Of a DNA stretch of 42,812 nucleotides, positions 1 to 42,812 are shown piece after piece. The stretch covers positions 1 to 42,812 of the forward strand of contig JAGVYT010000013.1 of assembly GCA_018303115.1 (NCBI GenBank), in the 5' to 3' direction. This DNA comes from Candidatus Woesearchaeota archaeon. Its GTDB lineage: Archaea; Nanobdellota; Nanobdellia; Woesearchaeales; UBA10216. Under the pieces are notes generated by a model. That model searched no databases. It saw only the letters and a list, made by a program, of their open reading frames with translations, and had not been told where the DNA came from. The translations under genes were made by a program, and so were the position numbers. How positions within the stretch are numbered: position 1 is the stretch's first letter; each line of letters starts with the position of its first letter.

Positions 1-84
1 ACTTAGTGTCTAGTTAAAACGTGATAGCACAGCCTCATTACATTAACCAAATACTTTATATAGAGTAATTAGTTACTTTTTTAA

Positions 85-429
85 ATGACTAAAGACGAAA
101 ATCCATATGAAAATCCATATAAGGCAGTGGGATATTCTTTTAATGAAATTCAGGGTGGTAAGCGAGGACCGCTAATTATGGAGTTGGTACATTTTGCAAA
201 TGACGGGTTACTATTTAGAAGGGATGGAAACGGTCCGCTATACCCTGTAGGGTTACCTGATGTTGGTTGTGAAATGATGAGAGCAGAAGAGATGTTACAA
301 AATCCTTTGATTATGGGAACTAAAATAGAAGCTGGTTATAGTGCTGAAACCGGTAGAATGGCATGGGAAATGCGTTTTGCTGCTGAACGTCGAAGTGAAA
401 GCATAGATAAATTAGCAGGAATGCAGTAA
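85..429 (+). CDS. hypothetical protein (114 aa)
   Basis: ORF with AT-rich, TATA-like upstream sequence; no recognised family. Confidence 0.55.
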   Translation: MTKDENPYENPYKAVGYSFNEIQGGKRGPLIMELVHFANDGLLFRRDGNGPLYPVGLPDVGCEMMRAEEMLQNPLIMGTKIEAGYSAETGRMAWEMRFAAERRSESIDKLAGMQ

Positions 430-495
430 TTCTGAATAATTAACGTTTTCTTTGAAAAATTTTCGATAATTACCACTGGACAACGAGAAGCAAGT

Positions 496-574
496 CTCAG
501 AAGCAAAGCTTCTGATGATGCTCAGAAATAGCGATTTCTGACACTTCTGAGCCCAGTGTCCCATTGGACACTGG
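496..574. repeat. hairpin cluster: TCAGAAGC-aaa-GCTTCTGA, TCAGAAAT-agcg-ATTTCTGA, CCAGTGTCC-catt-GGACACTGG
   Basis: Perfect inverted repeats at 497-515, 522-541 and 553-574; the first two form a tandem pair with a 6-nt linker, resembling 26071-26120. Confidence 0.7.
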
Positions 575-630
575 ACATGTGCGGGCAACTTATTTAAATA
601 GGGACGCCAATTGCTGCTACTGCGCAAAAA

Positions 631-1479
631 ATGGAAAATAATGGCAAACTAATCAGCGTCACAGATTTGTCTTCTTACAGCTTTTGCAGGCGAGGCCTTT
701 ATTTAAGGCTGGTTTTGGGCTTGAAAGAGCCTGTCAAGCCTGTAATGGTGCTTGGGGGGATAAGGCACCGGGTATATGACGAGGCTAACAAAAAGGAGGA
801 GTTTCTTGTAAGTCAGATTGGCAGCGATGTGAAACGTGAGGAAGTCCTGCAGATGTTCGCAAATGCCTATAATGCAGTCCTGAATAAAAGCGTCTACAGC
901 TATTCTCCGCAGATTGAAGCGCTGAAAATGGATAAGAATGAGGTGGCAGAGCAATTAAAGCAGATTGTCTTAGTGCAGTCCCGGTCAAGGGCAGACGAGG
1001 TATTAAGCTTTTCCTCAAAAACAGGGCTGTTTGGAAAGGAGTTGTGGAGCAAGCTTACTCCAAAGGTGATAACAGAGCTTGGTGTTCGCTCTCAAAAACT
1101 GCGCCTTAAGGGGGTTGTTGACAGGGTTGAAGTTTATGGCGACGAGTATGTTCCTGTTGAGATAAAGACCGGCCGCGCTCCTCATGAAGGCGTTTGGCCT
1201 GACCACAGGATGCAGCTTGCCGCTTATATGCTGCTTCTGAATGACAGTCTTAATGTCAATATCAAAGAGGGGGTAGTAAAGTATGTCGCTGCAAATCAAA
1301 CCAGGCAAGTGGTTATGAATCCGTTCATGGAGTATGAGGTAACGTCAGCGGTTGATAATGTTTTCAGCTTAATGGAACAGAGGCAGGTTCCGGGTTTCTG
1401 CGGCAAAGGCTACTGCAGCATTTGCGCCCTTGGCGAGGATTATGGGAAGCGCCTGATAAAGCTGCCTGCCCGCTCATAG
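631..1479 (+). CDS. Cas4-like PD-(D/E)XK nuclease family protein with C-terminal Cys cluster
   Basis: VVDRVEV...VPVEIKTG...HRMQLAAYMLLL nuclease core; N-terminal YSFCRRGLYLR; C-terminal GFCGKGYCSICALGEDYGK. Confidence 0.75.
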   Translation: MENNGKLISVTDLSSYSFCRRGLYLRLVLGLKEPVKPVMVLGGIRHRVYDEANKKEEFLVSQIGSDVKREEVLQMFANAYNAVLNKSVYSYSPQIEALKMDKNEVAEQLKQIVLVQSRSRADEVLSFSSKTGLFGKELWSKLTPKVITELGVRSQKLRLKGVVDRVEVYGDEYVPVEIKTGRAPHEGVWPDHRMQLAAYMLLLNDSLNVNIKEGVVKYVAANQTRQVVMNPFMEYEVTSAVDNVFSLMEQRQVPGFCGKGYCSICALGEDYGKRLIKLPARS

Positions 1480-1516
1480 GGTAATGTCAACTTACGCGCG
1501 TTTCGTTTTCTTTTCA

Positions 1517-1563
1517 CTTCATTTCTCTACTCCTTGCAAAGTCAGGGAGGAGAAGAAATGAAG
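1517..1563. repeat. imperfect stem-loop, loop TTGCAAAGTCAG (hairpin family 2)
   Basis: cttcatttctctactcc / ggaggagaagaaatgaag; loop closely matches the hairpin at 24931-24978. Confidence 0.6.
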
Positions 1564-1634
1564 CGGCATGCCACTGAACTTGAGATTATCCGCTCATAGA
1601 AGGGTTTAAATATAATCAAAAAATTCTTTCTGGA

Positions 1635-2699
1635 ATGGCGTATGACATTGGTTATCTTTTAAATTACCAAATCTGGGGCAATTCCGGGAAGGACTACCTT
1701 ACTGCGTTACTGATGGTGCTTGTGGGGGTGGCTGTTCTAAAGCTTTTCAAGAACATCGTCCTGTTAAGGCTTAAGAAAGTAGCCGCAAGGACAAAGACGG
1801 AATTTGACGACCTCCTTGTCAAGATACTCCGTGACATACAATGGCCTCTGTATTTCCTCATTTCTGTCTACATTGCCCTGCAGACGCTTGCACTGCCTGC
1901 TTTGGTAGTCAAGCTGTTCAATTACGCATTGATTGTAGGGGTTGCTTATTACATCGTCAGAGCAATTCAGGACTTTATAGACTTTGGAGCTGGCAGGATA
2001 GTCCACCGTCGTGAAAAGGCTGAAAAAACTCAGGAAGCGGCCCTGATCAAAACGCTTAGCCGCATAGCAAAAGGTATCTTGTGGGCTGTTGCTGTGCTTA
2101 TGGTTCTGTCAAACTTTGGCTATAATGTCTCCACGCTTGTGGCTGGTTTTGGAATCGGGGGAATAGCGGTTGCGTTTGCGCTGCAGAACATCCTGGGAGA
2201 CGTATTCAGCTCTGTTTCCATATACCTTGACAAGCCTTTTGAGATAGGCGACTTCATTATAATTGGCGACCAGATGGGGGTGGTAAAGAAAATCGGGATA
2301 AAATCCACGAGGATAGAGGCGTTGCAGGGAGAGGAAATTGTTGTCTCTAACCGAGAGCTTACCAGCACAAGGATTCAGAACTTCAAGAAAATGGAGAAGA
2401 GACGGGTTGTTTTTAAGTTTGGTGTTGTTTATGGAACTACTGTTTCAAAGCTTAAGAAGGCGAAGGAAATAGTGGCTGAGATTGTAAAGAAAGCCAAGCT
2501 TGCCGACCTTGACCGGGTTCATTTCAAGGAGTTCGGCGATTTCAGCCTTAACTTTGAGGTTGTTTATTACCTGAATTCCAGCGACTATAATGACTACATG
2601 AATACTCAGGAGGAAATCAATTTTGGGATAAAAGATGGTTTTGAGAAGGAGAAGATAGAGTTTGCCTATCCGACGCAGACCATTTTTGTGAACAGATGA
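1635..2699 (+). CDS. MscS-family small-conductance mechanosensitive channel
   Basis: GFGIGGIAVAFALQNILGDVFSSVSIYLDKPFEIGDFI motif. Confidence 0.9.
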   Translation: MAYDIGYLLNYQIWGNSGKDYLTALLMVLVGVAVLKLFKNIVLLRLKKVAARTKTEFDDLLVKILRDIQWPLYFLISVYIALQTLALPALVVKLFNYALIVGVAYYIVRAIQDFIDFGAGRIVHRREKAEKTQEAALIKTLSRIAKGILWAVAVLMVLSNFGYNVSTLVAGFGIGGIAVAFALQNILGDVFSSVSIYLDKPFEIGDFIIIGDQMGVVKKIGIKSTRIEALQGEEIVVSNRELTSTRIQNFKKMEKRRVVFKFGVVYGTTVSKLKKAKEIVAEIVKKAKLADLDRVHFKEFGDFSLNFEVVYYLNSSDYNDYMNTQEEINFGIKDGFEKEKIEFAYPTQTIFVNR

Positions 2700-2703
2700 A
2701 AGC

Positions 2704-3276
2704 ATGATGATAGCTGACTTCTTGGTGCCGTTCGTAACCATTGCAGTTGCAGAGCTTGGCGACAAGACGCAAATTGCAATGATGGCGTTTGCTGCAAGGC
2801 ACAGGCACACTCTGCAGATATTTCTCGGTGCAATGGCTGCTTCTTTGATTGTTGACGGCTCTGCGGTGCTGCTTGGAGCTTACGTTTTTGTTTATCTTCC
2901 TAAAGTTCTGCTGTCTGCAGTGGCTGGCAGCATTTTCATTCTCTTCGGGATTTACACGCTCTTAAAAAGGGAGAAAGAGAAAGGCGGCGGGGCAGCTACA
3001 AAAAAATCCGTGCTTGCCATGGCTTTCCTGCTGTTTTTCACAAGCGAATTCGGGGATAAGTCTCAACTTGCAGCCCTTCTTTTCGGAACCCAGTATAACA
3101 TGCTCCTTACGCTGCTTGGCACTCTTGGCGGTATAGCGGCTGTTCTGGTTGCTATGCTCCTTGCTGGCAAATACATTAGAGAGCACTTCAGGGAGAAGCG
3201 TGTGCGGCTCTTTTCTTCATTGCTGTTCTTGGCCGTAGGCGCATGGCTGCTCATTGGCGCTGCTGTCAAAGGATAA
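2704..3276 (+). CDS. TMEM165/GDT1 (UPF0016) family transporter
   Basis: Two E-x-G-D-K-[ST] motifs: AELGDKTQIAMMAFAARH and SEFGDKSQLAALLFG. Confidence 0.85.
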   Translation: MMIADFLVPFVTIAVAELGDKTQIAMMAFAARHRHTLQIFLGAMAASLIVDGSAVLLGAYVFVYLPKVLLSAVAGSIFILFGIYTLLKREKEKGGGAATKKSVLAMAFLLFFTSEFGDKSQLAALLFGTQYNMLLTLLGTLGGIAAVLVAMLLAGKYIREHFREKRVRLFSSLLFLAVGAWLLIGAAVKG

Positions 3277-3309
3277 ACTTATTAAACTTTGTTTTCTGTA
3301 AAGGGCTGC

Positions 3310-4788
3310 ATGGAAATTAACAGGGTAAAGGAATCAGGAATCTTCGTCATTTTCGGGGTTACAGGAGACTTGGCAAAGCGCAAGTTAATACCTGCGCTAT
3401 ACAGGCTCAAGTCCAAAAGGTTGCTGCCTGAAAATTATTTTGTAGTAGGTGTTGGGCGGCGCGTTCTTACGGAAAGCGGTTTTGACAGGATGCTTGAGGA
3501 ATCAAGGAATAGCTTTATAGGACGTGTTAACAGAAGGGCTTGGTCTGAATTCAAAAAGCAAGTCAGCTATTACTCTATTAATTTTAAAAGTGTTAAGTCT
3601 TTCAGGAAACTGGCAAACTACATGGAAAGAACCGGCAGGGAAAGCAAATGCGGCGGCAACAGGGTTTTCTATCTGGCTATGCCCCCCGACGTGTTTGGAC
3701 CGGTAGCCAGGAATATGAAAAAAGCAGGATTGCTGAAAGGAAAGGGCTGGAAAAGGGTTGTGTTCGAGAAGCCTTTCGGGTTTGACCTGGAATCTGCCAG
3801 AGGGGTTAACAGGCAGGTGTCGTCTGTTTTTAGTGAGAGGCAGGTTTACCGCATAGACCATTATCTCGCCAAGGAGTTTGTGCAGAACATACTTTTTTTC
3901 AGGTTCGCAAACCCGATGTTTGAGCAGATATGGAATAATAATTTCATTGACAACGTGCAGATAACCATAGCAGAGCAGGATGGAATTGGCTCGAGGGGCA
4001 GGTATTACGAGAAAGCAGGCGCTGTTCGCGACATGGTTCAGAACCATGCCTTGCAGATACTGTCTTTTGTAGCAATGGAAGCCCCGAAGTCTGCAAAGTC
4101 TGCCGATACCTGTCCTGAAAAGGTGAGGGTTTTGAAGTCAATAAGGAAAGTTCTCCCAAGCGAGGTTGTTACAGGCCAGTATGGAAGCGGTAAAGTTAAT
4201 GGGAAGAACGTTGTTGCCTATAGAAAAGAGTCTGGCGTTGCCCCAGGCTCACTGACAGAGACATACGCTGCTATCAGGTTTTATGTTGACAATCCTCGGT
4301 GGGAGGGAGTTCCCTTTTATGTAAGGACGGGAAAGAGGCTTGCTAAGAGCTATGCTGAAGTCAACATTATGATAAAGGATGTTGTTTGCACTGTGTTCTG
4401 TGATGAAAGAATGGAGCACCCGAACATAATCACTGTGAGAATCCAGCCTGACGAGGGAATCTCCATTAAGTTTAATGTCAAATCCCACGAATCTGTATAC
4501 CCAATTAATCCTGTTATCATGGATTTCAGGCATAAGGCGGTTTTTGGGATGAACGCTCCTGAAGCTTATGAGACGCTTATCGCAGGGGTGATGCAGGGCG
4601 ATAAAGCGTTGTTTACAGACTGGGAGGAAACTGAGCAGAGCTGGAAGGTTATTGAGCCTGTGCTCAAGTCAATGGATAAAATGAGGAAGAAATTCCCAAA
4701 TTACAGGGCAGGCAGTTTTGGCCCGGAAGAGGCTGATAAATTGCTTGAGGGTAAAAAATGGGTGATGCCGCAGGGGGTGGGCGAATGA
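3310..4788 (+). CDS. zwf: glucose-6-phosphate 1-dehydrogenase
   Basis: [59 protein letters not shown] at 3310 is more plausible than the TTG at 3289. Confidence 0.92.
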
Positions 4789-5678
4789 AACTTGGCTTTA
4801 TCGGATTGGGCAGGATGGGGCATAATGTCGTTCTAAACCTGCTGTCAAAAAAACACGAAGTAGTTGCGTATAATCGTTCTGCTGACAAGGTTAGGAAGAT
4901 AGTGAAAAAGGGTGCGATAGGCGCATACTCGGCTGGAGAGCTTGCACGGAAACTGGCAAGGCCAAGGACGATTATAATCATGATTTCTGCGGGAAAGCCT
5001 GTTGACGCTGTTATTAGGCAGTTGCTGCCTCTGCTTTCAAAAGGTGATACGTTAGTTGAGGCAGGCAACTCTTGGTTTGAGGACTCAATCAGGCGCTATA
5101 AACTGTGCAAGGGAAAAGGCGTTAATTTCCTTGACATGGGAACTTCCGGAGGCTTGAAAGGCGCAAGATACGGCGCTTCATTAATGATAGGGGGGGACAA
5201 GCAGGCATTCAAGCGCCTTGAAAAGCTTTTCACTGACATGGCAGCAAGGGACGGCTATGCTTACGTGGGCGCTTCAGGAGCAGGGCATTTTGTGAAGATG
5301 GTTCACAACGGCATAGAGTATGCCCTTGAGGAAGCGTATGGAGAAGGGTTTGAAGTGCTGAAAAAATGCCCTTACAAGCTTGATCTCGCGAAAGTTGCGA
5401 GAGTCTGGAGCAGCGGCTCTATAATAAGGTCTTTCCTCAGCGAGCTTGCAGAGCAGGCATTCAGAAAGGACCCTGAACTAAGAAAGTTTAAGGGAGCGAT
5501 AGGCGGTGGCGAGACGGGAGCCTGGGCGTTAAAGGTTGCAAAAAAGGAAATGGTTGAGATGGAAACCCTTGCCCACGCACTAAGGGTAAGAAAGCAGTCG
5601 CTGAAAAAACAAACATTTGCCACAAAGCTTGTGTCTGCCTTAAGGGCTGAATTCGGCGGCCATAAGGAAGCCAAATAA
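4785..5678 (+). CDS. gnd: 6-phosphogluconate dehydrogenase (decarboxylating), short YqeC-type
   Basis: [69 protein letters not shown]; overlaps zwf stop (ATGA). Confidence 0.9.
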
Positions 5679-6364
5679 TGACGGTAACTACCATTTTTAA
5701 GAAAAGCAATGATGAATTAAGTAAAGCTGCCGTTAATATTTTAGTGGAAGTTGTTAACAAATTACTGCAGCAGCAGAAACAAGTTGTATTGGCTATTCCC
5801 GGAGGAAGAAGTGTTGCGGCCATCTGGAAATTGCTTGCTTCCGACCACAGAATACCTTGGAGAAAAATTCAGGTTTTAATGGCTGATGAGAGGGTTGTTC
5901 CGATAACAAGTGGGCAAAGCAATTACCGCTTAGCTTATGATACTTTTCTGAAGAAATTAATTGAAGCAGGAGAGCTGCCTGAGGAAAACCTGCATCCGTT
6001 TATTGCTGATAAAGGCAGCAGCAACTACAATAAAGAATTAAAAAAATACGGAGGAAAGCCGGACATGATAATCCTTAGCATCGGCGAGGACGGGCACGTA
6101 GGCGCGCTATATCCCAACCATCATTCTGTAAAAGACAGTTCAGAAGGTTACATAGCAGTGGACGACTCCCCCAAGCCGCCTCTGGAACGCATCACAATGT
6201 CAAGGAAAACAATGCTGAAGGCGAAAACTGCACTGCTGCTCTTCATTGGAGAGGCGAAAAGGGAAGCTTACGAGAAATTCAAGGCAGGTGACGATATTAT
6301 CGAATGCCCTGCAAGGCTTGCAAAGCAGATTAAGGACTCTTATGTGCTGACAGACCTTAAATGA
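5678..6364 (+). CDS. pgl: 6-phosphogluconolactonase
   Basis: AIPGGRSVAAIWKLL; MADERVVP; SNYRLAYDTFL; ILSIGEDGHVGALYPNH; overlaps gnd stop (TAATG). Confidence 0.88.
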   Translation: MTVTTIFKKSNDELSKAAVNILVEVVNKLLQQQKQVVLAIPGGRSVAAIWKLLASDHRIPWRKIQVLMADERVVPITSGQSNYRLAYDTFLKKLIEAGELPEENLHPFIADKGSSNYNKELKKYGGKPDMIILSIGEDGHVGALYPNHHSVKDSSEGYIAVDDSPKPPLERITMSRKTMLKAKTALLLFIGEAKREAYEKFKAGDDIIECPARLAKQIKDSYVLTDLK

Positions 6365-6393
6365 AGAGCTGCTGCAGGGAAAGTCTGTCATTA

Positions 6394-6536
6394 GGCATTG
6401 TTGAAAGTCTTGCCCGCTCTCTTATTCGCCCTTTCCTTTTTTCCTTCTCCCCTTAACTTGTTAGAGGGGGGAAGGAAAATTGGAGGAAGAAGCGACAGCA
6501 GCAAAACAGGCAAATAACGACTTTTTCAACAGAGCC
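6394..6536. repeat. MITE-like element: imperfect terminal inverted repeats around a 14-bp hairpin
   Basis: ggcattgttgaaagtcttgcc (6394-6414) versus aacaggcaaataacgactttttcaacagagcc (6505-6536, inverted); central hairpin 6439-6479 with loop ttaacttgttaga. Confidence 0.65.
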
Positions 6537-7064
6537 CGGTCATTAAAAAAATACTTAAACTCTGATAAACTCCCGGCAGGAATGACTGGCATAGCCCAAA
6601 TAATCAGTGAACTTGACAGCTTGCCATTAAAATCAGCCGATGAAAGACATGAGGAATACATGCTTACAGGAGATCTCACAAAGCTAAACAATCATAGACT
6701 GACAGCCACCCCAAAAAGGATTATTGAATCTTCTGGAAGTCTCTCTGGTGAGCAATTCTCGGCTTTTTTGCAGCACGCTATTTCGATGTTTCCAAATCCG
6801 CAATTACCGAGTGGAATAACCGGATACGCATTCGATACTTTCTATGGCCGGAGTGTTTTATGCACAGTTGCCGTAGAGGCCTTTTTAAGCCGGGATAACC
6901 GCTCAGAAGCTGACAGGCTGACTCTAAGAAACGCATTGGCCCAGGTTAAGGGATATGAGATGGAAATACTTGTATTCGATAAGTTTGATGAATCCGGGGT
7001 AGCTGATGCAGAAATAACCATTGACAAGTTACTTATGCGTTTGTCAGAATTGCCTGTCCCTTAA
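6480..7064 (+). CDS. hypothetical protein; predicted N-terminus lies in the repeat element
   Basis: ORF with TTG start at 6480; true start may be downstream (for example MTGIAQIISELDSLP). Confidence 0.5.
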   Translation: MEEEATAAKQANNDFFNRARSLKKYLNSDKLPAGMTGIAQIISELDSLPLKSADERHEEYMLTGDLTKLNNHRLTATPKRIIESSGSLSGEQFSAFLQHAISMFPNPQLPSGITGYAFDTFYGRSVLCTVAVEAFLSRDNRSEADRLTLRNALAQVKGYEMEILVFDKFDESGVADAEITIDKLLMRLSELPVP

Positions 7065-7149
7065 CCTTGATTCCGTTCTAGTATAACTGCGCATTTATTG
7101 TCTGTTTTCCAAAGAATGCCTCGTTATCTCAAGGCTGCAGCTGCCATAC

Positions 7150-7536
7150 TTAAGACGTTACAATAATTCTCTTTTTTCGCAGCTCCTTATCAGCAACATT
7201 CAGGGAAAACTGTTTTAAAAAATCCTCAATTAGGGAAACATCCGGGTTTTTCCTATCCAGCCTGTATAAAACCGCCTTTCCTATTTTTCTCGACACTTTT
7301 ATAATTCCAAAATTCAACATCTGCTTAACATACTTGTAAACGGTTAACTTGCTCATTCCCAACTCTTTAACCAGTTCTTCCCTCGTAAAATCAAAATATG
7401 AATTTTCTAAAAATACGTTCAGGAGCCTTAGCTTTGGGGAGTCGCCAAACAGCTGTAATAATACAGAGCCTTCTTCAGGATATGCCATTTTTACCACATG
7501 CCTTAGCGACATAGCAAAGTTTAAATACTTTACCAT
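7150..7536 (-). CDS. winged-helix HTH transcriptional regulator (start may be the ATG at 7512, MSLRHVV)
   Basis: FTREELVKELGMSKLTVYKYVKQMLNFGIIKVSRKIGKAVLYRLD. Confidence 0.75.
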   Translation of the reverse strand: MVKYLNFAMSLRHVVKMAYPEEGSVLLQLFGDSPKLRLLNVFLENSYFDFTREELVKELGMSKLTVYKYVKQMLNFGIIKVSRKIGKAVLYRLDRKNPDVSLIEDFLKQFSLNVADKELRKKRIIVTS

Positions 7537-7549
7537 ATAAAGTATTGTT
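7520..7549. promoter_or_regulatory. overlapping divergent promoters with inverted repeat AATACTTT-N7-AAAGTATT
   Basis: TATA-like tttaaata at 7520-7527 about 25 nt from the + strand ATG (7550); inverted repeat 7524-7531/7539-7546. Confidence 0.55.
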
Positions 7550-7807
7550 ATGATACTTTCTGATTCAGAAATAAAAAAGGCTATTTTGGAATTTTTGGTA
7601 AAGAAAGCAAGGTGGGGCTCTAATTACTTTCCGTTGCAGACATTGACAAGCTGGTTTGGCAGGAAGTTGGAAAGCAACGGGAAAAGGTCGAAAAAAGCTG
7701 TTAAAGAACTTTTGAAAGAAGAACTGCTGCTCATTCACAAAAGGGGAGAAACTATTTCCTTAAACCCACACAAAAAAGAGGGGGTAATAGGGTTAATTGG
7801 AAAGTGA
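7550..7807 (+). CDS. small hypothetical protein, possibly winged-HTH-like
   Basis: 85-aa ORF with good divergent promoter; KKAVKELLKEELLLIHKRGETISLNP. Confidence 0.6.
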   Translation: MILSDSEIKKAILEFLVKKARWGSNYFPLQTLTSWFGRKLESNGKRSKKAVKELLKEELLLIHKRGETISLNPHKKEGVIGLIGK

Positions 7808-7821
7808 ACTAAGCTTTGAAC

Positions 7822-7965
7822 TTAAATGCTTCCTTTGTTTTCCAGCGCATGCTTAGTTATCTCCAAACTACAGCTGCTGTGCTTCCTGCAGAAGTCTTCG
7901 CATTCCTTCGCCCATTTTTCCTCCGTGTAGTGGAAGTTGCACACTGAGCATTGGTAGGTTTTCAT
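7822..7965 (-). CDS. 47-aa Cys-rich small protein MKTYQCSVCNFHYTEEKWAKECEDFCRKHSSCSLEITKHALENKGSI (not in the ORF track)
   Basis: Manual minus-strand translation; CxxC plus C-x3-C-x5-C; 2 nt from the stop-side end of the ATPase gene, same strand. Confidence 0.75.
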   Translation of the reverse strand: MKTYQCSVCNFHYTEEKWAKECEDFCRKHSSCSLEITKHALENKGSI

Positions 7966-7966
7966 T

Positions 7967-10645
7967 TTATAGCTCATTTAATTCCGCCCTGTCCTTCTTT
8001 TTCTTTTTCCATTTGAAGCCTTTTACAGCCCCTAACAGGGAAACATGTGGTGAAGTTTTGCTCGCCTTGAACCTTTTCATCAGCAGCGAGTTTGTAAGCA
8101 CGCTCACAGAGCTGAAAGCCATTGCTATCCCCGCTATTATCGGGTTAAGGAGAAAGCCGGTGAATGGGAACAGTATGCCTGCTGCTATGGGAATCCCGGC
8201 AGAATTGTAGAAGAAAGCCCAGAAGAGGTTTTGCTTTACCTTCCTTAAGGTGTAGCGGCTTAGCTCTATTGCGGTTATGACGTCCCGCAGGTCATTCTTT
8301 ACCAAAACAATATCGCCAGTTTCTATCGCAACGTCAGTTCCTGAGCCGATGGCTATTCCGATGTCTGCCTGCGCAAGGGCAGGGGCATCGTTTATTCCGT
8401 CTCCGACCATTGCCACTTTCAGCCCTTTCTGCTGCAGCTTCTTTATCTCATTTTCCTTCTCCTCTGGAAGCACTTCTGCAAGCGCCTCGTCTATTCCGAG
8501 CTGCTTTGCAATGGCAGCTGCTGTTTTCCTGTTATCGCCTGTCATCATCATTACCTTTTTTCCCATTCTGTGCAGCTGCTCAACAGCTTCTTTGGAATAG
8601 TCGCTAACAGTGTCGGCTACAGCTATGATTCCGGAAGTCTTTTTCCCGGCTGCAACCAGCATTACGGTTTTTCCTTCGCTTTCAAGCTTTTGCAGAGAGC
8701 CCTCAACGTTCTTGGTTTCCACTCCGAACTGCTCCATAAGCTTCCTGTTCCCCACAAGCACCTTTTTACCATTTATGACTGCGCTAACGCCTTTTCCTGT
8801 AATGGAGTTAAAATTTGTAATGCGGGGCAGCTTTAGCTTTTCCTTTTCAGCCGCCTTTACAATAGCGGCGCTTAATGGGTGCTCTGACTTTTTCTCGACA
8901 GCCGCTGCCAGCTTTAGTATTTCATTCCTGCTGCCATTGAATGCTGCCACGTCAGTGACTTCGGGCATTCCCCTTGTAAGTGTCCCTGTCTTGTCGAATA
9001 CTACCGCATCTACTTTTCCTGTTTTTTGCAGCGCCTCTGCGGTCTTGAAAAGTATCCCGTTTTGCGCTCCAAGCCCTGAACCAACCATTATCGCGGTTGG
9101 GGTTGCCAGACCGAGGGCGCATGGACAGGCAATGATTAAAACTGCAATGAATATTGTTAAGGCAAAGACAAATCCGAATCCCATGAAGTACCACACTAAG
9201 AAAGAAACTATTGCGATGACAACCACTGCCGGAACAAAGTAGGAAGAGATTGCATCTGCAAGTTTCTGGATAGGGGCTTTGCTTCCCTGCGCCTCCTCAA
9301 CGAGTTTTATTATCTGGGCAAGAACAGTGTCTTTCCCTACTTTCGTTGCCTTGAACATGAAGCTTCCTGTCTTGTTTATTGTAGCGCCGATTACAGCGCT
9401 GCCTTTTGCTTTCTCTACAGGGATGCTCTCCCCGGTAACCATTGACTCGTCAACAGATGAGTGGCCTTCCGTTACAGTGCCGTCAACAGGTATTTTCTGG
9501 CCAGGCTTGGCTATGACAATGTCTCCAACAATGACTTCGTCAATACCCACTTCAACCTCCTTTCCTTTCCTTAAAACAACTGCCTTTTTTGCCTGCAATC
9601 CGAGAAGCTTCTTTATCGCTTCTGAAGTTCTGCCTTTTGCTATGGCTTCTAAATATCTGCCGAGCAGGATGAACGCTATGAGAAGTCCTGCAATTTCGTA
9701 ATAGAGGTTGCTGTGGCCGTAGCCTGTGCTGCCGCTCCACATAATGATTGAGAGAACGAGGCTGTAAAGGTATGCTGCTCCTGTTCCAACTGCTATGAGC
9801 GTGTCCATGTTTGCAGTTCTGGTGCGGATAACTGAGGAAATTCCTTTGGTGAAGAATTCGTAACCTGCAAGCATTATCGGGGTTGTGAGGAGGAACTGGA
9901 TTAAGGCGATGTTTTCCTCAACAAATACGGGTATTGGCATGCCGAATACTGAACCCATGGCAAAGTAGAGCAGCGGCAGGCCGAAAACTATTGCCGCAGT
10001 CAAACGGAGGCGGAGCGAGCGCAGCTCTTTTTCCCGTGCTTTTTTTTCAACATCAGCGTCCTCGGAATATTCCTCCGGCTCATAACCGGCATTCCTTATT
10101 GCTTGCATTATTTTTTCAATTGTTGTCTGTTTCGGGTCATAAATTACAATGGCTCTTTCGATGGCAAAGCTTGCCTCAACGTTCAGAACTCCAGCTTGCT
10201 TTTTCAGGCTTGACTCAATGATTCCTGCGCAGTGCTGCGAATTCATCCCCCTTACTTTGAGGGTTATTTCAGAACCTTTCCCGCTGCTCTTGATTATGTC
10301 ATAGCCTGCTTTCTTAACAGCCGCCTCAATTGCCTGCTCGCCGGTTTTTGCAGCATCGTATTCAACGGATGCCTTTTCAGAAGCGTAGTTGACATTGGCA
10401 TTCACTACTCCGGGAACTTTTTTCAGTTCCTTCTCTATTCTTACGGCGCATGAAGCGCAGTGCATCCCTTCTATGGGCAGTATTTTTTTGGTCGCGGTTT
10501 TAGTTTCCTTACCGAGAAATTTATCGTGGCAGCTTTTGCTGCAGAAATAATGCTTCTTTCCATTCTTTACAGCAGAAAACTTGGCTGTCTTATCATCAAC
10601 CTCCATTCCGCAGCTCGGGTCTTTTGATTTCATTTTCACTTTCAT
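7967..10645 (-). CDS. copA: P1B-type heavy-metal (copper/silver) ATPase with N-terminal YHS/TRASH-like domain and two HMA domains
   Basis: DPSCGMEV...[30 protein letters not shown] ([14 protein letters not shown]); [19 protein letters not shown]. Confidence 0.95.
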
Positions 10646-11533
10646 TTATACTCCGCAACTTCCCCCTCCCTCGGCTTTTGGCAGCAGTCCCTGCTGCCGT
10701 AAAGGCTCGTAAACATTAGCGCTCCAGCCGGAAGAGCTGGAGTATTTGCCGCCCATTATTTCTTCAGCATTGCTGAAATAATCCTTGCCGTTCAGGTTGT
10801 ATAAAGTTGCAGTTAACAGATACTGCTGCGGGAACCAGAGTGTGTTCGCCTGCAGTGCCAGGGTATAGAGTTCTTCCTCACTCATTCCCTGAGATGCTCC
10901 AAGCTCAAGAAGGGCAAGCATCGCTGCCCCGTGATTGCAGTCAGGGAAAGCGCTTGGGTTATTGCAGCACGGCCTGTAGCTGTTTTTTGATACTTTTTCC
11001 ACAAGTGATTGCTGCTGCGGGGTAAGCTTTATCAGCTCAAGCTTATTAAAGTAAGTCATTGCATCCTTCTTGCCAAGCGTCCAGCCGCCTGTTGCTGCAA
11101 GGTTTGCAACGCCCTGGTATTGTGCAGTCTCGTCAAGTATGGGGTTCTTGTTTGCAATGCCCAGCGGCCAAAGGATATTAAGGAGGAAATTTGCGTTTGC
11201 AGGGGTTAAAATAAGCTGCTCGCTGCTATGTTCTGTCAGCAGCTTGAGCTGCTCCACTGTAAGGCCGCCCCTTGCCCCGTAAAGCTGCCTGAATTTCTCA
11301 AAGTCTATTGCGCCGCTTTCAACGAGCTTCGGAATCACGTTTCCAAGCGCTATTTCAGTCTCAAAACCGTCCTCAGGGAAGATTCTGGATTTCAGTCCTG
11401 CAACGTCATCTGAAGCCTGCGCTTCCGAAGGGCTTTTTTCAAGATTTAAAAGAAAAGCTGCGGCAATAATAAAAAAAAGCGCTGCCGCATAATAGGGGCT
11501 TTTTTTAATTAGTGCAAAGGTAGAACGTTTCAT
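10646..11533 (-). CDS. exported Cys-rich protein of the CC...CxH...FPxQ family
   Basis: N-terminal hydrophobic segment; YRPCCNNPSAFPDCNHGAAMLALLELG...LWFPQQYLL; C-terminus GGGSCGV. Confidence 0.7.
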   Translation of the reverse strand: MKRSTFALIKKSPYYAAALFFIIAAAFLLNLEKSPSEAQASDDVAGLKSRIFPEDGFETEIALGNVIPKLVESGAIDFEKFRQLYGARGGLTVEQLKLLTEHSSEQLILTPANANFLLNILWPLGIANKNPILDETAQYQGVANLAATGGWTLGKKDAMTYFNKLELIKLTPQQQSLVEKVSKNSYRPCCNNPSAFPDCNHGAAMLALLELGASQGMSEEELYTLALQANTLWFPQQYLLTATLYNLNGKDYFSNAEEIMGGKYSSSSGWSANVYEPLRQQGLLPKAEGGGSCGV

Positions 11534-11619
11534 TATTCAAGGCTCAATGCAGCTTCTTTTTAAGTTTTTTTATATGCTGCCAACTCCAAGGCTTGTCAGC
11601 AGCCCGAGCAGAATTTTGC

Positions 11620-11655
11620 CTACTTTCCTCCGTCATCTCCGCAGCATCCCATCAT
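11620..11655 (-). CDS. possible 11-aa micropeptide MMGCCGDDGGK
   Basis: Manual translation; preceded by SD-like GGGGGTGAGA; sits within a same-strand gene run. Confidence 0.25.
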   Translation of the reverse strand: MMGCCGDDGGK

Positions 11656-11672
11656 TCTCACCCCCGCATACT

Positions 11673-12062
11673 TTATAGGGAATTGTCAATGATTTCCTTA
11701 ACATCTTTCTCAGCTTCAAATGATTCTTCTTTGCCGACTTCCGGAAAGAATTGCGACATAATAGCAGGTTTCATCCCTGCAATCTTTACTTTCCCTTTCT
11801 CCTCAATGACATTTATTTTGCATGGCATGCACAGGGATGTTAACCTGTTCTTGTTCAGGAAATGGTTTGCATGCCTGCCCGAACAAATTTCTATTATCTT
11901 CAACGGCTTTTGTTCAAATCCTTTTGCAGCCAGCCTTTCCTTAACGTCATAAATCTGGAATATAGACCAGCCTTTTTGTTCAGCTGCTTTCAAAACAGAC
12001 ACGACTGCGTTATCAAAACTTTTATCAGTTTCAACAATGTATGCAAAATCTTCTACTTTCAT
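11673..12062 (-). CDS. DUF302 domain protein
   Basis: FAYIVETDKSFDNAVVSVLKAAEQKGWSIFQIYDVKERLAAKGF...LKIIEICSGRHANHFL. Confidence 0.75.
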   Translation of the reverse strand: MKVEDFAYIVETDKSFDNAVVSVLKAAEQKGWSIFQIYDVKERLAAKGFEQKPLKIIEICSGRHANHFLNKNRLTSLCMPCKINVIEEKGKVKIAGMKPAIMSQFFPEVGKEESFEAEKDVKEIIDNSL

Positions 12063-12066
12063 GTTT

Positions 12067-12600
12067 TTACCTTTTCTTTTTAGACAAGCCCCTCCACATT
12101 TTTATTGCCCATAGGTAAACCAGTATTATCAACCCAACCAGCAGCATTACATAAAGGACATTTACAAAATTCCCGTATCCGTAACCGTATCCCCAGCTTC
12201 CCATCACGCCCTGCATCATGTTATTCATCCCCCCACTGCCTTTTATTGAGGAAGCGCCCATCATTCCGCCATTCCTTCCCATCATCATGTTCATCATTCC
12301 AGAGGACATTGCTGTTCTATCGCCGCAATAAAATGACTGTGCCATTCTCATGTGCATAAGCCTTAAAGTCTCAGAGCCTTCCCCCCCCATTAGCTCATCC
12401 ATTGCCTCATGCTCCTCTCCGGGGTGCATCTGCTCCATGTAATACTCGCCGATAAGTTCGAGCTGCTGCTCTGTAAGCTCGCTGCAGGGGGCCTTGCCTG
12501 CTATGATTTCCTCCGCTTTTTCAAAATCCCCATCAGAATGGGCTATTGCGGCAGCCGCCATCAGCAACAGCGCCAGTGCAACAGCCAATATTTTCATCAT
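12067..12600 (-). CDS. exported Met/His-rich protein with C-terminal TM, putative metal-binding
   Basis: Signal peptide ending AIAHS; LMHMRMAQSFYCGDRTAMSSGMMNMMMGRNGGMMG; C-terminal TM. Confidence 0.75.
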   Translation of the reverse strand: MMKILAVALALLLMAAAAIAHSDGDFEKAEEIIAGKAPCSELTEQQLELIGEYYMEQMHPGEEHEAMDELMGGEGSETLRLMHMRMAQSFYCGDRTAMSSGMMNMMMGRNGGMMGASSIKGSGGMNNMMQGVMGSWGYGYGYGNFVNVLYVMLLVGLIILVYLWAIKMWRGLSKKKR

Positions 12601-12677
12601 GTTTCCTCATTACGTATCCGTTTATGATATATCGTATTATGCAAAACTATTTAAATGTTTCTGTATTTCCAGCCGTC

Positions 12678-13094
12678 ATGGAGGAAATAAAGGTCACTAA
12701 TCTTGTAAAGTTTTATACGCTGCTTCTTCTGAAAAGAAGGCCCATGCACGGCTACGAGCTGATTAAGGAGCTTGAAAGATGCATGACAAAAAACATAAGC
12801 GCCAGCCACGTCTACCCTTTCCTCAAGACGCTGCAAAAAAACATGCTGATAGCCCTTAAGGAATCGGGCAAGAGGAAAAAAAAGCAGTATAAACTGACTA
12901 AAGAAGGTGAAAAGCTTGCGCATAAGCTAATTAATAGGTTTACAGAGATGGTGGAGATAAGCATAAACCCAAGGATAAGGGCATGCGCTCACTGCGGCTG
13001 CAAGATAGCTTCAGGAGGCCATAGGGAAAGAATTAAAAACGTGCTGCTTACCTTCTGTTGCAGCAGGTGTGCAGCTTCGTATAGGAAAAAATGA
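12678..13094 (+). CDS. PadR-family regulator with C-terminal TRASH-like Cys domain
   Basis: RRPMHGYELIKELER...SASHVYPFLKTLQKNMLIA...KKKQYKLTKEGEKL then CAHCGCKIASGGHRERIKNVLLTFCCSRCAASYRKK; ATG at 12678 is in frame with the longer ORF. Confidence 0.85.
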   Translation: MEEIKVTNLVKFYTLLLLKRRPMHGYELIKELERCMTKNISASHVYPFLKTLQKNMLIALKESGKRKKKQYKLTKEGEKLAHKLINRFTEMVEISINPRIRACAHCGCKIASGGHRERIKNVLLTFCCSRCAASYRKK

Positions 13095-13576
13095 AAAAGC
13101 AACAGCAGATAGGATACGGGCTAATAGGGCTTTCAATAGTGCTGCTTGTTGTTTTATCATTTGTAAAGGCAGATGTCGACAGACAGGGCGCTTTCCTGTG
13201 CGAAGCGGCAAGGGACAACCCGTCAGTTGACATGGGAGAATGCCCTGCGCACAAGAGCAGCACGTCCTGGTTTATAGTGGCTGCTTTCGGATTAGCTTTT
13301 CTTGTATTGGGTGCAGGCATCTACACGCTTTTTACTTCAAAAGAAATTGAAGCTAAAAAGGAATTTAAGGAAATAGATGAGTCAAAGCTCGGCGAGGAGG
13401 AAAAGAGGGTTTACGGGCTGCTTAAAAGCGGTAATGGCGCGAGCTACCAGACAGACCTTATAAAAGAGACCGGCTACAGCAAGGTCAAAATAACGCGAGT
13501 CCTTGACAAGATGGAGTCCAAGGATATTGTTGAGAGGAAAAGACGGGGCATGACAAACATAATAGTTCTTAAGTGA
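13091..13576 (+). CDS. membrane-anchored winged-HTH regulator
   Basis: Two hydrophobic segments then EEKRVYGLLKSGNGASYQTDLIKETGYSKVKITRVLDKMESKDIVERKRRGMTNIIVL. Confidence 0.75.
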   Translation: MKKQQQIGYGLIGLSIVLLVVLSFVKADVDRQGAFLCEAARDNPSVDMGECPAHKSSTSWFIVAAFGLAFLVLGAGIYTLFTSKEIEAKKEFKEIDESKLGEEEKRVYGLLKSGNGASYQTDLIKETGYSKVKITRVLDKMESKDIVERKRRGMTNIIVLK

Positions 13577-13588
13577 AACTAGTTTCAC
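13573..13588. promoter_or_regulatory. perfect 16-bp palindrome GTGAAACTAGTTTCAC, candidate operator
   Basis: Overlaps the stop codon of the upstream regulator gene and precedes the 13652 gene cluster. Confidence 0.55.
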
Positions 13589-13651
13589 CGTTACTTAATA
13601 AAGGGGTTTCAGGTTTTCTACCAGTAATTAAGCGTTTTGGAGGTAATAATT

Positions 13652-14281
13652 ATGAAAATTGAAAGACTAAGCATGTTGCTGCTGGTTGCGGCTTTGGCGG
13701 TTGTTTTGTTCAATTCCTTCCAGATAAGCCAGATGAAAGGAAGCAGCAGCATAACTGGTGCTGCGGTAATAAAAGTGAGTGAACAGGACGTTATACCGAA
13801 AGGGGTTCCAAAAATATACGGGAGCGAGCTGGGCGTAAGTTTTGATGACATTAGTTCTTTGAACCAGCAGCTTGCTGATGCCACTATAAACAAGCTTGGC
13901 GCCCTTGACCGCTCTATAGAGCTTCGGGGCGGGCAACTGCAGCGCTACATAGCAATTGCCTCAAAGATATCGTGCGAATACTGCTGTGGCGCCGCATCTA
14001 TAATATTCAGCAACGGGCAGGCAGCCTGCGGCTGCGCTCACAGCTATGCAATGAGGGGGGTTGCCAAATACCTTATTGAAAACCATGGTGATGAATACAG
14101 CGATGATGAAGTGCTTGAGGAGCTTGGGAAGTGGAAAACCCTGTTCTTTCCCTCCCAGTTGAGCCAGAAGGCAGAGGTGCTTTCCGAGAACGGGATTGAG
14201 CTGAATTACATCAATCTTGCCTCAAACAAATACCGCGGCATAGAACAGGGTGCAGGCGGCGGAATGGTTGGAGGTTGCTAA
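13652..14281 (+). CDS. exported Cys-rich protein of the CC...CxH...FPxQ family
   Basis: TM N-terminus; SCEYCCGAASIIFSNGQAACGCAHSYAMRGVAKYLIENHGD...LFFPSQ; ends GGGMVGGC; SD ggaggt upstream. Confidence 0.75.
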   Translation: MKIERLSMLLLVAALAVVLFNSFQISQMKGSSSITGAAVIKVSEQDVIPKGVPKIYGSELGVSFDDISSLNQQLADATINKLGALDRSIELRGGQLQRYIAIASKISCEYCCGAASIIFSNGQAACGCAHSYAMRGVAKYLIENHGDEYSDDEVLEELGKWKTLFFPSQLSQKAEVLSENGIELNYINLASNKYRGIEQGAGGGMVGGC

Positions 14282-14282
14282 A

Positions 14283-14558
14283 ATGGAGAAAGAATCAGGG
14301 ATAAAAATAAGCGGGAAGGGGCTGGCCAGCTACGCGATGCTGATAGTTGCGGTGTTGCTGCTTGTTGTTTCTGTTGTGCAGGCATACCAGATTGCAAGTA
14401 TCGGGAAAGCTGAAAACACTGACGCGAGCAGTGTGCTTGATACTGCTGGCTGGACAGAAGATGAGAAAATGAATTACGAAATGCACGGGATAATACCGGC
14501 GCGTGTTAAGAGCAGCTCGTCCAGCGCATCATCAGCAGGTATGGTCGGAGGCTGCTGA
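14283..14558 (+). CDS. small membrane-anchored protein ending SAGMVGGC
   Basis: Single TM; same C-terminal GMVGGC as the preceding gene. Confidence 0.65.
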   Translation: MEKESGIKISGKGLASYAMLIVAVLLLVVSVVQAYQIASIGKAENTDASSVLDTAGWTEDEKMNYEMHGIIPARVKSSSSSASSAGMVGGC

Positions 14559-14559
14559 T

Positions 14560-15036
14560 GTGAGGCTTTTACTTTTTTTGCTGATAACAACAATTGTAGC
14601 AGTGGCTGGCTGCGCTTCTAAAACAGCGACTGATGGGGGAGAGTTCGGAGAGATTGAATTCAAAAGCGCAGAAAACAAGGCCACAATCTTCAAATCTGCA
14701 AGTTGCGGCTGCTGCACAAATTATGTTGCTGGGCTTGAAAGAAAGGGCTTTGAAGTTGAGACAAGGAACATGAATGATTTGTCATCAATCAAGGCCAGGT
14801 ATGATATTCCCAGAACTATGGAAAGCTGCCACACAACAGTTGTAGGCGATTATTTCATAGAGGGGCATGTCCCTTTTGAGGCTGTCAGCAAGCTTCTTCA
14901 GGAAATGCCTGCTGTTGACGGAATAGCGCTGCCTGGCATGCCGGAAGGCTCTCCGGGAATGGTTGGCAAAAAGAGGGGTGCGTTTATAGTTTATTCGTTG
15001 TCAAACGGCAAGCATTCTGAGTTCATAAGAATTTAA
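14560..15036 (+). CDS. DUF411-family metal-binding lipoprotein
   Basis: GTG start gives VRLLLFLLITTIVAVAGC lipobox; ATIFKSASCGCCTNYVAGLERKGFEVE...MESCHTTVVGDYFIEGHVPFEAVSKLL. Confidence 0.85.
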   Translation: MRLLLFLLITTIVAVAGCASKTATDGGEFGEIEFKSAENKATIFKSASCGCCTNYVAGLERKGFEVETRNMNDLSSIKARYDIPRTMESCHTTVVGDYFIEGHVPFEAVSKLLQEMPAVDGIALPGMPEGSPGMVGKKRGAFIVYSLSNGKHSEFIRI

Positions 15037-15045
15037 GCGGGTCGA

Positions 15046-15582
15046 ATGAAAAAAACTGCTGTTATAATCGGGATTGTTTTAAGCTTGTTAACATCAATAG
15101 AAGGGGCTGTGGCTCATTGCCCTTTATGCACTGCCGGCATAGGCGCTGCAGCAGTTTCAGCAAGGTATTTCGGGCTTGATGCAAGCATCATAGGGGTGTT
15201 TGTCGGCGCTTTTGGGGTTTCGACAGGGCTTTGGATTGGAAGAAAAATAAAAAAGAAGTATATACGGTTTCAGCTGCCGCTCATAGTGTTGTCGTCTTTC
15301 GCATTAACGGTTCTGCCTTTGATGGGCCTGATAGACGAGCAGCTGGCCTTGCGCATGCTATGGGTTGGTTCGCCAGACACAGTTCTTAACAGGGTTTACT
15401 TTATTGACAAGATGTTGTTCGGCAGTGTTCTGGGGGCTGTAGTGTCGCTGGCTGCATTTTGGCTTCATCTTTATATTAAAAAAGCAAAAGGCAGGGTGGT
15501 TGTTCCTTTTCAGGGGGTTATCTTTACTCTTCTTTTGTTAGTTTTAACAGGAGCGGCTTTATTCTTTGCTGTAGGTGATTGA
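15046..15582 (+). CDS. polytopic membrane protein with AHCPLCTAG motif
   Basis: Signal/TM followed by HCPLCTAG; several hydrophobic segments. Confidence 0.65.
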   Translation: MKKTAVIIGIVLSLLTSIEGAVAHCPLCTAGIGAAAVSARYFGLDASIIGVFVGAFGVSTGLWIGRKIKKKYIRFQLPLIVLSSFALTVLPLMGLIDEQLALRMLWVGSPDTVLNRVYFIDKMLFGSVLGAVVSLAAFWLHLYIKKAKGRVVVPFQGVIFTLLLLVLTGAALFFAVGD

Positions 15583-15583
15583 G

Positions 15584-16084
15584 ATGGAAAAAGACGTTGA
15601 AAAATGGCTGAAAAAGGTTGAGGAAGTGAAGAAAGGGAATGTTGATTTGTCAAGGGATGAGGACTTGAGCCTGGCTCTGATGAATCTGATAAGCCTGGAA
15701 GAGCACTTTTATTTTACAGCGATGAAAACGGATAACTCAAAATATCTGGAAATGCTTGATTCTGTGAGAGCCCTAAGAAAAAAATTGTTGAGAAAAATTG
15801 TTACCAACCCAAAGGGTGAGGAGTGGTGCATAAGCAAACATTTGCTGGCTGCAAGCATGCGATTAATGGAGGTTGGCACAAAGGAGCTTGCCAAAAAGAA
15901 TGAAAATGAAGCTAACGTCTTTTTTAAGGCAGCTTTTGACCTGCACTCGCTGTTTTTCGCAATCAACACCAACCTTGTTGAAGCAAGAAAATTGGAGATT
16001 GAAACGGATAAATCTTCTGAAAATAATTTGATGAGCAGCTTTTCACGAATAATGAAAAAGATAATAGACTGCTGCAAGGAGTGA
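15584..16084 (+). CDS. hypothetical helical protein
   Basis: ORF in operon-like spacing; C-terminal DCCKE. Confidence 0.6.
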   Translation: MEKDVEKWLKKVEEVKKGNVDLSRDEDLSLALMNLISLEEHFYFTAMKTDNSKYLEMLDSVRALRKKLLRKIVTNPKGEEWCISKHLLAASMRLMEVGTKELAKKNENEANVFFKAAFDLHSLFFAINTNLVEARKLEIETDKSSENNLMSSFSRIMKKIIDCCKE

Positions 16085-16093
16085 GGTTGATTT

Positions 16094-16663
16094 ATGGAGA
16101 ATAGAAAAAAGGGGGCTGTTGTTAAAGCCGTATTTATTGGTTTACTGGCAGGCATTGCGTTGCTTTCTGTTTATTTCGTAGTAGTTTCACTGGCAAACTC
16201 TGTTGAGCATGCTGTTCAGGAGTTTTTCCGCATATGGCAGTGGATAACCGCCCTGGTGGCTGGTTTTGGAATCCAGGTGGGGCTTTACGCTTATATCCGG
16301 GAAGCTATTAAAATCAGGAAGCTTGCTGGCGCAACGACTTCTATCACCGCTGCTGGAGGCGTATCAACCAGTTCGATGCTTGCCTGCTGCGCACACCACT
16401 TAACAGACGTGCTTCCGATAATTGGAATTTCTGCAGCCAGCATATTCCTGAATAAATACCAGGAATCTTTCTTGTTAACAGGTGTTCTGTCAAATTTAGC
16501 GGGCATTCTCATAATGCTTAGAATAATGCAGACAAACCGCCTCTACAATGAGCAGAAAGGGGCTTTAAGGGCAATATTCAAAGTTAATCTTAGGAAGGTT
16601 TTGTATTTTGCCATACCTGCAAGCTTAATACTGATAGCGATAAGTTTTATCAAGACTCTTTAA
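16094..16663 (+). CDS. polytopic membrane protein with CCAHHLTD motif
   Basis: Hydrophobic segments; SMLACCAHHLTDVLPIIGISA. Confidence 0.65.
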   Translation: MENRKKGAVVKAVFIGLLAGIALLSVYFVVVSLANSVEHAVQEFFRIWQWITALVAGFGIQVGLYAYIREAIKIRKLAGATTSITAAGGVSTSSMLACCAHHLTDVLPIIGISAASIFLNKYQESFLLTGVLSNLAGILIMLRIMQTNRLYNEQKGALRAIFKVNLRKVLYFAIPASLILIAISFIKTL

Positions 16664-16673
16664 GGAAGCAAAA

Positions 16674-17096
16674 ATGAACGCAAAAATGTTGGTGTTATCA
16701 TTTATTGTTGTTATCGCTATTAGCGGCTGCAGCTCAATTCGGACAACTTCAGGCCAAAACGTGCAGATAAGCTCGTCAGAGTCTGCTATGGCATTTGAGG
16801 AAAAAACAAGCGAAGGCGAAGTAACGGTAAGTTTAATTCCTAAACATTATCAGGGAGTTCTTAAAGTGGATTACATCATAAACACCCATACCGCTGATTT
16901 GAGCAGAATAAACCTGCAGGAGCAGGTTTCTCTGAATACAAACGGCAAAAATATAAAACCCGTAAATTCGCCGTTGCTGAGCGGCCACCACGATTCTGGA
17001 ACGCTTGAATTTAATGTTGAAAAAATCAGCCTGCCTTTTGAAATAATTATGAAAAACATTCCTGATGTTAAGCTTAGGAAGATTATATGGGAATAA
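16674..17096 (+). CDS. putative lipoprotein
   Basis: MLVLSFIVVIAISGCSS lipobox. Confidence 0.6.
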   Translation: MNAKMLVLSFIVVIAISGCSSIRTTSGQNVQISSSESAMAFEEKTSEGEVTVSLIPKHYQGVLKVDYIINTHTADLSRINLQEQVSLNTNGKNIKPVNSPLLSGHHDSGTLEFNVEKISLPFEIIMKNIPDVKLRKIIWE

Positions 17097-17151
17097 TCAG
17101 TAATTAAAACATAAATTATTTAACAGGTAACTTTTGCCATAACAGGCATTA

Positions 17152-17757
17152 ATGGTTGCTTGCAAGGATTGCGGAAAGGAATTTGGGCAGCGCGAAAGCA
17201 TGGAGCAGCACTATGCTGCCAAGCATGATAAAGCCCCGTCTAACATTCCGCATTCTGCTCATAAAAAATCAAATAAAAAGCTTAGCTTCGCAGCAGTTGC
17301 CGTTGCAGCTGTTTTAATTATTGGCTATTTTGTATTTTTCAGTGACGGTGGTAGTGAGGCAAAGCCGTTAATTACAGGAAATTCAGACTACGAAATAAAC
17401 CTGGATGAAGTTCCGAAAAGGCCGATTCACTGGCACCCCAAGCTTACGATAATAATTAATGGGGAGCAGCGGCAGATACCAAGAAATCTCGGTGTTGGCA
17501 GTGTGGAGTATCCAGTGCATACGCATGAAGACGTTCCAATACTTCACTACGAAAGCAACAGGCCGACACCTGAAACAATGGTTTTAGGGTATTTTTTCCA
17601 TACAGTGTGGAGAAAGACGTTTGACAACAATTGCATCTTTGAATACTGCAACGGCCAGGATGGCAACCTTACAATGAGCGTGAATGGCGAGCCGAATCTT
17701 CAGTTTGACAAGTACATACCAAAGGATGGGGACGACATAGTAATCAGGTTTGAATAG
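17152..17757 (+). CDS. C2H2 zinc-finger / TM / extracytoplasmic His-rich domain protein
   Basis: CKDCGKEFGQRESMEQHYAAKH; TM AAVAVAAVLIIGYFVFF; PIHWHPKLTIIINGEQRQIP...VHTHEDVPILHYE. Confidence 0.7.
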   Translation: MVACKDCGKEFGQRESMEQHYAAKHDKAPSNIPHSAHKKSNKKLSFAAVAVAAVLIIGYFVFFSDGGSEAKPLITGNSDYEINLDEVPKRPIHWHPKLTIIINGEQRQIPRNLGVGSVEYPVHTHEDVPILHYESNRPTPETMVLGYFFHTVWRKTFDNNCIFEYCNGQDGNLTMSVNGEPNLQFDKYIPKDGDDIVIRFE

Positions 17758-18255
17758 TCAGGGCTTTTCCAGAAGGGTGTCCATAATGTTTTCTTTCAGC
17801 ATTACCCTGCGTATCTTCCCATGAGGAATAATTTCCACAAGATTCTTATTGCGCATGTTTCGCAGCAGCCTGAATGCCTTCACTCTGTTCATTCCTGGCA
17901 ATCGTGATATTTCTGCCTGCGTGATTAAGCCTTTTTTCTGCATGAGAAACTGGATTATGCCCTTTTCAGCAGGGCTCAGGAACAGGAACACAGTCTCAAG
18001 TATGCTTTTTGAGGTTTTTTTCTTTTTCATTATTTCATGGTAGGAGAGGCTTGACCACAGGAAGCCGTAAAGAACGGATATGAGTATGAGCGCAATAAGT
18101 ATTACCATGTGATACTGTATTGCAAAGTTTACTATCAGGTTTGGGTTTGATATGTTCTTGTTGGCATCTACAGTTGCCGCAACCCAGAACACTGAAAGCA
18201 GCAGTACCGAGAGAATAACAAATCCAGTCTTTGTGTAAAAGCGTATATTTCGCAT
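17758..18255 (-). CDS. membrane-anchored winged-HTH regulator
   Basis: Two TMs then EKGIIQFLMQKKGLITQAEISRLPGMNRVKAFRLLRNMRNKNLVEIIPHGKIRRVML. Confidence 0.75.
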   Translation of the reverse strand: MRNIRFYTKTGFVILSVLLLSVFWVAATVDANKNISNPNLIVNFAIQYHMVILIALILISVLYGFLWSSLSYHEIMKKKKTSKSILETVFLFLSPAEKGIIQFLMQKKGLITQAEISRLPGMNRVKAFRLLRNMRNKNLVEIIPHGKIRRVMLKENIMDTLLEKP

Positions 18256-18266
18256 TTTTGAAATAA

Positions 18267-18307
18267 TGTTTCAGTAGTATTTAAATATTGTTTCATCTAC
18301 TGAAACA
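18267..18307. promoter_or_regulatory. operator-like region: TGTTTCAGTAG-N19-CTACTGAAACA around a TATA box
   Basis: Perfect 11-bp inverted repeat flanking tatttaaatatt, plus nested TGTTTCA-tctac-TGAAACA. Confidence 0.6.
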
Positions 18308-18381
18308 ATCAGGTTTAAAGGAAAACTTTTTAAAACACAGGAGAACAGCGTGAAGGATTCGGAAAACGGAGGAGATGTTGA

Positions 18382-19137
18382 ATGGCTGAACATGAAAAGC
18401 ACCAGCATGAAAAGCGGGTAGATGATGAAGAAAGCTTTAAGATAAAGAAGGTTACGTTATGGCAGGCAATCTCAGGTGTTCTGGGGGTTCTGCTCATTAT
18501 TTCCATATATACAGGGGGTTTTTGGTTTGGCAGCGAAGGCAGCGCAGCCAATGCCCCGCCTGCCGCAGCTGCGCCTAGCGCTCCTAGCGGCGAGCAGGCA
18601 GCCCCTGCAGGGGCAGAGGTTGAGGTTGGCGATGCGCCTACAATGGGCAGGGAGGATGCCCCGGTTACGTTGATTGAGTTTTCAGACTTCCAGTGCCCGT
18701 TCTGCGGCAGGCATTTTTCGCAGACACATCCGCAGATAAAACAGTATTACATTGACACCGGAAAGGTAAGGTTTGTCTACAAGCACTTCCCGCTTGATAG
18801 CATCCACCCGCAGGCTACGCCTGCTGCGCTTGCTTCAGAGTGCGCAAAGGAGCAGGGCAAGTTCTGGGAATACCACGACATTATTTTCCAGAACCAGCAA
18901 TCGCTTGGGGATGCCAGCTATAAGCAGTGGGCTGCCCAGCTTAGCCTTGACACCGCACAGTTTAACGACTGCTATGACAGCCAAAAATACCTTTCAGATG
19001 TGAGAAGCGACTTGCAGGAAGGCTCAGCCGCCGGTGTTAGAGGAACGCCTGGCTTTTTCCTTAATGGCCAGCCAATAAGCGGGGCGCAGCCCTTCAGCGT
19101 TTTCCAGCAGGCCATTGAAGCTGAGCTTTCAGGCTGA
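18382..19137 (+). CDS. DsbA/thioredoxin-like thiol-disulfide oxidoreductase, membrane-anchored
   Basis: TM anchor; VTLIEFSDFQCPFCGRHF (CPFC); GVRGTPGFFLNGQPISGAQPF. Confidence 0.9.
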   Translation: MAEHEKHQHEKRVDDEESFKIKKVTLWQAISGVLGVLLIISIYTGGFWFGSEGSAANAPPAAAAPSAPSGEQAAPAGAEVEVGDAPTMGREDAPVTLIEFSDFQCPFCGRHFSQTHPQIKQYYIDTGKVRFVYKHFPLDSIHPQATPAALASECAKEQGKFWEYHDIIFQNQQSLGDASYKQWAAQLSLDTAQFNDCYDSQKYLSDVRSDLQEGSAAGVRGTPGFFLNGQPISGAQPFSVFQQAIEAELSG

Positions 19138-19160
19138 ATTTAGGTATACGGAGGGATGGA

Positions 19161-19682
19161 ATGCTGGGCAAAGAGGATTTCAGGCTGCGTTGGAATTTTG
19201 TTAAAGGCGTGTTTGCAGGCAGGGGCTATGCGCTGCTTTTCGTTGTTTTGCTTGCGTCATATCTCGGATTTAACTTCTGGATTAACAGATTTTACGAGAC
19301 ACTGCCCACACTTCTCAGCTTAAGGCTTTCTGTGATTGCTCCTTACGCGGCAGGCACAGTCCTAATTAGCCTTCTTGTTGCGCTTAACATTACTGTAATA
19401 ATTTACAAGCTGAGGCAGGTCATGGTGTTTGGGAAAGAGGTTGGCGTTACCGCTGTTGGCATGTTTGGAGGGACGCTTGGAGGAGCCTGCCCCGGATGCT
19501 TTGTAGGGGTTTTTCCTGCAGTGGCAGGGCTGTTTGGAGTTACAGCAACCCTCAGTTCGCTGCCATTCCTTGGCTTTGAGATTCTGATTCCAACTCTGCT
19601 GGTAGCTCTGGTTGCGCTTTACCTTGTTGCAAAGCCCCTGACGTGCGCTCCGGATAACGCTTCAAAGAAGAAAAACAACTGA
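19161..19682 (+). CDS. polytopic membrane protein with GGACPGCFVG motif
   Basis: Hydrophobic segments; GMFGGTLGGACPGCFVGVFPAVAGLFG. Confidence 0.65.
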   Translation: MLGKEDFRLRWNFVKGVFAGRGYALLFVVLLASYLGFNFWINRFYETLPTLLSLRLSVIAPYAAGTVLISLLVALNITVIIYKLRQVMVFGKEVGVTAVGMFGGTLGGACPGCFVGVFPAVAGLFGVTATLSSLPFLGFEILIPTLLVALVALYLVAKPLTCAPDNASKKKNN

Positions 19683-19686
19683 TTCC

Positions 19687-20286
19687 ATGGAGTCCATCGA
19701 AATTAGGAAATCACACTTTTACGTCCTTGTTTCAGTGGTCGCTGTAGTTTCATTGGCTGCGCTTTTCTTTTTCAGTGGCAGTAATTCGCAAGAGCTGGGA
19801 GCTATAAGTTCCGGAATAACTCTTGATGAAAGGTTTGAAGTTCTCAGCAATTCAAGGACAAGCTTGTGCGCTGGCCCGGAGTTCATAAATGGTAAACAGG
19901 ATGATGAGAGCTTGCAGGGCGCTTGCTGCTCTGCCATGGACTTCCACCGCTATTCCGAGCAGGTTGAGGGGCTTAAGAAGTATGCGTCTTTTGATGCAAT
20001 ACCGCCTGACCCTTACGATATTCCTGTGCCTCTTGCAAATAGGTTGCTTGACTACCAGAAAACGATTTCGCTGACTATTGAGCAGCAGGAAATATATGAC
20101 GGAGCTGTTAAGCTCTCGCATGAAGGCGGCCCCTGCTGCTGCAAGTGCTGGAGATGGTATGCGTTTGAGGGGCTTGCCAAATACCTCATTACCGAGCACG
20201 GCTTTAACGCCTGGCAGATTGCTGAGGTGTGGGATTTGGAAGATGGCTGTGGGGGGGAGGCTCATGCTGGGGAAGCGCACGCATAG
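19687..20286 (+). CDS. exported Cys-rich protein, divergent member of the CC family
   Basis: TM N-terminus; ACCSAMDFHRYSEQ; EGGPCCCKCWRWYAFEGLAKYLITEHGFNAWQIAEVW. Confidence 0.65.
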   Translation: MESIEIRKSHFYVLVSVVAVVSLAALFFFSGSNSQELGAISSGITLDERFEVLSNSRTSLCAGPEFINGKQDDESLQGACCSAMDFHRYSEQVEGLKKYASFDAIPPDPYDIPVPLANRLLDYQKTISLTIEQQEIYDGAVKLSHEGGPCCCKCWRWYAFEGLAKYLITEHGFNAWQIAEVWDLEDGCGGEAHAGEAHA

Positions 20287-20391
20287 GGCTGACGGCATTG
20301 GGATACTGGAAGTCCGTGATGGCAAGATTGCCAAAATTCCGAAAGAATTAAATAAGATTGGCTTGTGATGTTTCAGGAAGGTGGTGCTAAA

Positions 20392-20914
20392 ATGAAAAGT
20401 TACCTGTATATTTTAGGATTGCTTGCGGTTCGCTGGTTGCACTTATGCGGCCCAAGAAACCGGTAAATCTGCTGAAGCGGTAAATGAAATTGTGACTGAA
20501 GATTCTACTACTGATGTTTCTGAAGCTCCTAAGGATAATGATGTCGGAGCTGCTGAAGGAACTACGGAAACTGAAACAGACGCCACAGCAACAGACGTTA
20601 ATCCGGAAACCGTGCAGGGGGTTGTTGGCGCTCAGCCAGAAGTGAAGGAATTTACAATGACAGCGAAGCGATGGGAGTTTGAACCGGAAGTGATAAGGGT
20701 TAACGAGGGCGACACTGTCAGGTTATTCATAAAAAGCATTGACGTTGCTCACGGCTTTGCAGTCCCTGATTTTGGTGTTAACGAGCGCCTTAACCCGGGA
20801 CAAACTGTTAAAGTAGAATTTGTTGCAGACAAAACGGGAATATTCACTTTCTTTTGCTCTGTGCAGTGCGGCTCAGGGCACAGCAGCATGAATGGGCAGC
20901 TGATAGTGGAATGA
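20392..20914 (+). pseudogene. CuA-type (COX2-like) cupredoxin lipoprotein with an apparent 1-nt frameshift in the signal peptide
   Basis: Domain ends FFCSVQCGSGHSSMNGQLIVE; ATG at 20392 gives MKSYLYILGLLAV, then frame shifts; deleting c at 20431 restores MKSYLYILGLLAVAGCTYAAQETG. Confidence 0.7.
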
Positions 20915-21363
20915 TGAAAGCAGTTGACAGCTGCAAAAGTTACGCTCCGGCGCTTGTAAGAATAGCAGTCAGCCTTGTTTTCCTCTGGTTTGGGGTAAGC
21001 CAGCTTGTTAACCCTGAATCTTTTCTTGGCTATATCCCTGGCTGGTTATACCCGCACCCCTCGGAAATGCAGCACGCCCATCCACTGCAGTTTCTCCACA
21101 ACATTTCAGGGCTGGCTCACTGGGTGATAATGGGCAATGGCTTCTTTGAGACTTTTTTCGGAGCCTTTTTACTTCTCGGCTTTTTTACAAGAATCGCCGC
21201 TTTTTTGCTGTCGTTCCATCTGGTTGCAATAGCCCTCGTCCTTGGCTACAATGACATAGCTGTGAGGGATTTGGGGTTGTCTGCCGTGACATTTTCGGTT
21301 TTTCTAAACGGCCCTGACAGGCTTTGCACTGGTAAAAGGTTAAGGAAGTTAAACGTTTTTTAA
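20911..21363 (+). CDS. DoxX-family membrane protein
   Basis: ALVRIAVSLVFLWFGVSQLVNP...ETFFGAFLLLGFFTRIAAFLL; overlaps upstream stop. Confidence 0.75.
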   Translation: MMKAVDSCKSYAPALVRIAVSLVFLWFGVSQLVNPESFLGYIPGWLYPHPSEMQHAHPLQFLHNISGLAHWVIMGNGFFETFFGAFLLLGFFTRIAAFLLSFHLVAIALVLGYNDIAVRDLGLSAVTFSVFLNGPDRLCTGKRLRKLNVF

Positions 21364-21385
21364 GGAATGCGGCGTGTGCCTTTTA

Positions 21386-21649
21386 CTAAACAATATCCTC
21401 TTCAGACACCACTAGGAAATCTCCTATTGCAAGCACTGAGCTGAATGGTATCAGGATGGAGCCTTCCTCATCCTTTTCCAGCTCCAGCTTCTGGATGTAG
21501 GGAGTGGGGTTTGAAAGCACGAGGTGTATGAGCTCGCCTGAGCGCGTTTCAAACACTATATCGCCAACTTCTCCAAAGCGCCTGCCGCTCTTGCTCACGA
21601 CAGTTTTTCCTATAAGCTTTCTAGAATAATTCTTTTCTTCTTCAGCCAT
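21386..21649 (-). CDS. PRC-barrel domain protein
   Basis: LIGKTVVSKSGRRFGEVGDIVFETRSGELIHLVL...ILIPFSSVLAIGDFLVV. Confidence 0.8.
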   Translation of the reverse strand: MAEEEKNYSRKLIGKTVVSKSGRRFGEVGDIVFETRSGELIHLVLSNPTPYIQKLELEKDEEGSILIPFSSVLAIGDFLVVSEEDIV

Positions 21650-21859
21650 AAACCCACCCAGTTACCATTTGAAAATGCTAATTTTTCCCCTTTTCAAGAC
21701 GCTTTTAATTGGTAGCTAATATATAAATTTTGTGGAAAACCGCTTTAGCGGCGGTTGATGCAACTGCTGCAGCTAAAAATTGTCGTTGCAACCCCCTCGC
21801 GAAACTTACTTCAGATTCCTGTAGAAACCTTTATATTAGCTCTGGCTATCCCGCAATTC

Positions 21860-22819
21860 ATGGAAAGCATGATATGGACTGAGAAATACCGTCCGAATGA
21901 TTTTTCTGAGATAATGGGGCAGGATGAGATAGTGGCAAGGGCGAAGGCATTTGTGAAAAAGGGTAACATGCCTCACCTGCTTCTGGCAGGCCCTCCCGGA
22001 GTTGGCAAGACAACGCTTTCCCTTGTTATTGCGAAGCAGCTTTACAGGGATGAATGGCGCCGGAACATTCTGGAACTGAACGCTTCTTCCGAAAGGGGCA
22101 TAGACGTCATAAGGAACACTGTTAAGGACTTTGCCAGGACAAAGTCCATCGGGGATGTTCCTTTTAAGATTTGCCTCTTGGATGAGGCAGACTCCCTTAC
22201 AAAAGAGGCGCAGCAGGCCCTTCGCAGGACGATGGAGAATTACACTGCAACCTGCAGGTTTATACTTCTTGCGAACTATTCCTCTAAGATTATTGAGCCT
22301 ATTCAAAGCAGGTGCGCGGTTTTCAGGTTCAAGCCGCTTGGCAAAGCTCAGTTACTCAGGATAATTGATAAGATAGCAGTTAATGAAAAAATAAAGGTGG
22401 ATGAAAAGGGAAAGAATGCCATAATGGAAGTTAGCGAGGGAGACTGCCGCAGACTGGAAAACGTAATGCAGAGCTGCGCTGCCGTAAGCGATTCAATAAC
22501 AGAGGAAACTGTTTATTCCGTAGCCAGCGCTGCAAAACCAAAAGAAATAAAAGAGGTAATTGCCTTAGCACTAGGCAACCGGTTCACAGAAGCCAGAAAC
22601 AAGCTTCTGGAAACCATGCTAAACCATGGTTTGGCAGGACTCGATATAATAAAGCACATACAAAATGAGGTGCTAAGCCTGGATATTGAAAGCAGGAAAA
22701 AGATGCGCCTTATTGAAAGCTGCGGTGAAATCGAGTTCAGGATGTCGGAAGGCGCTGACGAGTTCGTGCAGCTTGAGGCGCTGCTGAGCCGTTTTGCCAT
22801 AGTTGGTGAAAAATCTTGA
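21860..22819 (+). CDS. rfcS: replication factor C small subunit
   Basis: MIWTEKYRPNDFSEIMGQDEIV; GPPGVGKTTLSLVIAKQLY; ELNASSERGIDVIRNTVKDFA; DEADSLTKEAQQALRRTME; TATA tttatatta about 25 nt before ATG. Confidence 0.93.
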   Translation: MESMIWTEKYRPNDFSEIMGQDEIVARAKAFVKKGNMPHLLLAGPPGVGKTTLSLVIAKQLYRDEWRRNILELNASSERGIDVIRNTVKDFARTKSIGDVPFKICLLDEADSLTKEAQQALRRTMENYTATCRFILLANYSSKIIEPIQSRCAVFRFKPLGKAQLLRIIDKIAVNEKIKVDEKGKNAIMEVSEGDCRRLENVMQSCAAVSDSITEETVYSVASAAKPKEIKEVIALALGNRFTEARNKLLETMLNHGLAGLDIIKHIQNEVLSLDIESRKKMRLIESCGEIEFRMSEGADEFVQLEALLSRFAIVGEKS

Positions 22820-24759
22820 CGCTACAAGAAATATCAGAGTTCTACAGCAGGCGGGTGCATTCCAAAGAGCAGGAAATAGAAAAATTAAGGCGCCACATAT
22901 CGCAGCTTGAAAGTTCTGAAAGCAGGCTTAGCGGAGAGTTTGAAAGGCAGCTTAGGGAAAAGGACGGGCAGGTTAAAAAGCTTTTACGCATGCTAAAGCC
23001 AGGCGATGGCAAAGGCGACCATGACGAGATTGCAGAAGCCTACAAAATTCAGCTGTTTTCCAGTAAAAAGGAGGTAGAAAGGCTGAGAAGGTGTATTTCA
23101 GAAATAAAGGCATCTGAAAAAAACCTGATTCACTCGGAAGAGCTTGCTGGCAGGGAAGTGAAGATAAAAAAGCTCTTAAGCCTGCTAAAGTCACGGGAAG
23201 AGGAAAACCGGAAGCTGTCAGAACAGCTTGATGACAGGATAATAACAGAAAGGGACTACGCCGGAAAAATAAAAGATGCGCTGGAAAAGAAGGAAAGGTC
23301 TGACAGGAACCTGTTTGAAAGCTTAAAAGAGGACCTTGACAGGAAGAATGAAGAGGCAGAAAGGCTTAGGGCTCTTGCATTTTCCCAGGAAAGGGTGGTG
23401 AAACAGCTTAACAACCAGGTTATTGAATATAAAAAGCGCATAAGCCGCTTCGAAACGTTTCTTGAGGAAAAAGAGCTCATGATGGACAAGCTTGAGAGGA
23501 ACTTCTCCCAGCAGTTGAAAAACAAGGATTATGAAATAGGGAAGCTTAGCGGGGAAACAAGCAAGCAGGTTGGCAGAAAGGACTTAAGATTGCAGGAAGA
23601 GATTGTAAAGCTGAAAACAAAACTGGAAGCGAAGGAAGAAGGGCTCAGTGAGCTTGCTGAAAGCTTTGCAAACCTGAAAGAGAAGAACAGGATTCTTGGA
23701 AGAAGGCTTGAAGAGAGGCAAAAGCTGTTTGTGGAAAGCGAAAACACCTACAACAGGCTTGTGCATTCCCTGAGGGAGCAGCATGAACGCAGAATAAAAG
23801 AGATTATTCACAGGAGCACTCACCAGGAAATAATATTGAGAACAGAGCTGGACAAACTAAAAGCAGAGCAAAATGGAAAAGAGGCCGAAGTTGCTGAAAA
23901 GCAGAAGGAGATAGACGATACGTTGCTGCAGTTTGCTGAAACGTCAAAGAAGCTCCTTGCAATAAAAGGGCTGGAGGGCTTTTCGGATTTAGACATCAGC
24001 GCTGCCCAATTAAAGGAAAAGGAAGATTATCTGAAGAAGAAGGGGGCAGAGCTTGCCTCGCTTCTGGAAGAAGCGGCTGAAAAGGTAAGCGAGGCTAACA
24101 GGAAGGAGGCTGAAATCGCGAAGCGCGAGGAAATGCTTCTGAAAGAGCAGGAAGCTGTTAATAACGAGCTTGCCATACTAAAGAGCGCAGGAATATCCAT
24201 AGGAATGGACAGGAGATACTTAAAGGAAAAGATAGAAGAGTATGCTGCTCCGAGGGCTGTTGAGCAGCCGCGGGCTTTCAGGGAAGAGTCTCTTCCTGAA
24301 ATGCCTGAGATTGTTGAAGAAAAACCTGCTGATGAGCTAGAAGCGGTAGAAGCTCCTGCACTAACCGCTGTGTCAGAAAAGGAGGAAAAGGCTGATGTTC
24401 TTGGAATCCTCAGAAAACAGCCTTCTGGAATTGCCAAGGCTGAAAAGCCTTTGCCAAAGAAAAATGGCATGGTGTTCAGGCAGGCTGAAACAAAGGCAAG
24501 GCTTCTGCCAAAGCCGCCTTCCCGCATAATGAAGGCAAGGATTGAGCGCCCGAAGCTTAAGGAGGCTTTGATAAAGCAGGCTGAAAGGCAGGACGCTTTC
24601 CCTGAAGAAAGCGGCTACGGCGAAGTTGAGGAGATAAAGTCAATAATAGGCATCGGACTCCAGCACGGCGATTCCCTGGAAAGAATAGAGGAATCGCTGA
24701 TATCTTCAGGATACTCAAAGAAGAACATAGAAAAGGCGGTTCAGGAAGCTAAGGGGTAA
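22816..24759 (+). CDS. long coiled-coil protein with short C-terminal helical domain
   Basis: Heptad-rich K/E sequence; TTG start overlaps rfcS stop; C-terminal IIGIGLQHGDSLERIEESLISSGYSKKNIEKAVQEAKG. Confidence 0.75.
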   Translation: MTLQEISEFYSRRVHSKEQEIEKLRRHISQLESSESRLSGEFERQLREKDGQVKKLLRMLKPGDGKGDHDEIAEAYKIQLFSSKKEVERLRRCISEIKASEKNLIHSEELAGREVKIKKLLSLLKSREEENRKLSEQLDDRIITERDYAGKIKDALEKKERSDRNLFESLKEDLDRKNEEAERLRALAFSQERVVKQLNNQVIEYKKRISRFETFLEEKELMMDKLERNFSQQLKNKDYEIGKLSGETSKQVGRKDLRLQEEIVKLKTKLEAKEEGLSELAESFANLKEKNRILGRRLEERQKLFVESENTYNRLVHSLREQHERRIKEIIHRSTHQEIILRTELDKLKAEQNGKEAEVAEKQKEIDDTLLQFAETSKKLLAIKGLEGFSDLDISAAQLKEKEDYLKKKGAELASLLEEAAEKVSEANRKEAEIAKREEMLLKEQEAVNNELAILKSAGISIGMDRRYLKEKIEEYAAPRAVEQPRAFREESLPEMPEIVEEKPADELEAVEAPALTAVSEKEEKADVLGILRKQPSGIAKAEKPLPKKNGMVFRQAETKARLLPKPPSRIMKARIERPKLKEALIKQAERQDAFPEESGYGEVEEIKSIIGIGLQHGDSLERIEESLISSGYSKKNIEKAVQEAKG

Positions 24760-24790
24760 AACTGATTCTTTAATAGGCTAAAGTTTAGAT

Positions 24791-24919
24791 GGCATTGTTG
24801 AAAGTCTTGCCTGTTTGCTTCTTTGGCTTGCCCTGTTTTATCTCTCCCCTTAACATTTTAGAGGGGGGAGATAAAATTAAAGGCGGCAGGAACAGAATCA
24901 AAACAGGCAAAAAAGTTTA
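24791..24919. repeat. second copy of the MITE-like element, hairpin loop ttaacattttaga
   Basis: 21-bp identity to 6394-6414 (ggcattgttgaaagtcttgcc); hairpin 24836-24876; inverted end near 24903-24919. Confidence 0.65.
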
Positions 24920-24930
24920 GCGACACTGAG

Positions 24931-24978
24931 CTTATTTTCTCTCCTCCTTGCATAGTTATGGAGGAGAGAAAATAAGCG
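24931..24978. repeat. perfect 18-bp stem-loop, loop ttgcatagttat (hairpin family 2)
   Basis: gcttattttctctcctcc / ggaggagagaaaataagc. Confidence 0.75.
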
Positions 24979-25016
24979 GCTGACAGGCAAAACACGCGAT
25001 AGTTTACTTTGCCAGT

Positions 25017-26027
25017 TTAGATTAAGTGCTTTACAAGAACATTTGTAGTAACCGAATCCCGCGCATAATAAGCAAGTGTCACATCAAAGGTCTTAATGCT
25101 GTCCCTATCAATATTTGACAATGTCTGAATGCATGTGAATGAGCCGCTGCCTCCTGAGAGCAGAAGCTCTCCAGTGAAACCCTTAGCCGTGGTAGAATCT
25201 TCTGTCTCATAATCAAGTGCCTCCCCACCGACCAAACCAACGCAATTCAGGCCCGGAATGCCTGTGTTAACCTCTACTTCTATCCTGTTTTTATTCTTGA
25301 AGTCATCATTGCAGGTTTCAGTTGGTTCGTTTTTGAAAATGTCGCTGGAGCCAACCTTTTGGACGTCAAAATTGAGCAAAAGCTTGTTTCTGCCGCCAAC
25401 ACTCTGGGTAATAGAAGTCACTTGCACCGGAGCGCCTGAGTTGCTTACAGTCCTTGAGCCTGTAGGGTTGCAGACAGGTCGCTCTTTCTTTGTAAGGTCT
25501 TCCATCAGGCAAACTTGCGAAAGGACTTTGGTATTGTAAGGGTAGCACGCCTCTGCCCTGAAAGGGAACGCCTGACTGCCTGTCAATTCTTTTTGGTATG
25601 CAAATTTTTCAATAACAGATTTTGGAAAAGTGAACTGGTCTACGGCTCCCTGAATTCTGTTTCCGTCAGGGTCTTTGCTCACACCATTGACTGTGCCGGC
25701 ATTCGCAGCCTTTAGTTCTTGAGTGTCAGTTATGCCAAAGTCTCCGGGGAAAAACCCGGACATAGTAACAACCAAAGCTTCTTGAGGAATGTCGTGTTCA
25801 CCGACGTTTTCTATGGTCACAGTAGCATCAAATTCAAAAGCTTCATTAGCTTCTGTTTTGTCAGTGACTTCTGAAGGGGGGGAGTTCTCAACAAAAGACA
25901 TTTTAATTGCAGATGTGCCGCCGACAAAAGCGTCGCCCGGCGAAACACCAGCTCCCTTGTCAGCCTGGCATCCGGCAGCGATTAAAAGAATCCCCAGAAA
26001 AGATAACAATATAGTTATGTTTCTCAT
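25017..26027 (-). CDS. putative surface lipoprotein, paralog of 29133-30191
   Basis: LSFLGILLIAAGCQ lipobox; shared ACYPYNTKVLSQVC...VCN...SGAPVQVTSITQS pattern. Confidence 0.7.
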   Translation of the reverse strand: MRNITILLSFLGILLIAAGCQADKGAGVSPGDAFVGGTSAIKMSFVENSPPSEVTDKTEANEAFEFDATVTIENVGEHDIPQEALVVTMSGFFPGDFGITDTQELKAANAGTVNGVSKDPDGNRIQGAVDQFTFPKSVIEKFAYQKELTGSQAFPFRAEACYPYNTKVLSQVCLMEDLTKKERPVCNPTGSRTVSNSGAPVQVTSITQSVGGRNKLLLNFDVQKVGSSDIFKNEPTETCNDDFKNKNRIEVEVNTGIPGLNCVGLVGGEALDYETEDSTTAKGFTGELLLSGGSGSFTCIQTLSNIDRDSIKTFDVTLAYYARDSVTTNVLVKHLI

Positions 26028-26070
26028 ACCGCTGCTTTTTGTAAAATCTTTATATAAATCTTTCTATTTG

Positions 26071-26120
26071 TCAGAAATCCTGGAGATTTCTGAGCATGCT
26101 CAGAACGCTTTGCGTTCTGA
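26071..26120. repeat. twin hairpin TCAGAAATC-ctgga-GATTTCTGA / gcatgc / TCAGAACGC-ttt-GCGTTCTGA
   Basis: Two perfect 9-bp stems with 6-nt linker, same layout as 497-541. Confidence 0.75.
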
Positions 26121-26183
26121 CATTTCATATATGAAACTTTAGGCAAAGTATTAAATATGGAAAGGACAGGAATAGCGTAGTAA

Positions 26184-28070
26184 ATGAAAGAGTATGCTGC
26201 TTTGATAGTGTTGGTTCTTGTGATGCTTGGAGGCATTTACAGCCTTGACCATGCTTACAGTTACAGCGAGGATGCTGTTTTTGGAAAGCAAATAACAGGA
26301 GCGATAACTGCAACAACAGAACAATGCGCAATAGAAGGGGGAAAGGCAATCTGCATAGAAGACGGCCGGAGAACAGAATACAGCAGCAGGATAACATGCA
26401 GAGAAAAATGCGGAAAACAAATAGGAGCCAGGGAAGGGGCAGGGCAGACAGGCACTGCAGTCACCACGTGCACAGATAATGATGGCGATGGTTTTGGGGA
26501 AGGCTGCGAGCAAGGTCCGGATTGCAATGATGCAAAGGAAGAATTGACAAATAACTGCAATGTTTGCGGGAATGCGGTTGTGGAAAAATCCAGTAAGGAA
26601 GAGTGTGATATGGGAGAGGAAAACAATTTGTGGAGGAGCGATGTTTCCAAAATTTGCAGTAGTGGAACTGTGGTGCATGGGCAGTCCCGTTGCACAACCG
26701 AATGCAAGCTCGAGCGCAAATTCCCTGACTGCCCTGAAGGGGAAGGGGGCATGATTGAAGAAGTGGAAGTCGTAGAAGTAAAAGAAGAGTTATGCAGGCT
26801 GGACAGAAGCAGGGGTAAAGTTGTCTGCACGTTAGACGAAAAAGAATTTAGCAGTAGGATAAGGTGTAAAGAAAAATGCGTCCCGGAACTAATAGAAGTA
26901 ATAGAGGTAGGTGAAGGGGTTGATGTGGGTAAAGAAGCTCAGGAAAAGGCTGACTTGATTGTCAGGATAACTGAAGCGCCTGATGAAATGATTAGGGGAA
27001 ATTTCTACAGGGTGAAAGTGCGGGTGACAAACAGGGGTGGTGCTAGCACACTGGCAAGCAGGTTTGACAAAACTGAGACGCCAGCGTTTTCAACAGGTCT
27101 TCAACTGGTAAATGAAGGAAGGAACTTCCGGATAATGTTGGGAGGAAAACGCGAGATTACAAACCTTAATCATGGCGAGAGTAAGACCAGAACCTTTGGC
27201 TTCAGAGTGCCTGAAACAGTGAGTTTAAGAGATTACAAGTTTGAGGTGTTTACGGATTCAGAGGGGGGTAAGCCAGGCGAAATACAGGAGTCGGATGAGG
27301 ACAACAACGCCGATTCCAAGGATGTAAGGGTGAGGGTAAGAAGGGCTGCTGAGCCTGTTATTGAGCCTGAAATGTGCATTGAGGAAGAAATTGGGAAAGT
27401 AGTATGCCTTTCAGCGACTCCCCAGGAAAATTACGGGACAGACTTTGACCTTTGCGAGCGGGAATGCAGTGAAGAGGTAGGGGCAGAAGGGCCTGACTTG
27501 GAAGTGGAGATAGTTGACCCGCCGGGAGAGGTTGTCACAGGCCAGTTTCACGACGTAACAGTAAAGGTAACTAACGTAGGAAGGGAAAGAGTTACGACAA
27601 GCTTTTCAACAGCGCTTGACTTTGTTAATGCGGAAGACTCAAGCCAGCGCAGCAGGGTAGGCGATTTTGGTGTTAGCCTGTTAAGCCCTGGCAGGTCTAT
27701 TGAGCATACGTTTGAAAGGTGGGGCGTACCGGCAACAGCCAGTGAACAATACAAGTTTGAGGCAAGGGCAGACACAGAAAACAGGGTTAGCGGTGATGTG
27801 AACAGGGAGAACAACCATGACGAAAATTCTGTTACGGTTAGGGAAGGCATTGGACAGCCACAAAGTTGTTTTGGTGAGGGCAGAGAGGTTCATCAGATTG
27901 GAACAAGGACAGACAACAGGTATTGCGGTTCAGACGGAAATTTTAAGGTTCAAAAGGCCAGTAAAATAGCTTGCCAGAATTCTTTTGAATGCCGCACTAA
28001 CATATGCGCGGCAGGCGTGTGCATTGACAGCACAACGCTGAATAATGCGCTTGCTAGAATTCAACAATAA
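26184..28070 (+). CDS. secreted/surface protein with CARDB-like repeats and a D-x-D-G-D-G Ca-binding-like segment
   Basis: N-terminal TM; DNDGDGFGEGCEQGPDCND; repeated ADLIVRIT..P..../PDLEVEIVDPPGEVVTGQFHDVTVKVTNVG modules; Cys-rich C-terminus. Confidence 0.75.
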   Translation: MKEYAALIVLVLVMLGGIYSLDHAYSYSEDAVFGKQITGAITATTEQCAIEGGKAICIEDGRRTEYSSRITCREKCGKQIGAREGAGQTGTAVTTCTDNDGDGFGEGCEQGPDCNDAKEELTNNCNVCGNAVVEKSSKEECDMGEENNLWRSDVSKICSSGTVVHGQSRCTTECKLERKFPDCPEGEGGMIEEVEVVEVKEELCRLDRSRGKVVCTLDEKEFSSRIRCKEKCVPELIEVIEVGEGVDVGKEAQEKADLIVRITEAPDEMIRGNFYRVKVRVTNRGGASTLASRFDKTETPAFSTGLQLVNEGRNFRIMLGGKREITNLNHGESKTRTFGFRVPETVSLRDYKFEVFTDSEGGKPGEIQESDEDNNADSKDVRVRVRRAAEPVIEPEMCIEEEIGKVVCLSATPQENYGTDFDLCERECSEEVGAEGPDLEVEIVDPPGEVVTGQFHDVTVKVTNVGRERVTTSFSTALDFVNAEDSSQRSRVGDFGVSLLSPGRSIEHTFERWGVPATASEQYKFEARADTENRVSGDVNRENNHDENSVTVREGIGQPQSCFGEGREVHQIGTRTDNRYCGSDGNFKVQKASKIACQNSFECRTNICAAGVCIDSTTLNNALARIQQ

Positions 28071-28126
28071 GGCGTTTTGGATTATACGCAAAGTTTTAAA
28101 TAGAAAAAGCGAGAATAGCAAGAGAG

Positions 28127-29038
28127 ATGAGAACGGATTTCCAGACAGTGGTATTGGTTCTTGTAATGCTGGGGGGCATTTACAGCCTTGACTATGCTTA
28201 CAGTTACAGCGAGGATGCTGTTTTTGGAAAGCACATTACAGGAGCGCAGATAGCAACAATAGAGCAGTGCAGGATAGAAGGGGGAAAGGCAATCTGCATA
28301 GAAGACGGCCGGAGAACAGAATACAGCAGCAGGATAACATGCAGAGAAAAATGCGGAAAAGAAGTTGGAAAGGGGATTATAATTGAAGAGTCTGCTGAGC
28401 TGCCAGCTGAACAGCCTGGAGAGGCTGCGGGGCGTGCTGATTTGGTGGCTATGGTGGATGTTGAAAGCCCGTTGGCAGTTAATGAGACGTATGTGGTGAA
28501 CGTGTTTGTAAAAAACATCGGGAAAGCAAACACAAAAGACAGCGCGGTTGAAGGCAACGCTTACGGCGATTTTACTGCAAAGCTGGACATATTCAAAAAG
28601 GAAGGGGAGGAGCTGGATAGTGTTATAGACACCATGCTTTTCTCCTGGGAAAACGTCAATGACAGGGCAATGGGCATTGCTGCAAATACTGAAAGAACAC
28701 GCCCAATCATAATACAAAGCTGGAAGCCAGAGGAAACTGGAGTATATTTAATAAAAGTTGAGCTTGATGTTTACGGGCAGATTATTGAAGGGGATGAGGG
28801 CAACGTTTTTGGAGAGGAACGGAGTGTATTGCAGAAGCCTGTGCCCTGCAGCCCGGTTGGATTCCGCAACAGCGGCTTTTACTGTAATGGGAAGCGAAGA
28901 AGCGTCAGGCAAAAAGAAGTTGGAAGCTGTAGGAATGGTTACGAGTGCCTGAGCAATGTCTGCAGCTCTGGGAAGTGCGTGAGCGAGCCTGCGTTTAGAA
29001 GCGCGCTTTGCGATTTGGGAGCCATTACGAATTGTTAG
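28127..29038 (+). CDS. secreted/surface protein sharing N- and C-terminal modules with 26184-28070
   Basis: VVLVLVMLGGIYSLDYAYSYSEDAVFGKHITGA...; 87-nt identical run (28274-28360 versus 26331-26417). Confidence 0.75.
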   Translation: MRTDFQTVVLVLVMLGGIYSLDYAYSYSEDAVFGKHITGAQIATIEQCRIEGGKAICIEDGRRTEYSSRITCREKCGKEVGKGIIIEESAELPAEQPGEAAGRADLVAMVDVESPLAVNETYVVNVFVKNIGKANTKDSAVEGNAYGDFTAKLDIFKKEGEELDSVIDTMLFSWENVNDRAMGIAANTERTRPIIIQSWKPEETGVYLIKVELDVYGQIIEGDEGNVFGEERSVLQKPVPCSPVGFRNSGFYCNGKRRSVRQKEVGSCRNGYECLSNVCSSGKCVSEPAFRSALCDLGAITNC

Positions 29039-29132
29039 TTAGTTTTACCTGTTCTCAACCTTAGCCCAGCCTAGTCCCTTTAAAGTTTCAGCAAGGTTTT
29101 TCCTTGCCTTGCATGTTTCCACAAATATTCTT

Positions 29133-30191
29133 TTATGTGGCTTCGTCTTCCCTTTCTATGACTGCCACCTCAACCTCTTTTGAGGCAGCTGACTGGTAGC
29201 CGTATGAAAGGACTATGTTAAAAGTGGAAATAAAGTTGTTTTCATAGTCTTTGCGCGCAAAGCCCTGCCCTTCCCTGACTATGCATTCGATAAAGTCCTT
29301 TTTTGAATCTCCTGATAGTGTAAAAAAAGGCCTTCCGTCATTGCACTTCATTTCTTTGCCGGAAACGTCTGCGCTTTCCACGCTGATTTTTCCGATTATC
29401 AGCTTGTCAATGCCTTGTGTTAATGATTCGCTTGTGCACGCCTTATTAAAAGACTCCGGGGAGCGCTCAAGCACTATTCCTTTCCCGGCGTTTTCCACGA
29501 ATATTCTTAAGTGAGGCCTGACAACTTCAACATCCCTGCCGTCAGGGCCTTTTTCAACCGTGATAAAGTTGCTCTGGACGATTTTCCTTATTGCCACTGG
29601 AGCCCCCTGGCTTGTGAGCCTTAAGTCGTCAAGGTTGCATACGCGCTGTTCTTTTGGGAGGATGAACGGTGCGGTGTCAACGCATACAGGAGTGGAGAGT
29701 TTTGTCTTGTAAGGGTAGCATGCTGCTGCGAATATGAGCGAGCTTGTGCTCTTTGAAGGCGTTTCAACGAGTACGTTGCTGATGGAATGCGCTGCCATTC
29801 CTCCTGAAACGTAGGATTCCTTGCCGCTCAACCGCTTATCTAGCTCTTGGACTGCTGTGTCTTGGACTGCTGTGAACAGGCTGTCCTGCTCTGATATTAC
29901 AATGGGTGATTTTGAGAACACAAGGAACTCCCCGCATTCTTCCCTGGTGTTGCATGGTATGGCAACCGCTCCCCTGTTCTCCAGCAGCAGGGCAACCTGG
30001 ATTCGCGAGCCTGGAAAGACCCTGTCAGGCGGGGCTCCGTCAAAAAAGCTGATGACCAGCCCTTCGGTTCCCTTAAAAACGTATGATGTGTCGGGGATGC
30101 CGTCTTCTTTCGCACCGGAAAATGCCTGGCATCCGGATGTAAATACGGCCAGCAGAAGCAACAAAATGAAAATGTTTGTTTTTTTTGGCAT
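29133..30191 (-). CDS. putative surface lipoprotein, paralog of 25017-26027
   Basis: LLLLLAVFTSGCQ lipobox; ACYPYKTKLSTPVC...RVCN...SQGAPVAIRKIVQS. Confidence 0.7.
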   Translation of the reverse strand: MPKKTNIFILLLLLAVFTSGCQAFSGAKEDGIPDTSYVFKGTEGLVISFFDGAPPDRVFPGSRIQVALLLENRGAVAIPCNTREECGEFLVFSKSPIVISEQDSLFTAVQDTAVQELDKRLSGKESYVSGGMAAHSISNVLVETPSKSTSSLIFAAACYPYKTKLSTPVCVDTAPFILPKEQRVCNLDDLRLTSQGAPVAIRKIVQSNFITVEKGPDGRDVEVVRPHLRIFVENAGKGIVLERSPESFNKACTSESLTQGIDKLIIGKISVESADVSGKEMKCNDGRPFFTLSGDSKKDFIECIVREGQGFARKDYENNFISTFNIVLSYGYQSAASKEVEVAVIEREDEAT

Positions 30192-30196
30192 TCGAA

Positions 30197-31882
30197 TCAG
30201 CTTGATTTTAACCTTACTGTTTTTGTTGTTTCATAAGTGAAAGCCACGGCAACATCAAATTCAACCTCGGCAAAGGATGCGTCTCCCAAGGCGTTGTCAT
30301 TTATTTTCATGTCGCAATTGAAATACCTGCTGCTTTTTATGTTTTCAAACTGGAGTTTGTTTTCTTCCTGCACATCCTCTTTTAAGGAATACGGGTTATT
30401 TCCGGCAAATGCGCACTTAGGGCCTTCCAAAGCAAAACCTTCTGGAAGCGTGATGTCAATTGAGCTGATGCTGTTTATTGCCCCGTTAAAATCAGGTTTG
30501 TTTCCTATGACAAGCTCGAAATCAGGATAAGTCAGACCTGGTCCTATGCCAAAAGGAGGGGTTGTAAGGTCTACCGGGCCTATCCCAATCCTTGCGGGAC
30601 CGTTGTCATAAACAGTGGTCGGGTTTCTTTTGCTTCGGGGCACGGCCATGAAGTCAAGGGGCTCTTCTCCCCTTGATTTGAGTTCTTCGCGAAGGTCTTC
30701 ACGCATTAAATACGTGATTAGCTTTGCATTTTCCTCAAAGTCGTATTTTACAGATAATTCAACGCTAGAAATTGCTTCAAAATCATCCGTGTTTTCTTCT
30801 GTGAAAGTGCATGTTACTGTCATGGGGCTGTTGTAAAATATCCTGATTTTTTCCCCACCGTCAAGCCTTTCTTTCAGTTCATCAGCCCTTACGGGCTTTG
30901 CACCCTTGCCGGCTAAGCACGTAACATCGCTTATTTCAAGAAAGTTCTCGTCAGGAAGGTTTGGCACGAAAAGGACTGCCTTTGCAATCTTTTCGTCTCC
31001 AAGTTTCCTGAGCCCGTAGGGGTGGTCCTGGATGACAATCCCCAGCTTTGGCCGCTCTTTCGGCTCGCCGTAAAGCTCTTCGCCCCCAGCCTCTGCTATT
31101 TGGGCGCTTAAAACCGTGCCAACTGCGTCAGGGATTGAAGTGACTGTTTTTACAGCCCCTTTCCCGACATTTATCACCCCTCCCGCAAGGTTCGCAAAGA
31201 AATCCTCCACAGCCTTGATTTGTTCAGGGCTGGCCTGCTGAACTGCCTCATAGCTGCCAGCGACAATTCCTGTTTGGATGCCCCATCCAAGGAATCCTAA
31301 AAGGAAAAACCAAAACACTATTTTTTGAATCAGGGATTTCTGGGGGTTTCTTAAAAACCCTATGTATATAGTCCAGACTGGAAATATCCCGTTGCCAATA
31401 GTCAGAAGCAGGGGCTTGTATTGCAGCCAGTCAAAATGCGCGTTTACAACGCTTGGAATCATTACAAGAGGGAACAGGTTAAGGACAAACGCCAGGTTTA
31501 GGAGAGTGTCTGAGCCTTTACTGCGCAAATACCAGAAGAAAATTACATGCGCTATCAGAGGCGCCATTGGATTGCCGCCTCTTGAAAAGGCAACGGCACC
31601 TATTATGTCAACTGCAATTGCAAGGAAAATGGTGCTTGAAACCAGTTCCTGTGCAACCTGTCCTGGCTTGTTTCTTCCGAGAATAAATCCCAACCCAGCC
31701 CCCCCTATAGCTCCTGCTGCCATTGCACTTTGGGAGAAACCGGCAGATGCAAGAGGCTTAATTTTGCTTGCTGCTATTTTTGCGCCCCTGCCTGTTTTGA
31801 GAAGCCCGCCAAGAATTTTTGAGCCTCTGCTGGCAGCACCGGCTGCTGCGCCCTGAGCCTTCTTTCCTTTGAAAAACATCAT
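30197..31882 (-). CDS. large multi-TM protein with C-terminal extracytoplasmic domain
   Basis: N-terminal FKGKKAQGAA; several hydrophobic segments; 6 nt from the downstream lipoprotein gene. Confidence 0.65.
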   Translation of the reverse strand: MMFFKGKKAQGAAAGAASRGSKILGGLLKTGRGAKIAASKIKPLASAGFSQSAMAAGAIGGAGLGFILGRNKPGQVAQELVSSTIFLAIAVDIIGAVAFSRGGNPMAPLIAHVIFFWYLRSKGSDTLLNLAFVLNLFPLVMIPSVVNAHFDWLQYKPLLLTIGNGIFPVWTIYIGFLRNPQKSLIQKIVFWFFLLGFLGWGIQTGIVAGSYEAVQQASPEQIKAVEDFFANLAGGVINVGKGAVKTVTSIPDAVGTVLSAQIAEAGGEELYGEPKERPKLGIVIQDHPYGLRKLGDEKIAKAVLFVPNLPDENFLEISDVTCLAGKGAKPVRADELKERLDGGEKIRIFYNSPMTVTCTFTEENTDDFEAISSVELSVKYDFEENAKLITYLMREDLREELKSRGEEPLDFMAVPRSKRNPTTVYDNGPARIGIGPVDLTTPPFGIGPGLTYPDFELVIGNKPDFNGAINSISSIDITLPEGFALEGPKCAFAGNNPYSLKEDVQEENKLQFENIKSSRYFNCDMKINDNALGDASFAEVEFDVAVAFTYETTKTVRLKSS

Positions 31883-32027
31883 AAGCCTCTTTTAGCTGGT
31901 TGAGTTTATTTTTCCGTTTATTGATACTTAAATGTTTCTAATTGTAACGTTTTCAGGTTAAGTAGCGAAATGGACGTAGCAGCGGCTACTACTGCTACTG
32001 ATTAGCAACCTAAACCCGATATTTTAA

Positions 32028-32660
32028 CTATCCAAGCAATTCAGAAACAGCCTCAACAGATGCCTTGGCATTTGCAGTGTACATTCCAAGCGACAAAAAA
32101 AAGGCTTTCAGGTCGTGAGGCGAGCGCATCCCGTAAGGCTCTGAAGCGAATGATGCTATTGCTGTCTTCACCCTGTATTTTTTGCACAGCATTATGTTCT
32201 GCTTTATCCTTCCCAAAAGCTGCAGCAGATTTTTAGAATTTATTATGCTGGAAAATGAAAATGCAACTATAACATTGTTCTTATTGGCAAACTGGCACGT
32301 CGCCTTGTCCAGGCCGGAGTTTCGAGTTTTGGCAAAGTCTTTCCTTTTGGACAATTCGAGGCTGTAAACTATGTCCGGCTTGTATTTTGCTATTACATCC
32401 CGGCTGCTTTCAGGGGCTTCTGAAATCGCAATTTCCTTCAGGTCGTGTATTTTATAGATTTTGTTTCCGGCAGCTTGAAATACCGCTTTTAATTTTATTT
32501 TAGTAGTCTGCTGCAGTTTATCTATAGCTTCTTTAATGTCAGTAACAGTTTTTTTATCGACAAACCGGTAAGCGAAGCACATGCCTTCTATAGAAAGCTT
32601 TTCAGCTATTGCGATGAAATTGCCCTCATTATTTTCAGGGAATACTATGTCGTAAAACAT
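32028..32660 (-). CDS. rnp3: RNase P protein component 3 (Rpp30 family)
   Basis: MFYDIVFPENN; DIVYSLE; GLDKATCQFANKNNVIVAFSFSSII; ASFASEPYGMRSPHDLKAFFLSLGM. Confidence 0.85.
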   Translation of the reverse strand: MFYDIVFPENNEGNFIAIAEKLSIEGMCFAYRFVDKKTVTDIKEAIDKLQQTTKIKLKAVFQAAGNKIYKIHDLKEIAISEAPESSRDVIAKYKPDIVYSLELSKRKDFAKTRNSGLDKATCQFANKNNVIVAFSFSSIINSKNLLQLLGRIKQNIMLCKKYRVKTAIASFASEPYGMRSPHDLKAFFLSLGMYTANAKASVEAVSELLG

Positions 32661-32702
32661 GGTTTTAGAAGTCGTAAGTGCTTATTTAAATGTTTGTCAC
32701 AG

Positions 32703-32777
32703 CTGCGCTCTGTCCCGAATCCTGTTTCTTGCCTTTGTTACAGGTCAAGCCACGACTCTTAGGACAGATTCTCGCAG
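32703..32777 (+). ncRNA. candidate structured RNA (family shared with 42554-42711); strand uncertain
   Basis: Stems CTGCG/CGCAG, TCTGTCC/GGACAGA and CCTGT/ACAGG; shares CCCGAATCCTGTT and CTCTT..AGGACA with 42554-42711. Confidence 0.35.
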
Positions 32778-32794
32778 TTGCTGCTGCAGGTAAG

Positions 32795-33700
32795 CTAGCG
32801 GGCAGCAGGTTTAGCGGTTATCGAATCGACTATGGTGCAGGCTTTGCAAACATCTTTGCTGCACGGCTCTCCGCAGCTGCTGCAGTGGTTTAATTTTAGG
32901 TTTAGCTGCTTGCTTTTCAGTCGCGGAAGAAGCTTAAGAAAATTGTTTATTAAATTCAGCTTGGACCCCTTGTGCTTGGCTTCGTAGTCGTTAAGCGCGT
33001 CTCTTATGCAAGCCCTGAAAGAGCTGTGGGAATAGGGGCATTGCATGAATCGTATCCCAAAGTTTTTGATTACGGCATAGGTTGCCACTTCTTTCTCGCT
33101 GCAGGAGTAAAGCGGCTTAATCCTTGGAATAAAACCGGTATCAGTGACGTTGCCTGTTACCGGTCCTAGGCGCGATAAAAGCGGCAGTTGCGCTTTCGAG
33201 AGGTTCATCATTATTGACTGCGCCTCGTCATCCATGTTGTGTCCTGTTGCTATCCTTGTGAAGCCCTTGGCCTTAGTGTTAAGAAGGTAGCGCCTTAGAA
33301 TGCCGCATATGTGGCAGGGCGACAGGTCTTTTCTCACCTTAAGGACTTCGCTCAGGGAGAATCCGAATTCGTTTTTGTATGAGTAAATGCGCAGAGGTAT
33401 GCTGTTGTTGCTGCAAAACCTTTCCAAGTCTTCTAAAGTAATTGGCCTGTAGCCAGGAATTCCTTCATCAATGGCCAACGCTTCTACATTTTTGTAGTAT
33501 TTGCTGAGGATGTAAAGCAAAGCTGTGGAGTCTTTCCCGCCGCTGCTGCCGACTATTATTTTATCGCTGCTTCCAATTAGGCTAAATTTCTTAATGGTTG
33601 CCAGCACCTTATTTTCAAAATACGCTGTAAAGTGGTTTTTGCAGTAAGCCTTTTCTGCCACTATTGCTGCTTTGCTGCTGCAGTTGCTGCAAGGCATCAT
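32795..33700 (-). CDS. TtuA/CTU1-family tRNA 2-thiolation protein
   Basis: SGGKDSTALLYILSKY (PP-loop); CxxC zinc motifs; CHICGILRRYLLN; GHNMDDEAQSIMMNL. Confidence 0.88.
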   Translation of the reverse strand: MMPCSNCSSKAAIVAEKAYCKNHFTAYFENKVLATIKKFSLIGSSDKIIVGSSGGKDSTALLYILSKYYKNVEALAIDEGIPGYRPITLEDLERFCSNNSIPLRIYSYKNEFGFSLSEVLKVRKDLSPCHICGILRRYLLNTKAKGFTRIATGHNMDDEAQSIMMNLSKAQLPLLSRLGPVTGNVTDTGFIPRIKPLYSCSEKEVATYAVIKNFGIRFMQCPYSHSSFRACIRDALNDYEAKHKGSKLNLINNFLKLLPRLKSKQLNLKLNHCSSCGEPCSKDVCKACTIVDSITAKPAAR

Positions 33701-33774
33701 ATTTAACAGGGGAAGTGGTTGTTTTATAATGGTTTTTGAAAAGTTTAAATATAACTGTTAACTTATGTTGGCAG

Positions 33775-33861
33775 ATGGCAAGGAAAAAACAAGAAAAACC
33801 TTTATTCGGAAAATCCAAAAGGTTAGGCAAATTTAAAAGGGAAGAAATTGACAGACTTTAA
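33775..33861 (+). CDS. possible 28-aa basic small protein MARKKQEKPLFGKSKRLGKFKREEIDRL
   Basis: Manual translation; TATA-like tttaaatata at about 33744 and a stop 11 nt before gatB. Confidence 0.35.
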   Translation: MARKKQEKPLFGKSKRLGKFKREEIDRL

Positions 33862-33872
33862 GGGAGGATGAT

Positions 33873-35249
33873 ATGGCATCCATAAAGGTAGGGCTGGAAA
33901 TACACGGGTATTTGCATATGGACAGCAAGGCAAAGCTGTTCTGCGACTGCAAAACTGGAGATGCCCCTCCGAACAGCAGCATCTGCCCCATATGCACCGG
34001 AATGCCTGGGAGCAAGCCGATGGCTCCCAACAGGGAAGCTGTTGACAAGATTATCTCCATAGCAGGAATGCTTGACTGCAAGATAAACAAGCGCCTGTTA
34101 TTTCAGAGAAAGCACTACTCATGGCCTGACATGCCAACTGGCTACCAGCGCACGATGTCAGGAAGCTATTCTGTTCCTGTAGGAGAAAACGGGAGTTTCC
34201 TGAATATCAGGATAGCTGATGTTCACCTTGAGGAGGACCCGGCAAGGTGGCAGCCGGAGACAGGCTATGTGGATTATAACAGGAGCGGTTTTCCATTGGT
34301 TGAGATAGTCACAGAGCCGGACTTCACTTCGGCAGTTGATGTTAGGGAATGGCTTAAGAAGCTTGTGACAATGCTTTCCTACATAAAGGCCATTGACCCT
34401 GATGCCGGCATTAAATCAGACGTAAATGTGTCAATAGGCCCGGATTTTAACAGGGTTGAGATAAAGAACGTTAACTCCTTCAAGAGCATAATACAGGCTA
34501 TCGAGTATGAAGTGAGAAGGCAACAGGGCGAAATCAGGGAAGGTAAAAAGATAGGCATGCAGACCAGAGCCTGGAGCGATAATGCCCGCGTAACAGTTTT
34601 TATGAGGAAAAAGGAGCAGGCTATGGACTACATGTTCATACCCGAGCCCGACCTGCCTGTTGTAGGATTAACTGATGCCTGGATTAAGGGGATTGTTTCA
34701 AGGCTTCCTGAAAAGCCTGCGCAGAAAGTTGAGCGCTATGTCAAGAAGTTAAAGATAAACAAGGCAGATGCCGAGGTTTTGAGTTCTGAAATACTTCTGG
34801 CAGAGCTTTTTGAAAAGGTTGCTCGCGAAATAAGTCCGATAGTGGCTGCGCGGTGGCTGAGAAGGGAGCTGCTGCGTGTTTTGAACTACAACAAAAAGGG
34901 GCTGCACGAACTGGAGGCGGACGAGAGGCATATAATACAGTTGCTGAAGCTTGTTGAAGGCAGAAAGATTACTGATGAGACTGCCAAGAAGATGCTTGAA
35001 AAGCTTGTTGAGAAGCCTTTTGATGTTGACAAATACGTGAAAAAGGAGAAATTAGCTGCTGTATCCGACACAGCTACTCTGGAAAAATACTGCATGCAAG
35101 CAATTTCGGAGAACCGGCAGGCAGTGGCTGATTATAAAGCCGGCAATGAAAAGGCGCTTAACTTCATCGTGGGCAATGTAATGCGCAAGTCAAAAGGCAA
35201 GGCAACTCCGCAGCAGGTTAACTATATTCTGAAGAAGCTGATAGGATAA
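33873..35249 (+). CDS. gatB: Asp/Glu-tRNA amidotransferase subunit B
   Basis: VGLEIHGYL...KLFCDCKTGDAPPNSSICPICTGMPGSKP; FPLVEIVTEPDF; SDVNVSI; RVEIKNVNSFKSI; C-terminal ATPQQVNYILKKLIG. Confidence 0.93.
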   Translation: MASIKVGLEIHGYLHMDSKAKLFCDCKTGDAPPNSSICPICTGMPGSKPMAPNREAVDKIISIAGMLDCKINKRLLFQRKHYSWPDMPTGYQRTMSGSYSVPVGENGSFLNIRIADVHLEEDPARWQPETGYVDYNRSGFPLVEIVTEPDFTSAVDVREWLKKLVTMLSYIKAIDPDAGIKSDVNVSIGPDFNRVEIKNVNSFKSIIQAIEYEVRRQQGEIREGKKIGMQTRAWSDNARVTVFMRKKEQAMDYMFIPEPDLPVVGLTDAWIKGIVSRLPEKPAQKVERYVKKLKINKADAEVLSSEILLAELFEKVAREISPIVAARWLRRELLRVLNYNKKGLHELEADERHIIQLLKLVEGRKITDETAKKMLEKLVEKPFDVDKYVKKEKLAAVSDTATLEKYCMQAISENRQAVADYKAGNEKALNFIVGNVMRKSKGKATPQQVNYILKKLIG

Positions 35250-35395
35250 TTTCCGGTGTTTCTGAAAAATTTTTAATGCCTTTATAAGCGCTGCTCTTAT
35301 TTTTTCAGCCGTGTTGTTGTTATTTTCGGTTTTCCCGGAATATTTACGGTTTTTTCCTGCCAAAACGTATTAATTCAGTGGGAACTTAAGTTTGC

Positions 35396-36691
35396 ATGAA
35401 GCGTAACAACAGGCTCGAGTTTCTGAGAAAAAGGGTTTTGAATAAGGAAATAGGCAGCAGAAAAAAGCATAGCAAACCAATAGAGCTCATAGTAAAAACA
35501 GAATTCAAAAAGCGTGACTGGCTTGCAAAAGAGCTTGGCAGGGTTGGAAAAGTAACCCGTGTTTTTAGCGCCATACCTTATCTCAGCTTTTTGTGCGACG
35601 CTGCAGACGCTTATGACCTGAATCAGGTGTTTCGAAGATTGGCTGACGACAGGGCTTACAAGTCTATTGCAGCCGCTATTTCGGTAATTGATGTTTCTAA
35701 CACGTTTAGCATCCCAAGCATCACTAAGAATGCTAACAGAGGTAAAAGCAGTGAATTGTGGAATCTTGGTGATATTGGCGCTTATGAGGCGCAGAGGATT
35801 GCTCTGGGAGAAGGGGTAAAAGTAGCAATAATAGACACTGGCGTTGATTATAACCATCCTGAAGTCAGCGGCAGCTTTGGAAGCGTCAGGGGCTATGATT
35901 TTGTCCGCAATGTTTCCGACCCTATGGATTTTAACGGGCACGGAACCCATGTTGCTGGAATAGCCCTTGGAAGGAATTACGGTATAGCCCGGGCTTCAGT
36001 AGTTTACGCTGTGAGGGTTCTTGATGAGGCTGGCATGGGAAGCGAGGCGGACACCATTGCCGGAATGGACTGGGCAGATAAACAAGATGCAGACGTGGTT
36101 AACCTAAGCTTGGGAAGCCCTTATGCCTCGGCAGCCCTGGAGGACATGTGCTATTACCTTGCAAACAAAGGCACTCTGATAGTCGCAGCTGCCGGCAATT
36201 CTGGTTTTGGGCCAAACTATCCTGCTGCTTTTGGGGAGCCGGTGATAGCGGTAGCGGCCGTGGATGAGCAAAACAGGCATGCTGGCTTCAGCAACGTTTA
36301 CGAGACAAATGACATTTCAGCCCCGGGGGTTGATATAGTATCCTCCTACAACGGGGGGTATGCCAGTCTGTCAGGCACTTCCATGGCAGCACCGCATGTT
36401 ACCGGAAGCCTTGCCCTGGTTCTTTCTGCGCTTAAAAGCAACCGTGACTTAGGGGCTCTCATGGAGGATACAGCGCAAAATCTGGAAGAGGGGAGCTTTC
36501 CTGAGAGGGATGTTTATGGTGCGGGACTGTTAAGGGTTGACTTGATGGCAAAAGCGGTTGTTGAAAACCGGATGAAAAGCCCGTTTCATAGCTATGGAAG
36601 GAAAGTGGTGAACGTCTTGAAAGGGGAAGTGGTGAACGTCTTGAAAGGGGAAGTGGTGAACGTCTTGAAAGAGGTGCTTTGGGGTGAATGA
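35396..36691 (+). CDS. subtilisin-like serine protease (S8)
   Basis: VAIIDTGVDYNHPEV (Asp), NGHGTHVAGIALG (His), SLSGTSMAAPHVTGSLAL (Ser). Confidence 0.93.
   Translation: MKRNNRLEFLRKRVLNKEIGSRKKHSKPIELIVKTEFKKRDWLAKELGRVGKVTRVFSAIPYLSFLCDAADAYDLNQVFRRLADDRAYKSIAAAISVIDVSNTFSIPSITKNANRGKSSELWNLGDIGAYEAQRIALGEGVKVAIIDTGVDYNHPEVSGSFGSVRGYDFVRNVSDPMDFNGHGTHVAGIALGRNYGIARASVVYAVRVLDEAGMGSEADTIAGMDWADKQDADVVNLSLGSPYASAALEDMCYYLANKGTLIVAAAGNSGFGPNYPAAFGEPVIAVAAVDEQNRHAGFSNVYETNDISAPGVDIVSSYNGGYASLSGTSMAAPHVTGSLALVLSALKSNRDLGALMEDTAQNLEEGSFPERDVYGAGLLRVDLMAKAVVENRMKSPFHSYGRKVVNVLKGEVVNVLKGEVVNVLKEVLWGE
36605..36676 (+). repeat. 3 tandem copies of a 24-bp unit encoding VVNVLKGE
   Basis: gtggtgaacgtcttgaaaggggaa repeated; last copy diverges at its end. 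Confidence 0.9.
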
Positions 36692-36953
36692 CTACGAAAT
36701 AGGGAACCTCTACATCATAAGGGTTATGGAAGATGACGTGTTGCTCAGGGCAGATAAGTTAGTAGAGCTTGAAGAGACGTTAAATAAGGATGCAAGGGCA
36801 AGGCTTGAGCACATAATAGGGCCTATATCCGCAGCTATAGCTTTTTTGTACGACCAGCAGCTGGTGAATGAGCTGGAAAAGAGGGGCTATGAGCTGATAC
36901 CCCAGCAAAGGACGAAGATGATTGAATGGGAAAGGGACAAAAAAGCGGGGTGA
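36684..36953 (+). CDS. hypothetical protein (89 aa)
   Basis: GTG start overlapping the protease gene stop. Confidence 0.55.
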   Translation: MNDYEIGNLYIIRVMEDDVLLRADKLVELEETLNKDARARLEHIIGPISAAIAFLYDQQLVNELEKRGYELIPQQRTKMIEWERDKKAG

Positions 36954-36967
36954 ACTTTTGATTTATA

Positions 36968-38197
36968 CTATAGCTTAACATTCAGTATCTTTTCAACATC
37001 ATCTTTCAGTCTTTTTTCAAAGGTTGCTGTTGTTTCCCCCTCGCCTTTCTCATTGTTTAAAGCAGCCATGAGCTTTTTTGTGAGTTCAAATTCCGATTCA
37101 GGGCTTAAGTTGTCAACTTTTATTTTTGAAAGGTGCTCCCTTATTATGGCGTCCTCAGTGTCTTCAACAGATTCTGTGCTGATTTTAACTTCCTCAAACT
37201 CGGAGCTTGTTAGTGCAGAGGTATTTTTCATGACAAAATGGGCGCTTTTGTCGTATATTGCGTCAAAAATAGGCTTAAAGCCGATTTCAGAAGGCTTGCC
37301 GATTCTTAACTTTCCGGAAAGGCGTATGGTAACAATTGTGTTGTTGAACTCCTTGTTGGCTATTTGCTCTTTTATTGCTGATTCAACTTCTGCTACGGAT
37401 TTGCGGTTGCAGTCTGCAGAAATGCTGAAAACATTATGAATCATAACCCTCTCAAACAAAACTTCTAAATCAGCAGCTTTTTTTTCAACAATGTAAAAAC
37501 CGCCGCAGCCTAGCTTTTCAATCTCACGGAAGTTGTTGGGAAACAAAGGGCCTGTATTGGCTATGGTTCCGTAACCAGGTTGCTGCTTGACATAAGGCTC
37601 ATGGACATGCCCGCCTGCATAATAGCTGAAATTTTTCGGGAAAGCTGACAGGGGGGTTGAATCCATTTTTTCCAAACCTTGTGGTTTGAACTCTGAAACA
37701 GCTGTATGGAACATGAAAATCTTGAAGCCTTCCTCTGCTTCCAGGTTTTCCTTAATCAGGCTGTCAAAATATTTTCTCTCAAGCATTCCTTTCCTTCCTA
37801 TAATGCCTGTAATTTTTGCCCCTGTTTTTTCATCGGCAGTGAAGCGCAATTGAAGTTTGTTGTCAACAACGCTCCCTTTCATCACGTTGGTCAGAAGCCC
37901 TGCATTTTCAAGGACGTCCAGAATTGTCTTTCCTGTGGGGGAAAAGTCATGGCTTCCGGCAATCGCGTAAACAGGGATTCCCCTGTCATTTGTTTCCTTG
38001 AGCTTCTTGACAACGTCCTTCAGGTTGTCTATGGAAGGGAGTGATGTGTTAAAGAAATCGCCGCTTATAAGGATGAAATCCGCATTTTTTTCAAAGCACA
38101 TATCAGCCGATTTCAGGAAGGCTTCAGTGCTTGCATTAGCCAGCCTCGGGTCTCTCCAAGAGCCTATGTGCACATCAGCAAAATGGGCGAACTTCAT
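36968..38197 (-). CDS. mre11: Mre11/SbcD-type exonuclease
   Basis: FAHFADVHIGSWRDPRL; ISGDFFNTSLP; AIAGSHDFSPTG; YYAGGHVHEPY. Confidence 0.9.
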   Translation of the reverse strand: MKFAHFADVHIGSWRDPRLANASTEAFLKSADMCFEKNADFILISGDFFNTSLPSIDNLKDVVKKLKETNDRGIPVYAIAGSHDFSPTGKTILDVLENAGLLTNVMKGSVVDNKLQLRFTADEKTGAKITGIIGRKGMLERKYFDSLIKENLEAEEGFKIFMFHTAVSEFKPQGLEKMDSTPLSAFPKNFSYYAGGHVHEPYVKQQPGYGTIANTGPLFPNNFREIEKLGCGGFYIVEKKAADLEVLFERVMIHNVFSISADCNRKSVAEVESAIKEQIANKEFNNTIVTIRLSGKLRIGKPSEIGFKPIFDAIYDKSAHFVMKNTSALTSSEFEEVKISTESVEDTEDAIIREHLSKIKVDNLSPESEFELTKKLMAALNNEKGEGETTATFEKRLKDDVEKILNVKL

Positions 38198-38250
38198 GCT
38201 GGAAAGGGGATTCCGGGCAGTATAAAATTGTTTTCAAGGCAATGCCATAA

Positions 38251-40833
38251 TCAGGCCAAGGTAGCTTTAGAATGTATCCCCCAAATGGTTGGATCATAAG
38301 ATGCAGAATCCAACGCATAAACAACATTAGCCGGGTCCTGAAAGGCTGCTTTAAACTTGTCCGGCATACCAGAGAAATCAAGTGTAATTTGAGCGCCTTC
38401 AATTCCTCTAAACTTGCCTGTAGCCCTTAAATAAGGATGATATACGCCTGTAACACCGCCTTCCTCAAGCTGCCTGATAAAATCGGGATTTGAAAGGTGA
38501 TAAATAATAACACTGCCTTTATCAAAGGGCGGCATCCCCAGATTCTTTCTTCTGACAGCTCTTTCATATACTGATGATGCAAGATATTCGTCTATTATAA
38601 GTCTCCAGTCGGAATCCCTTTGTTGGCTTGGCTGCAGTAATTCTGCCATAAGTTCGCTGTCAATAATCTTCCAAGCATACAATCGCCCTAATTCAGTCGC
38701 TTTCGACCTTTGCAAAAGGCCTTTTTCTTCCAAATATTCAACAATGGGCTCCAGTTCTGAAGAAACACAGCCTATTGAAAATTGTTTTCCTCTCACACCT
38801 TTAGCGAAGTCCATAAGTGAATTTGCAACTATTCTGTGGTCTGCCCCGGCAAGGATTGCCAGACTAAGCAAATGTTTAACAACGTCTTCAGAAACGCCAA
38901 GTTCTCTTGCTGCGCTACCATAGGAAACTGTTTCAATATAACTCTCTTCAGCAACTGCTGGCGTTTCACCAACTAAATCAGAAATTTCTTCACCACCCAA
39001 ATCAACATCAGGAGGGAATTCCTCATCCGCTATAGAAGCAGAAAAATCGTCCGGGTATATTTTACCATCCGGCTCTACCGGAGCAGCATCATCCTCACGA
39101 AGAACATCTTCCACTGTAGGCAGTGTTTTATGTTTGGCGCCTGCAGGTCTGCTACTTGGTTTAGAAGCCTTTGGTAATTTTCTCTTACCTTGCAGCATAA
39201 TTTCTAAAATGTCTTCTAAATGCTCAACAGAGTAAACAAAAAAGTTAGAGCCGGGAATCTTCTGAACATAACCCGAGCCAATAAGCTCTGGCAGCCGCCT
39301 AGAGAATCTCGCTTTATATCGTAGTATGGAGTTAAAAGCGGGATTACGCTCCGCAAGAGCCTCCTGAAACTCAGATGAAACTATAACTTTTCTGCCGTTC
39401 ATCAAATCCTCAAAACCGGATGTAGTCTTAATAGCGCCATCGTTGACTATAATCAAACTAGACTTGACCAAAGAGGAATATGCACTAGGAGGCAAACCAT
39501 ACTCAGCCATAAAAGAGGCCTTAACAGCGCCTGCTCGGAGTCTTGGAGGTGCTGGCTTGATAGCTGATTTAATAGTTGCAGGAGAAGAGTGCTGTCCTCT
39601 TGAAAGAATCCTTAAAATATCTTCCAAGTGATTGGGAGAATACAGAAAATGAGATGTGTTTCCAATTCTCATGATATGACCTGAAGCTTCAAGAGCATGG
39701 CGTCTATTTGTAAATCTAGTTCTATATGCAGAACTATTTGGGTTTAAACTTGGTTCAATTCTATGAAGAAGTTCACGAAGCTCAGCATGATTCAAAAATC
39801 TCCTCCCTTCCATTAAGCTATCAAAAGCAGGCGTTGTTCTTATTCCGGCAGATGTAACTGCTATCAACTTCGTACAAAGGAAATGTTTATAGGCTCCGGA
39901 AGGCATTCCGTATTTCTTAGTAAATTCAGCTTTAAGCTCAGTAAAGGTAAAGGCATGGCCTCTACGAAGTTGCGGAAATGTTATAGTGTCTGCAGTTATA
40001 ATATCTGCAATACTTTGAAATTTTAAAGGGTTGGAAAAATAAACATTCTGATTGCTTCCTGGAAACCCAAACTCATAAATCAGCCCTTTAGATGTCAGAA
40101 TTGTCAGTCTTTTTCTCCAATGCTGATGAAAATTTACAGATGTAAGCTTTTTACCTTTCCCATTTAGAAATGTTCTTATAGCCAAGGGATGGAGAACCTC
40201 TTTATCCCTGATTCTATTCCAAAAATCTTGGGGTAACAGCAATTCACCGTCATCCCTTGTTCGAATTACTCCCAAATTTACCAGCGTTTCTAAGGCAGCA
40301 CTACTGATTTTTTTCTCTTCTGCAAACTGCTCTCTCGGCAAAACTACCGGCTCTGCCCAGTCGAAAAGATATGCTGATAAAGTTGGAAGAGGCTGCTTCG
40401 TGGAAGGCTCTAATTTCATGATTTCCAAAAAACGGCTCCAGCTCGCATTATCAGTTCTATACAAAGAAAACCAATTTTTTGAATTTTTGCTGCCTATATG
40501 CATAAACAGTCCAGCTTCCTCAAGCAAACCTGTTTTTATGCTAAAGAAGGCATCAAAGGTGAGTCGGCCAGATTCATAACAAACTGCTGCAAATTCTGTT
40601 GGATGAAAAACAGCCCTGCCTTCAATTAACTTATCAAAAGCAGAAGAATCTGTAACTTTGCCATCTTCCCCTCTAACCAATTGATTTTCAAGAAGAATCC
40701 TATATTGACGGGTATTCAAATTGTGTTTAATAAGAAACTCCAATACAGAAAGGGGAGAGGTTCCAGCAGGAGCAGCAGCTTCTTGCAGACCGACAGGTTC
40801 CCCAACGAGAGAATCTATATTGTCAGCCGACAT
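38251..40833 (-). CDS. uncharacterised 860-aa protein with four tandem about 115-aa modules
   Basis: ATG at 40833 preferred over TTG at 40851; repeated pattern F..LM.GR....EF/L.....R......GY.....N.F.YS..HLEDIL.I; own TATA at about 40850-40860. Confidence 0.75.
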   Translation of the reverse strand: MSADNIDSLVGEPVGLQEAAAPAGTSPLSVLEFLIKHNLNTRQYRILLENQLVRGEDGKVTDSSAFDKLIEGRAVFHPTEFAAVCYESGRLTFDAFFSIKTGLLEEAGLFMHIGSKNSKNWFSLYRTDNASWSRFLEIMKLEPSTKQPLPTLSAYLFDWAEPVVLPREQFAEEKKISSAALETLVNLGVIRTRDDGELLLPQDFWNRIRDKEVLHPLAIRTFLNGKGKKLTSVNFHQHWRKRLTILTSKGLIYEFGFPGSNQNVYFSNPLKFQSIADIITADTITFPQLRRGHAFTFTELKAEFTKKYGMPSGAYKHFLCTKLIAVTSAGIRTTPAFDSLMEGRRFLNHAELRELLHRIEPSLNPNSSAYRTRFTNRRHALEASGHIMRIGNTSHFLYSPNHLEDILRILSRGQHSSPATIKSAIKPAPPRLRAGAVKASFMAEYGLPPSAYSSLVKSSLIIVNDGAIKTTSGFEDLMNGRKVIVSSEFQEALAERNPAFNSILRYKARFSRRLPELIGSGYVQKIPGSNFFVYSVEHLEDILEIMLQGKRKLPKASKPSSRPAGAKHKTLPTVEDVLREDDAAPVEPDGKIYPDDFSASIADEEFPPDVDLGGEEISDLVGETPAVAEESYIETVSYGSAARELGVSEDVVKHLLSLAILAGADHRIVANSLMDFAKGVRGKQFSIGCVSSELEPIVEYLEEKGLLQRSKATELGRLYAWKIIDSELMAELLQPSQQRDSDWRLIIDEYLASSVYERAVRRKNLGMPPFDKGSVIIYHLSNPDFIRQLEEGGVTGVYHPYLRATGKFRGIEGAQITLDFSGMPDKFKAAFQDPANVVYALDSASYDPTIWGIHSKATLA

Positions 40834-40983
40834 TATTAGCACGCTAATCAAGCCCAGTATAAAACTTTTATCTATATGTGGTCAACTTCCCAATAATCAA
40901 GTTGAGTTCAGCATCAACAACAGATGTAATCCCGAAAAGTTCCGCTATTTACCCAACTTGATATAACAACTTGGCTTTACACA

Positions 40984-42513
40984 CTAATGCAGCCCTGCAA
41001 ATTCTGTCTTGTATTCAGTCTTTGGCTGTTTCTCAAGCAAATCCTCATACAATGGAACTTTAACAGGAACAGCAAACTTAGAGAATGTGCTTGTTACTAT
41101 TGCCTCGCCTATGTCCAGGGAGGCTATTGCGCGGTCGTCCTGACTTAAGTCCTGTGAAGCTGATTCTATGACTGCTTTTCTCTCAGGGGCCGTTTCAAGT
41201 CCTAAAATTATTTTTGTGCTGATGTTTGCAAGTACCTGCCTTGGCATTAGAGAGGGAAGCTGGGTTATCGCAGTTAAACCAAGCCTGAATTTGCGGCCTT
41301 CTCTTGCGATTCTGGAAAAAATGTTCGGGCCCTGCTCAAGCGCATCCTTCCCAAGAACGCTGGGCGCTTCCTCCAGAACAACAGAGAGAACAGGCTTGTC
41401 TTTGAGCTCGCCTGTCGTTTTGTAGTTCTGGTATCTGTTAAAAAGTTCGGAAGCGACTATGCTTCCCACCAGTATTTCAACCTGGCTGCTTAAGCTGGAA
41501 GTGTCTATTATGACTGCCTTTGATTTTTCCATGTCATCTGCAATGTCGGAAACAGTTGAAATCCCTGATTGGATGTCAAAAATGCCTTTTGAGTAAATCT
41601 CACTGCCAGATATTTCCAGATTAAGAAGCTGCAGCAGCCTTCTTTTGACGACAAGTATGGTTGCCTCATGGAAAAACCCTTCCAGAATTTCATCTTCTTC
41701 AAGAAGAATTGCCGTTATCCATTTAGAGCCGTATTTGCGGTAGTAGGCGTACAGCGCTTCCTTCTGCGGCTCAGACCAGAATACAACACCGTTGAAGTGG
41801 GCAGGTTGTATCTTGCTTATGTTGATTGCGAGGGTTCTTGCTCCGGTAGGGGGAGTGTTTGGGGTGTAGTAAACAACCTTGTCTGAGCAGTCTTTTAGCC
41901 CTGCCTTGTTTCTTCCATAGTATTCATCATGCGGGTCAAGAATAAGAAAACCTGCATATTCCCCTTGTAAAGCGCTGTGGATAATGCATGACATTAAATT
42001 GGATTTCCCTCTCCCTGTTTGCGCAGCTATAAGAACGTGGTGCGAGAACATATCCTCGCCGTTAAGATAGACTTCTGCATCAGCCGCCTTGCTTCCTGTG
42101 CGGAGGTTTCCGATAAACAGGGGGTTTTCAGGCTTTTCAAGAAAGTCATTGCAGGAAGCGTCTAGTTCTTCAACGCTTGAAAAGAAATCCGGCAGGGTTT
42201 TGCACACCCTTAAAGTGCCGTGTTTTAGCAGAAGCAATGGCTTCAGAAACGCCAGAGTGTAGTTGCGAAGTTCTGCGTCCATCAGTTCCAGGTCGTTATC
42301 GCTTTCAAGCTTCATTCCGGAAATCATCTCAAGGTTTTGCTGCGAGAGCTGGGAGCCGTAAACAAGGTCAAACACCTGAAGCAGAACCTTGCCCTGGCTG
42401 GTCTGGGCAGTCAGCAGCTGGCCTATTTCGAGTTTGGCATCGGATTTCTGCCTTACAACAATGCTGTCGAAAGATCCGGAAATGACCTGCCCTGTTGTCT
42501 TCGCCACATACAA
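40984..42513 (-). CDS. herA: HerA-family DNA translocase/helicase ATPase
   Basis: [85 protein letters not shown]. Confidence 0.9.
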
Positions 42514-42553
42514 ATGGTTTTCCGGTTGGTATTTATTGTTTTTGCAACTGCTG

Positions 42554-42711
42554 GGCGTTGCCCCGAATCCTGTTCGTGTAGCTATTGCATGCCCTCAAAC
42601 CTGTTCTCCAAAACTTCTATGACCACTCTATGGCTCACATACGGCAGAGCAGGAGGGAGGAAGTAAAGAGGAAGCGATAAACATTCGAGAAAGCTCTTTT
42701 AGGACAACGCC
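42554..42711 (+). ncRNA. candidate structured RNA, second member of the pair; strand uncertain
   Basis: GGCGTTG/CAACGCC and TCCTGTTC/GAGCAGGA pairings; CCCGAATCCTGTT and CTCTTTTAGGACA shared with 32703-32777. Confidence 0.35.
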
Positions 42712-42748
42712 GAACTGCTGCTAAAATTTATAAACTCGCCGTAACAGC

Positions 42749-42812
42749 ATGGCGAAGCGTGGTGGACATAGAGGCGATAGCCGACCAGGAAAGGACAAGC
42801 ATAAGCTATGCT
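42749..42812 (+). CDS. 5' end of a CDS truncated by the window: MAKRGGHRGDSRPGKDKHKLC...
   Basis: TATA-like atttataaac about 20 nt upstream; open to window end. Confidence 0.4.
   Translation, partial: MAKRGGHRGDSRPGKDKHKLC

Follow-up and report, generated by a model that had tools for sequence, protein, structure and literature searches.

An orphan protein of predicted tandem winged-helix modules in the variable herA-mre11 spacer of a Woesearchaeota genome

Here, we propose that the 860-aa protein encoded between herA and mre11 in a Woesearchaeota archaeon is a recently acquired orphan, a putative multi-winged-helix DNA-binding protein of mobile origin lodged in a permissive spacer, and not a conserved repair factor. 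We give this proposal about an even chance; it draws on sequence comparison and on a structural model of one of the protein's repeat modules. An extremely fast-evolving gene is a less likely alternative to recent acquisition. The location beside herA and mre11 more likely reflects chance than function, and a functional link of the protein to HerA or Mre11 is unsupported. For the protein itself we infer DNA binding, a mobile origin and a regulatory role.

The gene lies in a 42,812-nucleotide contig (hereafter the window) as an uninterrupted minus-strand ORF (38251-40833) that encodes 860 aa from the ATG at 40833, or 866 aa if it started at an upstream TTG. Its neighbours share its strand and orientation: herA upstream (40984-42513; DUF87/HerA central domain, E=1.1e-25) and mre11 downstream (36968-38197; Metallophos, E=1.7e-13). 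The coordinates, length and neighbours given in the first-pass annotation were thus reproduced, and its remark that neither rad50 nor nurA lies between or beside the two genes is true of the 42.8-kb contig. A search elsewhere in the host assembly (~1 Mb in 45 contigs, 96% complete, contamination 0.02%), as that annotation had suggested, located a Rad50-like gene of 686 aa on contig C40 and the NurA gene on contig C13; the 860-aa protein itself matched no Rad50 or NurA profile in Pfam and NCBIfam scans. Linkage of rad50, mre11, nurA and herA has been described for most hyperthermophilic archaea (PMC2288612), which bears out in part the earlier claim that herA and mre11 normally cluster with the other two. 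The present locus is like that HerA-NurA-Mre11-Rad50 end-resection cluster (PMC2288612) in that herA and mre11 flank the gene, and unlike it in that the product encoded between them is not one of those four proteins, while rad50 and nurA sit on other contigs. The contrast is, however, less striking within Woesearchaeota, where tblastn with the host's own Rad50 and NurA found neither in the herA/mre11 stretches of relatives, in a search that a diverged NurA could escape.

Some further features of this genome were recorded along the way. A near-perfect 60-bp tandem duplication lies directly downstream of the Rad50-like gene (L048:10600-10719, contig C40). In the window, a 24-bp tandem repeat of 2.9 perfect copies occupies the 3' end of a subtilase gene (36603-36671; VVNVLKGE repeated), and genes for glucose-6-phosphate dehydrogenase and 6-phosphogluconate dehydrogenase adjoin at 3289-5678. 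Genes for these dehydrogenases of the oxidative pentose phosphate pathway are uncommon in archaea.

At the resolution of the sets searched, the 860-aa protein appears to be a species-level orphan. As a whole it gave nothing significant against Pfam, NCBIfam, PHROGs, PADLOC or the PDB, and it had no relative in the two congeners and 56 other relatives, in 352 other genomes of the order, or in 377 other genomes of a class-wide sample. Nor was it matched in GTDB contigs, where a HerA query retrieved the two congeners, in IMG/VR (whole protein and single parts) or in phage and plasmid collections; these contig scans depend on exact short peptides and detect close relatives only, whereas the genome searches have greater sensitivity over sampled genomes. 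Searches with module profiles in family, phylum and order samples (hundreds of genomes) yielded marginal matches only (E~1e-3), and two of these were set aside by eye as a FAD-dependent oxidoreductase and a short MarR/ArsR-like winged helix-turn-helix (wHTH) regulator. In another genome of the same order (G058), adjacent genes of 235 and 632 aa (L083:120-2751) apparently encode tandem HTH-like units. The 632-aa product resembles the orphan in being large and woesearchaeal with several HTH-like segments by eye (one HTH_17 above cut-off), and was rejected as a homolog (BLASTP E=0.49; hhalign probability 0.3%); its C-terminus resembles sigma-70 regions 3-4 by eye, with no Pfam call. The suggestion that the 860-aa protein is a novel repair factor finds no backing in these searches, since a homolog occurs in no other genome searched, including both congeners, in which herA and mre11 persist, and since its codon composition is atypical. 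The same is true of a novel defence factor: PADLOC returned no family at E<=10, and a recognisable effector domain is absent.

What, then, usually occupies the space between herA and mre11? All 21 genomes searched contain mre11 and 14 contain a clear herA, the two being direct or near neighbours in 11 of these 14. In these 11 they share a contig and an orientation; the gap between them measures 41-129 bp in six genomes, whereas in five, the host included, it is 0.8-2.8 kb. Six other genomes (G003, G005, G008, G009, G010 and G024) have mre11 and no match to the window HerA, and G021 has mre11 and a weak HerA match only. Both congeners retain the two genes, 73-81% identical and with order and orientation unchanged. 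Where the slot is filled, its contents differ. By labels assigned by reading the sequences, not by profile search, G001 has an Lrp-type regulator there, G007 another together with a 126-aa ORF, G025 a HAD-like protein of 281 aa encoded on the opposite strand, and G022 a coiled-coil-like protein of 468 aa. This variety is seen at loci L006, L009, L012 and L014. An Lrp-type regulator also adjoins herA in G011 and G012; the host has no close Lrp counterpart (best 30% identity), and G002 and G004 have no Lrp match and a slot without a gene. Among Woesearchaeota, the region between herA and mre11 thus varies and accepts different cargo. Because it takes unrelated genes, location there is a weak argument for a repair function. 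The neighbourhood survey that had been recommended thus went against a conserved association, the 860-aa gene being in none of the relatives' slots, which are empty or hold unrelated genes.

The composition of the gene sets it apart from its genome. Its GC3 is 0.31, against a mean of 0.49 +/- 0.06 for the 88 genes of at least 200 aa in nine stretches of the host genome (z=-3.2), of which it is the second lowest, and among the 26 genes of the window it is lowest both in GC3 and in codon-adaptation value. This low GC3 therefore suggests a foreign origin as the simplest reading, although atypical GC3 alone is insufficient as proof of transfer. At the borders of the gene, no integrase, target-site duplication or other mobile signature was found. 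One candidate insertion footprint, a direct repeat at 38218-38235 and 40855-40872, was discarded, as each copy is itself a TATA-like box lying ~27 nt from an ATG. Elsewhere in the host genome, another gene of very low GC3 (0.32), at a contig end (L047:13382-14206, contig C13), has a product that by eye resembles a MutS C-terminal ATPase fragment.

The TATA-like box of the 860-aa gene (TTTTATA; 40857-40865, minus strand) is centred ~27 nt upstream of its ATG, so that the gene's "own promoter" is supported at the level of a motif only. A near-identical box precedes mre11 (~38221-38229). This second box recurs in G004 and, in variant forms, in G001 and G002, and would therefore be older than the insertion. 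The two boxes are compatible with separate leaderless archaeal transcripts for the 860-aa gene and mre11.

Within the protein, four related modules of ~115-135 aa can be aligned, in agreement with the four repeats of about 115 aa first described: M1 (residues ~23-146; 40396-40767), M2 (~151-282; 39988-40383), M3 (~285-420; 39574-39981) and M4 (~423-556; 39166-39567), all on the minus strand. When module pairs were aligned and each pair was scored against 500 shuffles, the similarity was greatest between M3 and M4 (z=37), followed by M1-M4 (z=11), M1-M3 (z=7.4) and M2-M4 (z=4.2); the scores of M1-M2 (z=2.9) and M2-M3 (z=1.7) were reached by 6 and 37 of the 500 shuffles, respectively. On this comparison, M1 (also matched by profile), M3 and M4 are secure as repeats, far beyond shuffles, while M2, the most diverged of the four, is weaker pairwise yet matches the common pattern. 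The modules also differ in charge: M3 (net +9) and M4 (+7) are strongly basic, M2 is slightly basic and M1 is neutral. The parts outside M1-M4 are acidic, and the whole protein is slightly so (net -4).

Structure prediction provides the best indication of what a module may be. With the four modules aligned together (these internal repeats being the only alignment supplied), AlphaFold2 returned a model of M4 with pLDDT 87.6 and pTM 0.76. Its first half runs H9-19, H24-32, E36-39, E42-45, H47-53 and its second half E56-58, H61-71, H78-95, E98-100, E107-110, H111-122, an order of helix-turn-helix and beta-hairpin wing at the level of secondary-structure topology. From this topology we read each module as two tandem helix-turn-helix/wing units, which would give ~8 predicted wHTH units in the protein, two of them in M1. 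A full-length single-sequence model was too poor for reading (pLDDT 37), its best stretch being the first unit of M2 (residues 161-210, pLDDT ~46-62). By Foldseek, the whole module had no match with E<0.001 in the PDB or BFVD (best E at least 0.12); the best partial matches by probability include wHTH or HTH proteins (SSo2273, RuvB and the CggR DNA-binding domain) with unrelated proteins mixed in, and an archaeal-virus wHTH protein at probability 0.75. The suggested profile comparison and structure prediction of a single module produced a confident model, which we read as double wHTH, and no assignment to a named wHTH family. A DNA-binding factor, as had been put forward, is supported at the level of fold, the modelled module reading as two wHTH units and M3 and M4 being basic; binding itself is what that fold and charge lead us to expect.

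Two known families invite comparison with the half-modules. A helix-helix-strand-strand-helix order with a short wing is typical of MerR/Xis-type DNA-binding domains, and the half-modules share it with the MerR/excisionase HTH (HTH_17 PF12728; MerR PF00376). Unlike these, the protein lacks a Pfam match, for modules and half-modules as for the whole, and has eight predicted units in tandem in a single chain. Membership of the MerR/HTH_17 excisionase type was dropped, the hhalign comparison with 10 woesearchaeal HTH_17 domains not going beyond shuffles (the score of half a was reached by 9 of 60, that of half b by 3 of 60). The Lrp/AsnC HTH is like the orphan in its helix-turn-helix type, in occupying the herA-mre11 slot in G001 and G007, and in a weak profile signal, both half-modules beating 60 of 60 shuffles, yet with a probability of merely 1-2%. 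Lrp proteins, in contrast, have one HTH and a ligand-binding domain in ~150 aa, and the orphan has 860 aa without that domain. Lrp/AsnC membership was likewise rejected, given the weak HTH-level signal and the absence of an Lrp domain from the Pfam and NCBIfam scans.

Beyond M4 lies an acidic linker of 62 residues (~557-618; 38980-39165, minus strand; net charge -10) with no recognised domain. The next stretch (residues ~619-738; 38620-38979, minus strand) may be a worn fifth copy of the module: in a search with the four-module profile the true C-terminal part ranks 5th of 2001 sequences, 2000 of them shuffles, and the stretch has an HTH-like start, which is suggestive only. Residues ~621-651 score E=0.0076 against Sigma70_r4_2, with 16.3 bits, under the gathering cut-off of 25.7, and a sigma-factor identity was dropped on that score. 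The last ~122 residues (~739-860; 38254-38619, minus strand) constitute a domain that alone matched nothing in Pfam at E<=10, nor by sequence in the PDB up to E=10. ADP-ribosyltransferase and homing-endonuclease identities for the C-terminus were dropped as well, each with zero profile support (for the former, Pfam at E<=10). The distinct C-terminal domain reported earlier is retained in the sense that this part lacks significant module similarity, with residues ~619-738 as a possible degenerate module.

In light of these features, what might the role of the protein be? As we picture it, the gene landed in the permissive herA-mre11 spacer of one Woesearchaeota species and would be transcribed from its own TATA box. 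DNA binding is expected because of the wHTH fold model and the basic M3 and M4. This most basic pair probably grips the DNA duplex, M1 and M2 may lengthen the contacted stretch of DNA or make contacts with proteins, and the linker, possible fifth module and C-terminal domain may serve as tether and effector or as a partner-binding end. Most likely, the protein would be a long-site DNA binder from a mobile element, acting as an autoregulator, a transcription regulator or a replication/partition-type protein; a structural DNA binder is a further possible role.

Other explanations bear on the same evidence. An Lrp-type regulator fills the slot in G001 and G007 and adjoins herA in G011 and G012, the host lacks a close Lrp counterpart (best 30% identity), and the fold is predicted to be wHTH-like. 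These features would suit a transcription factor native to the lineage and specific to it, evolving fast, that has replaced the slot's Lrp-type regulator and controls mre11 and herA, or itself. We regard this as unlikely, as the slot in G002 and G004, where no Lrp match was found, can simply be vacant, and as a native gene would be expected to have a more typical GC3. An accessory factor of HerA-Mre11 end processing, whose modules would load or position the helicase or nuclease at ends or specific sites, could be argued from the shared strand and the position between the two genes, from the predicted DNA-binding fold and from the interaction of Mre11 with HerA reported in Sulfolobus acidocaldarius (PMC2288612). 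Such a role is quite unlikely for a gene that is missing from congeners keeping herA and mre11 at 73-81% identity, that has a separate TATA-like box and atypical codon composition, and whose slot is filled by unrelated genes elsewhere.

The low GC3 of an orphan gene would also fit membership of a defence or toxin-like system, in which the array of HTH units would do the sensing and the C-terminal domain would be the effector, and the stretch IIYHLSNPDFIRQLEEGG resembles, by eye only, the start of a DarT-like ADP-ribosyltransferase. The C-terminal domain, however, has no Pfam match at E=10 and no PDB sequence match, the protein has no PADLOC match and the insert has no partner gene, so that we hold this to be very unlikely. 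Finally, as the gene is an orphan with unusual codon composition and the genome is binned, one may ask whether the metagenome-assembled contig is misassembled or contaminated. This is highly improbable: the gene lies inside a 42.8-kb contig, both flanks are 73-81% identical to those of congeners with order and orientation kept, and the bin contamination is 0.02%.

Our preferred reading is still that of a recently acquired orphan of mobile origin. It is distinctly unlikely that the protein represents a new class of repeat DNA reader, built of tandem double-winged-helix modules without known relatives and put to use at the HerA-Mre11 locus, where it would direct or regulate end processing. If DNA binding is true, ~8 winged-helix units in diverging modules would make the protein a natural repeat-built DNA reader, and would offer an example of large orphan proteins arising in tiny archaeal genomes.
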